This document shows, in pieces, positions 1 to 58,503 of a DNA stretch of 58,503 nucleotides (positions are counted from its first letter, which is position 1; the number at the start of each line of letters is the position of its first letter). Source of the stretch: Alloprevotella sp. (GTDB taxonomy: Bacteria; Bacteroidota; Bacteroidia; Bacteroidales; Bacteroidaceae). Where the stretch lies: the NCBI GenBank assembly GCA_017476545.1, contig JAFUZP010000042.1:1-58503 (forward strand). Direction: 5' to 3'. A program made the position numbers and the translations under genes. Under the pieces are notes generated by a model that saw nothing but the letters and a program-made list of their open reading frames with translations, made no database searches and was not told the DNA's origin.

Positions 1-3000
1 AAGCTGGCCGACTACAACATCCAGAAGGTAAGCACCCTTCACCTCGTACTGCGCGTGCGGGGCTACGCCCTTTGGCTGGGCGGCGTCCTTGTAGGGGAGG
101 AGAACCATGAGGACATCCTGGGCGACGGCACGGCCAGCTTTGACCCGGAGACAAACACACTCAGCCTCAGCGGAACCAAGGTTACGACGGGCGCATACAA
201 TCTCGGCGAAGGTGGGTCTGCGTACCCTGTCGCCTTGTATGTGGGCGGCGAGATAGAGACCCTGACCATCCACCTCACCGGGACGAACGAGTTGGCCGGC
301 AACGTTGGGTACGGAATCTACGCCGAGAACAACCTGTCCTTTACCGGAACGGGAAGTCTCTACTGCTACGGCTCGAACGCTTTCACGAACGAATTTAACG
401 CATCTGCCACTGGGATTAGCGCGAAAGGCGATATTACTGTCGCGTCGGGCGACGTTACCGCTGAGGCCAGCTCGAGTCTTTCCCAGGCTGTCCGGGCACG
501 GGGCGCACTCACCGTAAACGGCGGCAGCCTGACCGGAACGGCGAGCGGCAACTATAGCTATGGGATAAGCGTTCAAGGCGCACTCTCCGTGAACGGCGGC
601 AGCCTAACCGGCATAGCCGGAGACTGCGGTATTCTTGTTTATGGCGCGGCCCAGCTCACCGGCGGCACCCTGCGCGGCGAATATGACGCGGACAAACTAC
701 CTGCCTCGTACGCCTCTGCAGACTATCGCTGCGGCTTCTGGTGGAAGGAAACCTTCGCGATAGACGCGTCCCACCAGGAGTTCATCATCGTCAAACCTGC
801 CCTTTATTCGTATGCAGACTACCGGTACGGCCGCACCGTCACCGAACAGGCCACGGGCAACCCGGCGGCCGTCGTACATATCGCCGCGCTGGAACCATGC
901 AGCGTCACGGCCACGAAGGTGTGGGACGACGGCGACAACGTCGATCGCCGCCGCCCGCAGTACACCTGGCTTACCATCAAGCGCACCGACAGGCAGGATG
1001 TCACGGACATTAACGGGAACGCGGTAGCCACCACCGTGCGGGTGGACGGCTGGGCCGGCACCAACTTTTCCGTCGAGTGGGAGGATCTGCCGACGTACGC
1101 GCTCACCAACGGCGAATGGACGCCCGTTGAATACACCGTGCTGGAGACCGACGAGGACGGCATGGCATGGACACCCGGTGGCTACACGAAGGTCATCACT
1201 GGCAACATGGCGGACGGTTTCACCGTAACCAACCGCTACACACCGAAGCAGACGGACATCATCGTCACCAAGCTATGGGCCGACTACGACAACGCCGCAG
1301 GCCTGCGCCCGCAGGAGCTGGAGTTACACCTCGACAAGAAGTCGTTCATAACTTCTACGGCGGACGACACAGACATCAAGGACGTGGCACCGACCCGGCT
1401 CATCAACGAGGCCAGCGGCTGGAAGGCCGAATGGCGCGGACTGCCCTATAACGAAATAACCAGTTGGGGCATCGGGAGGGACATCCGCTACGTCGTCCGC
1501 GAGGATGCCGAAGACTACACCGGCGCGCTCACCGAGGGGGATGCCGGCCTGCGGGTCACGCTCCTCTGGGACGAGGGTGCCGAGAAACCACAGACGCTCA
1601 CGGCGACTCTGTTAGATGAAACAGGCACTAGCTACAGCTTCACGGCAACGCTCAGCGAGGAGAACGGTTGGACGGCGCAGTACGACGGCATCAACCCAGC
1701 TATAGCGAAAGGCTACAGCTTCGGTATTGACTGGACACCGAAGCAGGAGGCTGTCTGCCGCAAGGTGGTGAGCGTGGTACGTAACTACATGCTCACCAAC
1801 ACGCTGATTCCCGTCATCAACGTAAACGTGGACACGCCCCGCTGCGGCACGGAGGTATGGGTCGAGGACGGCTACTGGGACACAGCTGGTTACACCAACC
1901 CTGCCGCGCAGCAGAACCGCCCTACCGGCAACGTACAGACCGAGGGGTGGGAACTCTACGAGAACAAATACGGCGCAAGCCTGTATTATGACGGTGTTGG
2001 GGTCTGGGATGTAGTCGTCTCCCCCTTCGCTGGCACCCTTGCCGGCGGGAACAGCTACCTTGTCCGTGGCGAGTGCACGCCCTTGGAAGGCACGCTGGTA
2101 GCCGCCACGGCGAGGGTCTTTGTGAACGGAGAGGAAGTTCCGGCGGAGCGCGTCCGCGTGAACGCGGCGGGCCGCGTCGAATTCATGGCGGAGGTTAAGG
2201 CCGCACACGACTTGCAGCAGACGGAAGGCGAGGAGCCTACCTGCGAAGCCGGGGGCACGTTGCCATTCTGGACGTGCGCGGGCTGCGCCAACCGCTTCGC
2301 GGACGAAAACGGCGAGACGGAGATTGACGAGCCACAGACACTCGAACCGCTCGACCACATGTGGGGCGAACCGACCTACCAGTGGGCCGAGGACTACAGC
2401 ACGGCCACAGCACTGCGCATCTGCCAGCGCAATGCCAGCCACGAGGAAACGGAGACCGTAGAGAGTACGTCCGAGGAGACCCTGGCACCCACCTACAAGG
2501 CCGTGGGCGAGCTGACCTACACCGCCGTATTCACCACCCCGGGCTTTGAGACGCAGACCACGACGGTGGATATCCCCGCACTGGAGCCCTACGGCATAGC
2601 AATCAACGAGACGAACTTCCCCGACCCGGCATTCCGCCAGTACATCGCCGAGACCTTCGACACCGACCCCGACGTGGAGGGCTGGCTTATCCCCGAGGAA
2701 ATAGAGGCCGCACGGCGCATGGACGTCAGCGGACTGGGCATCAGCGACCTCACGGGCGTGGAGCACTTCACCGCACTCGAAGCGCTGGACTGCTCGCAGA
2801 ACAGCCTGACGGAGCTCAACCTGGCGCAGAACGGGATGCTCACGGAGCTGTACTGCTACCTGAACGGCATAGCCGACACCGCCATGGACGCCCTGATTGC
2901 CAGCCTGCCTGCACGTGAGGGATGCGTGCTCAGGGTCATCGCACCCTACGTGGAGGGCGAGCAGAACAGCTGTATGATGGTACAGGTGGGCGATGCCAGG

Positions 3001-3222
3001 CAGAAAGGCTGGGCACCGTACTATTGGAGCGGCACGGCCCTGGGCGAAGGCAACGGCGAGTGGCTGGAATACGAGGGCGACGACGTGCTGACCGGCATCG
3101 GCGCGGTGGGTACGGTGCAGACACCCGACACCTGGTACATGCTCGACGGCAGGAGGCTCGGCGGCAACCCGGCACAGAAGGGCGTACACATCCGCAACGG
3201 CAGGAAAGTCGTGGTGAAGTAA
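1..3222 (+). CDS. Large surface protein with ubiquitin-like segment, beta-helix, Cna-B and LRR regions (5' partial)
   Basis: The frame is open from base 1, so the true start lies outside the window; the GTG at 55 is not a credible start. Residues 1-22 align without gaps to ubiquitin 55-76 and include ADYNIQKVSTLHLVLRVRG (17 of 22 identical by eye); the final Gly-Gly is Gly-Tyr. After this come beta-helix-like repeats (about 25-120 and 150-215) with a 25-residue repeat copied at bases 502-536 and 577-611. Cna-B-like domains follow (TATKVWDD near 300, VTKLWADY near 420, a weaker one near 515). A cysteine-containing region sits near 748-763, a short internalin-like LRR block near 865-980, and a tail YMLDGRRLGG...KGVHIRNGRKVVVK that resembles Bacteroidota secretion/anchoring tails. 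Likely a secreted or surface adhesin-like protein. The function of the ubiquitin part is unknown. Confidence 0.85.
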   Translation, partial: KLADYNIQKVSTLHLVLRVRGYALWLGGVLVGEENHEDILGDGTASFDPETNTLSLSGTKVTTGAYNLGEGGSAYPVALYVGGEIETLTIHLTGTNELAGNVGYGIYAENNLSFTGTGSLYCYGSNAFTNEFNASATGISAKGDITVASGDVTAEASSSLSQAVRARGALTVNGGSLTGTASGNYSYGISVQGALSVNGGSLTGIAGDCGILVYGAAQLTGGTLRGEYDADKLPASYASADYRCGFWWKETFAIDASHQEFIIVKPALYSYADYRYGRTVTEQATGNPAAVVHIAALEPCSVTATKVWDDGDNVDRRRPQYTWLTIKRTDRQDVTDINGNAVATTVRVDGWAGTNFSVEWEDLPTYALTNGEWTPVEYTVLETDEDGMAWTPGGYTKVITGNMADGFTVTNRYTPKQTDIIVTKLWADYDNAAGLRPQELELHLDKKSFITSTADDTDIKDVAPTRLINEASGWKAEWRGLPYNEITSWGIGRDIRYVVREDAEDYTGALTEGDAGLRVTLLWDEGAEKPQTLTATLLDETGTSYSFTATLSEENGWTAQYDGINPAIAKGYSFGIDWTPKQEAVCRKVVSVVRNYMLTNTLIPVINVNVDTPRCGTEVWVEDGYWDTAGYTNPAAQQNRPTGNVQTEGWELYENKYGASLYYDGVGVWDVVVSPFAGTLAGGNSYLVRGECTPLEGTLVAATARVFVNGEEVPAERVRVNAAGRVEFMAEVKAAHDLQQTEGEEPTCEAGGTLPFWTCAGCANRFADENGETEIDEPQTLEPLDHMWGEPTYQWAEDYSTATALRICQRNASHEETETVESTSEETLAPTYKAVGELTYTAVFTTPGFETQTTTVDIPALEPYGIAINETNFPDPAFRQYIAETFDTDPDVEGWLIPEEIEAARRMDVSGLGISDLTGVEHFTALEALDCSQNSLTELNLAQNGMLTELYCYLNGIADTAMDALIASLPAREGCVLRVIAPYVEGEQNSCMMVQVGDARQKGWAPYYWSGTALGEGNGEWLEYEGDDVLTGIGAVGTVQTPDTWYMLDGRRLGGNPAQKGVHIRNGRKVVVK

Positions 3223-3299
3223 ACACCCGCTACGTCCCGCCGGAGCGGCGGCAAACCTGCCAATAGCTTCGCTACAGCAGAGCCGGGGCGAAAAACACT

Positions 3300-3333
3300 G
3301 ACGGGGGTGGAGGCATTGGCCTCCACCCCCGTC
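3300..3333 (+). terminator. Rho-independent-type terminator of the surface protein gene
   Basis: A perfect 15-bp stem (3300-3314 with 3319-3333, arm GACGGGGGTGGAGGC) closes on a 4-base loop, 78 bases after the stop codon. There is no long T run, only CTTCC, so termination strength is uncertain. Confidence 0.7.
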
Positions 3334-3358
3334 TTCCGTACATCCCAGGGAACGCACC

Positions 3359-3446
3359 GTAACCCTGCGGGCAGTTCATCGTAACCCTACGGGTAGTCCG
3401 CCGTAACCCTACGGGTAGTTTTCCGTAACCCTGCGGGTAAGTTCAC
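3359..3446 (+). repeat. 22-bp palindromic repeat array A (4 units)
   Basis: Four back-to-back units start at 3359, 3381, 3403 and 3425, each exactly 22 bp. The core is GTAACCCTACGGGTAGTT with a variable 3' end. Each core carries an imperfect dyad ACCC-N3-GGGT. The same unit recurs in five other intergenic regions of this window. 22 is not a multiple of 3 and no ORF is conserved, so it is not coding. The array lies between two same-strand genes, about 190 bases upstream of the rprX promoter. The rest of the gap (3447-3636) shows GC-rich sequence and then a T-rich stretch, with no other feature. Confidence 0.85.
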
Positions 3447-3635
3447 GCACAGCCCCGGGGCGGTCCCGGCATCCCGCCGGGAGCGGAGCGGAAAGGCGGC
3501 ACAGGGCGGGCTGGCCGCAGGCTCCGCTTCCACCGCTACATACTATCGGAACGGCTACCCGTAGGTACGTGTTTACCCACCTGTCGTAAACGAACGTTAA
3601 AATAGGCGGTTTTTTTTCTTTTTTTGAGTAAAAAA

Positions 3636-3666
3636 TTTTGGTTTTTACGGTGGCGGCGTATCTTTG
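3636..3666 (+). promoter_or_regulatory. Bacteroidota-type promoter of rprX
   Basis: -7 box TATCTTTG at 3659-3666 and a TTTTG -33 element at 3636-3640, 18 bases apart. This predicts a start near 3671 and a leader of about 105 bases before the GTG at 3776. Confidence 0.7.
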
Positions 3667-3775
3667 CGCTGAAACTGCGGAAAGCACGGGTACAGCCGCG
3701 CGCCGCCGACTGCGGATACCACGGGACGGCACGCACGGGACGGCACGCCGCCGCACACGCAGGCACACCGACAAC

Positions 3776-5215
3776 GTGAAGAAGAAAACCATCTGGACCA
3801 TAGCCATCGCGATGGGCGCCTCGTTCATCGTGCTGCTCTACTTGCAGACGCGCTACTTCGAGCAAGTAGTGCGGATGCGCAGCGAGCAGTTCGCCGAGGC
3901 TGTAGGACGCGCCCTCTACCAAGTGGCCTACGAACTGGAAGAAGAGGGTGAGGCCGCACCGCTCACGCCGGAAGGCGGGAGGCAGAAACCGGAAGAGGCG
4001 TCCGGAAGCACAGCGACTGCAGCGAGCGACACAACAGCACTGACCGCACATGAGGAAACGGACGGGACAGCCCCCTATACCCCCCCACCCCGTCGCGAAC
4101 GCCGCTACGGGACAGCCGTCGGCACACAAGCCCCCTACAGCGCGGCGGGAAGCCGCACGCTGAAGGAACGGCTGGGCGGGCTGGAAGGCGACCTGGCGCG
4201 CGCGCTGCGCAATAACGGCATTGACGAGGACGGACTGGTGTACCACTACTACGTGACCGATGCCCTGGGCGACACCGTATGCCGCTGCGCCGACTACGAC
4301 GCGCGCGGCGAGGAACGCGCCTTCACACAAGTACTCTTCGCCAACGATGCGGCGGGGCGGCAGGGCGTGCTCAACATCCACTTCCCGGGCATGATGCGCT
4401 ACGTGTTCACCGGTGTGCAGTTCATCGTTCCCGCACTGCTCTTCACGTTCGTACTGCTCTGTATGTTCATCTTCACCATCTACACCATCTTCCGGCAGAA
4501 ACGGCTCACGGAGATCAAGAACGACTTCATCAACAACATGACGCACGAGTTCAAGACACCCATCTCCACCATCTCCCTCGCCGCACAGATGCTTAATGAC
4601 TCCTCCGTGACGAAGAACGAAGGAATGCTGCGGCACGTATCCGGCATTATCAATGACGAGACGAAACGCCTGCGCTTCCAGGTGGAGAAAGTACTCCAGA
4701 TGTCCATGTTCGATGAGAAGGGCGGCACGTACACCCAACGCGAACTCCGCCTCAACAAGATACTGGAGGACGTGGCCAACACCTTCCGCCTCAAGGTGGA
4801 AAGCGCGGGCGGTACAATCACCACACAGCTGGAGGCCGACGAAGACACCGTATATGGAGACGAAATGCACCTGACGAACGTACTCTTTAACCTGATGGAT
4901 AACGCCGTCAAATACAAGCAGCCCGAACAACCGCTGCACATCATACTCTCCAGTGCCAACCGCAGCGGACGCATTGTCGTTACCGTACGCGACAACGGCA
5001 TCGGCATCAAACGCGAGGACCTCAAGAAAATATTTGAAAAATTCTACCGGGCACACACCGGTAACCGCCACGACGTGAAAGGCTTCGGCCTCGGGCTGGC
5101 CTACGTGAAGAAAGTGGTAAGCTTCCATCAGGGCACCATACACGCCGACAGCGCACCGGGTAAAGGCACGTCATTCCTCATCACGCTGCCCATCCTCAAA
5201 GAGAGCAAACACTGA
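3776..5215 (+). CDS. rprX: RprX-like sensor histidine kinase
   Basis: Membrane sensor kinase, 479 aa from GTG 3776. I prefer that start because the -7 box lies at 3659-3666, which excludes the longer reading from 3638, and because the first helix follows at once (VKKKTIWTIAIAMG). An N-terminal transmembrane helix, a low-complexity periplasmic stretch and a second helix (FIVPALLFTFVLLCMFIF) precede the HisKA domain. The phosphoaccepting histidine is about residue 257 in NNMTHEFKTPIS. The ATPase domain shows the N box (LFNLMDNAVKY), DNGIGI and GFGLGLAYVKK. The partner regulator starts 40 bases downstream. Known family role: the RprXY system of Bacteroides; the signal sensed here is not evident. 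The periplasmic segment is unusually rich in Ala, Thr and Glu. Confidence 0.93.
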   Translation: MKKKTIWTIAIAMGASFIVLLYLQTRYFEQVVRMRSEQFAEAVGRALYQVAYELEEEGEAAPLTPEGGRQKPEEASGSTATAASDTTALTAHEETDGTAPYTPPPRRERRYGTAVGTQAPYSAAGSRTLKERLGGLEGDLARALRNNGIDEDGLVYHYYVTDALGDTVCRCADYDARGEERAFTQVLFANDAAGRQGVLNIHFPGMMRYVFTGVQFIVPALLFTFVLLCMFIFTIYTIFRQKRLTEIKNDFINNMTHEFKTPISTISLAAQMLNDSSVTKNEGMLRHVSGIINDETKRLRFQVEKVLQMSMFDEKGGTYTQRELRLNKILEDVANTFRLKVESAGGTITTQLEADEDTVYGDEMHLTNVLFNLMDNAVKYKQPEQPLHIILSSANRSGRIVVTVRDNGIGIKREDLKKIFEKFYRAHTGNRHDVKGFGLGLAYVKKVVSFHQGTIHADSAPGKGTSFLITLPILKESKH

Positions 5216-5255
5216 TACGACAGATACAAACCACTAACACAAAGGATAAACAAGT

Positions 5256-5957
5256 ATGAACGAGAACATGAAAATCCTCCTCTGCGAGGACGACGAGAAC
5301 TTAGGCATGCTGCTTAGGGAGTACCTGCAGGCAAAAGGCTACGAGACGGAGCTTTGCCCGGACGGAGAGACCGGCTACAAAGCCTTCATGCAGGAGAAAT
5401 TCGACATTTGCGTCTTCGACGTGATGATGCCCAAAAAGGACGGTTTCTCGCTGGCCAAGGACATCCGCCAACTGAACGAGGAGGTACCCATTATCTTCCT
5501 TACCGCCAAAACCCTGAAAGAGGACATCCTGGAAGGCTTCAAGCTCGGCGCGGACGACTACATCACCAAGCCGTTCTCCATGGAGGAGCTCACACTGCGC
5601 ATCGAGGCCATCCTGCGCCGCGTCAAGGGAAAGAAAAACCACGACAGGACGGTATATAAACTGGGCGAGTTCACCTTCGACACACAAAAACAGACCCTGA
5701 CACGGAACGGGGAGCCTGCGAAGCTCACGACGAAGGAAAGCGAGCTGCTCTCCCTGCTCTGCGCACACGCCAACGAAATCCTGCAGCGCGACTTCGCGCT
5801 CAAGACCATCTGGATTGACGACAACTACTTCAATGCGCGCTCAATGGACGTCTATATCACGAAACTGCGCAAGCACCTCAAAGCAGACCCTAGCGTAGAA
5901 ATCATCAACATCCACGGCAAGGGCTACAAACTCATCACGCCCGACCCCGAGCCCTGA
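5256..5957 (+). CDS. rprY: RprY-like OmpR-family response regulator
   Basis: DNA-binding response regulator of 233 aa. The receiver domain (about 5-120) carries the acidic pair in CEDDENLG, the phosphoaccepting Asp55 in VFDVMMPKKDG, and the conserved Lys in ADDYITKPFS. The C-terminal winged helix (about 135-228) ends with the typical INIHGKGYKL. The sequence LLREYLQAKGYE and the receiver as a whole closely match the RprY proteins of Bacteroides as I recall them. It follows the kinase by 40 bases and precedes a lipoprotein gene by 6, so all three are probably one transcript. Its regulon cannot be read from this window. Confidence 0.95.
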   Translation: MNENMKILLCEDDENLGMLLREYLQAKGYETELCPDGETGYKAFMQEKFDICVFDVMMPKKDGFSLAKDIRQLNEEVPIIFLTAKTLKEDILEGFKLGADDYITKPFSMEELTLRIEAILRRVKGKKNHDRTVYKLGEFTFDTQKQTLTRNGEPAKLTTKESELLSLLCAHANEILQRDFALKTIWIDDNYFNARSMDVYITKLRKHLKADPSVEIINIHGKGYKLITPDPEP

Positions 5958-5963
5958 CCCAAG

Positions 5964-6659
5964 ATGAAAAAAAGTATCCACACGCTACTGGCCGCCGTGG
6001 CACTCGCCACGGGGATAGGCGGCCTCACGACAGGCTGCAACGACGATGACTCCTACGCCGACGACCTCAAACGCGAGCGGAAGCAGATACAAGCCTTCCT
6101 GAAGAAAGGGGTACAGGTGACAGACCCCGAGTCCGGCACCTACTACATCAACCACCCGGCCCCGATCAACCCCATCACGGAGGAAGAGTTCTACGCCAAC
6201 GACTCCACTACTGATGTAGCTAAGAACGAGTTTGTCCTCTTCAACGGCTCAGGCATCTATATGCAAATCGTCAGGAAAGGTACGGGTAAGAAGCTGCAGA
6301 ACGGCGAAAGCACCGCCGTTATCTGCCGTTACACGGAATTTAACATCGCGGCAGACACCATTCAGTCCACCAACCTCATCCAGCAGTATGCCACCAGGCC
6401 GGAGATAATGAACGTCACGAACACGTCGGGCACTTTTACCGCACATTTCACGAGCGGTCTTATGCGCGCCGCCTACGGACAGGCCGTGCCGAGCGCATGG
6501 CTCATCCCCCTCACCTTCGTGAATCTCGGGCGGCAGGCCGCCGCCGATGAGGAAATAGCCCTCGTGCGCCTCATCGTACCCAGCCGCGAAGGGCAGGACG
6601 ATGCAAAGACAAAAGTCTATCCCTGCTACTACGAAGTGAGCTACCAGCGGGGCCGGTAG
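5964..6659 (+). CDS. DUF4827-type lipoprotein
   Basis: A 231-aa exported protein. Its signal sequence ends in a lipobox-like GGLTTGC, followed directly by NDDD; acidic residues just after the lipid cysteine act as a surface-export signal in Bacteroidota lipoproteins, so outward exposure is plausible. The body (KQIQAFLKKGVQV, then a region ending in VYPCYYEVSYQRGR) looks like the DUF4827 family of Bacteroidales, distantly like FKBP-type proteins, but no catalytic residues can be named. It starts 6 bases after rprY and is likely co-transcribed with rprXY, which hints at an envelope-stress role (inference). Confidence 0.75.
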   Translation: MKKSIHTLLAAVALATGIGGLTTGCNDDDSYADDLKRERKQIQAFLKKGVQVTDPESGTYYINHPAPINPITEEEFYANDSTTDVAKNEFVLFNGSGIYMQIVRKGTGKKLQNGESTAVICRYTEFNIAADTIQSTNLIQQYATRPEIMNVTNTSGTFTAHFTSGLMRAAYGQAVPSAWLIPLTFVNLGRQAAADEEIALVRLIVPSREGQDDAKTKVYPCYYEVSYQRGR

Positions 6660-6796
6660 GGACTGACCCGGGGGGCGGTGGATGCCGGGTGAGCGGAACG
6701 CACGTCGTACCCACCGCAGCAGCCCTCCCCACAGGCCGCACGCCTTCCGCCCGATGAGAGAGGAAGCATTAACGTACATAACGGAAACGGTAACAA

Positions 6797-6839
6797 TAAG
6801 CGCCGTCCACTCTTGGCTATGCCGAGCGGACGGCGCTTA
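6797..6839. terminator. Bidirectional terminator between convergent genes
   Basis: A perfect 12-bp stem TAAGCGCCGTCC (6797-6808) pairs with 6828-6839. It lies between the plus-strand lipoprotein and the minus-strand small membrane protein, so it can serve both directions. Confidence 0.7.
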
Positions 6840-6886
6840 ATATACGACCGATACGGATTACCGTCCCAACGCTCTGGAAACGGCAA

Positions 6887-7132
6887 CTACTCGTCCTTGG
6901 GGTTGCTGGCGTTGAGTATGTCCTTCATTCCCTGGAGGAAGCCTTGCAGCCCCCGCCAGATACCCCATCCTACGGCCTTCAGGAGACGGTAGGCAAGGCG
7001 GCCGAGTGTCCAAAGAAGGAGGCCGAGGCCAACGAAAGCATCGCGTAAACCGAACACAACGAGGCGGCCGGCTTCAAGAAAGGCCTGTTTCTCGGAGGTG
7101 TCACTATCCCAACTGCGGAAATAATTGCTCAT
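6887..7132 (-). CDS. Small membrane protein of unknown function
   Basis: 81 aa from the ATG at 7132. A longer reading exists but would overlap the upstream phospholipase-D-like gene and adds composition unlike a real protein. It begins MSNYFRSWDSDTSEKQAFLE, then has a hydrophobic stretch with glycines (VGLGLLLWTLGRLAYRLL) and an amphipathic segment (GWGIWRGLQGFLQGMKD). This suggests a membrane-inserted or membrane-lying peptide. It lies 77 bases after the phospholipase-D-like gene on the same strand and ahead of a shared terminator. I do not recognise the family. Confidence 0.6.
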   Translation of the reverse strand: MSNYFRSWDSDTSEKQAFLEAGRLVVFGLRDAFVGLGLLLWTLGRLAYRLLKAVGWGIWRGLQGFLQGMKDILNASNPKDE

Positions 7133-7209
7133 ATCTGTGTGTCGTTTTGTACTGGTTATGCCGGACTGCGGCGGGGGTGCCCGCCACGCGGTCCGCTTGC
7201 CGGCCCGCG

Positions 7210-8481
7210 TTACACGAATGGGCCGAGGAACTGCCAGAACCATGCGGCGAAGCGGCGGCCGGGCTTGAAGTTCTTCTTCCACGTCTCGGGCGTGAGCAGC
7301 CAGCAGCGCGCCGCGCTATCCTCGCGGAAAATGTTCTGCAATCCCTGGGTGGAAGGGGCGTCGGCCACAAGCAGGTTGCACTCATAGTCGTAGCGGAGGC
7401 TGCGGCTGTTGAGGTTGGTGCTCCCTACGAAGGCGAGACGACCGTCCACCATCATGATCTTGCTGTGGTGGAAGCCACCCTCGAAGACGTAAACGCGCGC
7501 GCCGTGCTTCATGAGGCGGTGGGCGTTGTGCTCCACGATACGCGGCGTAATGGGTATGTCGCTCTTGGAGGAGATCATCACCTGCACGTCCACGCCGCGC
7601 TTGCAGGCCCGCTTCAGCGCACGGCGGATGGCAGGCGAAAGTGTGAGGTAGGGATTGATGATTTGCACCTGTTCCTGTGCGGCGTCGATGGCACGCACGA
7701 AGGTGCGGCGCATGATGGAAGGCGTCCTGCGGGGAACACGGTCCACCACGCCGATGCACTTGCTGCCTGCCGACTGGCAGGTATCCGCCTTCAGACCGCT
7801 GAAGTAGCGGCGCGCATCGCGTCCGCCGGTGTAATATTCCGGTCCGCTAAGGCGGCTGTGAGTGGCCGCATTCCAGAAATTGACGAAGATGGCCTGCAGC
7901 TCATCTACAACGTCGCCCTCCACACGGCAATGGATGTCGCGCCATTCGCCGAACTCCGGCTTGCCCGTGATGTAGTAGTCGGCCACGTTCATGCCCCCGG
8001 TATAGGCCACAAGACCGTCAATAACGACAATCTTACGGTGGTCGCGGTGGAAGGCGTGGTTGATGTAGGGGAAACGGACGGGGTCGTACTCCACGATTTC
8101 TATGCCGTGACGGCGGATGCTGTCCAGGTGGCGTCGGCGGAAAGGCCGGTTGTTGGAGCGGTTGCCGAAGCCGTCGAACAGCGCACGCACCTCCACGCCC
8201 GCCTCAGCCTTCTCCCCGAGGAGCTGGAAGAGGCGGCGGTTGATGCTGTCGTTACGGAAATTGAAATATTCCAGGTGGATACTCTTGCGCGCCTGCCGGA
8301 CTGCGGCAAAGAGATCGTCGAATTTCTCCTGCCCAGTCTGGAAGAAAACGAGGCGGTTGTTCCCGCTGAAGCGCACGCCATACTCCGACCGCAACCAAGC
8401 GACCACGGCGGAATCGCTGCGCTCCTGGGCGGAGGCGGCGATGCAAAGCAGCAGGCAGAGAAGGGCGGTGCAGCGTTTCAT
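7210..8481 (-). CDS. Exported phospholipase-D/cardiolipin-synthase-like protein
   Basis: 423 aa with two HKD catalytic motifs: HRDHRKIVVIDGLVAYTGG in the middle and HHSKIMMVDGRLAFVGSTN near the C-terminus. This is the layout of cardiolipin synthases and related phosphatidyltransferases. Typical cardiolipin synthases start with two membrane helices; this one starts with a cleavable-looking signal peptide (MKRCTALLCLLLCIAASAQ), which places the catalytic part in the periplasm or at the outer membrane. It starts 2 bases after kdsD ends. A role in phospholipid exchange or turnover is likely, but substrate and direction cannot be told from sequence. Confidence 0.85.
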   Translation of the reverse strand: MKRCTALLCLLLCIAASAQERSDSAVVAWLRSEYGVRFSGNNRLVFFQTGQEKFDDLFAAVRQARKSIHLEYFNFRNDSINRRLFQLLGEKAEAGVEVRALFDGFGNRSNNRPFRRRHLDSIRRHGIEIVEYDPVRFPYINHAFHRDHRKIVVIDGLVAYTGGMNVADYYITGKPEFGEWRDIHCRVEGDVVDELQAIFVNFWNAATHSRLSGPEYYTGGRDARRYFSGLKADTCQSAGSKCIGVVDRVPRRTPSIMRRTFVRAIDAAQEQVQIINPYLTLSPAIRRALKRACKRGVDVQVMISSKSDIPITPRIVEHNAHRLMKHGARVYVFEGGFHHSKIMMVDGRLAFVGSTNLNSRSLRYDYECNLLVADAPSTQGLQNIFREDSAARCWLLTPETWKKNFKPGRRFAAWFWQFLGPFV

Positions 8482-8483
8482 TA

Positions 8484-9437
8484 TCAGAGAACGGTACGGA
8501 AGGAATCCACGATGCCAAGCAGGTGGTTGCCGGAGTCGGTAACGAGGACGCAGTGGATCTTATTATCGTGCAGAATACGTTCTATCTCGGCGATTTTCGC
8601 GTCGGGAGATACGCACTTAGGGCTGCGGGTCATCACATCGGCCACGGTGCGCCGGAAGAAACCATCGCGCGACTGCTGTATGGCGCGGCGGATGTCGCCG
8701 TCCGTTATGATGCCGACGACTTGCCCCTCCTGCACGGCTACGCAGAGACCAAGGCGGCCGCCAGTCATACGAATGAGGGCTTCGTCCATCTGCATCGTGG
8801 GGGGAATGACGGGCAGGTCGTCCGTGCGCATCACATCGCGCGCCTTCGTCAGCAAGCGCTTGCCGAGGGAGCCGCCCGGGTGGAAGTGTGCAAAGTCCGC
8901 AGCCTTAAATCCGCGCGCCTCCATCAAGGCGCAGGCCAGTGCATCGCCCATGGCGAGAGCCGCCGTCGTGGAGCTGGTGGGAGCCAGACCTAAGGGGCAG
9001 GCTTCGTGCTCCACGGCCGTGCTGAGGTGGGCGACGGAACACTGCGCCAGTTTCGAGCGGGGATTGCCCGTCATGCTGATGACGGGAACGCGCATCTCCT
9101 GCAACAGCGGGACGAAACGCAGGAGTTCGTCCGTCTCACCGCTATTGGAGATGGCAAGCACCACGTCCTCAGAAGTGATAACCCCGAGGTCGCCGTGAAA
9201 CACGTCCAAGGGATTGACGAAAAAGCTGGGCGTACCCGTAGAGGACATCGTGGCAGCTATTTTCGCGCCGATATGTCCGCTCTTGCCAACACCCGTAACG
9301 ATAAGTTTTCCGGGGCAGCGGAGCACGGTGTCCACAGCGCGCTCAAAACTATCGTCCATCTGGGGTATCAGCCCCAAGACGGCCGCTGCCTCATCACGCA
9401 GGCACTGTATGCCGATTTCTTTCCAGTTAGTCATCAT
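8484..9437 (-). CDS. kdsD: D-arabinose-5-phosphate isomerase (KpsF/GutQ family)
   Basis: 317 aa. Converts ribulose 5-phosphate to arabinose 5-phosphate, the first committed step toward Kdo. The SIS sugar-phosphate domain (about 1-190) has GVGKSGHIGAKIAAT, the SSTGTPSFFVNP loop and the HGDLG motif. Two CBS domains follow (about 205-260 and 270-317; PVIPPTMQMDEAL, VADVMTRSPKCVSP). The length fits the family. It follows kdsA by 18 bases on the same strand, which supports Kdo synthesis rather than gluconate or sorbitol metabolism. Start codon is one of two adjacent ATGs. Confidence 0.93.
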   Translation of the reverse strand: MMTNWKEIGIQCLRDEAAAVLGLIPQMDDSFERAVDTVLRCPGKLIVTGVGKSGHIGAKIAATMSSTGTPSFFVNPLDVFHGDLGVITSEDVVLAISNSGETDELLRFVPLLQEMRVPVISMTGNPRSKLAQCSVAHLSTAVEHEACPLGLAPTSSTTAALAMGDALACALMEARGFKAADFAHFHPGGSLGKRLLTKARDVMRTDDLPVIPPTMQMDEALIRMTGGRLGLCVAVQEGQVVGIITDGDIRRAIQQSRDGFFRRTVADVMTRSPKCVSPDAKIAEIERILHDNKIHCVLVTDSGNHLLGIVDSFRTVL

Positions 9438-9455
9438 GAAGTGGAAGGTTGAAAT

Positions 9456-10208
9456 TCACAACAGAGAGCGTATCACGCCCTCCAGGTCGCGCAGATAGAG
9501 CATATTCGGCCCGTCGCTCTTCGCGCTGTCAGGGTCGGGATGCGTCTCAAAGAAGTAGCCAGCCGCACCGAAAGCCTTGGCGGCCAGAGCCATGGCGGGG
9601 ATATACTCGCGATTGCCCCCCGTGCTCCCACCCGCCGCGCCGGGACGCTGCACACTATGGGTGCAGTCCATCACGACGCGGTCCGCCCAACGTGCCATTA
9701 CGGGGATGTTACGGAAATCCACAACAAGGTTGTTGTAGCCGAATGTGCTGCCCCGCTCGCTGAGCCACACCTCCCCCGCCCCAGCATCGCGCGCCTTCTC
9801 CACAGGGAACTGCATATCCTCGCCGGAGAGGAACTGCGCCTTCTTGATGTTTACCACACACCCTGTGCGGGCTGCGGCTACGAGCAGGTCGGTCTGACGG
9901 CAGAGAAAGGCGGGAATTTGCAGTACGTCCACCACCTCGCCTGCGGGCGCGGCCTGACAACTCTCGTGGATGTCCGTCGTCAGGCGCAGGCCATACTTGC
10001 TCTTCACATCGGCCAGCATTTGCAAGCCTCGCTCCAGTCCCGGACCACGGAAGGAGCGCACGGACGTGCGGTTGGCCTTGTCGAAACTGGCCTTGAAGAT
10101 GATGTCGACACCCGTCACCCGGCTGATACGGACAAGCTCCGCCGCCACCGTGTCAAGCAACTCCGCAGACTCGATGACGCAAGGGCCGGCTATGAATATC
10201 GGTTTCAT
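9456..10208 (-). CDS. kdsA: 3-deoxy-8-phosphooctulonate (Kdo-8-P) synthase
   Basis: 250 aa cytoplasmic aldolase joining phosphoenolpyruvate and arabinose 5-phosphate to Kdo 8-phosphate for lipid A-core. Landmarks: IAGPCVIES near the start, KASFDKANRTS, RGPGLERGLQML, TDIHESCQ, LQIPAFLCRQTDL and the metal-site regions DCTHSVQRPG and FFETHPDPD. Cys10 in AGPC matches the metal-dependent class of KdsA; the metal-free class has Asn there. First gene of a minus-strand run with kdsD. The phosphatase for the next step (kdsC) is 31 kb away in this window. Confidence 0.96.
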   Translation of the reverse strand: MKPIFIAGPCVIESAELLDTVAAELVRISRVTGVDIIFKASFDKANRTSVRSFRGPGLERGLQMLADVKSKYGLRLTTDIHESCQAAPAGEVVDVLQIPAFLCRQTDLLVAAARTGCVVNIKKAQFLSGEDMQFPVEKARDAGAGEVWLSERGSTFGYNNLVVDFRNIPVMARWADRVVMDCTHSVQRPGAAGGSTGGNREYIPAMALAAKAFGAAGYFFETHPDPDSAKSDGPNMLYLRDLEGVIRSLL

Positions 10209-10238
10209 GGATACTCCGTTATTATATTATTAGGCAGG

Positions 10239-10269
10239 CAAAAATAACATAAGGCGGGCGCAACGCAAA
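10239..10269 (-). promoter_or_regulatory. Promoter of the kdsA-kdsD run
   Basis: On the minus strand, -7 box TATTTTTG (plus-strand 10239-10246) with a TTTG -33 element at 10266-10269, 19 bases apart. It lies 31 bases upstream of the kdsA ATG. This is close to the Bacteroidota consensus. Confidence 0.7.
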
Positions 10270-10352
10270 ACAGGCGGCGGCTTTTTTCGCCACCGGGCCG
10301 ATTTACCATAGGGAGGAACACCTACTCCCCTACATCCGGCGGCGCGGGGTTC

Positions 10353-10374
10353 GTAACCCTATGGATGGTTTCTC
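10353..10374 (+). repeat. Solitary 22-bp repeat unit B
   Basis: One unit, GTAACCCTATGGATGG plus 6 bases, of the family found as arrays elsewhere. A weaker TTACCATAGGG lies at 10303 but is out of the 22-bp phase. The unit sits in the 420-base divergent gap between kdsA and gcvPA, about 125 bases upstream of the gcvPA -33 region. Confidence 0.6.
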
Positions 10375-10476
10375 CTACACGCGGTTCACACACTACGCTT
10401 CCCCGCAAAGGAACGGGAGAAGCCGGCCTCCGCTCCAAAGAAACGAAAAGAAAAATAGATAAATGTCGGGGTATAA

Positions 10477-10508
10477 TTGCGCAAATACACCGCGTTTCAT
10501 TATCTTTG
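10477..10508 (+). promoter_or_regulatory. Promoter of gcvPA
   Basis: -7 box TATCTTTG at 10501-10508 and an ATTG element about 20 bases upstream. It implies a leader of about 115 bases before the ATG at 10629. Confidence 0.65.
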
Positions 10509-10534
10509 CAGCACGAAACGAAAAACCCACCCCT

Positions 10535-10586
10535 GCATTCGCACCATCAACCCGATAAGTACGAACGCACGAGGGTGCGGACATGC
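10535..10586 (+). promoter_or_regulatory. Possible hairpin in the gcvPA leader
   Basis: GCATTCGCACC (10535-10545) can pair with GGTGCGGACATGC (10574-10586), leaving a small internal bulge and a 28-base loop. It falls inside the predicted leader. It lacks the conserved core of glycine riboswitches, so its role, if any, is open. Confidence 0.3.
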
Positions 10587-10628
10587 AAAAATAATAATAT
10601 CAGAAAACACCGTAATACCACAAAAAGA

Positions 10629-11942
10629 ATGCAACACAAGTATTTCCCCCACACCTCGGAGGACCTCCGGCAGATGCTGGAGGTCATCGGCGTAAACTCG
10701 CTGGACGAGCTCTACGCCGAAGTGCCCGAGGAACTGAAACTGCACCGCGAGCTGGACATCCCCGGTGCGCAGAGCGAACTGGAAGTGCGCCGCACGGTGG
10801 GCAGACTGGCTGCCGACGTGAAGCCCCTCGTGTGCTTTGCGGGCGCGGGTGCCTACGACCACTACCAGCCCAGCGTCGTCCCCTACATCACGGCGCGATC
10901 GGAGTTCTCCACCAGCTACACGCCCTACCAGGCTGAAATCTCGCAGGGCACGCTGCAATACATCTTTGAATACCAGAGCCTCATGGCCGAACTGACGGGC
11001 ATGGACATCTCGAACGCCTCCATGTACGACGGCGCGACGGCTACGGCCGAGGCCATGATGATGTGCGTACACTCGGCGCGCAAGAAGAATGTCGTCGTCG
11101 TCTCCCAGACTTTCGCGGAGGAGGTGCTGCGCGTGGTACGCACATACGCCCACTTCCACGGCGTGGACCTCGTGGAGGTGCCCGCCAAGAACGGACTGAC
11201 GGACCTCGAAGCTGTCAAGGAACGCCTCGGGGCGGGCGACGTGGCGGGTGTCATCGTGGCGCAGCCCAACCGCAACGGCCTCATCGAGGACTTCGCGGGA
11301 CTGGCCGACGCCTGCCATGCCGTGAAGGCGCTCTTCGTGGTGAACACCGTCGCCTCTGCCCTGGGCGCACTCCGCACGCCGGGCGAATGGGGTGCGGACA
11401 TCGCTTGCGGCGACGCGCAGAGCCTGGGCTTCCCCCTCTCCTACGGAGGCCCTTACTGCGGCTACCTCTGCGTGAAGAGGGAACACGTGCGCAAGATGCC
11501 GGGACGCCTCGTGGGTGCTACGGTGGATGCCGACGGCAAGCGCTGCTTCGTGCTGACCATGCAGGCCCGCGAGCAGCACATCCGCCGCGAAAAGGCCACG
11601 TCGAACATCTGCACGGCGCAGGGCATCATGTGTCTCTACGTGGCCCTCTACCTCTCCCTCATGGGCAACAAGGGGCTGCGCGAAGTGAACGAGCAGAGCT
11701 ACGCCAAGGCGCACTACCTCTGCGACGCGCTTGTCAGGACAGGCAAGGCGGAACGGGTTTATGACGCGCCTTTCCTCAACGAGTTCCTCCTGCGCATCGC
11801 GGACCGCGACGCTTTCTTCCGGCGCGCCCTCGAAGCCGGTCTGCTGCCGGGCGTGAAGGTGGGAGACGACCAGCTGCTCATCGCGGTGACGGAAAAGCGC
11901 ACACGGGAAGAAATGGACGCTTTAGTGCAACTCTTAAAATAG
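10629..11942 (+). CDS. gcvPA: Glycine dehydrogenase (decarboxylating) subunit 1
   Basis: 437 aa, N-terminal half of the glycine cleavage P protein. I set the start at ATG 10629 (MQHKYFPHTSEDLRQML) because the promoter lies inside the longer open frame. Family landmarks: CFAGAGAYDHYQPSVV, the SEFSTSYTPYQAEISQG stretch, NASMYDGATA, and SLGFPLSYGGPYCGYL, with the C-terminal IRREKATSNICTAQ. The P protein decarboxylates glycine with PLP and passes the aminomethyl group to the H protein. Subunit 2 starts 7 bases after this stop. Many Bacteroides carry a single fused gcvP, so the two-gene form is notable. gcvT and gcvH are not in the window. Confidence 0.95.
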   Translation: MQHKYFPHTSEDLRQMLEVIGVNSLDELYAEVPEELKLHRELDIPGAQSELEVRRTVGRLAADVKPLVCFAGAGAYDHYQPSVVPYITARSEFSTSYTPYQAEISQGTLQYIFEYQSLMAELTGMDISNASMYDGATATAEAMMMCVHSARKKNVVVVSQTFAEEVLRVVRTYAHFHGVDLVEVPAKNGLTDLEAVKERLGAGDVAGVIVAQPNRNGLIEDFAGLADACHAVKALFVVNTVASALGALRTPGEWGADIACGDAQSLGFPLSYGGPYCGYLCVKREHVRKMPGRLVGATVDADGKRCFVLTMQAREQHIRREKATSNICTAQGIMCLYVALYLSLMGNKGLREVNEQSYAKAHYLCDALVRTGKAERVYDAPFLNEFLLRIADRDAFFRRALEAGLLPGVKVGDDQLLIAVTEKRTREEMDALVQLLK

Positions 11943-11949
11943 CCGACTC

Positions 11950-13443
11950 ATGAACAACACATATTACAGCAAACTGATATTCGAGCTTTCGCAGCCTGGC
12001 CGCACAGGCTACTCGCTGCCGAAGAACGACGTGGAGGGATACTGCCTCTGCCAGCTGCCCGAGGCGCTCAGCCGCCAGCAGGAAGCCGACCTTCCCGAGT
12101 GCGACGAACTCACCGTCGTGCGCCACTACACCAATTCCTCGAACAACAACTTCGGCGTGGACACGGGCTTCTACCCCCTCGGCTCCTGCACGATGAAGTA
12201 TAATCCCAAACTCAACGAGGAGCTCGCAGCCCTGCCTGCCTTCACCGGCACGCATCCCTTGCAGCCCGCAGAGACCGTGCAGGGACTCCTGGCGCTCTAC
12301 GACGACGTGCAGCGCATCCTCAGCGAGGTGACGGGCCTCTCCCGCTTCACGCTCAACCCCTTTGCCGGTGCGCACGGAGAACTGACGGGCCTGATGACCA
12401 TCCGCGCCTACCACGAACGGCGAGGCGACGTGCTGCGCACGAAGGTCCTCGTACCCGACTCTGCCCACGGCACGAACCCCGCCTCTGCCGCCGTCTGCGG
12501 ACTGGAGGTTGTGGAGGTGAAGAGCCTTGCCGACGGCACGGTGGACGTAGACGACTTGAAAGAGAAACTGAAAGCGTGCGAAGGCCGGGTGGCTGCCATG
12601 ATGATGACCAACCCCAACACGCTGGGCATCTTCGAGCGTCGCATCCCCGAAATAGCCGCACTCGTCCACGAAGCAGGCGGCCTGATGTACTACGACGGCG
12701 CCAACCTCAACGCCATCCTCGGCGTCTGCCGTCCCGGCGACATGGGCTTCGACGTGATGCACATCAACCTGCACAAGACCTTCTCCACGCCCCACGGCGG
12801 CGGCGGTCCCGGTAGCGGACCCATCGGCGTACGCAGGGGCTTGGAACAGTATCTGCCCAACCCGCAGGTGGTGCAGCAGGCTGACGGCACATACACCATA
12901 CAGAGCGACGACGAAGCCCTCGGCAGCGTCAGTGCCTTCCTCGGAAACTACGGCATCGTAGTGCGTGCCTACGCCTACCTGCTCAGCCTCGGACGAGAAA
13001 ATATCGCCATGGCCGGCAAGCTCGCCGTGCTCAACGCCAACTACATCAAGGAGCAGCTCAAGGCTTACTACAAACTGCCCATCGACGGCCTCTGCAAGCA
13101 CGAATTCGTCTTTGACGGCATGCGCGAGGAATACGGCGGCGACCATCACGACGAAGACGCCGTCAAGACGCTCGACGTGGCAAAACGCCTGCTGGACTAC
13201 GGCTTCCACGCACCCACCATCTACTTCCCGCTGCTCTTCCACGAGGCTCTGATGATAGAGCCTACGGAAACGGAGTCCAAGGAGACGCTCGACGGCTTCA
13301 TTGAAGTGATGAAGAAAATTGCCGAGGAAGCCAAGGCCGACCGCCAGCTCCTCAAGACAGCACCGCACCACACACCCGTGCGCCGCCTTGACGACGTGCT
13401 GGCCGTGAAAGCTGCGCAGTTCGCCTTCAAAGACCTGACCTAA
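11950..13443 (+). CDS. gcvPB: Glycine dehydrogenase (decarboxylating) subunit 2
   Basis: 497 aa, the PLP-binding half of the split P protein. HYTNSSNNNFGVDTGFYPLG and GSCTMKYNPK near the N-terminus and the PLP-lysine segment HINLHKTFSTPHGGGGPG are diagnostic; the Lys in LHKTF forms the Schiff base. It pairs with gcvPA just upstream to form the decarboxylase of the glycine cleavage system. A strong terminator follows, so gcvPA-gcvPB is a two-gene operon. Confidence 0.96.
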   Translation: MNNTYYSKLIFELSQPGRTGYSLPKNDVEGYCLCQLPEALSRQQEADLPECDELTVVRHYTNSSNNNFGVDTGFYPLGSCTMKYNPKLNEELAALPAFTGTHPLQPAETVQGLLALYDDVQRILSEVTGLSRFTLNPFAGAHGELTGLMTIRAYHERRGDVLRTKVLVPDSAHGTNPASAAVCGLEVVEVKSLADGTVDVDDLKEKLKACEGRVAAMMMTNPNTLGIFERRIPEIAALVHEAGGLMYYDGANLNAILGVCRPGDMGFDVMHINLHKTFSTPHGGGGPGSGPIGVRRGLEQYLPNPQVVQQADGTYTIQSDDEALGSVSAFLGNYGIVVRAYAYLLSLGRENIAMAGKLAVLNANYIKEQLKAYYKLPIDGLCKHEFVFDGMREEYGGDHHDEDAVKTLDVAKRLLDYGFHAPTIYFPLLFHEALMIEPTETESKETLDGFIEVMKKIAEEAKADRQLLKTAPHHTPVRRLDDVLAVKAAQFAFKDLT

Positions 13444-13482
13444 AAGAGTCCACTGCTCCGCACGTGCATATATAATATATGT

Positions 13483-13523
13483 GTCCCTCCATCCCTCCAG
13501 ATGGGGGGATTTTTTGGAGGGAC
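13483..13523 (+). terminator. Terminator of gcvPAB
   Basis: Inner hairpin ATCCCTCC-AGAT-GGGGGGAT (13491-13510) is followed by TTTTT. Outer arms GTCCCTCCA (13483-13491) and TGGAGGGAC (13515-13523) can extend or compete with it. Confidence 0.8.
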
Positions 13524-13604
13524 AGTAGGGATGAAAGCGGGGAGTGGCGCGAGGATGAAGGCGGCGTGGTGATTCTGGAGTGCACAAAATATCCGCCCGC
13601 GCTA

Positions 13605-13635
13605 TTGCGTGTTCCGAAAGAAAAGCGTACCTTCG
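13605..13635 (+). promoter_or_regulatory. Promoter of rpsA
   Basis: -7-like box TACCTTCG at 13628-13635 with TTG at 13605-13607, 20 bases upstream. The leader before the rpsA ATG (13742) is about 100 bases; I see no clear autoregulatory fold in it. Confidence 0.5.
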
Positions 13636-13741
13636 CGGCCGTTATAATTCACTAATGTTTAACTTTTAACGGATGGTGAGGCGGTAAAGCTCGGCCGGAG
13701 AGAAAGGACGAAGCCCGTCAGCCATCAACCATAAACTATTT

Positions 13742-15529
13742 ATGGCAGATTTTAAAAACGTTCAGCCGCTGGCTGAGTTTGACTGGAACGCATTTGAGAG
13801 CGGGACAGCCGAAGGTGGGGCATCCCACGAGGAACAGGAGAAGGTTTACGACCAGACGCTTGGTAAGGTAAACGAGAAAGAAGTCGTTGAAGGCAAGGTC
13901 ATCGCCATCAACAAGCGCGAAGTCGTCGTCAGCATCGGCTACAAGAGTGACGGCGTCGTTCCCACCAGCGAGTTCCGCTACAACCCCGACCTGGCAGTCG
14001 GCGACACTGTAGAGGTTTACATCGAGAACCAGGAGGACAAGAAAGGCCAGCTCATCCTTTCCCACCGCAAGGCCCGCCTCTCCAAGGCTTGGGATCGCGT
14101 GAACACCGCCCTGGACAACAAGGAAATCATCAAGGGATTCATCAAGTGCCGCACAAAGGGCGGTATGATCGTTGATGTATTCGGTATCGAGGCCTTCCTG
14201 CCCGGCAGCCAGATTGACGTGAAGCCCATCCGCGACTACGACGTGTTCGTCGGAAAGACGATGGAGTTCCAAGTTGTCAAGATTAACCAGGAATACAAAA
14301 ATGTCGTCGTGAGCCACAAAGCTCTCATCGAGGCTGAGCTCGAGGCACAGAAGCAGCAGATTATGTCACAGCTGCAGAAGGGACAGGTACTCGAGGGAAC
14401 GGTAAAGAACATCACCAGCTACGGCGTGTTCATCGACCTCGGCGGCGTGGACGGTCTCATACACATCACCGATCTCAGCTGGGGCCGCGTGAGCGACCCG
14501 AAGGAGGTTGTGCAGCTTGACCAGAAGCTCAACGTCGTCATCCTCGACTTTGACGAAGAGAAGAAGCGCATCGCCCTAGGCCTTAAGCAGCTGACCCCGC
14601 ATCCTTGGGACGCGCTCGATTCCGAACTGAAGGTGGGCGACAAGGTACACGGCAAGGTAGTTGTAATGGCCGACTACGGTGCATTCGTAGAAATAGCCCA
14701 AGGCGTAGAAGGACTTATCCACGTCAGCGAGATGTCTTGGAGCCAGCACCTGCGCAGCGCACAGGAGTTCCTGAAAGTTGGCGATGAGGTAGAAGCCGTC
14801 ATCCTCACGCTCGACCGCCAAGAGCGTAAGATGTCTCTCGGCATCAAGCAGCTGAAAGACGATCCTTGGAAGGACATCGCCGAGAAGTATCCTGTTGGTT
14901 CGAAGCACACGGGCAAGGTGCGCAACTTCACGAACTTCGGTGTCTTCGTAGAGCTGGAAGAGGGCGTGGACGGACTCATCCACATTTCCGACCTCAGCTG
15001 GACGAAGAAAATCAAGCACCCCAGCGAGTTCACGCAGCTCGGCGCACCCATTGAGGTTGTTGTTCTTGAGATAGACCAGGACAACCGCCGCCTGAGCCTC
15101 GGCCACAAGCAGTTGGAGGAGAATCCCTGGGACGTATTCGAGACCGTATTCACGGAAGGTAGCGTCCATGAGGGCACCATCACGGAGCTTCTCGAGAAGG
15201 GTGCCGTCGTACAGCTAGAGTACGGCGTGGAAGGCTTTGCCACCCCGAAGCATCTCCAGAAGGAGGACGGCAGCAAGGCGCAGGAAGGCGAGAAACTGCC
15301 CTTCAAGGTAATCGAATTCAACAAGGACAGCAAGCGCATTATCCTCAGCCACAGCCGTACCTTTGAAGACTCCCAGCGCGAAGAAAAGCGTGCCGAGCGC
15401 AAGGCACGCGCCCCGAAGAAGGACGCTAAGGAAGAGACGCCGAAGATTCAGAACCAGGCTGCAACGAACAGCCTCGGCGACAACGACGCTCTCGCCGCGC
15501 TGAAAGCAGCAATGGAAAGCGGGGAATAA
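13742..15529 (+). CDS. rpsA: 30S ribosomal protein S1
   Basis: 595 aa with six S1 RNA-binding domains visible in order: VVEGKVIAINKREVVV, IIKGFIKCRTKGGMIV, VLEGTVKNITSYGVF, KVHGKVVVMADYGAF, KHTGKVRNFTNFGVF and VHEGTITELLEKGAVV. The middle four end in the typical LIHI/LIHV-DLSW motif or close to it. The C-terminus is a charged, Lys/Glu-rich tail. S1 brings mRNA to the 30S subunit; Bacteroidota use weak Shine-Dalgarno sequences, which makes S1 important for initiation. The gene is alone between its own promoter and terminator. Confidence 0.97.
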   Translation: MADFKNVQPLAEFDWNAFESGTAEGGASHEEQEKVYDQTLGKVNEKEVVEGKVIAINKREVVVSIGYKSDGVVPTSEFRYNPDLAVGDTVEVYIENQEDKKGQLILSHRKARLSKAWDRVNTALDNKEIIKGFIKCRTKGGMIVDVFGIEAFLPGSQIDVKPIRDYDVFVGKTMEFQVVKINQEYKNVVVSHKALIEAELEAQKQQIMSQLQKGQVLEGTVKNITSYGVFIDLGGVDGLIHITDLSWGRVSDPKEVVQLDQKLNVVILDFDEEKKRIALGLKQLTPHPWDALDSELKVGDKVHGKVVVMADYGAFVEIAQGVEGLIHVSEMSWSQHLRSAQEFLKVGDEVEAVILTLDRQERKMSLGIKQLKDDPWKDIAEKYPVGSKHTGKVRNFTNFGVFVELEEGVDGLIHISDLSWTKKIKHPSEFTQLGAPIEVVVLEIDQDNRRLSLGHKQLEENPWDVFETVFTEGSVHEGTITELLEKGAVVQLEYGVEGFATPKHLQKEDGSKAQEGEKLPFKVIEFNKDSKRIILSHSRTFEDSQREEKRAERKARAPKKDAKEETPKIQNQAATNSLGDNDALAALKAAMESGE

Positions 15530-15552
15530 AAACTTCCCCCTACCATAACAGA

Positions 15553-15586
15553 AATGAAGGGAATTCCGCTCGGGATTCCCTTCATT
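15553..15586 (+). terminator. Terminator of rpsA
   Basis: AATGAAGGGAATTCC (15553-15567) pairs with 15572-15586 (one mismatch), 23 bases after the rpsA stop. The T run after it is short. Confidence 0.7.
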
Positions 15587-15677
15587 GTATATATCGCCCA
15601 CCCAGCCTTATTCGTTTCCAGGCAAGCACACCTGCCACTCGGAAACAGCCCCAATAGGTACTTGGACCTAGGTTCCC

Positions 15678-15708
15678 TTGCCCGTTCCTTCACTTTTCCC
15701 TATCTTTG
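15678..15708 (+). promoter_or_regulatory. Promoter of the ABC exporter gene
   Basis: -7 box TATCTTTG at 15701-15708 and TTG at 15678-15680, 20 bases apart. The ATG follows at 15738. Confidence 0.7.
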
Positions 15709-15737
15709 CCCCCTAAAATCAAAACACGCAGACGCGT

Positions 15738-17540
15738 ATGGCACAAACAGAACCCCAAGAAGAAAAGAAATACTCCTCATTCCATTCCATCGACATGCTT
15801 ATCCGACGCTGGAAGGAGGGTACGTTTCGGGAAATCATTGACGACTGGCGGTGGATTTTCTCCTACAGCAAACGCTACAAGGGCATCATTCTGTATTATA
15901 TGGTACTGGGATTCCTCGGTAGCACGCTTGGACTGGTGAGCGGTATCGTGGGGAAATACCTCATTGACATTGTGACGGGTTACAAGACGGAGTACCTCTG
16001 GCTGCTCGTCTCGCTTGGCGTGGGCAGTACCATCTTCAACCTCATTTTCGGCAGCCTGTCCGGCCGCGTCTCACTGAAACTCAACATCAGGATATCCAAC
16101 GATATCCAAGCGGACATTTACGACAAGCTGCTGGATGCGGACTGGCAGGCACTGAACAAATACAGCAACGGTGACATCCTAAACCGCTTCGGAGGTGACA
16201 CTGGTACCGTCATTGGCAATGCCATCGGTTGGTTACCTAATGTTATTCTGTCCATCTATAACTTCATCGCGACGTTCGCCGTACTCTGGCACTACGACCA
16301 TGTAATGCCGTTCCTCGCCTTGGTAGGCTTCCCGCTCACAGTGGGATTCTCCCGTATGATTATCAAGAAACAGCGCGCATACAGCAAGAGGGTGAAGGAG
16401 ATGGGCAGTGAAGTGATGTCCTTCCATGTGGAAACGTTCTACAACCTTGACACAATTAAGTCGTTCGGCGTGATGCCCTACTTTAGCGAGAAGTTGCGCG
16501 ACTGGCAGGGCAAGTTCAAGGACATCCAACTGGAGATGAATATGTTCGGCATCAAGACTAACGTCATTCTGTCACTCATCAAAATGGTCGTACAGTTCGT
16601 CATTTTTGGTTACTGCCTATGGTTGTTGTGGACGCGGTCCATCACCTACGGAACCATGACCCTATTCCTACAACAACGCGCCAAACTAACGCGCTCTTTC
16701 GGTAGCGTCACAGGCATTATCCCCAGTATGCTTGACAGTTCCGTCTCCGCCCACCGCATCCGCGAACTCGTACAGTTGCCGCGTGAAGTACACTCTTCCG
16801 AAGGACAGTCCCCCCTGCCCAGCGAGGTGGCTGCCCACGGCGTATCTGTCAGAATGCGGGGTGTAGATTTCGCTTATGCGGAAGGCGAAAAGGTCATCAC
16901 CAACTCGCAACTGGAAGCCCATCCTGGGGAAATCATTGCCCTCATCGGCCCCTCCGGCGAAGGCAAGACGACCCTGATACGTCTCATCCTCGGCCTTGTG
17001 CGTCCCCAAAGCGGTGAAGTACAGGTTTACGGCCAGACTGATGGCAGGGAGTTCACAGTCAATGCCGACACCCGCCGCCTCGTCTCCTACGTTCCCCAAG
17101 GTAACACGCTCTTAGCTGGCACTATAGCGGAAAATCTCCGCGTAGCAAAAGCGGATGCTACGGACGAAGAAATCACCGAAGCGCTCAAGACGGCCTGCGC
17201 ATGGGATTTCATAGAAAAATTACCCGATGGCATCAATGCCAAAGTTGGCGAGCGCGGACGCGGTTTCTCCGAGGGACAAGCGCAGCGCATAGCCATCGCA
17301 CGCGCTATCCTGCGCGATGCGCCCATCCTCCTGCTGGATGAAGCCACCTCGGCCCTGGATGTAACAACAGAACGTGCCGTGCTGCGCAACATCATCCGCC
17401 AGCAACCGAACAAAACGTGTATCGTCACGACACACCGTCCCTCCGTCCTCAGCCTCTGCAAGCGCGTTTACCGCGTCCTTCAGACGAAGGTTACCGCACT
17501 CTCCGAGGACGAATCCGCAAAAATGGCGATGGACTTCTGA
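15738..17540 (+). CDS. MsbA-like ABC exporter (fused permease and ATPase)
   Basis: 600 aa half-transporter. An N-terminal cytoplasmic stretch, then about six membrane helices (ILYYMVLGFLGSTLGLVSG, YLWLLVSLGVGSTIFNLIF and others, to about residue 330), then an ATPase domain. Walker A is GPSGEGKTTL, the signature is GFSEGQAQRIAIARA (variant of LSGGQ), Walker B is ILLLDEATSALD, and the H-loop is TTHRPS. The fold fits lipid or peptide exporters of the MsbA type. No accessory protein gene is next to it, so the substrate is unknown. Confidence 0.88.
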   Translation: MAQTEPQEEKKYSSFHSIDMLIRRWKEGTFREIIDDWRWIFSYSKRYKGIILYYMVLGFLGSTLGLVSGIVGKYLIDIVTGYKTEYLWLLVSLGVGSTIFNLIFGSLSGRVSLKLNIRISNDIQADIYDKLLDADWQALNKYSNGDILNRFGGDTGTVIGNAIGWLPNVILSIYNFIATFAVLWHYDHVMPFLALVGFPLTVGFSRMIIKKQRAYSKRVKEMGSEVMSFHVETFYNLDTIKSFGVMPYFSEKLRDWQGKFKDIQLEMNMFGIKTNVILSLIKMVVQFVIFGYCLWLLWTRSITYGTMTLFLQQRAKLTRSFGSVTGIIPSMLDSSVSAHRIRELVQLPREVHSSEGQSPLPSEVAAHGVSVRMRGVDFAYAEGEKVITNSQLEAHPGEIIALIGPSGEGKTTLIRLILGLVRPQSGEVQVYGQTDGREFTVNADTRRLVSYVPQGNTLLAGTIAENLRVAKADATDEEITEALKTACAWDFIEKLPDGINAKVGERGRGFSEGQAQRIAIARAILRDAPILLLDEATSALDVTTERAVLRNIIRQQPNKTCIVTTHRPSVLSLCKRVYRVLQTKVTALSEDESAKMAMDF

Positions 17541-17591
17541 TACTGTCCCGCACGGGGAAACACCCATCCGGAGGCAGCCTAAGGCAGCAAG

Positions 17592-17622
17592 ATGCCCGTA
17601 ACGGAATTTCCGCTACGGGCAT
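17592..17622. terminator. Terminator of the ABC exporter gene
   Basis: ATGCCCGTAACGGAA (17592-17606) pairs with 17608-17622 with one mismatch. The remaining 246 bases up to the convergent PAP2 gene (17623-17868) hold no gene or clear signal that I can support. Confidence 0.65.
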
Positions 17623-17868
17623 TAAAAATGGCTGACCGATGATGTGATGAAACTCCTGTAAAGAATAGGATTTGAGTGCTCCTCCTGCCTTTGTAATCCG
17701 ACCCTACGCCAATTCGCGCATATCGGCACGCCATCAGCAAGTCAGCTTCCTCGGTTTCAAAGTTTTATTGATGAGAATCCCAATCAAACCGGTACAGCCT
17801 TTGCTTTATTTCTACCGCAAAAATAGACAATCCTTCTCATGCGGCAAAATCTTCCCGCCTTTTTTTCA

Positions 17869-18522
17869 TCAAAAGAAGGCCGCGACGGCAATAACTAACG
17901 TGACACACACTACAACAACGGCAGGTAGAAGTTCCATACGTCCGTGGCCGTTGTCATCCGGGTGTAGCCGGAGTGAGACATGATACAACCAGAAGAACAC
18001 CCCGGCTACAGCCGCACCGAAAACCACCCCGCCAAGCAGGTCGCCCAAATAATGGACACCGAGGTACATTCGCGAGTAGCAGACTAACATGACCCAGCCC
18101 GCAAGGAACAGCGACAGGACGCGGCGGCGGAACACTGCTCCCATCAGCACAGCTAAGCCTACCGTATTGGCGGCATGAGCCGAGGGGAAACCGCAACGTC
18201 CGCTCGTATAACCATTCACCAGATGCACATAAACGGAAATCGGATTGTCGGAACACGTCGGACGCAGGCGATTGAAAATGGGACGGAACACTTGGATGCT
18301 GAAGTGGTCGGTCACGGCAAAAGTCAGTCCTACCGCCAAGAGACTTACCACCAAACCACGCCAGCCGAAACGTCGCCACAGGGCATAGGCAAGCGCAAAG
18401 TATAAAGGAACCCACACCCACTTGTCGGACACGAGCCACATGAAGCGGTCAAAGTATTCATTGTGCAAGCCATTAACGGCGAGCAGGATGCTATCGTCAA
18501 GCCACAAGAGCTGTTCTAACAT
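17869..18522 (-). CDS. PAP2-family membrane phosphatase
   Basis: 217 aa integral membrane protein with the three PAP2 signature regions: FRPIFNRLRPT, CGFPSAHAANT and SRMYLGVHYLGDLLGG. Five or six hydrophobic helices. Such enzymes dephosphorylate undecaprenyl pyrophosphate, phosphatidate or lipid A phosphates on the periplasmic face. It starts 33 bases after the LTA-synthase-like gene on the same strand; a paired role in lipid or head-group recycling is likely but unproven. Confidence 0.9.
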   Translation of the reverse strand: MLEQLLWLDDSILLAVNGLHNEYFDRFMWLVSDKWVWVPLYFALAYALWRRFGWRGLVVSLLAVGLTFAVTDHFSIQVFRPIFNRLRPTCSDNPISVYVHLVNGYTSGRCGFPSAHAANTVGLAVLMGAVFRRRVLSLFLAGWVMLVCYSRMYLGVHYLGDLLGGVVFGAAVAGVFFWLYHVSLRLHPDDNGHGRMELLPAVVVVCVTLVIAVAAFF

Positions 18523-18555
18523 AATGCATTGCTATCGTTAAAGCGCGCCGATGCT

Positions 18556-20385
18556 TCAGCGGTGCGCCAGGTCATCATAGAGTTTTTGTAACAGAGCCTT
18601 GCCATAAGGCAGATTACGCCCGGGAGCGGCACCGCTGTCAAGGCGGACGCATGCCGCCTTGTTGTCATATACAACGGTATTCTCAGCCGTGACCATACCG
18701 AACGCGTCGGGCACGGTGAAGAAGGCATAGTGGGGTGCGGAAGTATCCAGCAGATTTTTGCTGAACGCGAAGTCCGCATGGGGAAGCCCCAACGCGGCGA
18801 GCAGTGTCGCCGCAATGTCAGTCTGCGAGCCGTAAGTGGCGTTCCGTCCGTGCGCGTCCAGCGCGCCGCCCGTAAGCAACAGCGGAATCCGATAGCGCTC
18901 CGGCGACAGGTTGTCTATATGCTCCGGGTAGGCACCCAAATGGTCGGGTACGAGAACGACAAGCGACCGCGCCCAGCGCGCCGCCTGCCCCCGCAACGTC
19001 CGGACGAAGCCGCCCACCACGCTGTCCGTATAGGCGAAGGCATTCAGCCGCATGTCGCGGAGACGATGATACGGCACATCGAACGGCTCGTGGCTGCTAC
19101 TCGTCTGCACGACGGTAAATGTTGGTTCCGCACGCCTTGATTCTACGGCTAAGTCTTCCTTCAGACGTTCAAAAAGCAGGTGGTCCGGCACACCCCATTT
19201 GCTCAGACGCGCACTGAGGGGGAAATCATGGTCCGACACGATGCGCTGAAAGCCGCTACTGACAAGATAGGAGCGCATATTGGTGAAGTCCGCGTCGCCG
19301 CCGTAATAATAGTGCGCCCGGTAACCTGCTGCACGCAGTGCCCTCGCGATAGAAGGAAGCCCCTGTGTCTTGCGCGGATACTTCATGACGCTCGTCGTAG
19401 GCTGTGCCGGATAGCCGCTCAGCACTGCCACAAGACCACGGTCTGTTCGGAAGCTGTTGGCATAAAAGTTCGTGAAGAGCAGCCCATCCGCCGCGATACT
19501 GTCAAGACACACGGCCACATCCGCTTTCCCACCGAGGGTCGCCATCAAGTGCGACGAGAAACTCTCCAGCACGACCAAGTAGATGTCGGGACGCTCCACT
19601 GTAAGCGGCAACCGCGCACTATCGGCCTGCGTCACCTCCGCCGTCAGTTCACCGAAAAGGCGATCGGCCTCATCCGGTTCCAAAAAGCGATACTGCGAGG
19701 CGAAGTCAGCCTCTTTTGAGAGCGACTCCAGAAGACTGAGCACCGGATTGACCGCCGCGTGGTTCAAGACGGGTTTCTCGCTGAAATAAGCCCGTCCCGT
19801 ATTCATCGTGCTCACTGTTACCCCCCCCCGAATGGAGATGAAAAGAGCCGCAGCCAAGAGGAGAAGAAGAAATGTTGCCCTCCAACGGTGGCGTACCGGC
19901 TGCCACGACTGCGGGAGAAGGCTGCTCAGAACTACACACAGCAAGATTGTACCGAACAGGATGGCCGCAATGCCGCCCAAGGCAGCCCACACACTCACAC
20001 TCGCAAGCGCGTCACGCGGTGAAGAGAAGAAGTAAAAAAGTGGGGTCGTGTCAAGAGGAAAGCCCCAGTATCCGTAGAGTGCGATGTTCACGACAAAGGT
20101 ACTGACCAGGATGAATGCCGCCAAACTGAAGCACACCCGCAGCGATGTCCGCAACCAACGGCCTGTCCGCCAAATTGAAAATATGAGTAACAGAGCCGGC
20201 AGGGCAGTTAGGTAACCAGCCACGGAAGAGTCGAGCGGCAGACCGTGCCACACCACGCGCCACCAATCCGCCGACCCTGCACCGACACGCCCGCCATAAA
20301 CGGCCAGGAACAACGGCTTCTGCACAACGCAGGCGAGGATAAAGGCGGAATAAATGCCAGAAAGGAGGATGAAACGCTGCTTCAT
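18556..20385 (-). CDS. LTA-synthase-like sulfatase-fold membrane phosphotransferase
   Basis: 609 aa. About five N-terminal membrane helices (to about residue 200), then an extracytoplasmic alkaline-phosphatase-fold domain. Landmarks: IYLVVLESFSSHLM (metal-binding Glu), NSFRTDRGLVAVLSGYPA (nucleophile Thr region), RAHYYYGGDADFTNM, QTSSSHEPF and VPDHLGAY. Relatives move phosphoglycerol or phosphoethanolamine from phospholipids to glycolipids or glycans. Gram-negative Bacteroidota have no lipoteichoic acid, so the acceptor here is probably a lipid or periplasmic glycan (inference). It heads a two-gene run with the PAP2 phosphatase. Confidence 0.87.
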   Translation of the reverse strand: MKQRFILLSGIYSAFILACVVQKPLFLAVYGGRVGAGSADWWRVVWHGLPLDSSVAGYLTALPALLLIFSIWRTGRWLRTSLRVCFSLAAFILVSTFVVNIALYGYWGFPLDTTPLFYFFSSPRDALASVSVWAALGGIAAILFGTILLCVVLSSLLPQSWQPVRHRWRATFLLLLLAAALFISIRGGVTVSTMNTGRAYFSEKPVLNHAAVNPVLSLLESLSKEADFASQYRFLEPDEADRLFGELTAEVTQADSARLPLTVERPDIYLVVLESFSSHLMATLGGKADVAVCLDSIAADGLLFTNFYANSFRTDRGLVAVLSGYPAQPTTSVMKYPRKTQGLPSIARALRAAGYRAHYYYGGDADFTNMRSYLVSSGFQRIVSDHDFPLSARLSKWGVPDHLLFERLKEDLAVESRRAEPTFTVVQTSSSHEPFDVPYHRLRDMRLNAFAYTDSVVGGFVRTLRGQAARWARSLVVLVPDHLGAYPEHIDNLSPERYRIPLLLTGGALDAHGRNATYGSQTDIAATLLAALGLPHADFAFSKNLLDTSAPHYAFFTVPDAFGMVTAENTVVYDNKAACVRLDSGAAPGRNLPYGKALLQKLYDDLAHR

Positions 20386-20411
20386 GACAGGACTGGGCGT
20401 GATTTACGGCG

Positions 20412-20449
20412 CGAAGATACGCGTTTTGCGCCAAAAAAGCCTATCTTTG
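20412..20449. promoter_or_regulatory. Close divergent promoters of malQ and the LTA-synthase-like gene
   Basis: Plus strand: TATCTTTG at 20442-20449, 34 bases before the malQ ATG. Minus strand: TATCTTCG (plus-strand 20412-20419), 26 bases before the LTA-synthase-like ATG. The two -7 boxes are only 22 bases apart, so each polymerase covers the other's -33 zone. No clean -33 element is seen for either. Confidence 0.5.
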
Positions 20450-20483
20450 CGGAGGAAATCACACAAGCATAAGAACAAACCGC

Positions 20484-23057
20484 ATGGCACTCATAACTTT
20501 CCGTCTGCCCTACCACACGCGCTGGGGGGAGGCGATAGAACTGCGCTACACCACCTCCGACGGACAGCAAGGCCGACTGGCACTTGAAACCACCGACGGT
20601 CACACATGGACAGGACAGCTCAAAACGACCCCAAAGGCATATTGGCTCCGCTACGACTACGCCCTGACAGCCGACGGACACACGGTCCGTGAGGAGCAGG
20701 ATGCTCTGCGCCAACTCCATCTGCCGGAGGAACGGGAACAGTTGCACGTACTGGATAGCTGGACAGAGGCGGGCATCGCGCCGGTCTTCCGCCATTCCGC
20801 ATTCACGGAATGCGTTTTCGGAGCCCGTTTCGGCATTGTCCGTGAGGACTTCGGCACGACTGGCGCGACACTGACCCTCGCCGCACTGCCCGCACCCGAA
20901 GGATGGCGGTGGGGCGTAGCAGGAAGCTGTCCGTCGCTCGGCGGCTGGGACACGACGAAAGCTGTCCCCCTGCAACGCACAGGCACTTACGCCTGGAGTT
21001 GCCAACTGGACGAAGCGGACATCCGGCAGGGCTTTGACTACAAATTCGTACTCATTGACGGGAAAGAACCGCACCGCCTCCGCTGGGAGGAGGGAGCGAA
21101 CCGCCACCTCTCCCCCACTCCACCCGCAAACATGAACGGACATGAACGGACCACCGTCTTCGCTTCATCGCCACGCCTCGCCCTCCCCTGTTGGCGCGGG
21201 GCGGGAGTCGTCATCCCCGTCTTCGCCCTCCGTAGCCAGGGCAGCTGGGGGGTCGGCGACTTCGGTGACCTGCGGATGCTCACGGACTGGGCTGCAAGTG
21301 TGCAGATGAGTGCCATACAAATTCTCCCCATCAATGACACGACATTCCACGGGACGTGGCGCGACTCCTACCCCTACAGCAGTATGTCCGTCTTCGCCCT
21401 GCACCCCATCTACCTCGACCCGCGCGAATGGAGCGACACACCTGCCTTCCGTCGCTATGTAAGCCAGGCGGAAAAACTGAACGACCTACCACAGATGGAC
21501 TACGAGGCCGTGCTCCGCTTGAAACTGCTCCTACTGGATGATATCTACAGGACGGAGGGTCGGCGCACCCTGTCCACCGGGGCTTTCCGCCAATTCGCGG
21601 AGGAGAACGCCTACTGGCTGCAGCCTTACGCCCGCTTCTACGCAGGAAAAGGCACATCCGTACGTACAGCGGGCTACTACCGCTTCGTGCAGTTCGTGCT
21701 CCACCGCCAGCTGTCCGCCGCACACAACCATGCACGGCAGCGAGGCATCATACTGAAAGGAGACATCCCCATCGGAGTGAGCCGCGACAGTATCCCGGCC
21801 AAGGAACTGCCCCGCCTGTTCCATCTGGACAAACAGGCCGGTGCTCCACCGGACGATTTCGCCCGCGAAGGGCAGAACTGGGGCTTCCCTACGTACAATT
21901 GGGAGGAGATGGCAAAGGACGGCTACCAATGGTGGCGGCAGCGTTTGTCCCACATGGCGCGTTACTTCGATGCTTACCGCATCGACCATGTCCTCGGGTT
22001 CTTCCGCATTTGGGAAATACCACAGCACGCGCCGTCCGCCCTCCTAGGCCACTTCCGTCCCGCCCTGCCGCTCAGCCCGGCAGAGATACGCGAGGCCGGC
22101 TTCACGCTCCCCATCGACTTCTACGTGCGTCCGCACATCACAGAACAGCAACGTGCCAGCCTGCCACCTGCATTGCGCAACCGACTCCGCCGCGAAGGGG
22201 GCTACTACACGCTGCGAAACGGTAGCAACGGCCCGATTCCCGAAACACTGACAGCAGAACAGAAAAATATGCTGCGGGCCATCATGACTGACGTACTCTT
22301 CATAGAAGACGAGGAACGCCCCGGCAAGTACCATCCGCGCGTATGCGGCAGGCTGACACAGGCCTACGCCAACCTGCCAGCAGATCAGCAAGCGGCCTTT
22401 GACCGCCTGCACGATGATTTCTTCTATGTACGCCACAACGCATTTTGGGCGCATGAGGCTATGAAGAAGCTCCCGCCCGTCACCAACTACGCCGAAGCGG
22501 ACGGAGGGCTGTCCATGCTCCCCTGCGCGGAAGACCTCGGGATGATACCGGCAAGTGCCAAGGGCATACTGCAACGACTCCAAGTGCTCTCACTAGAAAT
22601 ACAGTCGATGCCGAAAGCGTTCGGCCGGCGCTTCGCGGAACTGGAGCAGAACCCATACCTCTCCGTGGCCACCATCGCCACGCACGACATGCCCCCCCTG
22701 CGGCTCTGGTGGCGACAGGATGCGGAACGGACGCAACAGTTTTGGAACGAGGTGCTGCACAGGGAAGGAAAAGCCCCGGCAGACGCACCTGCGGAAGCCT
22801 GCGGGGAAGTTGTCAGACAGCACCTCGCATCGCCTTCCATGCTCTGCCTGCTGGCCTTGCAGGACTGGCTCTCTACCGATGAGAGCCTGCGCCATCCTGC
22901 ACCGGAAGAGGAGCAAATCAACGTACCCGCCGAGGCCGACCATTACTGGCGTTACCGTATGCACTTATTTCTCGAGGATTTGTTCGGAGCGACCAACTTC
23001 AACGAACGGCTGCGAGCGGCAATAAGCCAAAGCGGACGGGGGACACTTCCTGCATGA
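20484..23057 (+). CDS. malQ: 4-alpha-glucanotransferase (amylomaltase, GH77) with starch-binding modules
   Basis: 857 aa. Two N-terminal CBM20-like starch-binding modules (about 1-115 and 130-235; WGVAGSCPSLGGWD and YEFKFV-like FDYKFVLIDG) precede the GH77 domain. That domain shows PVFALRSQGSWGVGDFGDL, LPINDTT, GDIPIGVSRDS, YRIDHVLGFFRIWEIP (catalytic Asp region), CAEDLGMIP and ATHDMPPLRLWW. The long eukaryotic/Bacteroidota form of MalQ. It moves maltodextrin segments during glycogen or starch use. It stands alone, without a sus cluster nearby. Confidence 0.96.
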   Translation: MALITFRLPYHTRWGEAIELRYTTSDGQQGRLALETTDGHTWTGQLKTTPKAYWLRYDYALTADGHTVREEQDALRQLHLPEEREQLHVLDSWTEAGIAPVFRHSAFTECVFGARFGIVREDFGTTGATLTLAALPAPEGWRWGVAGSCPSLGGWDTTKAVPLQRTGTYAWSCQLDEADIRQGFDYKFVLIDGKEPHRLRWEEGANRHLSPTPPANMNGHERTTVFASSPRLALPCWRGAGVVIPVFALRSQGSWGVGDFGDLRMLTDWAASVQMSAIQILPINDTTFHGTWRDSYPYSSMSVFALHPIYLDPREWSDTPAFRRYVSQAEKLNDLPQMDYEAVLRLKLLLLDDIYRTEGRRTLSTGAFRQFAEENAYWLQPYARFYAGKGTSVRTAGYYRFVQFVLHRQLSAAHNHARQRGIILKGDIPIGVSRDSIPAKELPRLFHLDKQAGAPPDDFAREGQNWGFPTYNWEEMAKDGYQWWRQRLSHMARYFDAYRIDHVLGFFRIWEIPQHAPSALLGHFRPALPLSPAEIREAGFTLPIDFYVRPHITEQQRASLPPALRNRLRREGGYYTLRNGSNGPIPETLTAEQKNMLRAIMTDVLFIEDEERPGKYHPRVCGRLTQAYANLPADQQAAFDRLHDDFFYVRHNAFWAHEAMKKLPPVTNYAEADGGLSMLPCAEDLGMIPASAKGILQRLQVLSLEIQSMPKAFGRRFAELEQNPYLSVATIATHDMPPLRLWWRQDAERTQQFWNEVLHREGKAPADAPAEACGEVVRQHLASPSMLCLLALQDWLSTDESLRHPAPEEEQINVPAEADHYWRYRMHLFLEDLFGATNFNERLRAAISQSGRGTLPA

Positions 23058-23117
23058 AGCGGCTCCACCGTCACCACCAGAAAGGGTAGAATCCGTTCAC
23101 GCTCAAGACGGTTTCGC

Positions 23118-23249
23118 AAACCCATAGGGCTAACGTGTCGTAACCCTACGGTTAGTTCATCGTAACCCTACGGTTAGTTCATCGTAACCCTATAGGTAGT
23201 TTTTCATAACCCTAGGGTTACGGGAGACAGCCCCTGCGGCTAAGACCCT
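23118..23249 (+). repeat. 22-bp palindromic repeat array C (6 units)
   Basis: Six contiguous 22-bp units start at 23118, 23140, 23162, 23184, 23206 and 23228. Units two and three are identical (GTAACCCTACGGTTAGTT plus CATC). The fifth holds the perfect palindrome TAACCCTAGGGTTA at 23207-23220. The first and last are degraded. The array lies between malQ and gyrA; the remaining 23250-23485 shows no feature I can support. Confidence 0.88.
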
Positions 23250-23485
23250 GCAAATACGACACAGGCAACCCTGCCCACCCATATTATTGTATGTACGCGC
23301 GCACGCGGAAGAAACCCTACCCCCGATTTTTAGGCAAAAAACGCCCTGTCACGACTTTGGAAGCCACGCTCCATACCCTGCCGAGAATGCGTCCCGATGC
23401 GCCCAGCGAGGCGGAAAATGGCCTTAAAACGGATTTTAAGCAAATTTCTTTGCCGAAAATATTAGGATTTCCCAAGCGAAAAACG

Positions 23486-23493
23486 TAATTTTG
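23486..23493 (+). promoter_or_regulatory. -7 box of the gyrA promoter
   Basis: TAATTTTG fits TAnnTTTG and lies 76 bases before the gyrA ATG at 23570. The -33 element is not clear. Confidence 0.5.
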
Positions 23494-23569
23494 CATGGTT
23501 TCGGGCGGAAATGCTGCACAGCAACGCCCCACCACAAGAGCGTACGAAAGACTTACAACCATAAATAAC

Positions 23570-26068
23570 ATGATTCAAGACGACAGAATTCTGAAAGTAG
23601 ATATAGAGAAGGAGATGAAGTCCTCCTATATCGACTATTCCATGTCCGTCATCGTAGCGCGGGCCCTGCCCGATGTGCGTGACGGATTCAAGCCCGTGCA
23701 GCGCCGCATACTCTACGCGATGGACCGCATCGGTAACACCCACGACAAACCAACCCGCAAATCGGCAAAGACGGTGGGTGACGTGATGGGTAACTACCAC
23801 CCCCACGGCGACAGTTCCATCTACGGTGCCCTCGTACGTATGGCACAGCCCTGGAACTTGCGCTACACGCTTGTGGACGGGCAAGGCAACTTCGGCTCCG
23901 TGGACGGCGACTCTCCCGCAGCTATGCGTTACACGGAGGCGCGCCTATCCGTACTTGGCGGACTCATGATGCAGGACATCGACAAAGAGACGGTGGACAT
24001 GATGAACACCTACGACGACACGGACAAGGAACCTACGGTGTTACCTACGCGTATCCCGAACTTCCTCGTCAATGGCGCTACGGGTATTGCTGTCGGTATG
24101 GCCACAAACGTACCTACGCACAACTTAGGCGAAGTCATTGACGGTGCTGTTGCCTTCATCGACAATCCCGACATTGACGTGGAAGGCCTCATGCAGTACA
24201 TCAAAGCCCCCGATTTCCCCACGGGAGGGTACATTATGGGGCTGCAGGGCGTACGTGCCGCCTACGAAACCGGGCGCGGCCGCATCGTGATACGCTCCAA
24301 AACGGAAATAGAAAACGGGCCGCAGCACGATACCATCGTAATCAGTGAGATTCCCTACGGCGTAAACAAAGCCGAACTCATCAAGAGCATCGCCGCACTG
24401 GTGAACGAAAAGAGAATTGAGGGTATCTCAAACGTGAACGACGAGAGCGACCGCGAAGGTATGCGCATCGTTGTGGACGTGAAACGCGACGCCAACGCGA
24501 ACGTGGTCCTGAACAAACTTTTCAAGATGACGGCACTGCAGAGTTCTTTCGCCGTGAACTGCGTCGGCCTCATGCACGGCCGCCCCAAGACGCTCACGCT
24601 GAGAGACTGCATTAAAGCCTTCGTGGAACATCGCCACGATGTCGTCCTGCGCCGTACCGAATACGATAAGCGCAAGGCAGAGGAGCGCGCCCATATTTTG
24701 AAGGGGCTCATTATTGCCAGCGATAACATTGACGAAGTGGTACGCCTCATCCGCGCCAGCAAAACGCCAGCGGAAGCACAGACGCGACTCATGGAACACT
24801 TTGAGCTGGACGAACTCCAGGCACGCGCCATCGTGGACATGCGCCTTGCACAACTCACTGGCCTACAGCAGGAAAAGCTGCATCAAGAGTACGAAGAACT
24901 GGAGAAGCGCATCGCTTACTATAACCTCATTCTCACGGATGACAGCGAGTGCCGCAAGGTAATGAAGGATGAGTTGCTGGAAGTCAAGGATAAGTACGGC
25001 GATGAGCGTCGTACGGAAATACACCTCAGTGCCGAGGAATTCAACCCCGAAGACTTCTACGCCAATGACGAAGTGGTCATCACCATCAGCCACATGGGCT
25101 ACATCAAGCGCACGCCGCTCAGCGAGTTCCGCGCACAAGCAAGAGGTGGTCTGGGAAGCAAGGGTAGCTCGACACGCGACCAAGACTTCATTGAGTCCAT
25201 CTATATGGCCATGATGCACGACACGATGCTCTTCTTCACCGCGAAAGGCCGTTGCTACTGGCTGAAGGTGTACGACATTCCCGAAGGGGCGAAGAACTCG
25301 AAAGGCAGGGCTATCCAGAATATGCTCAACATAGAGAGTGACGATTCCGTAAACGCCTGCCTCTACATCAAGAAACTGAACGACGCAGAGTTTAACCGGA
25401 CGCATAATGTTGTCTTCTGCACGAAGCAGGGACTCGTGAAGAAGACCAGCCTTGAAGCCTACTCCCACCCGCGCACTGTCGGCGTAAGGGCCATTACCAT
25501 CCGCGAGGACGACAAAGTTGTCAGCGTGGAGCTGACAAACGGAACGGACGAAATAGTCATTGCCAACCGAAACGGCCGCGCAATCCGCTTCAATGAGGAG
25601 AAAGTGCGCACAATGGGCCGCGTCGCTGCGGGCGTAAGGGGCATCCGCCTCGATGACGGTAACGACGAAGTGGTCGGTATGGTCTGCATCAACGACCCCG
25701 AACGCGAGTCCATCCTCGTCGTAAGTGAGAAGGGATACGGAAAAAAGAGTGCCATTGACGACTACCGCATCACGAACCGTGGCGGAAAAGGTGTGAAGAC
25801 GCTGAACGTAACGGAGAAGACGGGCTTCGTAACCGCTATCAAGAGCGTCACGGACGATGACGACCTGATGATTATCAACAAGAGTGGCGTCACACTACGT
25901 CTGCGCACCGCCGCCATCCGGCAGCAGGGGCGTGCCACGCAAGGCGTGCGTCTCATAGACCTCCAGAAGCGGGGCGATACTATTTCCAGCGTATGCAAGA
26001 CACCGACCGCCACCGAGGAGGAAAACGCAGCCGAAGAAGCAACAGAAACTACAGTAACAACCGATTAA
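23570..26068 (+). CDS. gyrA: DNA gyrase subunit A
   Basis: 832 aa from ATG 23570 ([19 protein letters not shown]). The upstream extension to 23495 overlaps the promoter and is rejected. Landmarks: [47 protein letters not shown] in the quinolone-resistance region, the catalytic Tyr in [11 protein letters not shown], and six C-terminal beta-pinwheel blades beginning near [14 protein letters not shown]. The GyrA box lies in [10 protein letters not shown]. It introduces negative supercoils with GyrB. It leads a same-strand run of seven genes with gaps of 4 to 45 bases or overlaps. Confidence 0.98.
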
Positions 26069-26078
26069 TCTTACAGAC

Positions 26079-27335
26079 ATGAAGAAAACATTCTGCACCA
26101 TCGCCCTGATGGGACTGGCAGGCTGCGGCTTTGCCCAGAACTCTGCCATCTACAAGGCTGACGTACTCTTGCAAAAGCAGGAGTTCGCGGCAGCAATCCC
26201 TGTCCTTGAAGAAATTGTAGCGAACCCAAAGACCACGAAACTCTCGGAGGCGTACTACAAGCTGGGAGTAGCACATGCCAGCATCTTTAATACAGAGCTG
26301 GCCAAGGCTGCCGCAACCGTTCCTTTCGACACCGTAGCCTTCAACACGCATTTGGATCATGCGGTAGAAGCATTTACCAGAAGCCACGAGGAGGACATCA
26401 AGCCCGACAAGAAAGGCAAGGTGAAGCCGGAACGCGAAGCTGAGAACAAACTTGCGCTGCACCAAATGCTCGACTACTACAACTACGCCGGCGTATTCGC
26501 CAACATGAACGGTGACAATAAGGCCTCGCTTGACTACTTTGAAAAGTACATCAACATGCCCAACAATCCTGTCTTCACGCCAGCCGAGCGCGACTCCATC
26601 TATGCTGCCGGACGCGCGAACTACTCCCAGGCCGCCTTTAACTGCGCGTTGCTGGATTACAACATGAAGGATTGGGATGGCGTACTGAGGAATGCGGAAA
26701 TCGCCCTGCGGGATACCATGAACCTGCACGACCTCTTCATCATGAAGTACTCCGCACAACTCCAGAAGGGAGACACGCTTGGCTACGCCGAAACCCTGAA
26801 GGAAGCCGTTGCTCGTACTAGCAGCCAAGGTTTTATGGGTGACCTCATCACGTACTACATGAATAAGCGCGACCGCGTAGGTGCCATATCAATGGCAGAT
26901 GACCTGATAGCCAAGGCTCCGGCAAACAAGACGAGCTACTACATCAAAGGATGTCTGGAAATGAATATGCCCCCCTATGACTACGAAGCAGCCCGCAAGA
27001 GCTTTGAACAAGCCCTCAAGATAGATCCGGATTACCTTGAGGCAAACACAAATATGGGCATCTGCTGGGTGAACGACATCACCGACCGGTTGAACGCTGA
27101 CGAGTTCAAAATTCCAACATCCACCGACGACGCTTCCAACAAGCTGCGCCGTAAAATCATGCAAGAGAAGGTTTATCCCTACTACAACGCCGCACTGCCC
27201 TACTTTGAGAAGGTGCGGGAAATGGCACCCGACCGTCCCGAACTATGGGCGCAGGGGCTCTATAACACCTATTACAGCCTCATGATGGACGACAAGGTGA
27301 AGGAGGTTCTCCCCTTCCTGCCCAATAAGAATTAA
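26079..27335 (+). CDS. Exported TPR protein
   Basis: 418 aa. The N-terminus is a signal sequence with a possible lipobox (MGLAGC at about 12-16) or a normal cleavage site after GFAQ. The body is alpha-helical tetratricopeptide-like repeats, clearest at AISMADDLIAKAPANKTSYYIKGC and AARKSFEQALKIDPDYLEANTNMG. It starts 10 bases after gyrA and is followed by a second TPR gene. Likely a periplasmic or outer-membrane scaffold; its partner is unknown. This gyrA-TPR arrangement is familiar from Bacteroides genomes. Confidence 0.8.
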   Translation: MKKTFCTIALMGLAGCGFAQNSAIYKADVLLQKQEFAAAIPVLEEIVANPKTTKLSEAYYKLGVAHASIFNTELAKAAATVPFDTVAFNTHLDHAVEAFTRSHEEDIKPDKKGKVKPEREAENKLALHQMLDYYNYAGVFANMNGDNKASLDYFEKYINMPNNPVFTPAERDSIYAAGRANYSQAAFNCALLDYNMKDWDGVLRNAEIALRDTMNLHDLFIMKYSAQLQKGDTLGYAETLKEAVARTSSQGFMGDLITYYMNKRDRVGAISMADDLIAKAPANKTSYYIKGCLEMNMPPYDYEAARKSFEQALKIDPDYLEANTNMGICWVNDITDRLNADEFKIPTSTDDASNKLRRKIMQEKVYPYYNAALPYFEKVREMAPDRPELWAQGLYNTYYSLMMDDKVKEVLPFLPNKN

Positions 27336-27339
27336 CTTG

Positions 27340-28566
27340 ATGCGAAAGTTTTTCGCCATACTACTATTATTAACAGCCTTCTGCACCGTCCCCGTGGCGG
27401 CGCAGAAGGCTTTCAAGCCAATCCGGGCCTATCTGAAAGCAAACAATCCCGGAGAAGCTCTCAAAACCATTGAGAAAATGGCCGCCGACTCCGCTTTCGC
27501 GGCCGACCCTCGCCTGTACGATTTCGGCGTACAGGCCAATGTCGCACTCAATACTGCGCTGAACGAGAAAATTTACCTTAAGCAGAAATACGACACCCTG
27601 CAGTTCTTCAATTCCATATACGGCATCTACGATTACGCCCTGCGCTGCAACACAGTTGAGTTGCAACAGTTGGCTGAGCGCGGAACACCATTGCGGTTCG
27701 CGAATTCGCACGCCCAGTTGCTCCATAAGCATTATAAAAACCTATGCTCAGGCGGCCGTTATTTCTACCGGAAGCAGGATTATACCAAAGCACTTCACTA
27801 CCTGACAATCTGTCTAGACCTACCAAAGATGCAGGCACTGTGGGGGTCCGCAGAAATTCCTGCGGACGTAAACACGAAGAATGCCGTCCTGGCACTCCGT
27901 AGCGCGTATATGCTACATGACTACCAGACGGTTTGGAAATACGCGGACCTCGCCTTGCTGGCTGATACGGGCATCATACGTAAAAACATCATCGGGTATC
28001 TCGTCCGGACAGCACGCGCCCAAGCTGACACACTGGCCTACCTGAAATACTTACGTCTCGGGCTGGATGAAAATCCGGCCGAGCCATTCTTCTTTACAGA
28101 ACTGACTGATTACCACACAGCGCGGGGAGATTACAAAGCCTCCCTCGCTTTAGCCGATGAGATGCTCGGAAAAGATTCTCTCAATGCCCTGTTCCTCACA
28201 TCGAAAGCCCTCTCACTGATGAATCTCGGACGGCATCGTGAAGCCATCGACTGTGCCACTAAGAGCCAAGCCGTGGACTCTACAAACGCAGACACCTATT
28301 ATTATCTAGGTGCCGCCTATTACAACTTGGCAAGTGCAGTGGCATTGCCGAACAATATCAACACAAAGGCCTACAGGCAGGCTCTCACAGAGCGCCGAAA
28401 CTACTATCTCTTAGCACGCCCTCAGTTAGAAAAATACCGACAGCTACGCCCCGACGACCGCCAACGCTGGGTTCCGCTTCTCTACACCATCTATCTTGCT
28501 TTGAACCAAGGGGACAAATTCGCGGAAATGGAGCGCCTGATGGACGAAATAGCGGCCTCCAACTGA
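27340..28566 (+). CDS. Exported TPR protein
   Basis: 408 aa from ATG 27340; an in-frame TTG three bases earlier is less likely. A clear signal peptide (MRKFFAILLLLTAFCTVPVAAQ) precedes helical repeats such as YKASLALADEMLGKDSLNALF and HREAIDCATKSQAVDSTNADTY, read here as TPRs. The order and layout resemble the gene just before it, so the two may have arisen by an old duplication. The spacing of 4 bases suggests translational coupling. Function unknown; probably periplasmic. Confidence 0.78.
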   Translation: MRKFFAILLLLTAFCTVPVAAQKAFKPIRAYLKANNPGEALKTIEKMAADSAFAADPRLYDFGVQANVALNTALNEKIYLKQKYDTLQFFNSIYGIYDYALRCNTVELQQLAERGTPLRFANSHAQLLHKHYKNLCSGGRYFYRKQDYTKALHYLTICLDLPKMQALWGSAEIPADVNTKNAVLALRSAYMLHDYQTVWKYADLALLADTGIIRKNIIGYLVRTARAQADTLAYLKYLRLGLDENPAEPFFFTELTDYHTARGDYKASLALADEMLGKDSLNALFLTSKALSLMNLGRHREAIDCATKSQAVDSTNADTYYYLGAAYYNLASAVALPNNINTKAYRQALTERRNYYLLARPQLEKYRQLRPDDRQRWVPLLYTIYLALNQGDKFAEMERLMDEIAASN

Positions 28567-28611
28567 CAGACCGCACCACACAATCATTAATATCATAATA
28601 GGTATAGAACC

Positions 28612-30681
28612 ATGACACTGCATACCAACCCATTTTTCGCACCCTACGACACACCGCACCAGACCTTCCCCTTCGACCGCTGCACCGTTGCCGACATTGA
28701 AGAGGCACTGAACGAAGGGATGCAACGGGAGTTGGAGGAAGTGCAACGTATCGCCGAAGCGGAAGTGCCGCCCACATTCAAGAACACTATCGCCGCCTTG
28801 GATTCTTCTGGCGCGTTACTCCACCATGCAGAAACCGTCCTTGGTAATCTCACGTCCGCAGAGACTACGCCCGAGTTGGATGCCCTTGAGGAAAAGTTTG
28901 CGCCGCTTCTGTCCGAACACGCTTCACGCATCATGCACAACAAGCCCCTTTTCGCCCGTGTCAAGGCGGTCTATGATGCTGCGGAATCGGCGGCCAGCGA
29001 CTACACAGTGGAAGAAAAAATGCTGTTGGAGCAGACCTATGAAGCCTTTGAACGTGCTGGAGCCACACTTTCCGATGCGGATAAGGAACGCTTTGAAGCC
29101 ATCAGTAAGGAATTGTCCATACTCACCGTGAGTTTTTCCCAGAACCGGCTGAAAGAGACCAATGCCTTCCGGCTCCACCTCACCAGCGAGGAAGAACTCG
29201 CCGGCCTGCCCGCCACACAACGGGAGCAGGCGGAAGTAGCCGCCAAGGAGGCTGGTATGGAGGGCTGGATCGTCACGCTAAAAGGTCCTAGCTATGCACC
29301 CTTCATGACTTACGCCGACAACCGCGAACTCCGCCGCCGCCTCTACATGGCTTATAACACCATTTGTACGCACGAGAACGACGCGGATAATTTCGACATT
29401 GTCCGCCAGATTGTCAATAAGCGGCAGGAGTTAGCCCAGCTTTTGGGGTACGCCACCTTCGCCGACTACGCCCTCAAACGCCGCATGGCCCAGGCACCAG
29501 CCAACGTTCTCCGCCTGCTTGACAGGCTCATTGCCGACTATCGCGAACCAGCCCTACAGGAGCTGGAAGCCGTCAGCACGGTAGCCCGCCGCTCCCAAGG
29601 CCAGGATTTCAGCCTTGAACCCTGGGACTTCAGCTACTATAGCCATAAGCTACAGTTGGAGCGCTACGAGATAGACGGCGAAATGCTCCGCCCTTTTTTG
29701 GAACTCTCACGTGTAAAGCAAGGCGTATTTGGCCTAGCCACGCGCCTTTACGGTATCAGTTTCCGCCGCGAACCGACCATCCCCGTGTACCATCCCGATG
29801 TAGAAGCATACGAAGTCCTTGATGCCGACGGCTCGTTCCTCGCGGTACTCTATTGCGACTTCCACCCGCGCACGGGGAAACAGAACGGTGCATGGATGAC
29901 AAACTACAAGGAACAATGGACTGAAGCGGACGGAACGGACTCCCGCCCCCACGTAGCGGTAGTCATGAACCTCTCTAAGCCCACCGCTACCACCCCCGCT
30001 CTGCTGACACTAGGTGAGGTCAGCACGTTCCTCCACGAGTTTGGCCATGCACTGCACGGCATGTTCGCACGGACGAAGTACCGCTCCCTCAGCGGCACAA
30101 ACGTCTATTGGGACTTCGTGGAGCTCCCCTCACAGTTCATGGAGAACTACGCCGTTGAGAAGGAATTCCTGCGTACATTCGCCGTTCACTATGAGACAGG
30201 CGAACCGTTGCCTGCGGCCTACATCGAGCGCATCATCGCCAGCCGGAACTTCAACGCGGCTTACGCCTGCATGAGACAGGTTAGCTTCGGCCTGCTTGAT
30301 ATGGCATACTATAATCGCCGCACGCCCCTGACGGAGGACATCCGCACTTTCGAGGCCGAGGCGTGGAGTCGTGCCCAACTCCTACCGCCCCCGCCCGAAG
30401 CCTGCATGTCAGTACAGTTCAGCCATATCATGGCCGGAGGCTACGCGGCCGGCTACTACAGCTACAAATGGGCCGAGGTACTAGATGCCGATGCTTTCTC
30501 GCTGTTTAAGGAGCTCGGCATTTTCAACCGTGAGGCTGCATCCCGTTTCCGGGACAACATCCTTTCGCGCGGTGGTACCGAGCATCCTGCAGAACTCTAC
30601 CGCCGCTTCCGGGGGCGCGACCCACAGGTGCGCGCATTGCTTGAGCGCGATGGGCTTTGCACTACCGCTACAGAAAAATGA
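28612..30681 (+). CDS. dcp: M3-family metallopeptidase (peptidyl-dipeptidase Dcp-like)
   Basis: 689 aa zinc peptidase with the HExxH site in STFLHEFGHALHGMF (His about 475 and 479, Glu about 476). The N-terminal helical half and the C-terminal PPPPEACMSVQFSHIMAGGYAAGYYSYKWAEVLD region are typical of Dcp/oligopeptidase A. No signal peptide, so it is cytoplasmic and degrades peptides. It is separated from the TPR gene by 45 bases and from the deaminase gene by 14. Confidence 0.92.
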   Translation: MTLHTNPFFAPYDTPHQTFPFDRCTVADIEEALNEGMQRELEEVQRIAEAEVPPTFKNTIAALDSSGALLHHAETVLGNLTSAETTPELDALEEKFAPLLSEHASRIMHNKPLFARVKAVYDAAESAASDYTVEEKMLLEQTYEAFERAGATLSDADKERFEAISKELSILTVSFSQNRLKETNAFRLHLTSEEELAGLPATQREQAEVAAKEAGMEGWIVTLKGPSYAPFMTYADNRELRRRLYMAYNTICTHENDADNFDIVRQIVNKRQELAQLLGYATFADYALKRRMAQAPANVLRLLDRLIADYREPALQELEAVSTVARRSQGQDFSLEPWDFSYYSHKLQLERYEIDGEMLRPFLELSRVKQGVFGLATRLYGISFRREPTIPVYHPDVEAYEVLDADGSFLAVLYCDFHPRTGKQNGAWMTNYKEQWTEADGTDSRPHVAVVMNLSKPTATTPALLTLGEVSTFLHEFGHALHGMFARTKYRSLSGTNVYWDFVELPSQFMENYAVEKEFLRTFAVHYETGEPLPAAYIERIIASRNFNAAYACMRQVSFGLLDMAYYNRRTPLTEDIRTFEAEAWSRAQLLPPPPEACMSVQFSHIMAGGYAAGYYSYKWAEVLDADAFSLFKELGIFNREAASRFRDNILSRGGTEHPAELYRRFRGRDPQVRALLERDGLCTTATEK

Positions 30682-30695
30682 CAATATAATCGTAT

Positions 30696-31157
30696 ATGAA
30701 CGGAAAAAAGAAAGAGCTAGACAGCCGTTACCTGCGCATGGCCGCCATCTGGGCGGAGAACTCCTATTGCCGCCGACGGCAGGTAGGTGCGCTCATCGTG
30801 AAGGATAAGATGATTATCAGCGACGGCTACAACGGCACGCCCGCAGGTTTTGAAAATGTCTGCGAAGATGAGCTGGGACTGACAAAGGCTTACGTCCTCC
30901 ATGCCGAGGCCAACGCGATAACCAAGATTGCCCGCTCAGGAAATAACAGCGATGGTTCCACACTCTACGTCACCGACTCACCCTGTATCGAGTGTGCCAA
31001 ACTCATCATCCAGTCCGGCATACGCCGCGTCGTGTATGCCCGGCAATACCGCCTCACAGAAGGCATAGAGCTCTTGCAGCGTGCAGGTATAGAGACCGCC
31101 TACCTGCCCCTCGGCGAAAACACCGATGAATCCGACACACATACTCCTACCCTATGA
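30696..31157 (+). CDS. dCMP deaminase (ComEB-like)
   Basis: 153 aa zinc deaminase. The zinc motif pair is visible: HAEANAITKIARSG (His and catalytic Glu) and TDSPCIECAKLIIQSG (two Cys). RRRQVGALIVKDKMIISDGYNGTPAG is the nucleotide-binding region. It makes dUMP from dCMP for thymidylate synthesis. Its stop overlaps the S41 protease start by 4 bases (ATGA), a sign of coupled translation. Confidence 0.93.
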   Translation: MNGKKKELDSRYLRMAAIWAENSYCRRRQVGALIVKDKMIISDGYNGTPAGFENVCEDELGLTKAYVLHAEANAITKIARSGNNSDGSTLYVTDSPCIECAKLIIQSGIRRVVYARQYRLTEGIELLQRAGIETAYLPLGENTDESDTHTPTL

Positions 31158-32995
31158 CAAACGACAGCGGACAACAGCCAGCCCAACAGCGCGACGTAAC
31201 ACCGCGACGCAACCCCTTCGTGCCCATTCTTGTAGCAGCGGGAGTGGTGCTGGGCATACTCATGGGCAGCTTCTTCGCCTCCCATTTCTCGGGCAACCGC
31301 CTGAGCATCATCAATACCTCTAGCAATAAGATTAACGACCTCTTCCATCTCATTGACGATGAGTACGTGGACTCCGTAAACGTCCCCGAATTAGTGGAAA
31401 AGTCCATGCCGCAAATTCTGAAGCAACTCGACCCCCACTCCATCTACATCAGTGCGAAGGACGTGGACAACACCATGAAAGATTTGCGTGGCAGCTTCTC
31501 GGGCATCGGCGTGCAGTTCACTATTTACAACGACACCGTGCGTATCATCCGCATCATCAAGGGTGGCCCCTCCGAAAGTGTCGGCCTGCGTGCCGGCGAC
31601 CGCATTGTCCGCGTGGATGGCAAGCCCTTCACGGGGTCTGCCATCACGAACGATGAGGTGCTGGCCCGGCTGAAAGGACCGTCGGACTCACGCGTAAAAC
31701 TTGACATACTCCGCCCCGGGCAGACCAACCCCATCACCTTTGACATCGTACGCGGCACGGTACCAGTCAAGAGCATTACGGCAGCCGCACTTATCGCCGA
31801 CAGCGTGGGGTATATCCGTATCAACTCTTTCGGCGAGACCACCTATCCCGAGTTCCTTGCCGCCCTGGCCAAGCTCGGACAGCACGGCTTCAGCAGCCTC
31901 GTCCTTGACTTACGCGGCAACCTGGGTGGCTATATGGAGCCCGCCGTACAGATAGCTAACGAATTTCTGCCCAAGAACCGCCTCATCGTCTATACCGAAG
32001 GGCGGCGTTCACCCCGGCAGGAGTACCGCAGCGACGGGCGCGGCACGTTCCAGACGCTCCCTCTCGTTGTCCTCATTGACGAGACATCCGCTTCTTCCAG
32101 CGAGATTCTCAGCGGTGCCATACAGGATAACGACCGGGGAACTATCGTCGGACGGCGCAGCTTCGGCAAGGGGTTGGTGCAGGTGCCCATCCAGTTCGAC
32201 GACGGCTCCATGTTGCGGCTCACAAAGTCGCGCTATTACACGCCCTCGGGACGCTGCGTGCAGAAACCCTACGCTCCTGGGCAGGAGGATGAGTACGAGG
32301 CCGACCTCATGCTGCGGGCCGTACGCGGCGAGTACCAGCACGCCGACAGCATCAAGACGGCGGGACAGCAGGAATACACCACCCTCCTCGGGCGCATCGT
32401 GTACGGCGGTGGCGGCATCATCCCAGACGTGTTCATCCCCGATGATACCACCAATCTCACTTCCTACTTCAAGGAGGCCTACGTGAAGGGCCTCATATTC
32501 CAGTATGCCTACGTCTTCACGGACCAGCACCGCGAGCGTCTCGCAAAACTGCGTAACGCGGACGAAATCATCCGCTACCTCAGTGAGCAGAACCTGCCCG
32601 AGCTGTTCGCCACCTTCGCCGAACAGGAAGGCGGGCTTCGCCGCCGTAACCTCCTGCTGCAACGCTCCGCCAGCCTCTTCCGGCGGTACATCACGTCCAA
32701 CGTATTGGACGATGTGCTGGACACAGAGGCTGCCCTGCTCTATACCGGCAAGACCGACCCCTCCGTCCAGGCCGCCGTCGGCATCCTGCGCAGCGGGACA
32801 TCCTTCCCCAAAGCCCCCGAACAGACCGACGAATCCCGCCGCGCCGCGCAGCTGTCCCCCTTCTGGAAAGAAATCCTTCTGCAAGGGCGGCGCACGGCAG
32901 CCCTGCTCTACGCGCCACTACTACGCAGTATATCCCCGTTGGCCACCGGCGGGGAACACCGCAGAGCCATGCCACAGAAAACTATCGCCCTGTGA
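31154..32995 (+). CDS. S41 C-terminal processing protease
   Basis: 613 aa. One N-terminal membrane anchor (FVPILVAAGVVLGILMGSFF) holds the rest in the periplasm. A PDZ domain (about 100-190, FSGIGVQFTIYNDTVRI) leads into the S41 serine protease core, with the catalytic Ser in IDETSASSSEILSGA (about 312) and Lys in GRRSFGKGLVQ (about 339). A helical C-terminal tail of about 150 residues follows. This family trims periplasmic or exported proteins. The dCMP deaminase and the cyclo-ligase overlap it at both ends. Confidence 0.93.
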   Translation: MTNDSGQQPAQQRDVTPRRNPFVPILVAAGVVLGILMGSFFASHFSGNRLSIINTSSNKINDLFHLIDDEYVDSVNVPELVEKSMPQILKQLDPHSIYISAKDVDNTMKDLRGSFSGIGVQFTIYNDTVRIIRIIKGGPSESVGLRAGDRIVRVDGKPFTGSAITNDEVLARLKGPSDSRVKLDILRPGQTNPITFDIVRGTVPVKSITAAALIADSVGYIRINSFGETTYPEFLAALAKLGQHGFSSLVLDLRGNLGGYMEPAVQIANEFLPKNRLIVYTEGRRSPRQEYRSDGRGTFQTLPLVVLIDETSASSSEILSGAIQDNDRGTIVGRRSFGKGLVQVPIQFDDGSMLRLTKSRYYTPSGRCVQKPYAPGQEDEYEADLMLRAVRGEYQHADSIKTAGQQEYTTLLGRIVYGGGGIIPDVFIPDDTTNLTSYFKEAYVKGLIFQYAYVFTDQHRERLAKLRNADEIIRYLSEQNLPELFATFAEQEGGLRRRNLLLQRSASLFRRYITSNVLDDVLDTEAALLYTGKTDPSVQAAVGILRSGTSFPKAPEQTDESRRAAQLSPFWKEILLQGRRTAALLYAPLLRSISPLATGGEHRRAMPQKTIAL

Positions 32996-33561
32996 TTCCT
33001 ACGAAGACGATGCTCCGCGCCCACGTGCGCCAGCTCCGCAACGCGCTTACTGCTGACGAACTCTGCCTGATGTCCGCCCGCCTCGCCGCCCGCTTGGAGG
33101 AACACCCGCGCTTCCGCGAGGCCGGCACCGTCCTTCTCTACCATTCCCTGCCCGATGAGCCCGGGACGCACGACCTCCTCGCCCGCTGGGCGGACAGGAA
33201 GACGCTGCTCCTGCCCGTTGTCCGGGGCGAGGCGATGGAACTGCACCGCTACAGCGGCCCCGACTGCCTGCGGCCCGGAGCCTTCGGCATCAGCGAGCCG
33301 CAGGGCGAACCCTTCACGGACTTCTCCGCCATCCGCTTAGCCATCGTCCCCGGCGTAGCTTTTGACCACGCCGGACACCGCCTCGGACGGGGGCGCGGCT
33401 ACTACGACCGCTTCTTCACCGCCCACCCGCTCCCCGCTGCATGGCGCATGGGTTATTGTTTCCCTTTCCAGCTGGTGCCCGCCGTACCCGCCGATCCCCA
33501 CGACCGCCCCGTGCATGAAGTACTGACCCTTTCCCTGCCTATGCGGAAAGGCGAGGTATAG
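32992..33561 (+). CDS. 5-formyltetrahydrofolate cyclo-ligase
   Basis: 189 aa from GTG 32992, which overlaps the preceding stop; ATG 33010 is an alternative start. It ends with family motifs: PGVAFDHAGHRLGRGRGYYD (ATP- and folate-binding) and, earlier, TVLLYHSLPDEPGT. It converts 5-formyl-THF to 5,10-methenyl-THF with ATP. It is the last gene of the gyrA run. Confidence 0.93.
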   Translation: MIPTKTMLRAHVRQLRNALTADELCLMSARLAARLEEHPRFREAGTVLLYHSLPDEPGTHDLLARWADRKTLLLPVVRGEAMELHRYSGPDCLRPGAFGISEPQGEPFTDFSAIRLAIVPGVAFDHAGHRLGRGRGYYDRFFTAHPLPAAWRMGYCFPFQLVPAVPADPHDRPVHEVLTLSLPMRKGEV

Positions 33562-33716
33562 ACCGCTACCCCGACATTCAAACAAAACAAACCGAGAGGG
33601 TACCTATTGCTTCCTCCCGAACAATAATATTCCCCGGAGGGATACGGAGAAGTGATCCTATGGGCAAAATCGTACCCCCACGGGGACAGCCCCCGGCCCC
33701 GAGAAGGCAGAAAGAA

Positions 33717-33804
33717 CTAACTCTACGGTTACGGAAAACCAACCCTATGGGTACGAAGAATTAACCCTGCGGTTAGTTTTCCGTAACCGCAGGGTTAAAA
33801 TTTC
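33717..33804 (+). repeat. 22-bp palindromic repeat array D (4 units)
   Basis: Units start at 33717, 33739, 33761 and 33783, exactly 22 bp apart: CTAACTCTACGGTTACGG, CCAACCCTATGGGTACG, TTAACCCTGCGGTTAGTT and GTAACCGCAGGGTTAAAA. Possible degenerate units extend upstream to about 33673 (ACCCCCACGGGG). It lies in the 351-base gap between two convergent genes. I see no other strong hairpin in this gap. Confidence 0.82.
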
Positions 33805-33912
33805 TGTCCGCACCGGAATCTCCGCCGCGTACAAGCACTCCGGCTTGACAAATTGGGGGTGTGAGGGGAATACCGGGAACGGCAGGCATATATGTGGTCG
33901 GCCTGAATCGGC

Positions 33913-36276
33913 TCATTGCCGCAGGCGCGCATCCATCGCCGCAGCCGCACGCTTGCCGTCGCCCATAGCCAGAATGACGGTGGCTCCGCCGCGCACGATG
34001 TCACCACCGGCGTAGAGCATAGGAATGCTGGACTGCATGTCCTCGCCTACGGCGATAGTGCCCTTGCGACCGAGCTCCAGCCCCTCAACACTGGCAGGTA
34101 CGATGGGGTTGGGCGATACGCCTACCGCCACGATGACGAGGTCGGTCTCCACCTCCTCCACGGCTCCGGGTACGGGAACGGGGCGACGGCGTCCGCTCTC
34201 GTCCGGCTCGCCGAGTTCCATGCGTTGCAAAACGACAGCCCGAACACGGCCTTCCTCATCGGCCTCGTAGCGCAGTGGGTTATGGAGTGTCAGGAAGCGT
34301 ACACCCTCCTCGCGGGCATGGCGCACCTCCTCAAGCCGCGCGGGCATCTCGGCCTCGCTGCGGCGATAGACGATAGTGGCTGTCTCCGCACCGAGCCGCA
34401 AGGCCGTGCGCACGGAGTCCATGGCCGTATTGCCGCCGCCTACGACGATGACATGCTTGCCGAAGGGAACAGGTGTATCGGCCCGACGGTTGGACGCGTC
34501 CATCAGGTTCACCCGCGTCAAGTACTCGTTGGAGGAGAGGATGTTGATGCAGTTCTCGCCCGGAACACCCATAAAGTTGGGCAGCCCCGCACCGCTGGCA
34601 ACGAAGACTCCCGCGAAGCCCTGTTCGCGGAGTTGCTCCACGCGGAGCGTCTTACCCACGATGCAGTCCTTCACAAAGGTAACGCCACAACGCTCCAGGC
34701 TCTCAATCTCAGCATCCACGATGCGGTTCGGCAGGCGGTACTCGGGGATACCGTACTTCAGCACGCCGCCTATCTCATGCAGTGCCTCGAATACGGTGAC
34801 GCTATAGCCTCGCCGCTGCATCTCGCCGGCAAAGGAGAGGCCGGCCGGACCGCTGCCCACGACGGCCACACGCTCCCCCCCGGCATGACGGGGAGAGGGG
34901 GAGGCGGCGGGGGCGCGGTGCTCGCGCTGCCAGTCGGCGGCGAAACGTTCCAGATGGCCTATGGCGACGGACTCCCCACCCATCTTTAGGTGGATGCACT
35001 TGCTCTCGCACTGCTTCTCCTGCGGGCAGACACGCCCGCACACAGCAGGCAGGGAACTCGTCTCCTTGAGGGTGTCGGCGGCTGCATCGAAGTTATGGTT
35101 CTCTATATGCTTCACGAAGCGCGGAATATCAATACCGACAGGACAGCCCGACACGCAACCGGGATTGGCGCAGTCCAGACAACGGTGTGCCTCCTGCACG
35201 GCGGCCTCGGGGCTGAGCCCACGGTTCACTTCCTCGCGGAGCTGACCGGCGCGGTAGGCAGGCTCGAGTTCCTCCATCTTACAGCGCGGGATAGCGGAAC
35301 GCTCCTTGGGCTTCATCGCAGCGCGGAGCTCCTTGCGCCACCCGGCATCGCGGCTGCCATCGACCGCAACAGCGGGAACATCGGGCACGGCAGCGGCGGT
35401 AGCGGAGGACGGAGCGGCGGGACGGTCGGCCTCGGGCGCGGAGGGGGTCGTCCCTCCTGCGGAAAGGTAACGCTCGTATGCCTCAGCCTCCTCAGGACGG
35501 AAGGCGCGAAGACGCTGCATCATCTCATCAAAATCGACGGCATGACCATCGAATTCGGGACCATCAACGCAGACAAACTTCGTCTGCCCGCCGACTGTGA
35601 CACGACAGGCGCCGCACATACCCGTGCCGTCCACCATGATGGTGTTCAGCGACACGTCCGTCGGAACATTATACTTCTGCGTCAGGAGGCACACGAACTT
35701 CATCATGACGGCGGGACCGATGGCAAAGCACTTGTCCACACGCTCGCGCCGTATGACTTCCTCTACGCCTGCCGTGACGAGACCCTGCCGGCCATAGGAA
35801 CCATCATCGGTCATGACGATGACTTCATCGGCGGCAGCGCGCATCTCCTCCTCCAGAATAATTAACTCTCGGGAGCGTCCGGCCAGCACCGCCACAACGC
35901 GGTTACCCGCCGCACGCAGGGCCTGCACGATGGGAAGCATGGGTGCGATGCCCACACCGCCGCCGGCACAGACAACTGTGCCGAATTTGCGGATGTCCGT
36001 CGGGCGGCCAAGCGGCCCGACAACGTCCGTCACGCAGTCGCCCGGCTCCAATGCGGCCAGACGGGCTGACGACACACCGACGACTTGGACTACAAGCGTA
36101 ATGGTACCACGCTCGGTATCGGCCTCAGCAATGGTCAGTGGCATCCGCTCACCCTCCGCGCCAACGCGGACTATGACGAAATGACCGGCTCGCCGGGCAC
36201 GGGCAATTAGCGGTGCTTCTACCACCAGTTTGAACACTTTCTCGGAGAACTGCTCCTTTGCTACAATCTTATTCAT
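33913..36276 (-). CDS. Fused NfnB/NfnA-type ferredoxin:NADP oxidoreductase (PyrK-like + GltD-like)
   Basis: 787 aa from ATG 36276 (MNKIVAKEQFSEKVFK). The frame is open a further 129 codons upstream, but that part overlaps the divergent gene at 36588 and is rejected. The N-terminal half is a PyrK/DHODB-like FAD and NAD domain with a 2Fe-2S cysteine cluster near TGMCGACRVTV and FVCVDG. A Pro/Ala-rich linker joins it to a glutamate-synthase-small-subunit-like half with 4Fe-4S cysteines (CLDCANPGCVSGCPVGID; CGRVCPQEKQCESKC) and FAD and NADPH Rossmann folds (VVGSGPAGLSFAGEM; VVGGGNTAMDSV). Known relatives couple NADH, NADPH and ferredoxin (Nfn); databases also name it a DHODB/glutamate synthase fusion. 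Electron bifurcation here is inference. Confidence 0.9.
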   Translation of the reverse strand: MNKIVAKEQFSEKVFKLVVEAPLIARARRAGHFVIVRVGAEGERMPLTIAEADTERGTITLVVQVVGVSSARLAALEPGDCVTDVVGPLGRPTDIRKFGTVVCAGGGVGIAPMLPIVQALRAAGNRVVAVLAGRSRELIILEEEMRAAADEVIVMTDDGSYGRQGLVTAGVEEVIRRERVDKCFAIGPAVMMKFVCLLTQKYNVPTDVSLNTIMVDGTGMCGACRVTVGGQTKFVCVDGPEFDGHAVDFDEMMQRLRAFRPEEAEAYERYLSAGGTTPSAPEADRPAAPSSATAAAVPDVPAVAVDGSRDAGWRKELRAAMKPKERSAIPRCKMEELEPAYRAGQLREEVNRGLSPEAAVQEAHRCLDCANPGCVSGCPVGIDIPRFVKHIENHNFDAAADTLKETSSLPAVCGRVCPQEKQCESKCIHLKMGGESVAIGHLERFAADWQREHRAPAASPSPRHAGGERVAVVGSGPAGLSFAGEMQRRGYSVTVFEALHEIGGVLKYGIPEYRLPNRIVDAEIESLERCGVTFVKDCIVGKTLRVEQLREQGFAGVFVASGAGLPNFMGVPGENCINILSSNEYLTRVNLMDASNRRADTPVPFGKHVIVVGGGNTAMDSVRTALRLGAETATIVYRRSEAEMPARLEEVRHAREEGVRFLTLHNPLRYEADEEGRVRAVVLQRMELGEPDESGRRRPVPVPGAVEEVETDLVIVAVGVSPNPIVPASVEGLELGRKGTIAVGEDMQSSIPMLYAGGDIVRGGATVILAMGDGKRAAAAMDARLRQ

Positions 36277-36494
36277 GGTTGAAAGGTATAAAATCGTTAT
36301 GTAACCAGCAGCGAATTTAGTACTATCCTGCGGAAAAAAGGCGCGCCACCAGGAAAAAACCGCCTCAAGGGGAGGTCGGAAGGCCGTCTGCGGGGGAAAG
36401 AAACCTGTCGCACCGGGGGGAGAGGGTGGAAATCCGCGCGTATAATACGGCGCACGGCGGAACAGGAAGGATACCCGTGTCGGAAAAAAAGCCG

Positions 36495-36502
36495 TATATT
36501 TG
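36495..36502 (+). promoter_or_regulatory. -7 box of the gene at 36588
   Basis: TATATTTG, 85 bases before the ATG. No good -33 element. The 311-base divergent gap 36277-36587 is otherwise GC-rich and I see no repeat unit or clear minus-strand promoter in it. Confidence 0.45.
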
Positions 36503-36587
36503 TCCCAAATTTCCGGAAACGCACACAACGGATAAACTTTCCGCCTACAAATAACGTCATACCTACGAGTAATAAAAAACAACGGAC

Positions 36588-37517
36588 ATGAAAAGGATTC
36601 TTCTTGCAGCAATGCTGGCCATGGCAAGCATGATTGCCTCGGCACTGAACTACGAGGACGCACGCCAGCAAGCGTGGTTCCTGACGGACAAAATGGCGTA
36701 TGAGCTCAACCTGACGCAGATGCAGTACGACCGGGCCTACCAGATAAACCTCGACTACTTCCTGCAAGTTGCCACGCCCTCCGACCTATACGGATATTAC
36801 TGGCGCTACCGCGATGAGGACATGCGCTTCATCCTGGACGAATGGCAGTATAGGCTCTACACGACCATTGACTACTTCTTCCGCCCCGTGCGGTGGATAA
36901 GCTCCCGCTGGTACTACCCCGTCTTTGACCGCTACCGCAGGAATTACTACTACTACGCACGGCCGACCATCTACGTGAGCTACAGAGGCGGTTTCGGCTT
37001 CCGTGGACACAACAGACCGAGCCCCTACCGCGACATGAGGCCGGACCGCGGACCGGGAATGCGCGATGGCGCAAGGCGGGGCTGGGGGGACAACCGGAAC
37101 CCAGGCAACAGCTACAACCGCCCCGGCGGACGCGACGGCGGACAGGGACGCCACGACGGATGGAACAACGGCAACCGTAACAGTGGCAGCCTGGGCAATG
37201 GAGGAAACGCTAATAACGGAAGACGCCCGAACAACGGAAGCGCGCAGAACGACCGAGGCGGGAGGAACAGCCACGGACAGAGCACTCAGCCCCAACTGGG
37301 TAACCAAAAGGGAAGCAACCAAAGCAGCACGAAGCCCGCACAACCCAACCACCAGACGGGACAGACGGCACGCCCGAGCTCGCAAAACAACCGCCTCAGC
37401 AACAGCAGCGGTAGCCGCAGCTTCGGCTCAAAGCCGAGCGGAACGTTCAAGACGCAAACGAAAAAGAATACGAACAGCGGTTCACAGAGCGGAAGGGGGC
37501 GCAACTTCGGCCACTGA
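36588..37517 (+). CDS. Secreted protein with Asn/Gly/Arg/Ser-rich tail
   Basis: 309 aa. A signal peptide (MKRILLAAMLAMASMIASA) leads to an ordered N-terminal domain of about 120 residues rich in Tyr, Trp and Asp (LNYEDARQQAWFLTDKMAYE, YRRNYYYYARPTIYVSY). The remaining 170 residues are low complexity: repeated N-G, R-P-N-N and Q/S runs, strongly basic at the end (RGRGRNFGH-like). It is exported and probably stays in the periplasm or at the surface; the tail could bind nucleic acid, peptidoglycan or polyanions (inference). I do not recognise a named family. Confidence 0.75.
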   Translation: MKRILLAAMLAMASMIASALNYEDARQQAWFLTDKMAYELNLTQMQYDRAYQINLDYFLQVATPSDLYGYYWRYRDEDMRFILDEWQYRLYTTIDYFFRPVRWISSRWYYPVFDRYRRNYYYYARPTIYVSYRGGFGFRGHNRPSPYRDMRPDRGPGMRDGARRGWGDNRNPGNSYNRPGGRDGGQGRHDGWNNGNRNSGSLGNGGNANNGRRPNNGSAQNDRGGRNSHGQSTQPQLGNQKGSNQSSTKPAQPNHQTGQTARPSSQNNRLSNSSGSRSFGSKPSGTFKTQTKKNTNSGSQSGRGRNFGH

Positions 37518-37539
37518 CACTCCGTAGAGCAGAAACACA

Positions 37540-37569
37540 GGCGGTCGCCGGAAAATTCCGACGACCGCC
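37540..37569. terminator. Bidirectional terminator
   Basis: GGCGGTCGCCGGAA (37540-37553) pairs with 37556-37569 with one mismatch. It separates the convergent low-complexity protein and sulfatase genes. Confidence 0.7.
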
Positions 37570-37631
37570 CTTCTTATCTTCTCCCTAGGCTGAAGCGACA
37601 CAACGCGGTACGCCCCAGCATCCAGAGGTAC

Positions 37632-39149
37632 TCACCTGCTGGGAAGTGTCACCCTAAAGAGATCACTATTCGTATGGTCCTCATAAATATAGTTTACGAG
37701 GCGAGCCACTATGTCCGGGTTTGCAGCGGCCACGTCATGATCCTCATGCAAGTCTTTCGAGAGGTCGTAGAGATAAGTCCGGCCCCTATTGACAACCAGC
37801 TTCCAGTTATCCATGCGTACGCCGAGCATATCCGTTTCGTGGAACTCCCAGTAGAGGTGGCTGTGCATATCCTGACGGCCGATTCCCGTAAGGGTCGGAT
37901 AAATCGAGATACCGTCAAAGTAGTCCTTATCGCCGAGTTCCGGGTTGCGGTAACGGCGCTCATAGTTGCGGACACCTGCGATGTCACAGAACGTAGCCAT
38001 GAGATCGTAGAAAGCGAACATATGGTCGCTGACCTGCCCGGCCTTGACCTTTGCGGGCCAACGCACGATGAAAGGAACACGGATGCCCCCTTCATAAGTG
38101 CTTCGCTTCTTGCCTTGGAGCAAACCATCGCGGTTGAAAAAATCAGGATCCGCCCCACCCTCTTCGTGCGGGCCGTTGTCGGAGGTGAAAATAAGTACTG
38201 TGTTATCAGCAAGTCCCTTCTCCTCCAGTTTCGCCATTATCTCGCCTACCTGAGCATCAAGGCGCGTGATCATCGCTGCGAACTGGGCGTGAGCGATGTT
38301 TGTCGGGTTATAGCGTGAGCCCTGGTCGCCGCCAAAGCTCTTCTCGGTGCAGAAGTGCCCCTTGTATGCCTCCAGGATTGAGTCCTCCGGCTGCCGCAGT
38401 TCGGCGTGCGGGAGTGTATAGGTGAAAATCCCCAGGAAGGGCTCACCGGCCTTCTGCGTGTCGAGCCACTCCATCGCCTTCTGATGGATAAGGTCGGACG
38501 AGTACTGGGCACGGTTGGAGTAATCGTCGCCGTACATCGCGTGCTGTATGTTCTGCTCAAGCGTAACGCGGGACACACCTGCATCCCCCGCAGCCTTACT
38601 GTACTTGTTCAGGAAGTTCGGATAGTAGAGATGCGCCTGGAACTGACAAATATAGCCGTAGAACTCGTCCACACCCCGCTTGTCAGGCGTTGATACCGAC
38701 CCCTCATAGCCGCCGGCCCACTTGCCGAACATGCCCGTCTTGTAGCCGTTATCTTTGAATATCTCGGGGATGATGACGTGCTCGGTGTCGTACGGCTCCT
38801 GCCCGACACGGGCGAAATCCGTGTTGTTCCCATACCGCACGGTGTTGCTGTAGCTCCAATACTCCTTGTTGCCACGCACGTGAGTGTGGCCGGAGTGCTG
38901 CCCCGTCATGAACGTAGCGCGGGACGGAGCGGAAACAGGGCTGCCTGCGTAAGCCTGGGTGAAGCGCATACCCTCGCTTGCCAGGCGGTCTATGTTGGGC
39001 GTAGCGATGTATTGCTGCCCATAACAGCCCAGGTCACCATAGCCCATGTCGTCACACATTATATAAATAATATTGGGGCGCTGCTGCGCACCGGCACCGA
39101 GGGCGGCAAGCGCGCCCACGCCTAATATTAACGGTCGTTTGGTATTCAT
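37632..39149 (-). CDS. Secreted sulfatase, serine-type formylglycine site
   Basis: 505 aa with a signal peptide (MNTKRPLILGVGALAALGAGAQ). It has the sulfatase fold: metal-binding Asp pair in CDDMGYGDLG, active-site signature SAPSRATFMTG with Ser73 as the residue to be turned into formylglycine, and downstream HVIIPE, GMFGKW and FTSDNGPHEEGGAD. Serine-type sulfatases in Bacteroidota are matured by the radical-SAM anSME enzyme, which is not in this window. Substrate unknown: sulfated glycans are usual for this family. It follows the GEVED protein by 12 bases on the same strand. Confidence 0.93.
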   Translation of the reverse strand: MNTKRPLILGVGALAALGAGAQQRPNIIYIMCDDMGYGDLGCYGQQYIATPNIDRLASEGMRFTQAYAGSPVSAPSRATFMTGQHSGHTHVRGNKEYWSYSNTVRYGNNTDFARVGQEPYDTEHVIIPEIFKDNGYKTGMFGKWAGGYEGSVSTPDKRGVDEFYGYICQFQAHLYYPNFLNKYSKAAGDAGVSRVTLEQNIQHAMYGDDYSNRAQYSSDLIHQKAMEWLDTQKAGEPFLGIFTYTLPHAELRQPEDSILEAYKGHFCTEKSFGGDQGSRYNPTNIAHAQFAAMITRLDAQVGEIMAKLEEKGLADNTVLIFTSDNGPHEEGGADPDFFNRDGLLQGKKRSTYEGGIRVPFIVRWPAKVKAGQVSDHMFAFYDLMATFCDIAGVRNYERRYRNPELGDKDYFDGISIYPTLTGIGRQDMHSHLYWEFHETDMLGVRMDNWKLVVNRGRTYLYDLSKDLHEDHDVAAANPDIVARLVNYIYEDHTNSDLFRVTLPSR

Positions 39150-39161
39150 TGCTTTTTCGCG

Positions 39162-40400
39162 TTATTTGATTAGAACTTTCGCCGAGGCACCTTGCGGCAT
39201 ACTGGCGGTTTGGAATGTCACAACATAGGCACCGGGGACGGCATCCGCTAAGGAGAGGCTGCTTCCTCCTGCGGCTGCGACCAAGGCTCCCGAGAGCGAA
39301 TAAAGGCTGACGCGGGTCACAGGTTCACCTGCCTGCACGCAAAGGTTCTGCCCGTCCAGACGGATTTGCACCTCTGATGCCGCACCGACAAGCTTCACCC
39401 CCGAGGGGACAACCTCCACCAGCGTGATACTGAAGTCTATCGTCTGCCCGCTGGTTTCGTCGTCGGCATACGGCAGGCCGTTGTTGGTGAGGCGGACGCG
39501 CATACGGCTCCGGCCGGGCTTCGCGTCTTCGGGAGCAGCGACGGAGAAACTCATCTCCTGCGCGGGAGTCTCGGCCTTGTAGCACGCTTCGAACTCACCA
39601 TCGCGGTCGAAGTCAAAGTAGAGGTAGAGGGAATCGCCCTCCTGCGGCTCCGCACTGAGGCGGACATCCACATTGAAAGGCTTAGCCTTATCAAGTTCTG
39701 CCTTCGACTTCACATAAATCTGATAGGGGGAGGAGGGCTTGCCGGCCACGCCGCCATCGGCAGGATACCGGAGTCCCGTCCAGTCCTCAGATGCTTCAAG
39801 CTGAAGCGAGGCGATGTAAATGTCGGATGCTGCGGCACACGGGTTGTCGTAGATCTGGGCCTGCTTCATGAAGTCCGTATGTGGCTTCGGCTTATGCGTC
39901 TCGAAAAGATATTCCGTCTCGGTGAGCGTCCACCACGACCGCCCGTTTGCGGTACCGGCCTTCCAGATGATGATGTTGCTACTTGCACCGTCTTGGTTCA
40001 ATCCGTTGGGGGAGCGCGACGTGTCATCGTAGTCCGCGCAGTCCGTACTGGTGAAGCGGACATTGCTGCCGCTCGTCCCGAGATAATACTCCACAGGCTC
40101 CGCCTGCGTGTAGATGCGGGACTGCTGCGCACCACTACAGGGCATGATGTAGCGTCCCGTAGTAGCATTCTTGACGTAGTAGCAGTTCTCGTTTTCCGTC
40201 GGCTCGAACTGCCAGAAAATGCGCTGGTCGTTACTTTTACCTACCACACCGAGCGAACCGTCCGCCATCTCCGCTACGAACTGCGAACCGTCGGACTTCA
40301 TGGAAATGAGATAGTACTTGCCGTCTTCGGGCAAGCCCTGCGCCTGCACGGCAAGCGGACATACCGCAAGCAGTGCCAGAATCATTTTTAATTTTCCCAT
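39162..40400 (-). CDS. Secreted GEVED-type protein with C-terminal sorting domain
   Basis: 412 aa from ATG 40400 (MGKLKMILALLAVCPLAVQA), a signal peptide; a longer reading to 40520 overlaps maf. An N-terminal beta-trefoil-like or RICIN-like region (GKYYLISMKSDGSQFVAEM, NATTGRYIMP) is followed by a GEVED-like domain (YLYFDFDRDGEFEACYKAE) and a Por-type C-terminal sorting domain (VSLYSLSGALVAAAGG ... GAYVVTFQTA). The tail suggests type-IX-like surface export. It starts 20 bases after maf and is followed by the sulfatase, hinting at joint work on a glycan substrate (inference). Confidence 0.8.
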   Translation of the reverse strand: MGKLKMILALLAVCPLAVQAQGLPEDGKYYLISMKSDGSQFVAEMADGSLGVVGKSNDQRIFWQFEPTENENCYYVKNATTGRYIMPCSGAQQSRIYTQAEPVEYYLGTSGSNVRFTSTDCADYDDTSRSPNGLNQDGASSNIIIWKAGTANGRSWWTLTETEYLFETHKPKPHTDFMKQAQIYDNPCAAASDIYIASLQLEASEDWTGLRYPADGGVAGKPSSPYQIYVKSKAELDKAKPFNVDVRLSAEPQEGDSLYLYFDFDRDGEFEACYKAETPAQEMSFSVAAPEDAKPGRSRMRVRLTNNGLPYADDETSGQTIDFSITLVEVVPSGVKLVGAASEVQIRLDGQNLCVQAGEPVTRVSLYSLSGALVAAAGGSSLSLADAVPGAYVVTFQTASMPQGASAKVLIK

Positions 40401-40420
40401 AGTTATAATTATTGATGTGC

Positions 40421-41002
40421 TTAAAATTCTTTCAGTGCCCGGTAGAGACGCTGCATAGGCAGCCCCACCACATTGAAGTAACTCCCCGTGATGCTCTCCA
40501 CAGCCGCTATGCCAATCCAATCCTGTATGCCGTAGGCACCAGCTTTGTCAAGGGGCAGGTAGTTGTCCACGTAGAAGTCTATTTCCTCCTCGCTAAGCTG
40601 TGCGAACTTCACGCTACTGGCAGCGGTAAAAGACACAGACTTCTCTGCGGAAAAGACAGTGACGCCCGTGAAGACATCGTGCGAATGGCCGGAAAGGGAA
40701 TGGAGCATCCCTTTCGCCTCCTCCACGCTGCGGGGCTTCCCGAGTACCTTGCCTTCAAAGCAGACGATGGTGTCAGCGCAGATAATGAGGTCGTCCGGAA
40801 GCATCGACAGGCGATAGCCGTCGGCTTTCTTCCGCGAAATGAGCTCCGCTATCTCGGACGGCGCGAGCGTCGGGGGATAGGTTTCGTCAATTCCCAGCAG
40901 GGTACGCACCTTGAAGGGCAGCCCCAGGCGCTGCAGGAGCTCCTTGCGACGAGGCGACGCACTGGCCAGGACAACATTGTACTTCTGTAAGTTTTCTAAC
41001 AT
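40421..41002 (-). CDS. maf: Maf-family nucleotide pyrophosphatase
   Basis: 193 aa. Maf landmarks: LASASPRRKELL at the start, IICADTIVCFEGKVLGKP and AGAYGIQDWIG. The family removes non-canonical nucleotides and has been linked to septum arrest. It is part of a DUF2520 - kdsC - maf run that I recall as conserved in Bacteroidales. Confidence 0.95.
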   Translation of the reverse strand: MLENLQKYNVVLASASPRRKELLQRLGLPFKVRTLLGIDETYPPTLAPSEIAELISRKKADGYRLSMLPDDLIICADTIVCFEGKVLGKPRSVEEAKGMLHSLSGHSHDVFTGVTVFSAEKSVSFTAASSVKFAQLSEEEIDFYVDNYLPLDKAGAYGIQDWIGIAAVESITGSYFNVVGLPMQRLYRALKEF

Positions 41003-41036
41003 CGGTCAGTATTTTTTCGTTTCAGCCGCACCAGCG

Positions 41037-41558
41037 TCACCAGCCGAAGGCTTCGGCAGAGGACATCCACGTGCCCTGCGCGCGCATCACCTGCTCAATG
41101 ACATCGCGGACACAGCCGTGCCCGCCATCATGCGGACTGACATAAAGGGATATCTCTTTAATCTCGGGTGCGGCATCGGCCGGACAGACGGGACAGCCGC
41201 AGCGGCGCATCACTTCGTAGTCGGGGATGTCATCGCCCATGTAGAGCACTTCTTCCGCCTGGAGACCCGTAGCGAGAAGCCACTCCTCAAAGCAGTCTAT
41301 CTTAATGGAAACCCCCATATAAACGTGCGGTACGCCGAGGGCTACATAGCGCGCACGTACCTCCTCACTCTTCCCGCCACTGATGATGGCAAGGCCGAGC
41401 CCCATCTTCGCGGCATGGTGGAGGGCGTAGCCGTCCTTGATATTCGCCGTGCGGTGGGGCTGCCCGTCGGTGCTAAACAACAAGACGTTACTGGCACTGA
41501 GAACACCGTCCACATCAAACACGAGGGCACGTATTTTCTTCAGGTCGTAGTTAATCAT
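41037..41558 (-). CDS. kdsC: KdsC-type HAD phosphatase (Kdo-8-phosphate phosphatase)
   Basis: 173 aa, a small HAD hydrolase. The catalytic Asp pair is in LVFDVDGVLS; GLGLAIISGGKSEEV is the second motif, and MGDDIPDYEVMRRCG the third. It lacks a cap domain, as do KdsC tetramers. It releases phosphate from Kdo 8-phosphate, the step after KdsA. Its start overlaps the DUF2520 gene by 8 bases, which supports coupling. Confidence 0.92.
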   Translation of the reverse strand: MINYDLKKIRALVFDVDGVLSASNVLLFSTDGQPHRTANIKDGYALHHAAKMGLGLAIISGGKSEEVRARYVALGVPHVYMGVSIKIDCFEEWLLATGLQAEEVLYMGDDIPDYEVMRRCGCPVCPADAAPEIKEISLYVSPHDGGHGCVRDVIEQVMRAQGTWMSSAEAFGW

Positions 41559-42369
41559 GGTTTTTCTCCTCTTTCTTTTTCCACTTGCGGGCTACGCGGC
41601 CGATACTACTGCTCATGGCCTCGTAAACGGCGCGCGTCTCGGACTGCCGCAACATAGCCGCCTGACGCTCCAGGACATGCGTATCGCCTCTCACTGCCGG
41701 CCCTGTCTGTAGCGTGGCCGGATGGCCCGCACGCGCTTTCCGGGCGGTTTCCCCGATGAGGGGCATCAGGCAGCGGAACGGCAGTCCGCCTTCCGCCATC
41801 TCCTCTGCAGCCAGCGCATAGCAATGGTTCACGAAGTTGCAGGCGAAGACTGCGGCCAAATGGACATGGCGGCGCGATCTGCTGTCCAGCAGCCGCACCC
41901 TGCGGCTCAGGGCTGCGGCCATACGCCGCACCTCGCGTTGCGTGCCTACATCGCAGCCCTCTACGAACAGCGGCACGTTGCGGAAGGAAAGCGCCCGTTC
42001 AGCCGAGAACGTCTGCAACGGATAGAGCACCCCGAAACGCGAAGCGCCGGCCTGGCCCAACACGTCCATCGGAACGGAACCTGCCGTGTGCAGGAAGAGC
42101 GCGCCGGGATGCAAAGGACAGAGCTCGGCCGCCACGGCGGGAATGGCGTCATCGCGCACACATATTATATAAATAGCTGCGGCGGGAATACTGCGCAGCT
42201 GGCCGGAACAGGCTTTACCTCCCACCTTTGCCGCCACGCTTTGGGCATGGGGCTTCGTGCGACTCCAGACAGCCACGACGGAAAAGCCCGCCGCTACCAG
42301 TGCCGGAGCAAGGTGTGCGGCCACATTGCCCGCGCCAACAAGGGCGACCCGCTTGTCTTCACTTTCCAT
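41551..42369 (-). CDS. DUF2520 Rossmann-fold protein
   Basis: 272 aa from ATG 42369 (MESEDKRVALVGAGNVAAHL). The N-terminal Rossmann nucleotide motif is GAGNVAAHLAPAL; the rest has a C-terminal helical domain with AAVFACNFVNHCYALA. The family resembles ketopantoate or pyrroline-carboxylate reductases, but the substrate is not known. First gene of the kdsC - maf run. A longer open frame to 42486 starts upstream of its likely promoter and is rejected. Confidence 0.85.
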   Translation of the reverse strand: MESEDKRVALVGAGNVAAHLAPALVAAGFSVVAVWSRTKPHAQSVAAKVGGKACSGQLRSIPAAAIYIICVRDDAIPAVAAELCPLHPGALFLHTAGSVPMDVLGQAGASRFGVLYPLQTFSAERALSFRNVPLFVEGCDVGTQREVRRMAAALSRRVRLLDSRSRRHVHLAAVFACNFVNHCYALAAEEMAEGGLPFRCLMPLIGETARKARAGHPATLQTGPAVRGDTHVLERQAAMLRQSETRAVYEAMSSSIGRVARKWKKKEEKNHD

Positions 42370-42411
42370 ATCGGTCGTGCCGCGCGCGTTTTGCCGCACG
42401 CAAGCTGTGGG

Positions 42412-42443
42412 CGAAGTTAATAAGCGGGAATGGAAAATGCAAA
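42412..42443 (-). promoter_or_regulatory. Promoter of the DUF2520 - kdsC - maf run
   Basis: Minus strand: -7 box TAACTTCG (plus-strand 42412-42419) and TTTG -33 element at 42440-42443, 20 bases apart. The stretch 42444-42564 beyond it holds nothing I can identify. Confidence 0.6.
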
Positions 42444-42564
42444 TGCAAGCAAAAAATTTCCCTCCGGGGAAGACAGACGCCCCCACGCATGACGGACAAC
42501 TAAAGAAGAGGAACAGAGCCGCCCCCGAACGCCCTGTCCCGCCCGACTACGGATCCTGCGGTCC

Positions 42565-42652
42565 TTACCCATAGGGGTAGTTCGCCGTACCCCTAGGATC
42601 AGTTCACGGTAACCCTAGGGTTAAGAACGCTTAGCCCTAGGGTTAGGGAAAC
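42565..42652 (+). repeat. 22-bp palindromic repeat array E (4 units)
   Basis: Units start at 42565, 42587, 42609 and 42631. The third holds the perfect 14-bp palindrome TAACCCTAGGGTTA at 42610-42623 and the tail AAGAACGC that recurs in array F. The array sits in a 381-base divergent gap, about 36 bases upstream of the -33 element of the gene at 42751. Confidence 0.85.
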
Positions 42653-42688
42653 ATCGCCGCACGACGGAACGTAATAAGGCGGCCCGCA

Positions 42689-42720
42689 TTTGCCGTTCCG
42701 CAGGGAAAGCACTATCTTTG
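42689..42720 (+). promoter_or_regulatory. Promoter of the gene at 42751
   Basis: TTTG at 42689-42692 and TATCTTTG at 42713-42720, 20 bases apart: a full match to the Bacteroidota consensus. Confidence 0.8.
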
Positions 42721-42750
42721 CCGGACAAGAAAACCATTAAACGAACCACA

Positions 42751-43386
42751 ATGGGACTATTTTCAATATTCACGAAAAAGAAAAAGGAGGAAAAAGGTTG
42801 GCGCGTCGGCGGCATAGAGGACTTTATGACCCTCATCCGCGTGTACTACCAAGCCTCCATGGCCAACCAACTCGGCATCAACAACCTCGCCATGCTGCCC
42901 GACTTGCGCGTATTCAAGCAGACACTCAAGGTGCAGACGGTAAATAACCGGCTGGGACTCGGCGAGAAAAACCGCTGCAAAGCTATGCTGGGCGAAATTT
43001 ACGGCCTGCCCGACAGCTTCTTCCGCGAGACAGACGCGTCAATAAAGAAGGGGTGCCGCAACATTCAGCAGATGCAGCAGTACCTCTACACCTTCCAAGG
43101 CTTCACACAGGAGCTGATGATGCTCGTCGGCAACCTTATGAAATGGAAGTTCCGCGTGCCGGGGTTCATGAAAAAGGCCCTGCGGGCACTGACGGACAAG
43201 ACAATACACGACATCGTCACCAAGGATACTTGGAAAGACGAGGGCGTACGGAAAAGCGTTATCAATGTGCGGCGCTACCAACAGCAACTGGGCTATTCGG
43301 AGGAGTGGATGTCCCACTTCGTCTTCAACGTCCTCGCACTGGCGAAAAAAGAGCCCAAGCCGAAGGACGCTGAAGCCGCGAAATGA
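42751..43386 (+). CDS. Conserved hypothetical protein
   Basis: 211 aa from ATG 42751 (MGLFSIFTKKKKEEKGW); the earlier in-frame TTG at 42718 lies inside the -7 box. Basic N-terminus, then a mainly helical soluble protein (DFMTLIRVYYQASMANQLG; FQGFTQELMMLVGNLMKWKF). A segment with many Lys at both ends. No domain is recognised. It is expressed from a strong promoter and stands alone. Confidence 0.75.
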   Translation: MGLFSIFTKKKKEEKGWRVGGIEDFMTLIRVYYQASMANQLGINNLAMLPDLRVFKQTLKVQTVNNRLGLGEKNRCKAMLGEIYGLPDSFFRETDASIKKGCRNIQQMQQYLYTFQGFTQELMMLVGNLMKWKFRVPGFMKKALRALTDKTIHDIVTKDTWKDEGVRKSVINVRRYQQQLGYSEEWMSHFVFNVLALAKKEPKPKDAEAAK

Positions 43387-43450
43387 CAACGCCGCGCACG
43401 GTGATTTTTCACTTGAATAAACTATTTCTGCAACTCTAATAATGAAAAAG

Positions 43451-43481
43451 TTGCAAGTTTGCAAAGGATTGCTTAACTTTG
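43451..43481 (+). promoter_or_regulatory. Promoter of the zapB-like - zapA genes
   Basis: -7 box TAACTTTG at 43474-43481 with TTG at 43451-43453, 20 bases apart. Confidence 0.7.
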
Positions 43482-43531
43482 CGGCGTAAGAAAAAAGCGG
43501 GAAACCCCGCCAACGCATCGCAGCAAGACGA

Positions 43532-43825
43532 ATGACAGACGAGGAAAAGGCCACCCTAAACCGCTTTGAGACGCGGGTGAGGCAAATGCTTCTACAGTAC
43601 AAGCAGCTACAGGAACGGAACCTGCAGCTGCAGAAAGCCTGTGAAGAAAAAACCGACGCCCTGAAACAAGCGCAGGAGGCCTCCTTACAACTGCGCGGTG
43701 CGTATGACAGCCTGAAAATGGCCCGCATGATGGAAATCAGCAACGAGGACCTGAAAGAAGCCAAGGCTAGAATAGAACGACTGGTGCGCAAGGTAGATAA
43801 ATGCATCGCGCTACTGGGTGTGTAA
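43532..43825 (+). CDS. ZapB-like coiled-coil protein
   Basis: 97 aa, almost all one amphipathic coiled coil (FETRVRQMLLQYKQLQERN; LKEAKARIERLVRKVDKC). It lies 15 bases before zapA on the same strand. Coiled-coil partners of ZapA (ZapB) help tie the Z ring; this position makes such a role likely, but the sequence alone cannot prove it. Confidence 0.72.
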   Translation: MTDEEKATLNRFETRVRQMLLQYKQLQERNLQLQKACEEKTDALKQAQEASLQLRGAYDSLKMARMMEISNEDLKEAKARIERLVRKVDKCIALLGV

Positions 43826-43840
43826 TACAAGGACGACAAA

Positions 43841-44140
43841 ATGCCAGATATAAGCGACAAATTAGTCATTAGGCTAATGATCGGGAAACAGCAGTTCGCC
43901 TTCAACATTTCCCGCGACAAGGAGGAAATGTATCGGAAGGGTGCTGTTTACGTCAACGAACGCTTGCGGGAATACCAAACTCTGTTCCCTGGACAGGCGG
44001 TTGAGCGGTACCTTTCAACCGTCGCACTTGACATTGCCATGAACTTGTTGCAGCAGAAAGACAAAAAGAGCACGCTCCCCTTTTTGGACACACTCGCCGA
44101 ACTCACCAAGGAAATCGAGGACGTAATCGATGCCAAGTGA
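43841..44140 (+). CDS. zapA: Cell division protein ZapA
   Basis: 99 aa, ZapA family: LVIRLMIGKQQFAFNISRDKEE followed by a C-terminal coiled coil (VALDIAMNLLQQKDKK ... TKEIEDVI). ZapA bundles FtsZ filaments at mid-cell. It pairs with the coiled-coil gene just upstream. Confidence 0.88.
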   Translation: MPDISDKLVIRLMIGKQQFAFNISRDKEEMYRKGAVYVNERLREYQTLFPGQAVERYLSTVALDIAMNLLQQKDKKSTLPFLDTLAELTKEIEDVIDAK

Positions 44141-44184
44141 GCACAGGTCGCGAACCGTACGCAGACCACAGCGAAAGAAACAGC

Positions 44185-44226
44185 GCACCATTGATACCTC
44201 CGGCAAGCCCGGAGGGACGGTGGTGC
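44185..44226 (+). terminator. Hairpin between zapA and rny
   Basis: GCACCA (44185-44190) pairs with 44221-44226, and inside it CCTCCGG (44197-44203) pairs with CCGGAGG (44209-44215). It lies 31 bases before the rny ATG, followed by an A/T-rich stretch. It could terminate zapA or shape the rny leader. I do not recognise an ncRNA here. Confidence 0.4.
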
Positions 44227-44257
44227 ATATTTTATAAATAACTACAATTACAGAGAC

Positions 44258-45787
44258 ATGGAAATAATTATAGCCATCGTGACTGGTCTCCTCGTGGGAG
44301 GAGGAATCGGCCTCGCATCCCGATACGCTTTGCAGGGCAAGTATAACAAGAAAATCAAGGATGCGGAGAAGGAAGCCGAGGTGATGAAAGAGAAGAAGCT
44401 GCTTGAAGTAAAAGAAAAGTTCCTCAACAAAAAAGCGGAGCTAGAGAAAGAGGTACAGCAGCGCAACCAGAAGTTCCAGCAGGCCGAAAACAAGATTAAG
44501 CAACGCGAGCTCAGCCTCAACCAACGCCAGGAAGAGCTCGGCCGACGCAAGCAGGAACTTGACGGGACACAGCAGCGGCTGCAAAATCAGCAAAAGGCAC
44601 TGGACAACCGGGCCGCCGAACTGGAAAAACTACAACGCCAGGAGCAACAAAAACTTGAGGAGCTGAGCGGCCTCTCCGCCGAGGAAGCTAAAAACCGCCT
44701 TGTGGAATCGCTCAAGGACGAGGCGCGGACAAACGCGCAGTCCTACATCAACGACATCATGGACGATGCGAAGATGACCGCGAACATGGAGGCGAAGAAA
44801 ATTATCATCAAGAGCATCCAGCGTGTAGCTACGGAAACGGCCATCGAAAACAGCACCACCGTTTTCCACATAGACAATGACGAGGTAAAAGGGCGCATCA
44901 TCGGACGCGAAGGCCGTAACATACGTGCGCTTGAGGCCGCCGCAGGAGTGGAAGTCGTCGTGGACGACACGCCTGAAGCGATTGTCATTTCCGCCTTCGA
45001 CCCCATCAGGCGCGAAATAGGCCGCCTCGCACTCCACCAACTCATCAGCGACGGACGCATACACCCCGCACGAATCGAAGAAGTCGTAGCGAAAGTGAAG
45101 AAGCAAGTCGAGGAGGAAGTAATCGAGACGGGTAAACGCACCGCAATAGACCTCGGCATACACGGGCTCCACCCCGAACTCATCCGCATTATCGGTAAGA
45201 TGAAGTACCGCTCCAGCTACGGCCAGAACCTCCTGCAGCACGCTCGCGAAACCGCAAACCTCTGTGCCGTAATGGCAGCCGAACTGGGACTGAATCCCAA
45301 GAAGGCGAAACGCGCCGGCTTGCTCCACGATATTGGTAAAGTACCCGACGAGGAAACGGAAATGCCCCACGCTGAGTACGGAGCAAGGCTCGCTGAAAAG
45401 TACAAGGAAAAGCCTGAAATCGTCAATGCCATCGCGGCACACCACGATGAGGCAGAGATGACAACGCTCATCGCCCCCATCGTTCAGGCTTGTGACGCCA
45501 TCAGCGGAGCCCGGCCCGGTGCCCGCCGCGAAATAGCGGAGGCTTACATCAAACGCCTCAAGGATCTGGAGAACATTGCCATGAGTTACGATGGCGTAAC
45601 CAAGACGTATGCCATCCAAGCCGGCCGCGAATTGCGCGTAATTGTCGGGGCAGACAAGATTAACGATGAGCAGATTCCGAAACTATCCGACGATATTGCG
45701 CGCCGCATACAGGAAGAAATGACCTACCCCGGGCAGGTAAAGATAACCGTCATCCGCGAAACGCGCGCCATCAGCTACGCGAAGTGA
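44258..45787 (+). CDS. rny: Ribonuclease Y
   Basis: 509 aa endoribonuclease. An N-terminal membrane helix ([18 protein letters not shown]), then a long coiled coil (about 30-180), a KH RNA-binding domain ([19 protein letters not shown]) and an HD phosphohydrolase domain (LLHDIGK at about 353, AIAAHHDE). It starts mRNA decay at the membrane. It ends with TGATG overlap into the Wzi-like gene, so the two are probably co-transcribed. Confidence 0.96.
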
Positions 45788-47322
45788 TGCTCCGCCGTCC
45801 CCAAATCGTTTTTGCGCTTGGATTGCTGCTGTGTACGGCAGCAGTCCGGGCGCAAAATATATATAAAGGAAGTGCCTTGCAGGAAGCGTTATCCTCTTTT
45901 CACGCCAATGCCGAGCTTGGCGCAACGGTGAACAACGGCTTCACGCCCCTATGGATGGCAGCCAACCAATACGGGCTGACAGGCATTAAAGGGAGCAACG
46001 CGGACCTGCGCGTCGGTATCTTCCACGATGCCGACAGCTACGATGAGGAGGCCAACGCGGAGAGAGGTGCACAAGCAGCCGCTGACACAAAGAGGCGGAA
46101 CTGGCGCATCGGCTATGGGCTGGATGCCGTGCTGGAGTTCGCACCCGAGGCGGAGTTTTTCATCCACCAGGCCTACGCCGACATTAACTACCGCCGCCTC
46201 CTCCTCTCCATAGGAGCGAAAGAACGCGGACTGGAACTGAAAAACGACGAACTGAGCAGTGGCGCGCAAACACTGGGTATTAACGCACGCCCCATGCCCG
46301 CCGTACGGATTGAAGTCCCCGACTACTGGCCCCTCTCCCCTGCCATTGCCTTACGCGGGCACTTCAGCTACGGCTGGATGACCGACGGGAAGTGGCAGCG
46401 CGACTATGTGGCGCCCGGCATCCACTACGCGCGCCATGCCCTCCTACACACCAAGGCGCTTTTCCTCCGCCTCGGCAACGAAGCGCGTTTCCCCCTGACG
46501 TTTGAAGGCGGTCTGGAGATGGCGTGCCAGTTCGGCGGACATATCCACAACCCCATCGGCTCTGAAAAGAAGCTCATCCGTATGCCGCACGGTGTCAAGG
46601 ACTACTTCATGGCCATTTACGGCGGGGGCAGTGACGAGACAGACGGCGATTATCTCAACGCACAGGGCAACACGACCGGAAGTTGGCTCGCCAGTCTTGC
46701 CTACAAGGGAGAGGGATGGCGGTTACGCGCCTACTACGACCACTTCTTTGAGGATCACTCACAAGCCTTCCTGCAATACGGGTGGCGTGACGGCCTCATC
46801 GGCATCGAGGCCACCCTGCCCCAAAACCGTTTCGTCACCACCGTAGTTTACGAACACCTGCGCACCACGCATCAGTCCGGCCCGATCTATCACGACCGGA
46901 CCGCCGATATGCCCATCCAAATCAGTGCTGCCGACAACTATTACAACCATAATCTTTACCAAGGCTGGCAGCACTACGGCATGGCCATCGGGAACCCGCT
47001 CTTCACCTCCCCGCTGTACAACGACAACGGCGACCTGCAGTTTGTGGGCAACCGCTTCACGGCCCACCACCTCGCCTTCTGCGGCGACCCCACTCCCGCC
47101 CTGCACTATCGTTTCCTTTACAGCCACATCCGCAACTGGGGCACTTACAACATCCCCTTCCCCGAGGTACGCCACGACAACAGTTTCTTGCTTGAAGCTA
47201 CCTACCAGGGTACAATCCGCCGCTTCGGGGGGTACAGCCTCAAGGCCGCAGTCGGAGCTGACTTCGGAAACCTCATCGGTAACAACTTCGGCCTGCAAAT
47301 TTCCGTCTCCAAGCCATTCTAA
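45787..47322 (+). CDS. Wzi-like capsule assembly outer-membrane protein
   Basis: 511 aa from ATG 45787 (GTG 45784 is an alternative). Signal peptide [22 protein letters not shown], then a beta-barrel pattern of alternating polar and hydrophobic residues (FFIHQAYADINYRRLLLSIG, WRLRAYYDHFFEDHSQAF) ending in a terminal Phe (ISVSKPF), a usual outer-membrane insertion signal. The overall look fits the Wzi capsule-anchoring family. It overlaps rny by one base and precedes a lipoprotein gene by 6. Confidence 0.82.
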   Translation: MLRRPQIVFALGLLLCTAAVRAQNIYKGSALQEALSSFHANAELGATVNNGFTPLWMAANQYGLTGIKGSNADLRVGIFHDADSYDEEANAERGAQAAADTKRRNWRIGYGLDAVLEFAPEAEFFIHQAYADINYRRLLLSIGAKERGLELKNDELSSGAQTLGINARPMPAVRIEVPDYWPLSPAIALRGHFSYGWMTDGKWQRDYVAPGIHYARHALLHTKALFLRLGNEARFPLTFEGGLEMACQFGGHIHNPIGSEKKLIRMPHGVKDYFMAIYGGGSDETDGDYLNAQGNTTGSWLASLAYKGEGWRLRAYYDHFFEDHSQAFLQYGWRDGLIGIEATLPQNRFVTTVVYEHLRTTHQSGPIYHDRTADMPIQISAADNYYNHNLYQGWQHYGMAIGNPLFTSPLYNDNGDLQFVGNRFTAHHLAFCGDPTPALHYRFLYSHIRNWGTYNIPFPEVRHDNSFLLEATYQGTIRRFGGYSLKAAVGADFGNLIGNNFGLQISVSKPF

Positions 47323-47328
47323 ACCATC

Positions 47329-47790
47329 ATGAAACGCCTTCCCACCCTTCTACCCGCCCTGTTCCTTTCGCTCGCCCTCCTACCTGCCGCCTGCGACAAA
47401 ACGCCTGAGAACGGTCTCCTTGACGGTATGTGGCAACTCACGGAGCAGACTCCCGCCGCCACCGGGCAGGCTGTGGACAAGAAACCAGCGGGTTGCTACT
47501 GGAGCTTCCAGCTCAACATGATGCAGATACACACGATACACGATCCGCACAACGGCGTTACGTTCAACACGACCGGGCTATTTACGCGCCGCGCCGACTC
47601 GCTCCACTTCGAACGCCTAGCCGTTCATCGCTACAACAGCGACAGCATCATCACCGACCCGGCCTCCACAACGCTTGACACGGTGGGCATACACGGCAAC
47701 CGGGGCGACTTTTTCATTGAAGCCCTTACACACAGCAAGCTCGTCCTGCGCTCGGACTTCAACCGCCTTGTATTCCGCAAAATCGGCTGA
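47329..47790 (+). CDS. Lipocalin-like lipoprotein
   Basis: 153 aa. Signal sequence with lipobox-like LLPAAC, then a small beta-rich domain starting GLLDGMWQLTEQT, which looks like the lipocalin-like domains of Bacteroidota. Probably anchored in the outer or inner membrane leaflet. It follows the Wzi-like gene by 6 bases; it may help the same envelope process (inference). Confidence 0.72.
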   Translation: MKRLPTLLPALFLSLALLPAACDKTPENGLLDGMWQLTEQTPAATGQAVDKKPAGCYWSFQLNMMQIHTIHDPHNGVTFNTTGLFTRRADSLHFERLAVHRYNSDSIITDPASTTLDTVGIHGNRGDFFIEALTHSKLVLRSDFNRLVFRKIG

Positions 47791-47829
47791 CGCGAACCGA
47801 TACGCTCTCCAGTACAACAAATACGAAAA

Positions 47830-47860
47830 TCCCCCGGAAGGCATGGAAGCCTTCGGGGGA
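47830..47860. terminator. Terminator between convergent genes
   Basis: TCCCCCGGAAGGC (47830-47842) pairs with GCCTTCGGGGGA (47849-47860) with one bulged base. It lies between the lipoprotein and the Sua5/YrdC genes, which face each other. Confidence 0.65.
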
Positions 47861-47917
47861 TAGTAGTATCTACCGCGTAACAAGAAAAACCGCCAGCCAC
47901 CGATATCCGGGCACGTC

Positions 47918-48523
47918 TCAGCGGCGCAGGACAACAATCTCGCCTCCCGCGCCAATCTTGAGCACGCTTGATGCCTGCGGATTGCGCTCCTTGCGGCGTG
48001 AGGTACACACATAGTCCACGGCCTCGCACAGCTCTGCGGCAATTTCGTCAAAGCAACGCGGAGCCGGCTCACCGCTCAGGTTGGCCGACGTACTCACCAC
48101 GGGCCGCTCCATGCGGTAGCAAAGTTCGCGACTGAAGGGTTCACGCGTCACGCGGATACCCGCACTCCCGTCCTCAGCCAGCAGCAGGGGGGAAATGCCC
48201 TGCACACCATCATATATAACCGTCACGGGCGTAGTTGCCAAGTCTATCACCTGCCAAGCCACCTCCGGGACATTCCGCACCAAGCGCTGCAAGCGACCGT
48301 CCGAGTCCACGAGGGAGAGCATCGCCTTGGCATCCGCCCGCCGCTTGATGGCAAAGATGCGGCGCACGGCCTCATCGTTCGTCGCGTCGCACCCCAATCC
48401 CCAGATTGTATCCGTCGGATAAAGGATGACCCCGCCCCGGCGCATCACAGCAACCGCCTGTCGGATATCCTCTTCCCAAGCCCGCGTCAGCTGCGGGCGT
48501 TCCTGCGTGTATTTTCGTTCCAT
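47918..48523 (-). CDS. L-threonylcarbamoyladenylate synthase (Sua5/YrdC)
   Basis: 201 aa from ATG 48523. YrdC landmarks: GGVILYPTDTIWGLGCDATN, IFAIKRRADAKAML and RPVVSTSANLSGEPAP. It makes the threonylcarbamoyl donor for the t6A base at position 37 of ANN-reading tRNAs. The -7 box TATCTTTG lies only 7 bases upstream of this ATG, so the transcript may have almost no leader. The longer open frame to 48559 would start upstream of that promoter. Confidence 0.93.
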   Translation of the reverse strand: MERKYTQERPQLTRAWEEDIRQAVAVMRRGGVILYPTDTIWGLGCDATNDEAVRRIFAIKRRADAKAMLSLVDSDGRLQRLVRNVPEVAWQVIDLATTPVTVIYDGVQGISPLLLAEDGSAGIRVTREPFSRELCYRMERPVVSTSANLSGEPAPRCFDEIAAELCEAVDYVCTSRRKERNPQASSVLKIGAGGEIVVLRR

Positions 48524-48529
48524 ACGGGG

Positions 48530-48559
48530 CAAAGATAACACAAAACGCCGACAAAGCAA
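48530..48559 (-). promoter_or_regulatory. Promoter of the Sua5/YrdC gene
   Basis: Minus strand: -7 box TATCTTTG (plus-strand 48530-48537) and TTG at 48557-48559, 19 bases apart. The predicted start is within a few bases of the ATG at 48523. Confidence 0.65.
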
Positions 48560-48580
48560 GCCGCCCCAAGCGGGCAGCGG

Positions 48581-48712
48581 AACTACCCCTACGGTTACAA
48601 TGCACTATCCCTATGGTTACAGGAAACTACCCATAGGGTTAAGAACGCCTAACCCTACGGGTAAGAAAACGCAACCGCAGGGCCAAGCAAAAATGACCCT
48701 GCGGATATAGGA
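48581..48712 (-). repeat. 22-bp palindromic repeat array F (6 units)
   Basis: Six contiguous 22-bp units start at 48581, 48603, 48625, 48647, 48669 and 48691. The first three are in reverse orientation (AACTACCCCTACGGTTAC), the fourth is forward (CTAACCCTACGGGTAAG), and the last two are degraded. The stretch AGGGTTAAGAACGC is shared with array E. It ends only 15 bases from the stop of the beta-helix lipoprotein gene and starts 21 bases upstream of the Sua5 promoter. Confidence 0.85.
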
Positions 48713-48726
48713 AAACAACGGTTTGC

Positions 48727-50193
48727 TTATTCCTCCTCCCGGCGCGGTTGCCGCTCATAGCAACCCATATCCGGCGCACTGTCCGCAAGGCGGCTCCGCC
48801 CGAAGCGGTCCGTGGGCAACGTGCGCGCCAAAGGGAGGGAAGCTGTACCTACGGCTTGGGAGAGACTGTCAAGCTCAAAATGGAACGTCAGCTTGTCATA
48901 GTCGAACTCCTCCGCGAAGTTGGACGCGCCCCGGTGCTCCTTGTCGTCCTCTTCCCACAGGCAGGCCGTGAAGTGTTCCTCGCCCGAAATGTCGTCCACG
49001 CGGGGGGTATTGAGCAGGCAGTGGCTGAAAGCGTAGTTGAAGGCGCAGTCGCGGTAGCGTTTACTCTGCTCCCCCATGATGTCGTCGGCATTGCGTCCCG
49101 TGATGATGCAGTTCTCAAAAAGTGCCTGCTCCAGGGGTAAGCGGATGAACTCGTCGTGGTTCGTGAAGTTGAGTGCCACGCCATAGCCGCCCACAAGGGG
49201 GTAGAACTGCGCCACGGTGCAGTGCAGGAACGTGTGGTGGCCGCCATAGAGGTTCAGGCAATGGCCTGCGTGGTTCGATATCTGGGAGTTGCTGACGCTC
49301 GTGCGGCAGCTGCGGGCATAGATGCCGTCCGCGCCGGAGTTGTGGACGAGGCAGCCTTCCATCTGCAGCTTCATCTGCTCCATGTCACAGCTGTCAAGGC
49401 GGATGCCGTACTGTCCGCTGTGGATGTCGGTATAGTGGAGGACGTTGCCGTAACTATGCTCCGTGAAGTGTACCCCGCCCCACTGTCCCGGCACGCGGTC
49501 GTAGGGAATTTGCGACAGCATATTGCCAAGGCGGTCGCCTTGCAGGGATACGTTGCGCTCGGGCGTACCCTCAGCAATGAGACGTCCGTGGACAATCAGT
49601 TCCGCCCCGGGGTGGAACAGCAGGCGCGTACCTGCCCGCAGCGTAAGGGTGGTATTGCGGGAAACAACAAGGCTGTCAAAAATCTGATAAGGCCGCGCGG
49701 CATCAAACACCACCTCGTCCTCCGTCAGCACCGAACCGTAGAACTTCACCGCCCCCAGCGACGTTGCCGTGAGCACGACCGACTGGTCCACCCCACCCTC
49801 CGTAAGGAAGTGCAGGCGGTCCGTCACGACAAGCGAGTCGGCATCGCCCACTCCGGGAGCGTGGAAGGAAAGGAAGGCGAAAAGACTGTCGCGGGCAAGC
49901 ACCTCAAAGTCCTCCGCCGCGCCATCGGCCAGGAACACTCCGTCCATATTCACGCGGAAGGGACTGTCCGCCCCCCCCTCAAGCCAGACACGCCGGATGC
50001 GGAGTCCGGCCGCATTTTCATTGAACACCTTGAGCGTATCCGTCGTGGCCGTTTCATCATAGATGACGGCTCCGAGACTTACCGTGTCGCGGCGGATAGT
50101 AAGCCGCGTAGAGGCATCAACGGCGAAGTCCTCGTCGTCCATGCAGGACACGAGAGCCAGCGCGGCGAAGAGGGTATAGAGAAGTCGTTTCAT
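48727..50193 (-). CDS. Beta-helix lipoprotein, likely surface-exposed
   Basis: 488 aa. Signal sequence with lipobox LALVSC followed by MDDED; acidic residues right after the cysteine fit the Bacteroidota surface-export signal. The C-terminal two-thirds reads as a right-handed parallel beta helix (QWGGVHFTEHSYGNVLHYT, GADGIYARSCRTSVSNSQIS, TFLHCTVAQF) of the kind found in polysaccharide-binding or -cutting proteins. It ends with PDMGCYERQP, common in choice-of-anchor-type helices. No catalytic residues can be named. Confidence 0.8.
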   Translation of the reverse strand: MKRLLYTLFAALALVSCMDDEDFAVDASTRLTIRRDTVSLGAVIYDETATTDTLKVFNENAAGLRIRRVWLEGGADSPFRVNMDGVFLADGAAEDFEVLARDSLFAFLSFHAPGVGDADSLVVTDRLHFLTEGGVDQSVVLTATSLGAVKFYGSVLTEDEVVFDAARPYQIFDSLVVSRNTTLTLRAGTRLLFHPGAELIVHGRLIAEGTPERNVSLQGDRLGNMLSQIPYDRVPGQWGGVHFTEHSYGNVLHYTDIHSGQYGIRLDSCDMEQMKLQMEGCLVHNSGADGIYARSCRTSVSNSQISNHAGHCLNLYGGHHTFLHCTVAQFYPLVGGYGVALNFTNHDEFIRLPLEQALFENCIITGRNADDIMGEQSKRYRDCAFNYAFSHCLLNTPRVDDISGEEHFTACLWEEDDKEHRGASNFAEEFDYDKLTFHFELDSLSQAVGTASLPLARTLPTDRFGRSRLADSAPDMGCYERQPRREEE

Positions 50194-50250
50194 ATCCCTT
50201 ATAAAACGGAGAAGCCCCGCATTTATTGCTTCCTGACGGAAGGAAATGAC

Positions 50251-50281
50251 GCGCGGGAAAGCCCCGATGGTTTCCCCGCGC
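50251..50281 (-). terminator. Hairpin after pepD
   Basis: GCGCGGGAAA (50251-50260) pairs with TTTCCCCGCGC (50271-50281) with one bulge, just downstream of the pepD stop on the minus strand. No T run follows. Confidence 0.45.
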
Positions 50282-50307
50282 GCATGCGTTAATATTAAAT
50301 AGGTGTG

Positions 50308-51762
50308 TCAGATGCTCTTCAGAAGGTCCAGTAAGTGGTCCCAGACCATCTGTACGGTCGGAATAAGCAGGCGTTCGTCAGGACTATGTACCCCGCGCAA
50401 AGTCGGCCCGAAGCTCACCATGTCCAAGTGAGGGTACTTCACACTGAAAAGACCGCACTCCAAGCCGGCATGAATACCGCGCACGACAGGTTTATGGCCG
50501 AAGAGCCGCTCATAGCTCTCCACCGCCTTGCGCACCAAAATGCTATCGGGATTTGTCTCCCAACCCGGATAGCCCTCACCCGTCTCTACCTTAAGGGCAC
50601 CGCCAAGGGTGAAAGCGGCCCGGACAACGGCACTGATGTTCATCCGGTCGGAGAGGAGGCTGCTACGCTGGCTCGTGACAACGCGGACCGTGCCGGTATC
50701 CGGTTGCAGGCGGATGCTGGCCAAATTGGAACTGGTGGCAACGAAGCCCTCAATGGACTGGCTCATAGCATACACGCCGTTATGGACGGCGAGCAACGCG
50801 AGGAGCATCCGGCGCGTCTCGTCCGGCTCCTGCCCTTCCGTAGCGGCAGGCTCCGTGGAAAGTTCCATGGCGAGATCCGGTTCTGTCACGGCGAATTCCT
50901 TGCGCGCATCGGCGAGAAGCAGGTTCAGGTCGGCACTAAGTTGGTCGCGGAAGGAGGCCGGAACGGCGATGACCGCACTGCCCTCGCGCGGGATTGCATT
51001 GTGAAGCCCGCCGCTCTGGATGTCAATGAGGCGCAACGCCGTCTTGCCCATCTCTTCCACGAGGAAACGGACGAGCAACTTGTTGGCATTAGCGCGGTTC
51101 TTGTTGATGTCATCTCCACTATGCCCGCCCGTAAGGCCGCGCACCGTGACACGGGCGGTATAGTAGCCCGCAGGGACGGCAGCGCGGGTGAAGGGGAACT
51201 CGGCCACGGTCGTAGCGCCACCGGCACAGCTCACGAATATCTCGCCCTCGTCCTCCGAGTCTAAGTTGATAAGGTACTGCCCCTCCATGAAATCAGAACC
51301 CATACCTTCCGCACCGCTCAGTCCTGTCTCCTCATCGCGTGTGAAGACACATTGTATCGGCCCGTGCGCGATATCGGTACTCTTCAGTATCGCCATCTGC
51401 ATGGCAACCCCGATACCGTCGTCCGCGCCGAGCGTGGTACCCTGCGCCTTGAGCCAGTCTCCGTCAATATAAGTGCGTATGGGATCTTTCATAAAGTCGA
51501 ACTCCACGTCGGCGTTCTTCTCGCATACCATGTCCATGTGGCTCTGGAGAATGACACCCGGTAGGTGCTCCAAACCGGGAGTGGCCGGCTTAGAGATGGC
51601 GACATTGCCCACACGGTCGGTCTTTGTCGGCAGGCCGAGGGCATTTCCGAAACGCACCAGAAACTCCGCCATGGCGTCCTCGTGCTTCGAGGGACGCGGC
51701 ACCTTGTTTACTTCCGCAAAGCAGTCGAAGACGAGCTTCGGCTGCAAGTTTTCTTTTTCCAT
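50308..51762 (-). CDS. pepD: Aminoacyl-histidine dipeptidase (M20 family)
   Basis: 484 aa from ATG 51762 (MEKENLQPKLVFDCF); a longer reading to 51801 runs back through the promoter. Metal-site landmarks: GVILQSHMDMVCE, TLGADDGIGVAMQM and TRDEETGLSGAEGMG. A dimerisation lid domain sits in the middle (about 200-370). It cleaves Xaa-His dipeptides such as carnosine and is cytoplasmic. Confidence 0.95.
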   Translation of the reverse strand: MEKENLQPKLVFDCFAEVNKVPRPSKHEDAMAEFLVRFGNALGLPTKTDRVGNVAISKPATPGLEHLPGVILQSHMDMVCEKNADVEFDFMKDPIRTYIDGDWLKAQGTTLGADDGIGVAMQMAILKSTDIAHGPIQCVFTRDEETGLSGAEGMGSDFMEGQYLINLDSEDEGEIFVSCAGGATTVAEFPFTRAAVPAGYYTARVTVRGLTGGHSGDDINKNRANANKLLVRFLVEEMGKTALRLIDIQSGGLHNAIPREGSAVIAVPASFRDQLSADLNLLLADARKEFAVTEPDLAMELSTEPAATEGQEPDETRRMLLALLAVHNGVYAMSQSIEGFVATSSNLASIRLQPDTGTVRVVTSQRSSLLSDRMNISAVVRAAFTLGGALKVETGEGYPGWETNPDSILVRKAVESYERLFGHKPVVRGIHAGLECGLFSVKYPHLDMVSFGPTLRGVHSPDERLLIPTVQMVWDHLLDLLKSI

Positions 51763-51785
51763 AGGTCTGTTTGCAATTAAATTAG

Positions 51786-51806
51786 TATCTTTGCAGCACA
51801 AAGGTA
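51786..51806. promoter_or_regulatory. Overlapping divergent promoters of pepD and the gene at 51813
   Basis: Plus strand TATCTTTG (51786-51793) and minus strand TACCTTTG (plus-strand 51799-51806) are 5 bases apart and point across each other, so the polymerase sites overlap. No strong -33 element for either. Confidence 0.5.
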
Positions 51807-51812
51807 AGGAAA

Positions 51813-52058
51813 ATGTTTCACACCGCCGCTATCATTGCCATAATTCTTGCGCTCTGCTTCCTACTACTGGGCATCCGGCTGTTTTTTAACAGGCCGTTTG
51901 TCCACACGCACATCGATGGGAACGAGGCACTGAACAGGCAAGGCATCACCTGCGTACACGAGACTGACCGCCGGGAACGGCGCAAGAACAGGTACGCCGT
52001 GAGCGAAAAGTCGAAACAAACCACCACAGACATTAAAACAAAACAACAGACATCATGA
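51813..52058 (+). CDS. Small single-pass membrane protein
   Basis: 81 aa with one N-terminal helix (AAIIAIILALCFLLLGIRLFF) and a basic cytoplasmic tail carrying PFVHTHIDGNEALNRQGITC. I recall a similar small protein with the motif THIGGN...GI.C in Bacteroides genomes. Function unknown. It overlaps the OmpH-like gene by 4 bases. Confidence 0.65.
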   Translation: MFHTAAIIAIILALCFLLLGIRLFFNRPFVHTHIDGNEALNRQGITCVHETDRRERRKNRYAVSEKSKQTTTDIKTKQQTS

Positions 52059-52645
52059 AGAAAACCATCATTCTCGCAGCCCTCGTTGCCGGACTGGCAG
52101 GCTGTAACAAAGACCAGAAAGAAAACGTCAAGCCCAATGACTTGCCCAAGGCCGAGCAGCCAAGTGCAAAAGAAGCCAAGGGAGGCATCGCCTACGTCGA
52201 GATAGACAGCCTCGCAACGGGCTACCAGTTCTGCGTAGAGCAACAGGAGGAGTTACAGAAGAAGCAGCAAGGCTACGCCGCCCAACTGCAAAAAGAAGGT
52301 AAGGCGTTTGAGACGGCGGCCGAAAACTTCCAAAAGAAATTACAGGAGGGCAAGTTCAGCAGCGAGCAGGAGGCACGTAACGCACAGGCAGCCCTGCAAA
52401 AGCAGCAACAGACCATCGCGCAACACGAAGCCCAGTATAACGAGGCTATGGCGAAAGCCACGAGCGAATACCAACAGGAACTCAAGTCACGTATCAATAA
52501 GTTCCTGACAGAATACAATAAGAACGGACGCTTCAGCCTTGTCCTTACCAACAGCGAAGCCGCCATCAACGTCCTGTATGCCGAACCCGCACTGGACATC
52601 ACGAAAGAGGTGATAGAAGGGCTTAACAAAGCGTACAAGAAGTGA
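52055..52645 (+). CDS. OmpH/Skp-like periplasmic chaperone lipoprotein
   Basis: 196 aa. Signal sequence with lipobox GLAGC, an Ala/Lys-rich linker, then the Skp-like core beginning IAYVEIDSLATGYQF and a long coiled coil (about 70-150) full of Glu, Lys and Gln (EELQKKQQGYAAQLQKEGKA). C-terminal FSLVLTNSEAAINVLYAE is typical of the fold's end. Skp relatives hold outer-membrane proteins before insertion. It overlaps genes at both ends (ATGA- and GTGA-type), so the run is translationally coupled. Confidence 0.82.
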   Translation: MKKTIILAALVAGLAGCNKDQKENVKPNDLPKAEQPSAKEAKGGIAYVEIDSLATGYQFCVEQQEELQKKQQGYAAQLQKEGKAFETAAENFQKKLQEGKFSSEQEARNAQAALQKQQQTIAQHEAQYNEAMAKATSEYQQELKSRINKFLTEYNKNGRFSLVLTNSEAAINVLYAEPALDITKEVIEGLNKAYKK

Positions 52646-53217
52646 GCGAAAACGTGCAGACAGGACCAATGAGCACGAGGGAAGAATTTGAGCAGGTACT
52701 GGATATGTGCCGCGAGTTGTTCGCGAAAAAACTGCACGACTATGGTGCGGCATGGCGTATCATGCGCCCCGAGTCCATCACGGACCAGCTCTACATCAAA
52801 GCCAACCGCATACGCACGCTCGAGACGAAGGGAGAGGCTATGGTGGATGAGGGCATCGTCCCAGAGTTCATCGGCCTCATTAACTACTCCCTCATAGGAC
52901 TCATCCAACTAGAACTGGGTGCGGCACAAGAAGAGGACATCACTGCGGAAAAGGCCCTCGCCTTATATGACAGCCACGCCCGCAGCGCGCTGGAACTCAT
53001 GCTCCGTAAGAACCATGACTACGACGAGGCGTGGCGGCTGATGCGGGTGTCTTCCTACACGGACCTCATACTGATGAAGATTTTCCGCACCAAACAAATC
53101 GAAAACCTCGGGGGTGAGACGCTCGTTTCCGAAGGCATATCAGCCAACTACATGGATATGTTGAATTATTCCGTCTTCGCCCTCATCAAACTGGTGGTAG
53201 AGAAAACGGCGGGATAA
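52642..53217 (+). CDS. DUF1599 protein
   Basis: 191 aa from GTG 52642, or 182 aa from ATG 52669 (MSTREEFEQVLDM). Two similar halves: LHDYGAAWRIMRPESITDQLYIKANRIR and NHDYDEAWRLMRVSSYTDLILMKIFRTK, each with an acidic pair, as in DUF1599. The family looks distantly like nucleotide-modifying all-alpha enzymes; activity unknown. In Bacteroides it sits next to the BT_3928-type and tpiA genes, as here. Confidence 0.85.
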   Translation: MSENVQTGPMSTREEFEQVLDMCRELFAKKLHDYGAAWRIMRPESITDQLYIKANRIRTLETKGEAMVDEGIVPEFIGLINYSLIGLIQLELGAAQEEDITAEKALALYDSHARSALELMLRKNHDYDEAWRLMRVSSYTDLILMKIFRTKQIENLGGETLVSEGISANYMDMLNYSVFALIKLVVEKTAG

Positions 53218-53226
53218 ACACAACCT

Positions 53227-54471
53227 ATGGAAAAACAGACCGGCACTCTCCGCTTTTGGCTGGCACGCCTGTGCGTCCTGCTCCTTGCGGGAACATTTCT
53301 TTTCTCCGGCTTCGCAAAGGCCGCAGACCCACTCGGGATGTGCCTGAAGCTCAACGCCTACTTCCGCACTTGGGGCTTTGAGATGAGCGACACAGCCTTG
53401 CCGCTGAAAATCGCGGCTGTTACGCTCGCTACAGTGGAGTTCATGCTCGGCATATACCTGCTGCTCGGTATCCGGCGGCGACTGACGACAATCGCGAGCG
53501 GGCTGCTGCTAGCCACCATGACCGGGCTGACAGCATATATTTATATATATAATCCCGTCAGTGACTGCGGCTGCTTCGGTGCCGCCCTCCAACTGACAAA
53601 CGGCCAGACGCTGGCGAAGAACATCGTACTCCTTGCGGCAGCGTGCTACCTGATGAGCCGCCCTGGCGACATCCGCCGGCTTATCTCCGGGCGTAACCAG
53701 TGGGCAACCTCTATCTGGGCACTCGTTTACATCATTGGCCTGTCCCTCTATTCCCTACACTTCCTCCCACTCCTTGACTTCACGGACTTCAAGCGGGGAG
53801 CCAGCCTACAGCGCGCGCTCTTCGACCCCGAGTCGGAAGAGAGCCGCACGACCCTGGCGAACTTCTATGCCGAGACGCTGGACGGCGAGGCTATGCTTGG
53901 GGATTCCTTGGTACTGCTGCCGGAAACCTTCTTGCTCACTTTGCCTGACGAACCGACGGCTGACGACGGAAGTAACGACCGCATCAACGACCTGTACGAC
54001 CAGTGCCGGGATGCCGGAATCCCCTTCTACGCACTCATCGCGGACGAACAGTCCGACCTGTACGCCGACTGGACAGACCGAACCGGTGCGGCCTATCCCA
54101 TACTACGCACGGAAAGCTCCATGCTCAAGGCCATGGTACGCTCCAATCCCGGCCTGCTACTCCTCAAGGATGGGGCTGTGGCAGCGAAATGGAGTAACAA
54201 CAACCTGCCCGAAAGCATAGAAGAGGCGGAACAGGCCACGGGCGAGACGCGATACGGTCTGTTGGCCCTGCTGCTCTGGTTCGTCGTCCCGCTGCTCGTC
54301 ATCGTTGTTGCAGACAACATCTGGACGGGGAGCAAACGCTACAAACGCTACACAACCAAACAAACCATCCTAAAACAAAAGAAAGATTATGAGACAGAAA
54401 ATCGTTGCAGGCAACTGGAAAATGAACAAGAACCTGCAGGAAGGCGTAGCACTCGCCAAGGAACTGAATGA
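53227..54471 (+). CDS. DoxX/MauE-like membrane protein (BT_3928 type)
   Basis: 414 aa. Four N-terminal membrane helices ([37 protein letters not shown]; and others) form a DoxX/MauE-like unit with CGCFG, then a thioredoxin-like region and a last C-terminal helix ([19 protein letters not shown]). This fits the BT_3928 family. The frame runs on past the tpiA ATG at 54389 and ends at 54471, an 83-base overlap. The last 27 residues are basic and unlike a normal end, so a lost stop is possible. Confidence 0.85.
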
Positions 54472-55147
54472 CATCCTGACTGCCGACAAGCCCAACTGCG
54501 GCGTGGTCATCTGCACGCCCTTCGTGCATCTCGCCTCCGTAGCCCCCCTGCTCAATGCGGACATTATCGGACTGGGTGCGGAGAACTGCGCGGACAAGGC
54601 CAGCGGAGCCTACACGGGAGAAGTCAGTGCCGAGATGGTAAAGAGCACTGGCGCGCAGTACGTCATCCTTGGCCACAGCGAACGCCGCGCCTACTACGGC
54701 GAGACGCCCGAAATCCTGAAGGAAAAAGTGAACTTGGCCTTAGAGAACGGCCTCAAAGTCATCTTCTGCATCGGCGAGGTGCTGGAGGAGCGCGAAGCCG
54801 GCAAGCAGAACGAAGTTGTCGGCGCACAGCTTGAGGGCTCGCTCTACGGCCTCACGCCCGAGCAGTTCCGCAATGTCATCCTCGCCTACGAGCCCGTATG
54901 GGCCATCGGCACTGGCAAAACGGCAACCGCAGAGCAAGCCGAGGAGATGCACGCCTTCATCCGCCAGACCATTGCCGCCCGGTTCGGTGCCGCTGTAGCC
55001 GAGGACACCACAATCCTCTACGGCGGCAGCTGCAAGCCATCCAACGCGAAAGAGCTGTTCTCAAAGCCCGACGTGGACGGCGGCCTTATCGGAGGAGCCT
55101 CCCTCAAAGCAGCCGACTTCAAAGGCATTATCGACGCTTGGAAATAA
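54389..55147 (+). CDS. tpiA: Triosephosphate isomerase
   Basis: 252 aa TIM barrel. Catalytic residues: Lys in AGNWKMN near the start, His in [13 protein letters not shown] and Glu in [15 protein letters not shown]; the phosphate loop is [10 protein letters not shown]. It interconverts dihydroxyacetone phosphate and glyceraldehyde 3-phosphate. The start ATG lies inside the end of the upstream gene. Confidence 0.98.
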
Positions 55148-55249
55148 GCCGGCGGACAATATTATCCTTTACTACGGATGCGCGCCGGATACGTCCTACG
55201 GAAGGACGGCCGGCCGCGCACCCGTCTAACCAAACCGACTGAAAGAAGA

Positions 55250-55837
55250 ATGAAAAGAGTCCTTTCACTGGCCGCCTTGGCCGTCCTAACCCTCTCCGCC
55301 GCAGCACAGCAGCAGAAGGGAAAGCTGACCGTCATCCAAGACCCGACCATCGCCGAACTTGTCAATAAGAAGATCGTACCGCCTGCCGCTACGGAGAAGA
55401 AAACAAGTACGCCCGCGAGCAAAGCCGCACCGACGGAGAAGAAAGCCGCCACCGAGCAAGGAGAGCCCCGACAGGACGACTCCGCCGCACAGAAGAAGGA
55501 GGCACCAAAGCCTGCCGCGAGGAAGAGTGTGCGCCAGACGGCAGAAGGGACCTACCTGGAACGGCAGCGTTACAACTCGCAGGGATTCCGCATACAGATT
55601 TTCACGGGCGGGAACTCGCGCCAGGACAAGGTGAAGGCGCAACAAGTGCAGCAGAAGTGCCGCCAGCGGTTCCCGGAGCTCTCCACCTACGTACACTTCT
55701 ACACCCCCCACTGGGTGTGCCGCGTAGGAGACTTCCAGAAGCGCGCCGATGCCCAGCGCTATGTCAATAAGCTCCGCAGCAGCGGCATCACGTCCGAGGT
55801 CCGTATCGTCAAGTCCAACATCTTCATCGCGAGATAA
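55250..55837 (+). CDS. SPOR-domain exported protein
   Basis: 195 aa from ATG 55250; a longer frame to 55178 adds a non-natural N-terminus before the signal peptide (MKRVLSLAALAVLTLSAAAQ). A Lys/Pro/Ala/Glu linker leads to a C-terminal SPOR domain (about 115-190: GFRIQIFTGGNSRQDK, WVCRVGDFQKRADAQRYVN). SPOR domains bind denuded glycan at the division site. It is 102 bases after tpiA and 15 before folE, matching the Bacteroides order. Confidence 0.9.
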   Translation: MKRVLSLAALAVLTLSAAAQQQKGKLTVIQDPTIAELVNKKIVPPAATEKKTSTPASKAAPTEKKAATEQGEPRQDDSAAQKKEAPKPAARKSVRQTAEGTYLERQRYNSQGFRIQIFTGGNSRQDKVKAQQVQQKCRQRFPELSTYVHFYTPHWVCRVGDFQKRADAQRYVNKLRSSGITSEVRIVKSNIFIAR

Positions 55838-55852
55838 TAACCCGCACCCGCC

Positions 55853-56422
55853 ATGCAACAAGACGAACGCATCGAAGCACTGAAGGAGCTGCAACGGAAG
55901 ACGCTCGCCCTTATCGGCGAAGACCCGCAGCGCGAAGGCCTGCTGAAGACCCCCGAGCGTGTCGCGAAAGCCATGCTCGACCTGACACGCGGCTACGGGA
56001 TGGACCCGCTCGCCGTACTCAACTCCGCACGCTTCCGCGAGGACTACCGCCACATGGTCATCGTGAAGGACATCGACTTCTACTCCCTCTGCGAGCACCA
56101 CCTCCTACCCTTCTACGGCAAAGTCCACGTGGCCTACATCCCCAACGGATACATCACCGGCCTTTCCAAGATAGCCCGCGTCGTGGACATCTACTCCCAC
56201 CGCCTGCAAGTGCAGGAGCGCATGACGCTCCAGATAAAGGAATGCATCCAGGAAGCCCTCAGTCCCCTCGGTGTGATGGTCGTGGTGGAAGCCCGCCACA
56301 TGTGCATGCAGATGCGCGGTGTGGAGAAGTCCGGCAGCATAACGACGACCTCCGACTTCTCCGGAGCCTTCAACCAGGCCAAGACGCGCGAAGAATTTTT
56401 GGATCTGATAGCGCACAAATAA
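55853..56422 (+). CDS. folE: GTP cyclohydrolase I
   Basis: 189 aa. Zinc-binding and catalytic motifs: [17 protein letters not shown] (Cys, His) and [17 protein letters not shown] (second Cys). [20 protein letters not shown] is typical. It makes dihydroneopterin triphosphate, the first step of folate and pterin synthesis. Last gene of this run, just before tRNA-Gly. Confidence 0.97.
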
Positions 56423-56433
56423 AAAAGAAGTCG

Positions 56434-56441
56434 TATCTTTG
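56434..56441 (+). promoter_or_regulatory. -7 box of the tRNA-Gly promoter
   Basis: TATCTTTG lies 9 bases before the tRNA 5' end. No clear -33 element. Confidence 0.6.
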
Positions 56442-56450
56442 CACCGCATT

Positions 56451-56523
56451 GCGGCAGTAGCTCAGTTGGTAGAGCATCAGCTTCCCAAGCTGAGGGTCGC
56501 GGGTTCGAGTCCCGTTTGCCGCT
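56451..56523 (+). tRNA. tRNA-Gly (CCC anticodon)
   Basis: A full cloverleaf: acceptor GCGGCAG pairs with TTGCCGC, D arm GCTCAGTTGGTAGAGC, anticodon stem TCAGC/GCTGA around loop TTCCCAA (anticodon CCC), and T arm GCGGGTTCGAGTCCCGT. CCA is not encoded; the sequence after the discriminator is CA. Confidence 0.95.
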
Positions 56524-56557
56524 CAGGATTGTAAATCAAAACACATACGCAATGCTT

Positions 56558-56599
56558 GACGACCTAAAATCGCACTTAGCTGTACGGTTTTAGGTCGTC
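56558..56599 (+). terminator. Hairpin after tRNA-Gly
   Basis: Perfect 12-bp stem GACGACCTAAAA (56558-56569) with 56588-56599 around an 18-base loop. It may end the tRNA transcript, though its loop is long for a terminator. Confidence 0.55.
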
Positions 56600-56628
56600 T
56601 TCCGTTTGGACAACAAGAATGGACGCCT

Positions 56629-57822
56629 ATGACTAAAGCAGAGTTTGCCCCCTTCATGACATACTTACAGTACCGCGATTATGCTGAGCTGTACAAGAGC
56701 ATTACGGAAGAGTCGAAGATAGATTTCCTGAAGCGGTTTGCCAGTGAGTTCAAGCGGATAGAAGAAGACGGGAGATTAAACCCCGACCTTTTCCAGGAAG
56801 ACGAGTTAAGGCAGTTGCGGGAGATTATGGAGAATCCGCAGGAATACTATTACCGCAGCTCCAAGGCCAGCGATTACGAATTCCTGCGATGCCTCCCGCC
56901 GCAACGCTACCCCGAGGTACTGAAGAGGTGGTTCAAGGAGCAGACTGGTAAGGAACTGGACTTAGAAAACCCTAAAACCTTCCGGGAGAAGATACAGTGG
57001 CTGAAGCTGTATGACAGTACTGCGTTCAAGACCCGGCTGGCCGACAAAGTTCTGGTAAGGGAATGGATAAAGGAGACGATAGGCGGGAAGCGTCTGGTTC
57101 CGCTGCTGGGCGTTTATAGCAAGTTTGAGGACATAGACTTCAGCCGGCTGCCCGAGCGTTTCGTGATGAAGACGACACACGGGAGCGGATGGAACATCGT
57201 GGTCAGCGACAAGGAGTTGTTTGACCGGGACGATGCCAAACGGAAGTTTGACCTATGGATGAAGAAGAGCGCGGCCATATGCGGCGGCTTGGAACTGCAC
57301 TATGCGGACATCAAGCCCCGAATCCTTGTGGAAGAGTATCTGGACTTGAGTGCAGGGGTGGAGCTTCTGTTCTGGTGCTTCAACGGAAAGATTGAGTTCG
57401 TTTCAATCCACAAGGAGCCCCATGGTGCGAACAGGAAGATGACCGTGGATCTGAATTGGAAGCAGCTTCCGTTTGTGGTGTCGTGGCCTGAGCTCTCGGA
57501 TGAAGAGAAAGCGGGTATCACGAAGCCGCAGGACTTTGATGATGCCGCCGCCGACGTCAGGGTGCTATGCGAGGGCCTGCCCTTTGTAAGGGTTGATTGC
57601 TATGCGTGCAACGGTAAGACGTGGTTCGGGGAGATGACCTTCACTCCTGCCAGTGGAAAAAAACCTCAGTTTGAGGGTCTGGATCGGGAATTTGGGGAGC
57701 TGCTCGTCCTGCCGGACACAAAGCAGCCGCTTCCTGCGAGCAGCCTTGCGCAACGGGGGATTCCCCCGCTCCCTACGGCGAGGCGGATAGACCCGCGGCA
57801 CCTGATGGACCTGGGAAGGTAG
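56629..57822 (+). CDS. ATP-grasp TupA-like protein
   Basis: 397 aa. The central part fits the ATP-grasp fold of the TupA family used in polysaccharide synthesis: KTFREKIQWLKLYD, ADKVLVREWIKETIGGKRLVPLLG, RFVMKTTHGSGWN and RILVEEYLD; a catalytic-site-like region ends FGEMTFTPASG. About 100 residues at the N-terminus precede this domain. Codon use looks lower in GC than the housekeeping genes next door. It directly follows the tRNA and may have been acquired with the accessory end of the window. Partner and product are unknown. Confidence 0.8.
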   Translation: MTKAEFAPFMTYLQYRDYAELYKSITEESKIDFLKRFASEFKRIEEDGRLNPDLFQEDELRQLREIMENPQEYYYRSSKASDYEFLRCLPPQRYPEVLKRWFKEQTGKELDLENPKTFREKIQWLKLYDSTAFKTRLADKVLVREWIKETIGGKRLVPLLGVYSKFEDIDFSRLPERFVMKTTHGSGWNIVVSDKELFDRDDAKRKFDLWMKKSAAICGGLELHYADIKPRILVEEYLDLSAGVELLFWCFNGKIEFVSIHKEPHGANRKMTVDLNWKQLPFVVSWPELSDEEKAGITKPQDFDDAAADVRVLCEGLPFVRVDCYACNGKTWFGEMTFTPASGKKPQFEGLDREFGELLVLPDTKQPLPASSLAQRGIPPLPTARRIDPRHLMDLGR

Positions 57823-57856
57823 GGGTGAGCGGTGCGGTCTGGTTATTTACCTCCGT

Positions 57857-57978
57857 GGCAACAAGCTCCAACTTGATATGAGGGCATAAACCTCGTATCC
57901 TTCCTGGGATATATCCACCGCAACAAAGCCTACTCAGGAGGTTTGAGGCCTTTCGTTGCAACAAGTTCCAACTTGACA
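57857..57978 (-). repeat. Direct repeat encoding KLELVAT
   Basis: GCAACAAGCTCCAACTTGAT (57855-57874) and GCAACAAGTTCCAACTTGAC (57957-57976) are copies about 102 bases apart. On the minus strand both read (V/I)KLELVAT, but in different frames relative to each other. They look like the ends of two related genes, the lower one without a body. Confidence 0.6.
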
Positions 57979-58361
57979 TTGGCGGGGACCAAAATCTCCC
58001 CTCCATGCTCTTCATCCCAACCATTAATAACCCATCCACTTACCGTGAATGGGAAGCCGCTATAAGGGAGTTTGGCCTCATTGAAACGGTCCCAAGTGCT
58101 CATGGTGGTCCAACAGTAGCTCGGGAGTTCTTCATCACACTCAAAGGAAAGGCCCAGAACGCCAAAGAAGTTCGTCGGTTCTTGCAGCACATCCTCAAGA
58201 TGTTCCATGCGGTTCTTGGGCAAACCGCTGATGGAAGCGACCTCCAAACGCCCGTCATAGAAGCAGTCCCACTCCCCCTCATAGAAATTGGGGTAAACTT
58301 CGGCAAATTGGCCTGCACTAAAAAAGGCGTGTAGGGGGAATGTTATGGAATCGTTTTCGAT
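57930..58361 (-). pseudogene. Truncated ORF of unknown function
   Basis: Minus-strand frame open from a stop at 58362-58364 down to 57930, about 144 residues, with no ATG until 58208 (MEHLEDVLQEPTNFFGVLG, 92 aa). The reading upstream of that ATG (FYEGEWDCFYDGRLEVASI) looks like real protein, rich in Trp, Tyr and acidic residues, so the natural start is probably lost. It ends NVKLELVATKGLKPPE. The break coincides with the inverted-repeat segment at 58367. A plus-strand ORF lies opposite (58005-58334) and cannot be fully excluded. No family is recognised. Confidence 0.5.
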
Positions 58362-58366
58362 CTATT

Positions 58367-58494
58367 GCTGTCCGCTAAAAGTTGAAAAGCGACAAATTAT
58401 GTGTCCGCAGTGCCGATAAACAGGCATTGCGGACATGTTTTTTGAAAAGTAAGCCCCCCTTCATACCTCATATCCTCCTTTTTTAGCGGACAGC
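58367..58494. mobile_element. 128-bp segment with perfect 14-bp inverted ends
   Basis: GCTGTCCGCTAAAA (58367-58380) is repeated in inverted form at 58481-58494. Inside is a second hairpin, TGTCCGCAGTGCC (58402-58414) with 58423-58435, followed by TTTTTT. The segment has no ORF. It may be a small non-autonomous element or the end of a larger insertion sequence; no transposase or clear target duplication is visible. Confidence 0.45.
58402..58441 (+). terminator. Rho-independent-type terminator inside the inverted-repeat segment
   Basis: A 13-bp stem with one G-T type pair, 8-base loop, then a T run at about 58437-58443. The stem shares the TGTCCGC core with the outer inverted ends. Confidence 0.6.
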
Positions 58495-58503
58495 CGTTCC
58501 TGA

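Follow-up and report, generated by a model that had tools for sequence, protein, structure and literature searches.

The window analysed here is a single contig of 58,503 nt (C32) from an Alloprevotella genome of 1.98 Mb in 46 contigs that is 80% complete, and it begins inside an open reading frame that is open at its 5′ end. This frame starts with KLADYNIQKVSTLHLVLRVRGY, and translation together with comparison to the human protein reveals that positions 1–66 hold the codons for ubiquitin residues 55–76, with 17 of the 22 residues identical to human ubiquitin. Using these 22 residues as a phmmer query against PDB sequences, we recovered ubiquitin chains as the top matches, with single-ubiquitin chains at E-values of about 1e-6 to 6e-6 among the best 60 of 293 matches, and this bears out the assignment made in the initial annotation. 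The profile PF00240 matches the window piece alone with an E-value of 0.04 and 16.5 bits, under its cut-off of 25.4 bits. Past ubiquitin the frame extends for another 1051 codons, and the window is otherwise ordinary bacterial chromosome, with gyrA, S1, gcvP and a two-component system among the nine open reading frames scanned. A DNA pattern made from the first 27 bases has no second occurrence within the window, a weakly informative result.

A search of the entire genome with PF00240 at E ≤ 10 returned two matches only, one being the start of the window and the other the extreme end of a second contig, C40, where the match (E 4.3e-13, 50.8 bits) lies above the cut-off. C40 terminates in MKRIHVNLRAFLLVFMLAGVWNTEAAA followed by 43 residues that correspond to ubiquitin 1–43, of which 37 are identical to human. 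Judged by eye, MKRIHVNLRAFLLVFMLAGVWNTEAAA is a signal-peptide-like leader situated directly before ubiquitin; it closes with ...NTEAAA ahead of MQIFVK, which places an export-type site exactly before Met1. This is the upstream part in which the initial annotation had asked whether ubiquitin 1–54 has any counterpart, and it does match, over residues 1–43. The two pieces are complementary, each sits at a contig end, and their reading directions are compatible. C40 breaks off after the first base of codon 44, while the sequence of C32 opens at codon 55, leaving residues 44–54 in an assembly gap from which 32 nt are absent if there is a single copy; no overlap was found between the DNA of the C40 end and that of the C32 start. 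Over all sequenced ubiquitin residues, identity to human amounts to 54 of 65. The patch residues Leu8, Arg42, His68 and Val70 are present, and the Ile44 position falls inside the gap. It is very likely, if not proven, that the C40 and C32 pieces are one gene (Table 1).

Table 1. Positions of the parts of the ubiquitin fusion gene (window coordinates unless a contig is named)
Feature	Position	Strand	Basis
Leader and ubiquitin residues 1–43	C40:14033–14243, outside the window, same genome		PF00240 match
Ubiquitin 3′ part, residues 55–75	1..63	+	translation, phmmer, human comparison
Whole 5′-open frame of the fusion protein, 1073 aa	1..3222	+	open frame 1 from base 1
Beta-helix surface module, starting YALWLGG right after Gly75	64..750 (3′ limit approximate)	+	weak Pfam match, model, paralogues
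Best of three Cna_B stretches (stalk-type)	904..1233	+	PF05738, E 4.3e-18
Leucine-rich-repeat-like region	2614..2877	+	NF033187 InlJ-like stretch, aa 872–959
C-terminal sorting-type tail YMLDGRRLGGNPAQKGVHIRNGRKVVVK and stop codon	3085..3222	+	recurrence in genome

The Gly75-Gly76 pair is absent from the window protein, in which Gly-Tyr is followed without a break by the next module. Four proteins of the same genome, encoded on C36, C39, C21 and C20, contain the first part of this beta-helix unit without ubiquitin (E 6e-11 to 7e-4), and in the alignment their unit opens with [YF]-D-L-[WHY]-V-G-G behind other N-terminal modules, which in two of the paralogues are repeats of the type 'MFNGCSSLTSLDLSGFNTSNVTNM'. 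In the window the unit opens with Y-A-L-W-L-G-G immediately after Gly75, so that, by the start motif of the paralogues, Gly-Tyr represents a module junction. Ubiquitin thus appears to end at Gly75 and to occupy the slot that other modules take in the paralogues. The initial annotation had read Gly-Tyr as standing in place of Gly-Gly; the sequence itself stands, but the tyrosine is better regarded as opening the next module than as a substitute for Gly76. The four ubiquitin-less paralogues (L119, 1501–2274; L120, 1501–2280; L121; L122), from this Bacteroidales genome, carry dockerin-like repeats at their ends, and in the two that were scanned PF00404 is slightly under its cut-off in L119 and above it in L120.

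For the beta-helix module, a Cthe_2159 Pfam match over aa 105–225 is weak and under cut-off, an AlphaFold2 model contains short regular strands from aa 81 to 230 with block pLDDT of 62–94, and no PDB fold match was obtained at E ≤ 0.001. All three Cna_B stretches detected with PF05738 lie in the fusion ORF. The leucine-rich-repeat-like region matches NF033187 with an E-value of 7.9e-07, far under the cut-off of that model, and is homologous to parts of other proteins of the genus; at E ≤ 1e-10, homologues of the window passenger in the genus were found only for this C-terminal repeat and tail part, in 3 of 57 other genomes. The C-terminal tail recurs at 30 places in its own genome at E ≤ 0.1, its own copy counted, and the same genome encodes SprA, the type IX translocon (C12:49187–56398, 2672 bits). 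PF18962 and TIGR04183 gave no match to the tail at E ≤ 1. The tail is probably a type IX secretion signal. These modules support the earlier view of a fusion into a large bacterial surface protein, distinct from the free secreted ubiquitin BfUbb.

Within the genus, PF00240 exceeds its cut-off in 1 of 58 genomes, which is the genome of the window itself, and three others give sub-threshold matches (E 0.07–0.09). With the own genome counted in each case, the cut-off is exceeded in 6 of 399 for the family sample and 3 of 393 for the order sample, and matches at E ≤ 1e-6 occur in 6 of 395 for the phylum sample. Four loci of the family sample (L007–L010) begin with a leader and full-length ubiquitin, and a fifth, L011, is a partial match only, inside another protein. 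PF00240 scores the full-length relatives L007–L010, L103 and L112–L117 at 65–107 bits. L009 has the layout of the window protein, namely leader, ubiquitin, passenger and a tail with the end GVYIRNGKKVIVK. In L007, a Prevotella-type fusion on the minus strand, the frame changes after ubiquitin, and passenger and tail go on in another frame. The window ubiquitin shares 56 of 61 compared residues with that of L037, a Coriobacteriaceae bin, and 52 with human; the figures within the window's own family are 45 for L013 and L014, 44 for L016 and 40 for L009. Because it is nearer to sequences from other phyla than to those of its own family, the window's ubiquitin was probably acquired separately from the family's modules.

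A scan of a species-genome collection yielded 303 encoded relatives, the best 80 of which were kept; these were found through peptide patterns in residues 1–16, which inflates conservation in the set, most of all in that stretch. Together with 10 loci from IMG/VR and four from the family and order searches, 94 loci were examined. Twelve of them, including four of the IMG/VR loci, were set aside by eye as eukaryote-like or leaderless, and 82 bacterial-looking relatives remain. Gly-Gly is present in 10 of the 12 set-aside loci and repeated ubiquitin motifs in three. A simple leader rule, which demands a cleavage-type site directly before Met1, was passed by 71 of the 82 and by none of the 12, a contrast that arises partly by construction, as a missing leader was one reason for setting a locus aside; the 11 failures include visible leaders that the rule missed. 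The residue before Met1 is alanine in 69 of the 82. Gly-Gly is kept in only 8 of these relatives, three of which consist of ubiquitin alone and end there (L024 from Sphingomonas, L042 from Dyella, and L093). By this loss of Gly-Gly, the bacterial modules would mostly be incapable of conjugation.

The record titles of these relatives name Prevotella, Xylanibacter, Ruminococcus, other Clostridia, Akkermansiaceae, Fibrobacter, Sphingomonas, Dyella, Rhodoferax, Methylotenera, Rhodobacter, Prochlorococcus, Cohnella, Pedobacter and the archaeon Methanothrix, although many are metagenome bins and single taxon labels may be wrong. Three plasmid records match the L008 ubiquitin, one of them closely (Ruminococcus albus 7, annotated 'ubiquitin family protein'). 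Among phages, the first 300 aa of the window protein found two weak matches, both from residue 22 on and hence outside ubiquitin. Passengers were scanned in 71 of the 82 relatives, and the 25 of 51 families listed include the autotransporter beta-domain (19), IPTL-CTERM (4), List_Bact repeats (3), SLH (2) and Por_Secre_tail (2); many passengers are without a recognised anchor. Different lineages therefore appear to present the same ubiquitin tip by unrelated anchoring routes. A goat-ileum Ruminococcus bin contains a leader-like stretch, ubiquitin and a type I dockerin (L067, 5753–6220), a combination that could plug into a cohesin scaffold.

In 31 of 32 fusion pairs with alignable passengers, ubiquitin residues 1–72 are more similar than the passenger, with a median dN of 0.07 for ubiquitin against 0.61 for the passenger; these pairs share members and are thus not independent, and in 21 of them one or both parts have a saturated dS. 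For the remaining 11 pairs dS is finite in ubiquitin and passenger alike, and the two values differ by no more than about threefold, apart from one near-identical pair (L101/L102). Representative values for ubiquitin and passenger are 1.41 and 1.50 (L019/L022), 0.20 and 0.18 (L039/L079) and 0.34 and 0.44 (L014/L015), and the extremes are 0.11 and 0.32 (L025/L043) and 0.85 and 0.42 (L040/L084), ubiquitin dS being the lower in 8 of the 11. This similarity of dS in both parts argues that ubiquitin is not in general a recent replacement and that protein change has been held back; the module in the relatives thus appears to be under strong purifying selection.

Across the 75 pattern-found domains, residues 1–72 are near human (0.97 at lysines, 0.86 at 'other' positions), and conservation declines to 0.33 over residues 73–76. 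In 14 divergent domains from the profile and paralogue set, from which L103 and L117 are excluded, residues 1–72 are lower still and residues 73–76 reach 0.13. The initial annotation had looked to a conserved Ile44 patch for support. With core and patch residues taken as generally described, the patch exhibits no excess conservation over other non-core positions (P = 0.145 for the pattern-found domains and 0.70 for the 14-sequence set), and this expectation was not upheld. The Prevotella-type relatives have drifted, seven of them being identical to human at 45–55 of 76 positions, and L010 is without Ile44. The beta-grasp fold that had also been proposed as a check was recovered in one relative, L016, whose model has block pLDDT of 74–92 over the ubiquitin region and finds ubiquitin as its best PDB matches, with TM-scores by target against single ubiquitins mostly of 0.88–0.99; beyond ubiquitin this model is of low confidence.

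Ubiquitin is commonly presented as a hallmark of eukaryotes, being a normal protein of animals, plants and microbial eukaryotes. The closest known counterpart of the window's module is BfUbb (gene ubb) of Bacteroides fragilis, the target of which, according to work from 2024, is said to be a peptidyl-prolyl isomerase. BfUbb comes from the same order, has a leader for signal peptidase I that stops exactly where ubiquitin residue 1 begins, is extracellular, and is without the C-terminal glycine for conjugation (PMC3352274, PMC5705921). It differs in being a free secreted protein of 76 aa that is 63% identical to human ubiquitin, whereas the window's ubiquitin would form the tip of a protein well over 1000 aa in length. 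Eukaryotic polyubiquitin and ubiquitin-ribosomal protein fusions belong to the same family (PF00240) over residues 1–72, but the bacterial modules are exported and have mostly lost residues 73–76, and would be neither processed nor conjugated in the eukaryotic manner. Where passengers and anchors were recognised, they are ordinary representatives of known groups, such as autotransporters, type IX cargo, and SLH, IPTL-CTERM and dockerin proteins; what sets the fusions apart is their N-terminal module, a eukaryote-type ubiquitin. Ubiquitin-like domains also occur in bacterial conjugation operons that encode poly-Ubl, E2 and JAB proteins; these are conjugation-type systems, unlike the fusions with their export leader, single ubiquitin copy and missing Gly-Gly (PMC11354881). 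The 2017 report on BfUbb refers to B. fragilis as 'one of a few bacteria' with eukaryote-like ubiquitin (PMC5705921). The secreted ubiquitin of B. fragilis was already known, as was at least one annotated plasmid gene, that of R. albus 7; in the open-access literature, with subscription journals mostly outside the search, we found no publication describing anchored fusions of ubiquitin in different bacterial phyla.

We propose that the product of the window gene is an exported modular surface protein that would consist, in order, of the leader, one ubiquitin at the mature N-terminus, the beta-helix unit, Cna_B stalks, the leucine-rich-repeat-like region and a type IX-type sorting tail. A C-terminal anchor would hold ubiquitin at the outer tip, where, not being conjugated, it could serve as a displayed ligand that binds its partner non-covalently. 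The partner would most likely be a protein with which eukaryotic neighbours (host cells, or ciliates, amoebae and other grazers) recognise ubiquitin, which would make the tip a mimic of eukaryotic ubiquitin, and bacteria of many phyla would have placed the same tip on different surface anchors. The signal-peptide-like leader, the ubiquitin, the modular passenger, the loss of Gly-Gly and the purifying selection in the relatives can be read at the level of sequence, and we are nearly certain of this anatomy. A role as displayed ligand is fairly probable, since it explains export, the mature N-terminal position, the many anchors, the non-conjugatability and the held sequence together. That the partner is eukaryotic is a plausible but more tentative suggestion, made because a partner built for eukaryotic ubiquitin best explains the retained eukaryote-like sequence; we consider the proposal as a whole, including the mimicry, to be evenly balanced. 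BfUbb inhibited ubiquitination in HeLa extract (PMC3352274), and a secreted bacterial ubiquitin can therefore engage eukaryotic machinery in vitro. Against mimicry stand the lack of special conservation of the Ile44 patch, the drift of the Prevotella-type relatives and the free-living habit of some carriers. The role suggested in the initial annotation, a decoy for host deubiquitinases, found no direct support.

A broader generalisation would be a cross-phylum class of surface proteins, a 'ubiquitin coat', in which a eukaryote-type, non-conjugatable ubiquitin at the tip is kept under eukaryote-like purifying selection and engages the ubiquitin-binding proteins of eukaryotic neighbours, with BfUbb as a specialised free offshoot; we regard this as possible but doubtful. 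What matters in any case is that bacteria from many phyla carry a ubiquitin module on surface anchors that are unrelated, and that its sequence is conserved whereas those of the passengers are not. Should the tip engage ubiquitin-binding proteins of eukaryotes, it would constitute a new route of contact between bacterium and eukaryote; if it acts on bacteria, the weapon known as BfUbb would no longer be confined to one species but be shared by many. In both cases, such strong conservation without a conjugation system gives a new way to ask why the ubiquitin surface is so constrained.

An antibacterial function is the rival that survives best, although we consider it unlikely. The tip would be a weapon like BfUbb, binding an essential envelope protein of competitors and, being anchored, acting by contact. 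BfUbb, the relative with a studied function, with its leader and its ubiquitin lacking the terminal glycine, is reported to inhibit 13 of 40 B. fragilis strains (PMC5705921), short passenger-less forms comprising only leader and ubiquitin exist (four tandem genes in Pedobacter, two in G1123), and in Prevotella-type relatives the domain has moved away from the eukaryotic sequence, as it has in BfUbb. Yet bovine ubiquitin is inactive on B. fragilis according to the same report (PMC5705921), which argues that antibacterial activity does not explain a kept eukaryotic sequence, and most of the fused modules found, in an admittedly biased set, are eukaryote-like. Moreover, among 576 neighbouring ORFs of 75 loci, 11 clusters span at least three loci, and none of these is immunity-like by eye or common to the fusions.

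Several minor features of the passenger-less genes and of gene neighbourhoods were recorded. The four tandem genes of Pedobacter cryoconitis (L085, about 5186–6585) are of secreted type and without Gly-Gly, ending at or just past Arg72. No recurrent partner gene was found across phyla, although five loci (L035, L039, L053, L079 and L082) share one gene about 0.2–1.2 kb upstream of the fusion; its product of about 330 aa (245 in L082) has no Pfam match in the two of five that were scanned, and the passengers are related to one another in four of these fusions. Upstream of the ubiquitin-only genes in L042, L081 and L093 (Dyella and a viral-collection contig) lies a conserved, secreted-looking repeat protein.

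Less likely still is a role for ubiquitin as a folding or stability cap, fast-folding and protease-resistant, that aids export or protection and whose surface is irrelevant. The mature N-terminal position on very different passengers accords with such a cap, as does the set of positions that are fixed in the divergent domains, which includes the structural residues K27, E34, Q41, L50, L56, Y59 and T66, with the patch residues drifting. The domain can differ from human at up to about 45% of its positions, however (42 of 76 identical in L103), and where passengers fall to 23–43% identity ubiquitin is still at 85–99%, exposed residues included; a cap has no obvious need for Lys6, Asp58, Asn60 or Glu64. 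The cap would explain the position of ubiquitin and not its held surface, for which we return to the displayed ligand.

Two readings concern the assembly. According to the first, the ubiquitin pieces on C40 and C32 belong to two different genes, or else to a single gene with several ubiquitins in tandem, at whose repeats the assembly broke. Each contig stops inside ubiquitin without overlap, and gene order lends no support to adjacency: in none of 14 congeners is the orthologue of the C40 helicase adjacent to that of the C32 histidine kinase, the two lying on one contig, 0.25–1.8 Mb apart, in five (G003, G004, G055, G056 and G057) and on different contigs in nine, a distribution that neither proves nor excludes that C40 and C32 adjoin. 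The two pieces are nonetheless complementary and the sole PF00240 matches in the genome, and the DYNI-type motif occurs once in 81 of the 82 bacterial-looking relatives, L009 having none by this pattern. With no relative carrying more than one such motif, a single ubiquitin copy is most likely for the window's protein, and the tandem reading was judged unlikely; we hold two genes or tandem copies together to be quite improbable, and retain the single interrupted gene.

Finally, eukaryotic contamination or a chimeric contig edge, which the initial annotation had raised, is very unlikely: although 12 of the 94 fetched loci do look eukaryotic or leaderless and both ubiquitin halves lie at contig ends, a bacterial-type leader precedes ubiquitin, native modules follow in frame, the passenger having paralogues and a tail that belong to this genome, the genes of the window are bacterial, a gene close to each ubiquitin piece is represented by an orthologue in all 14 congeners tested, and codon usage matches. 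GC3 is 0.81 and 0.86 in the ubiquitin pieces, 0.80 in the rest of the ORF and 0.77 in the histidine kinase, and the codon usage of both pieces is native.

Two further features were noted at the fusion gene. An open frame of 581 aa lies antisense to it (1612–3357, minus strand) and is probably a by-product of high GC3. Just downstream, a 22-bp tandem repeat, CACCGTAACCCTACGGGTAGTT, is present in 4.1 copies (3355–3446, plus strand).
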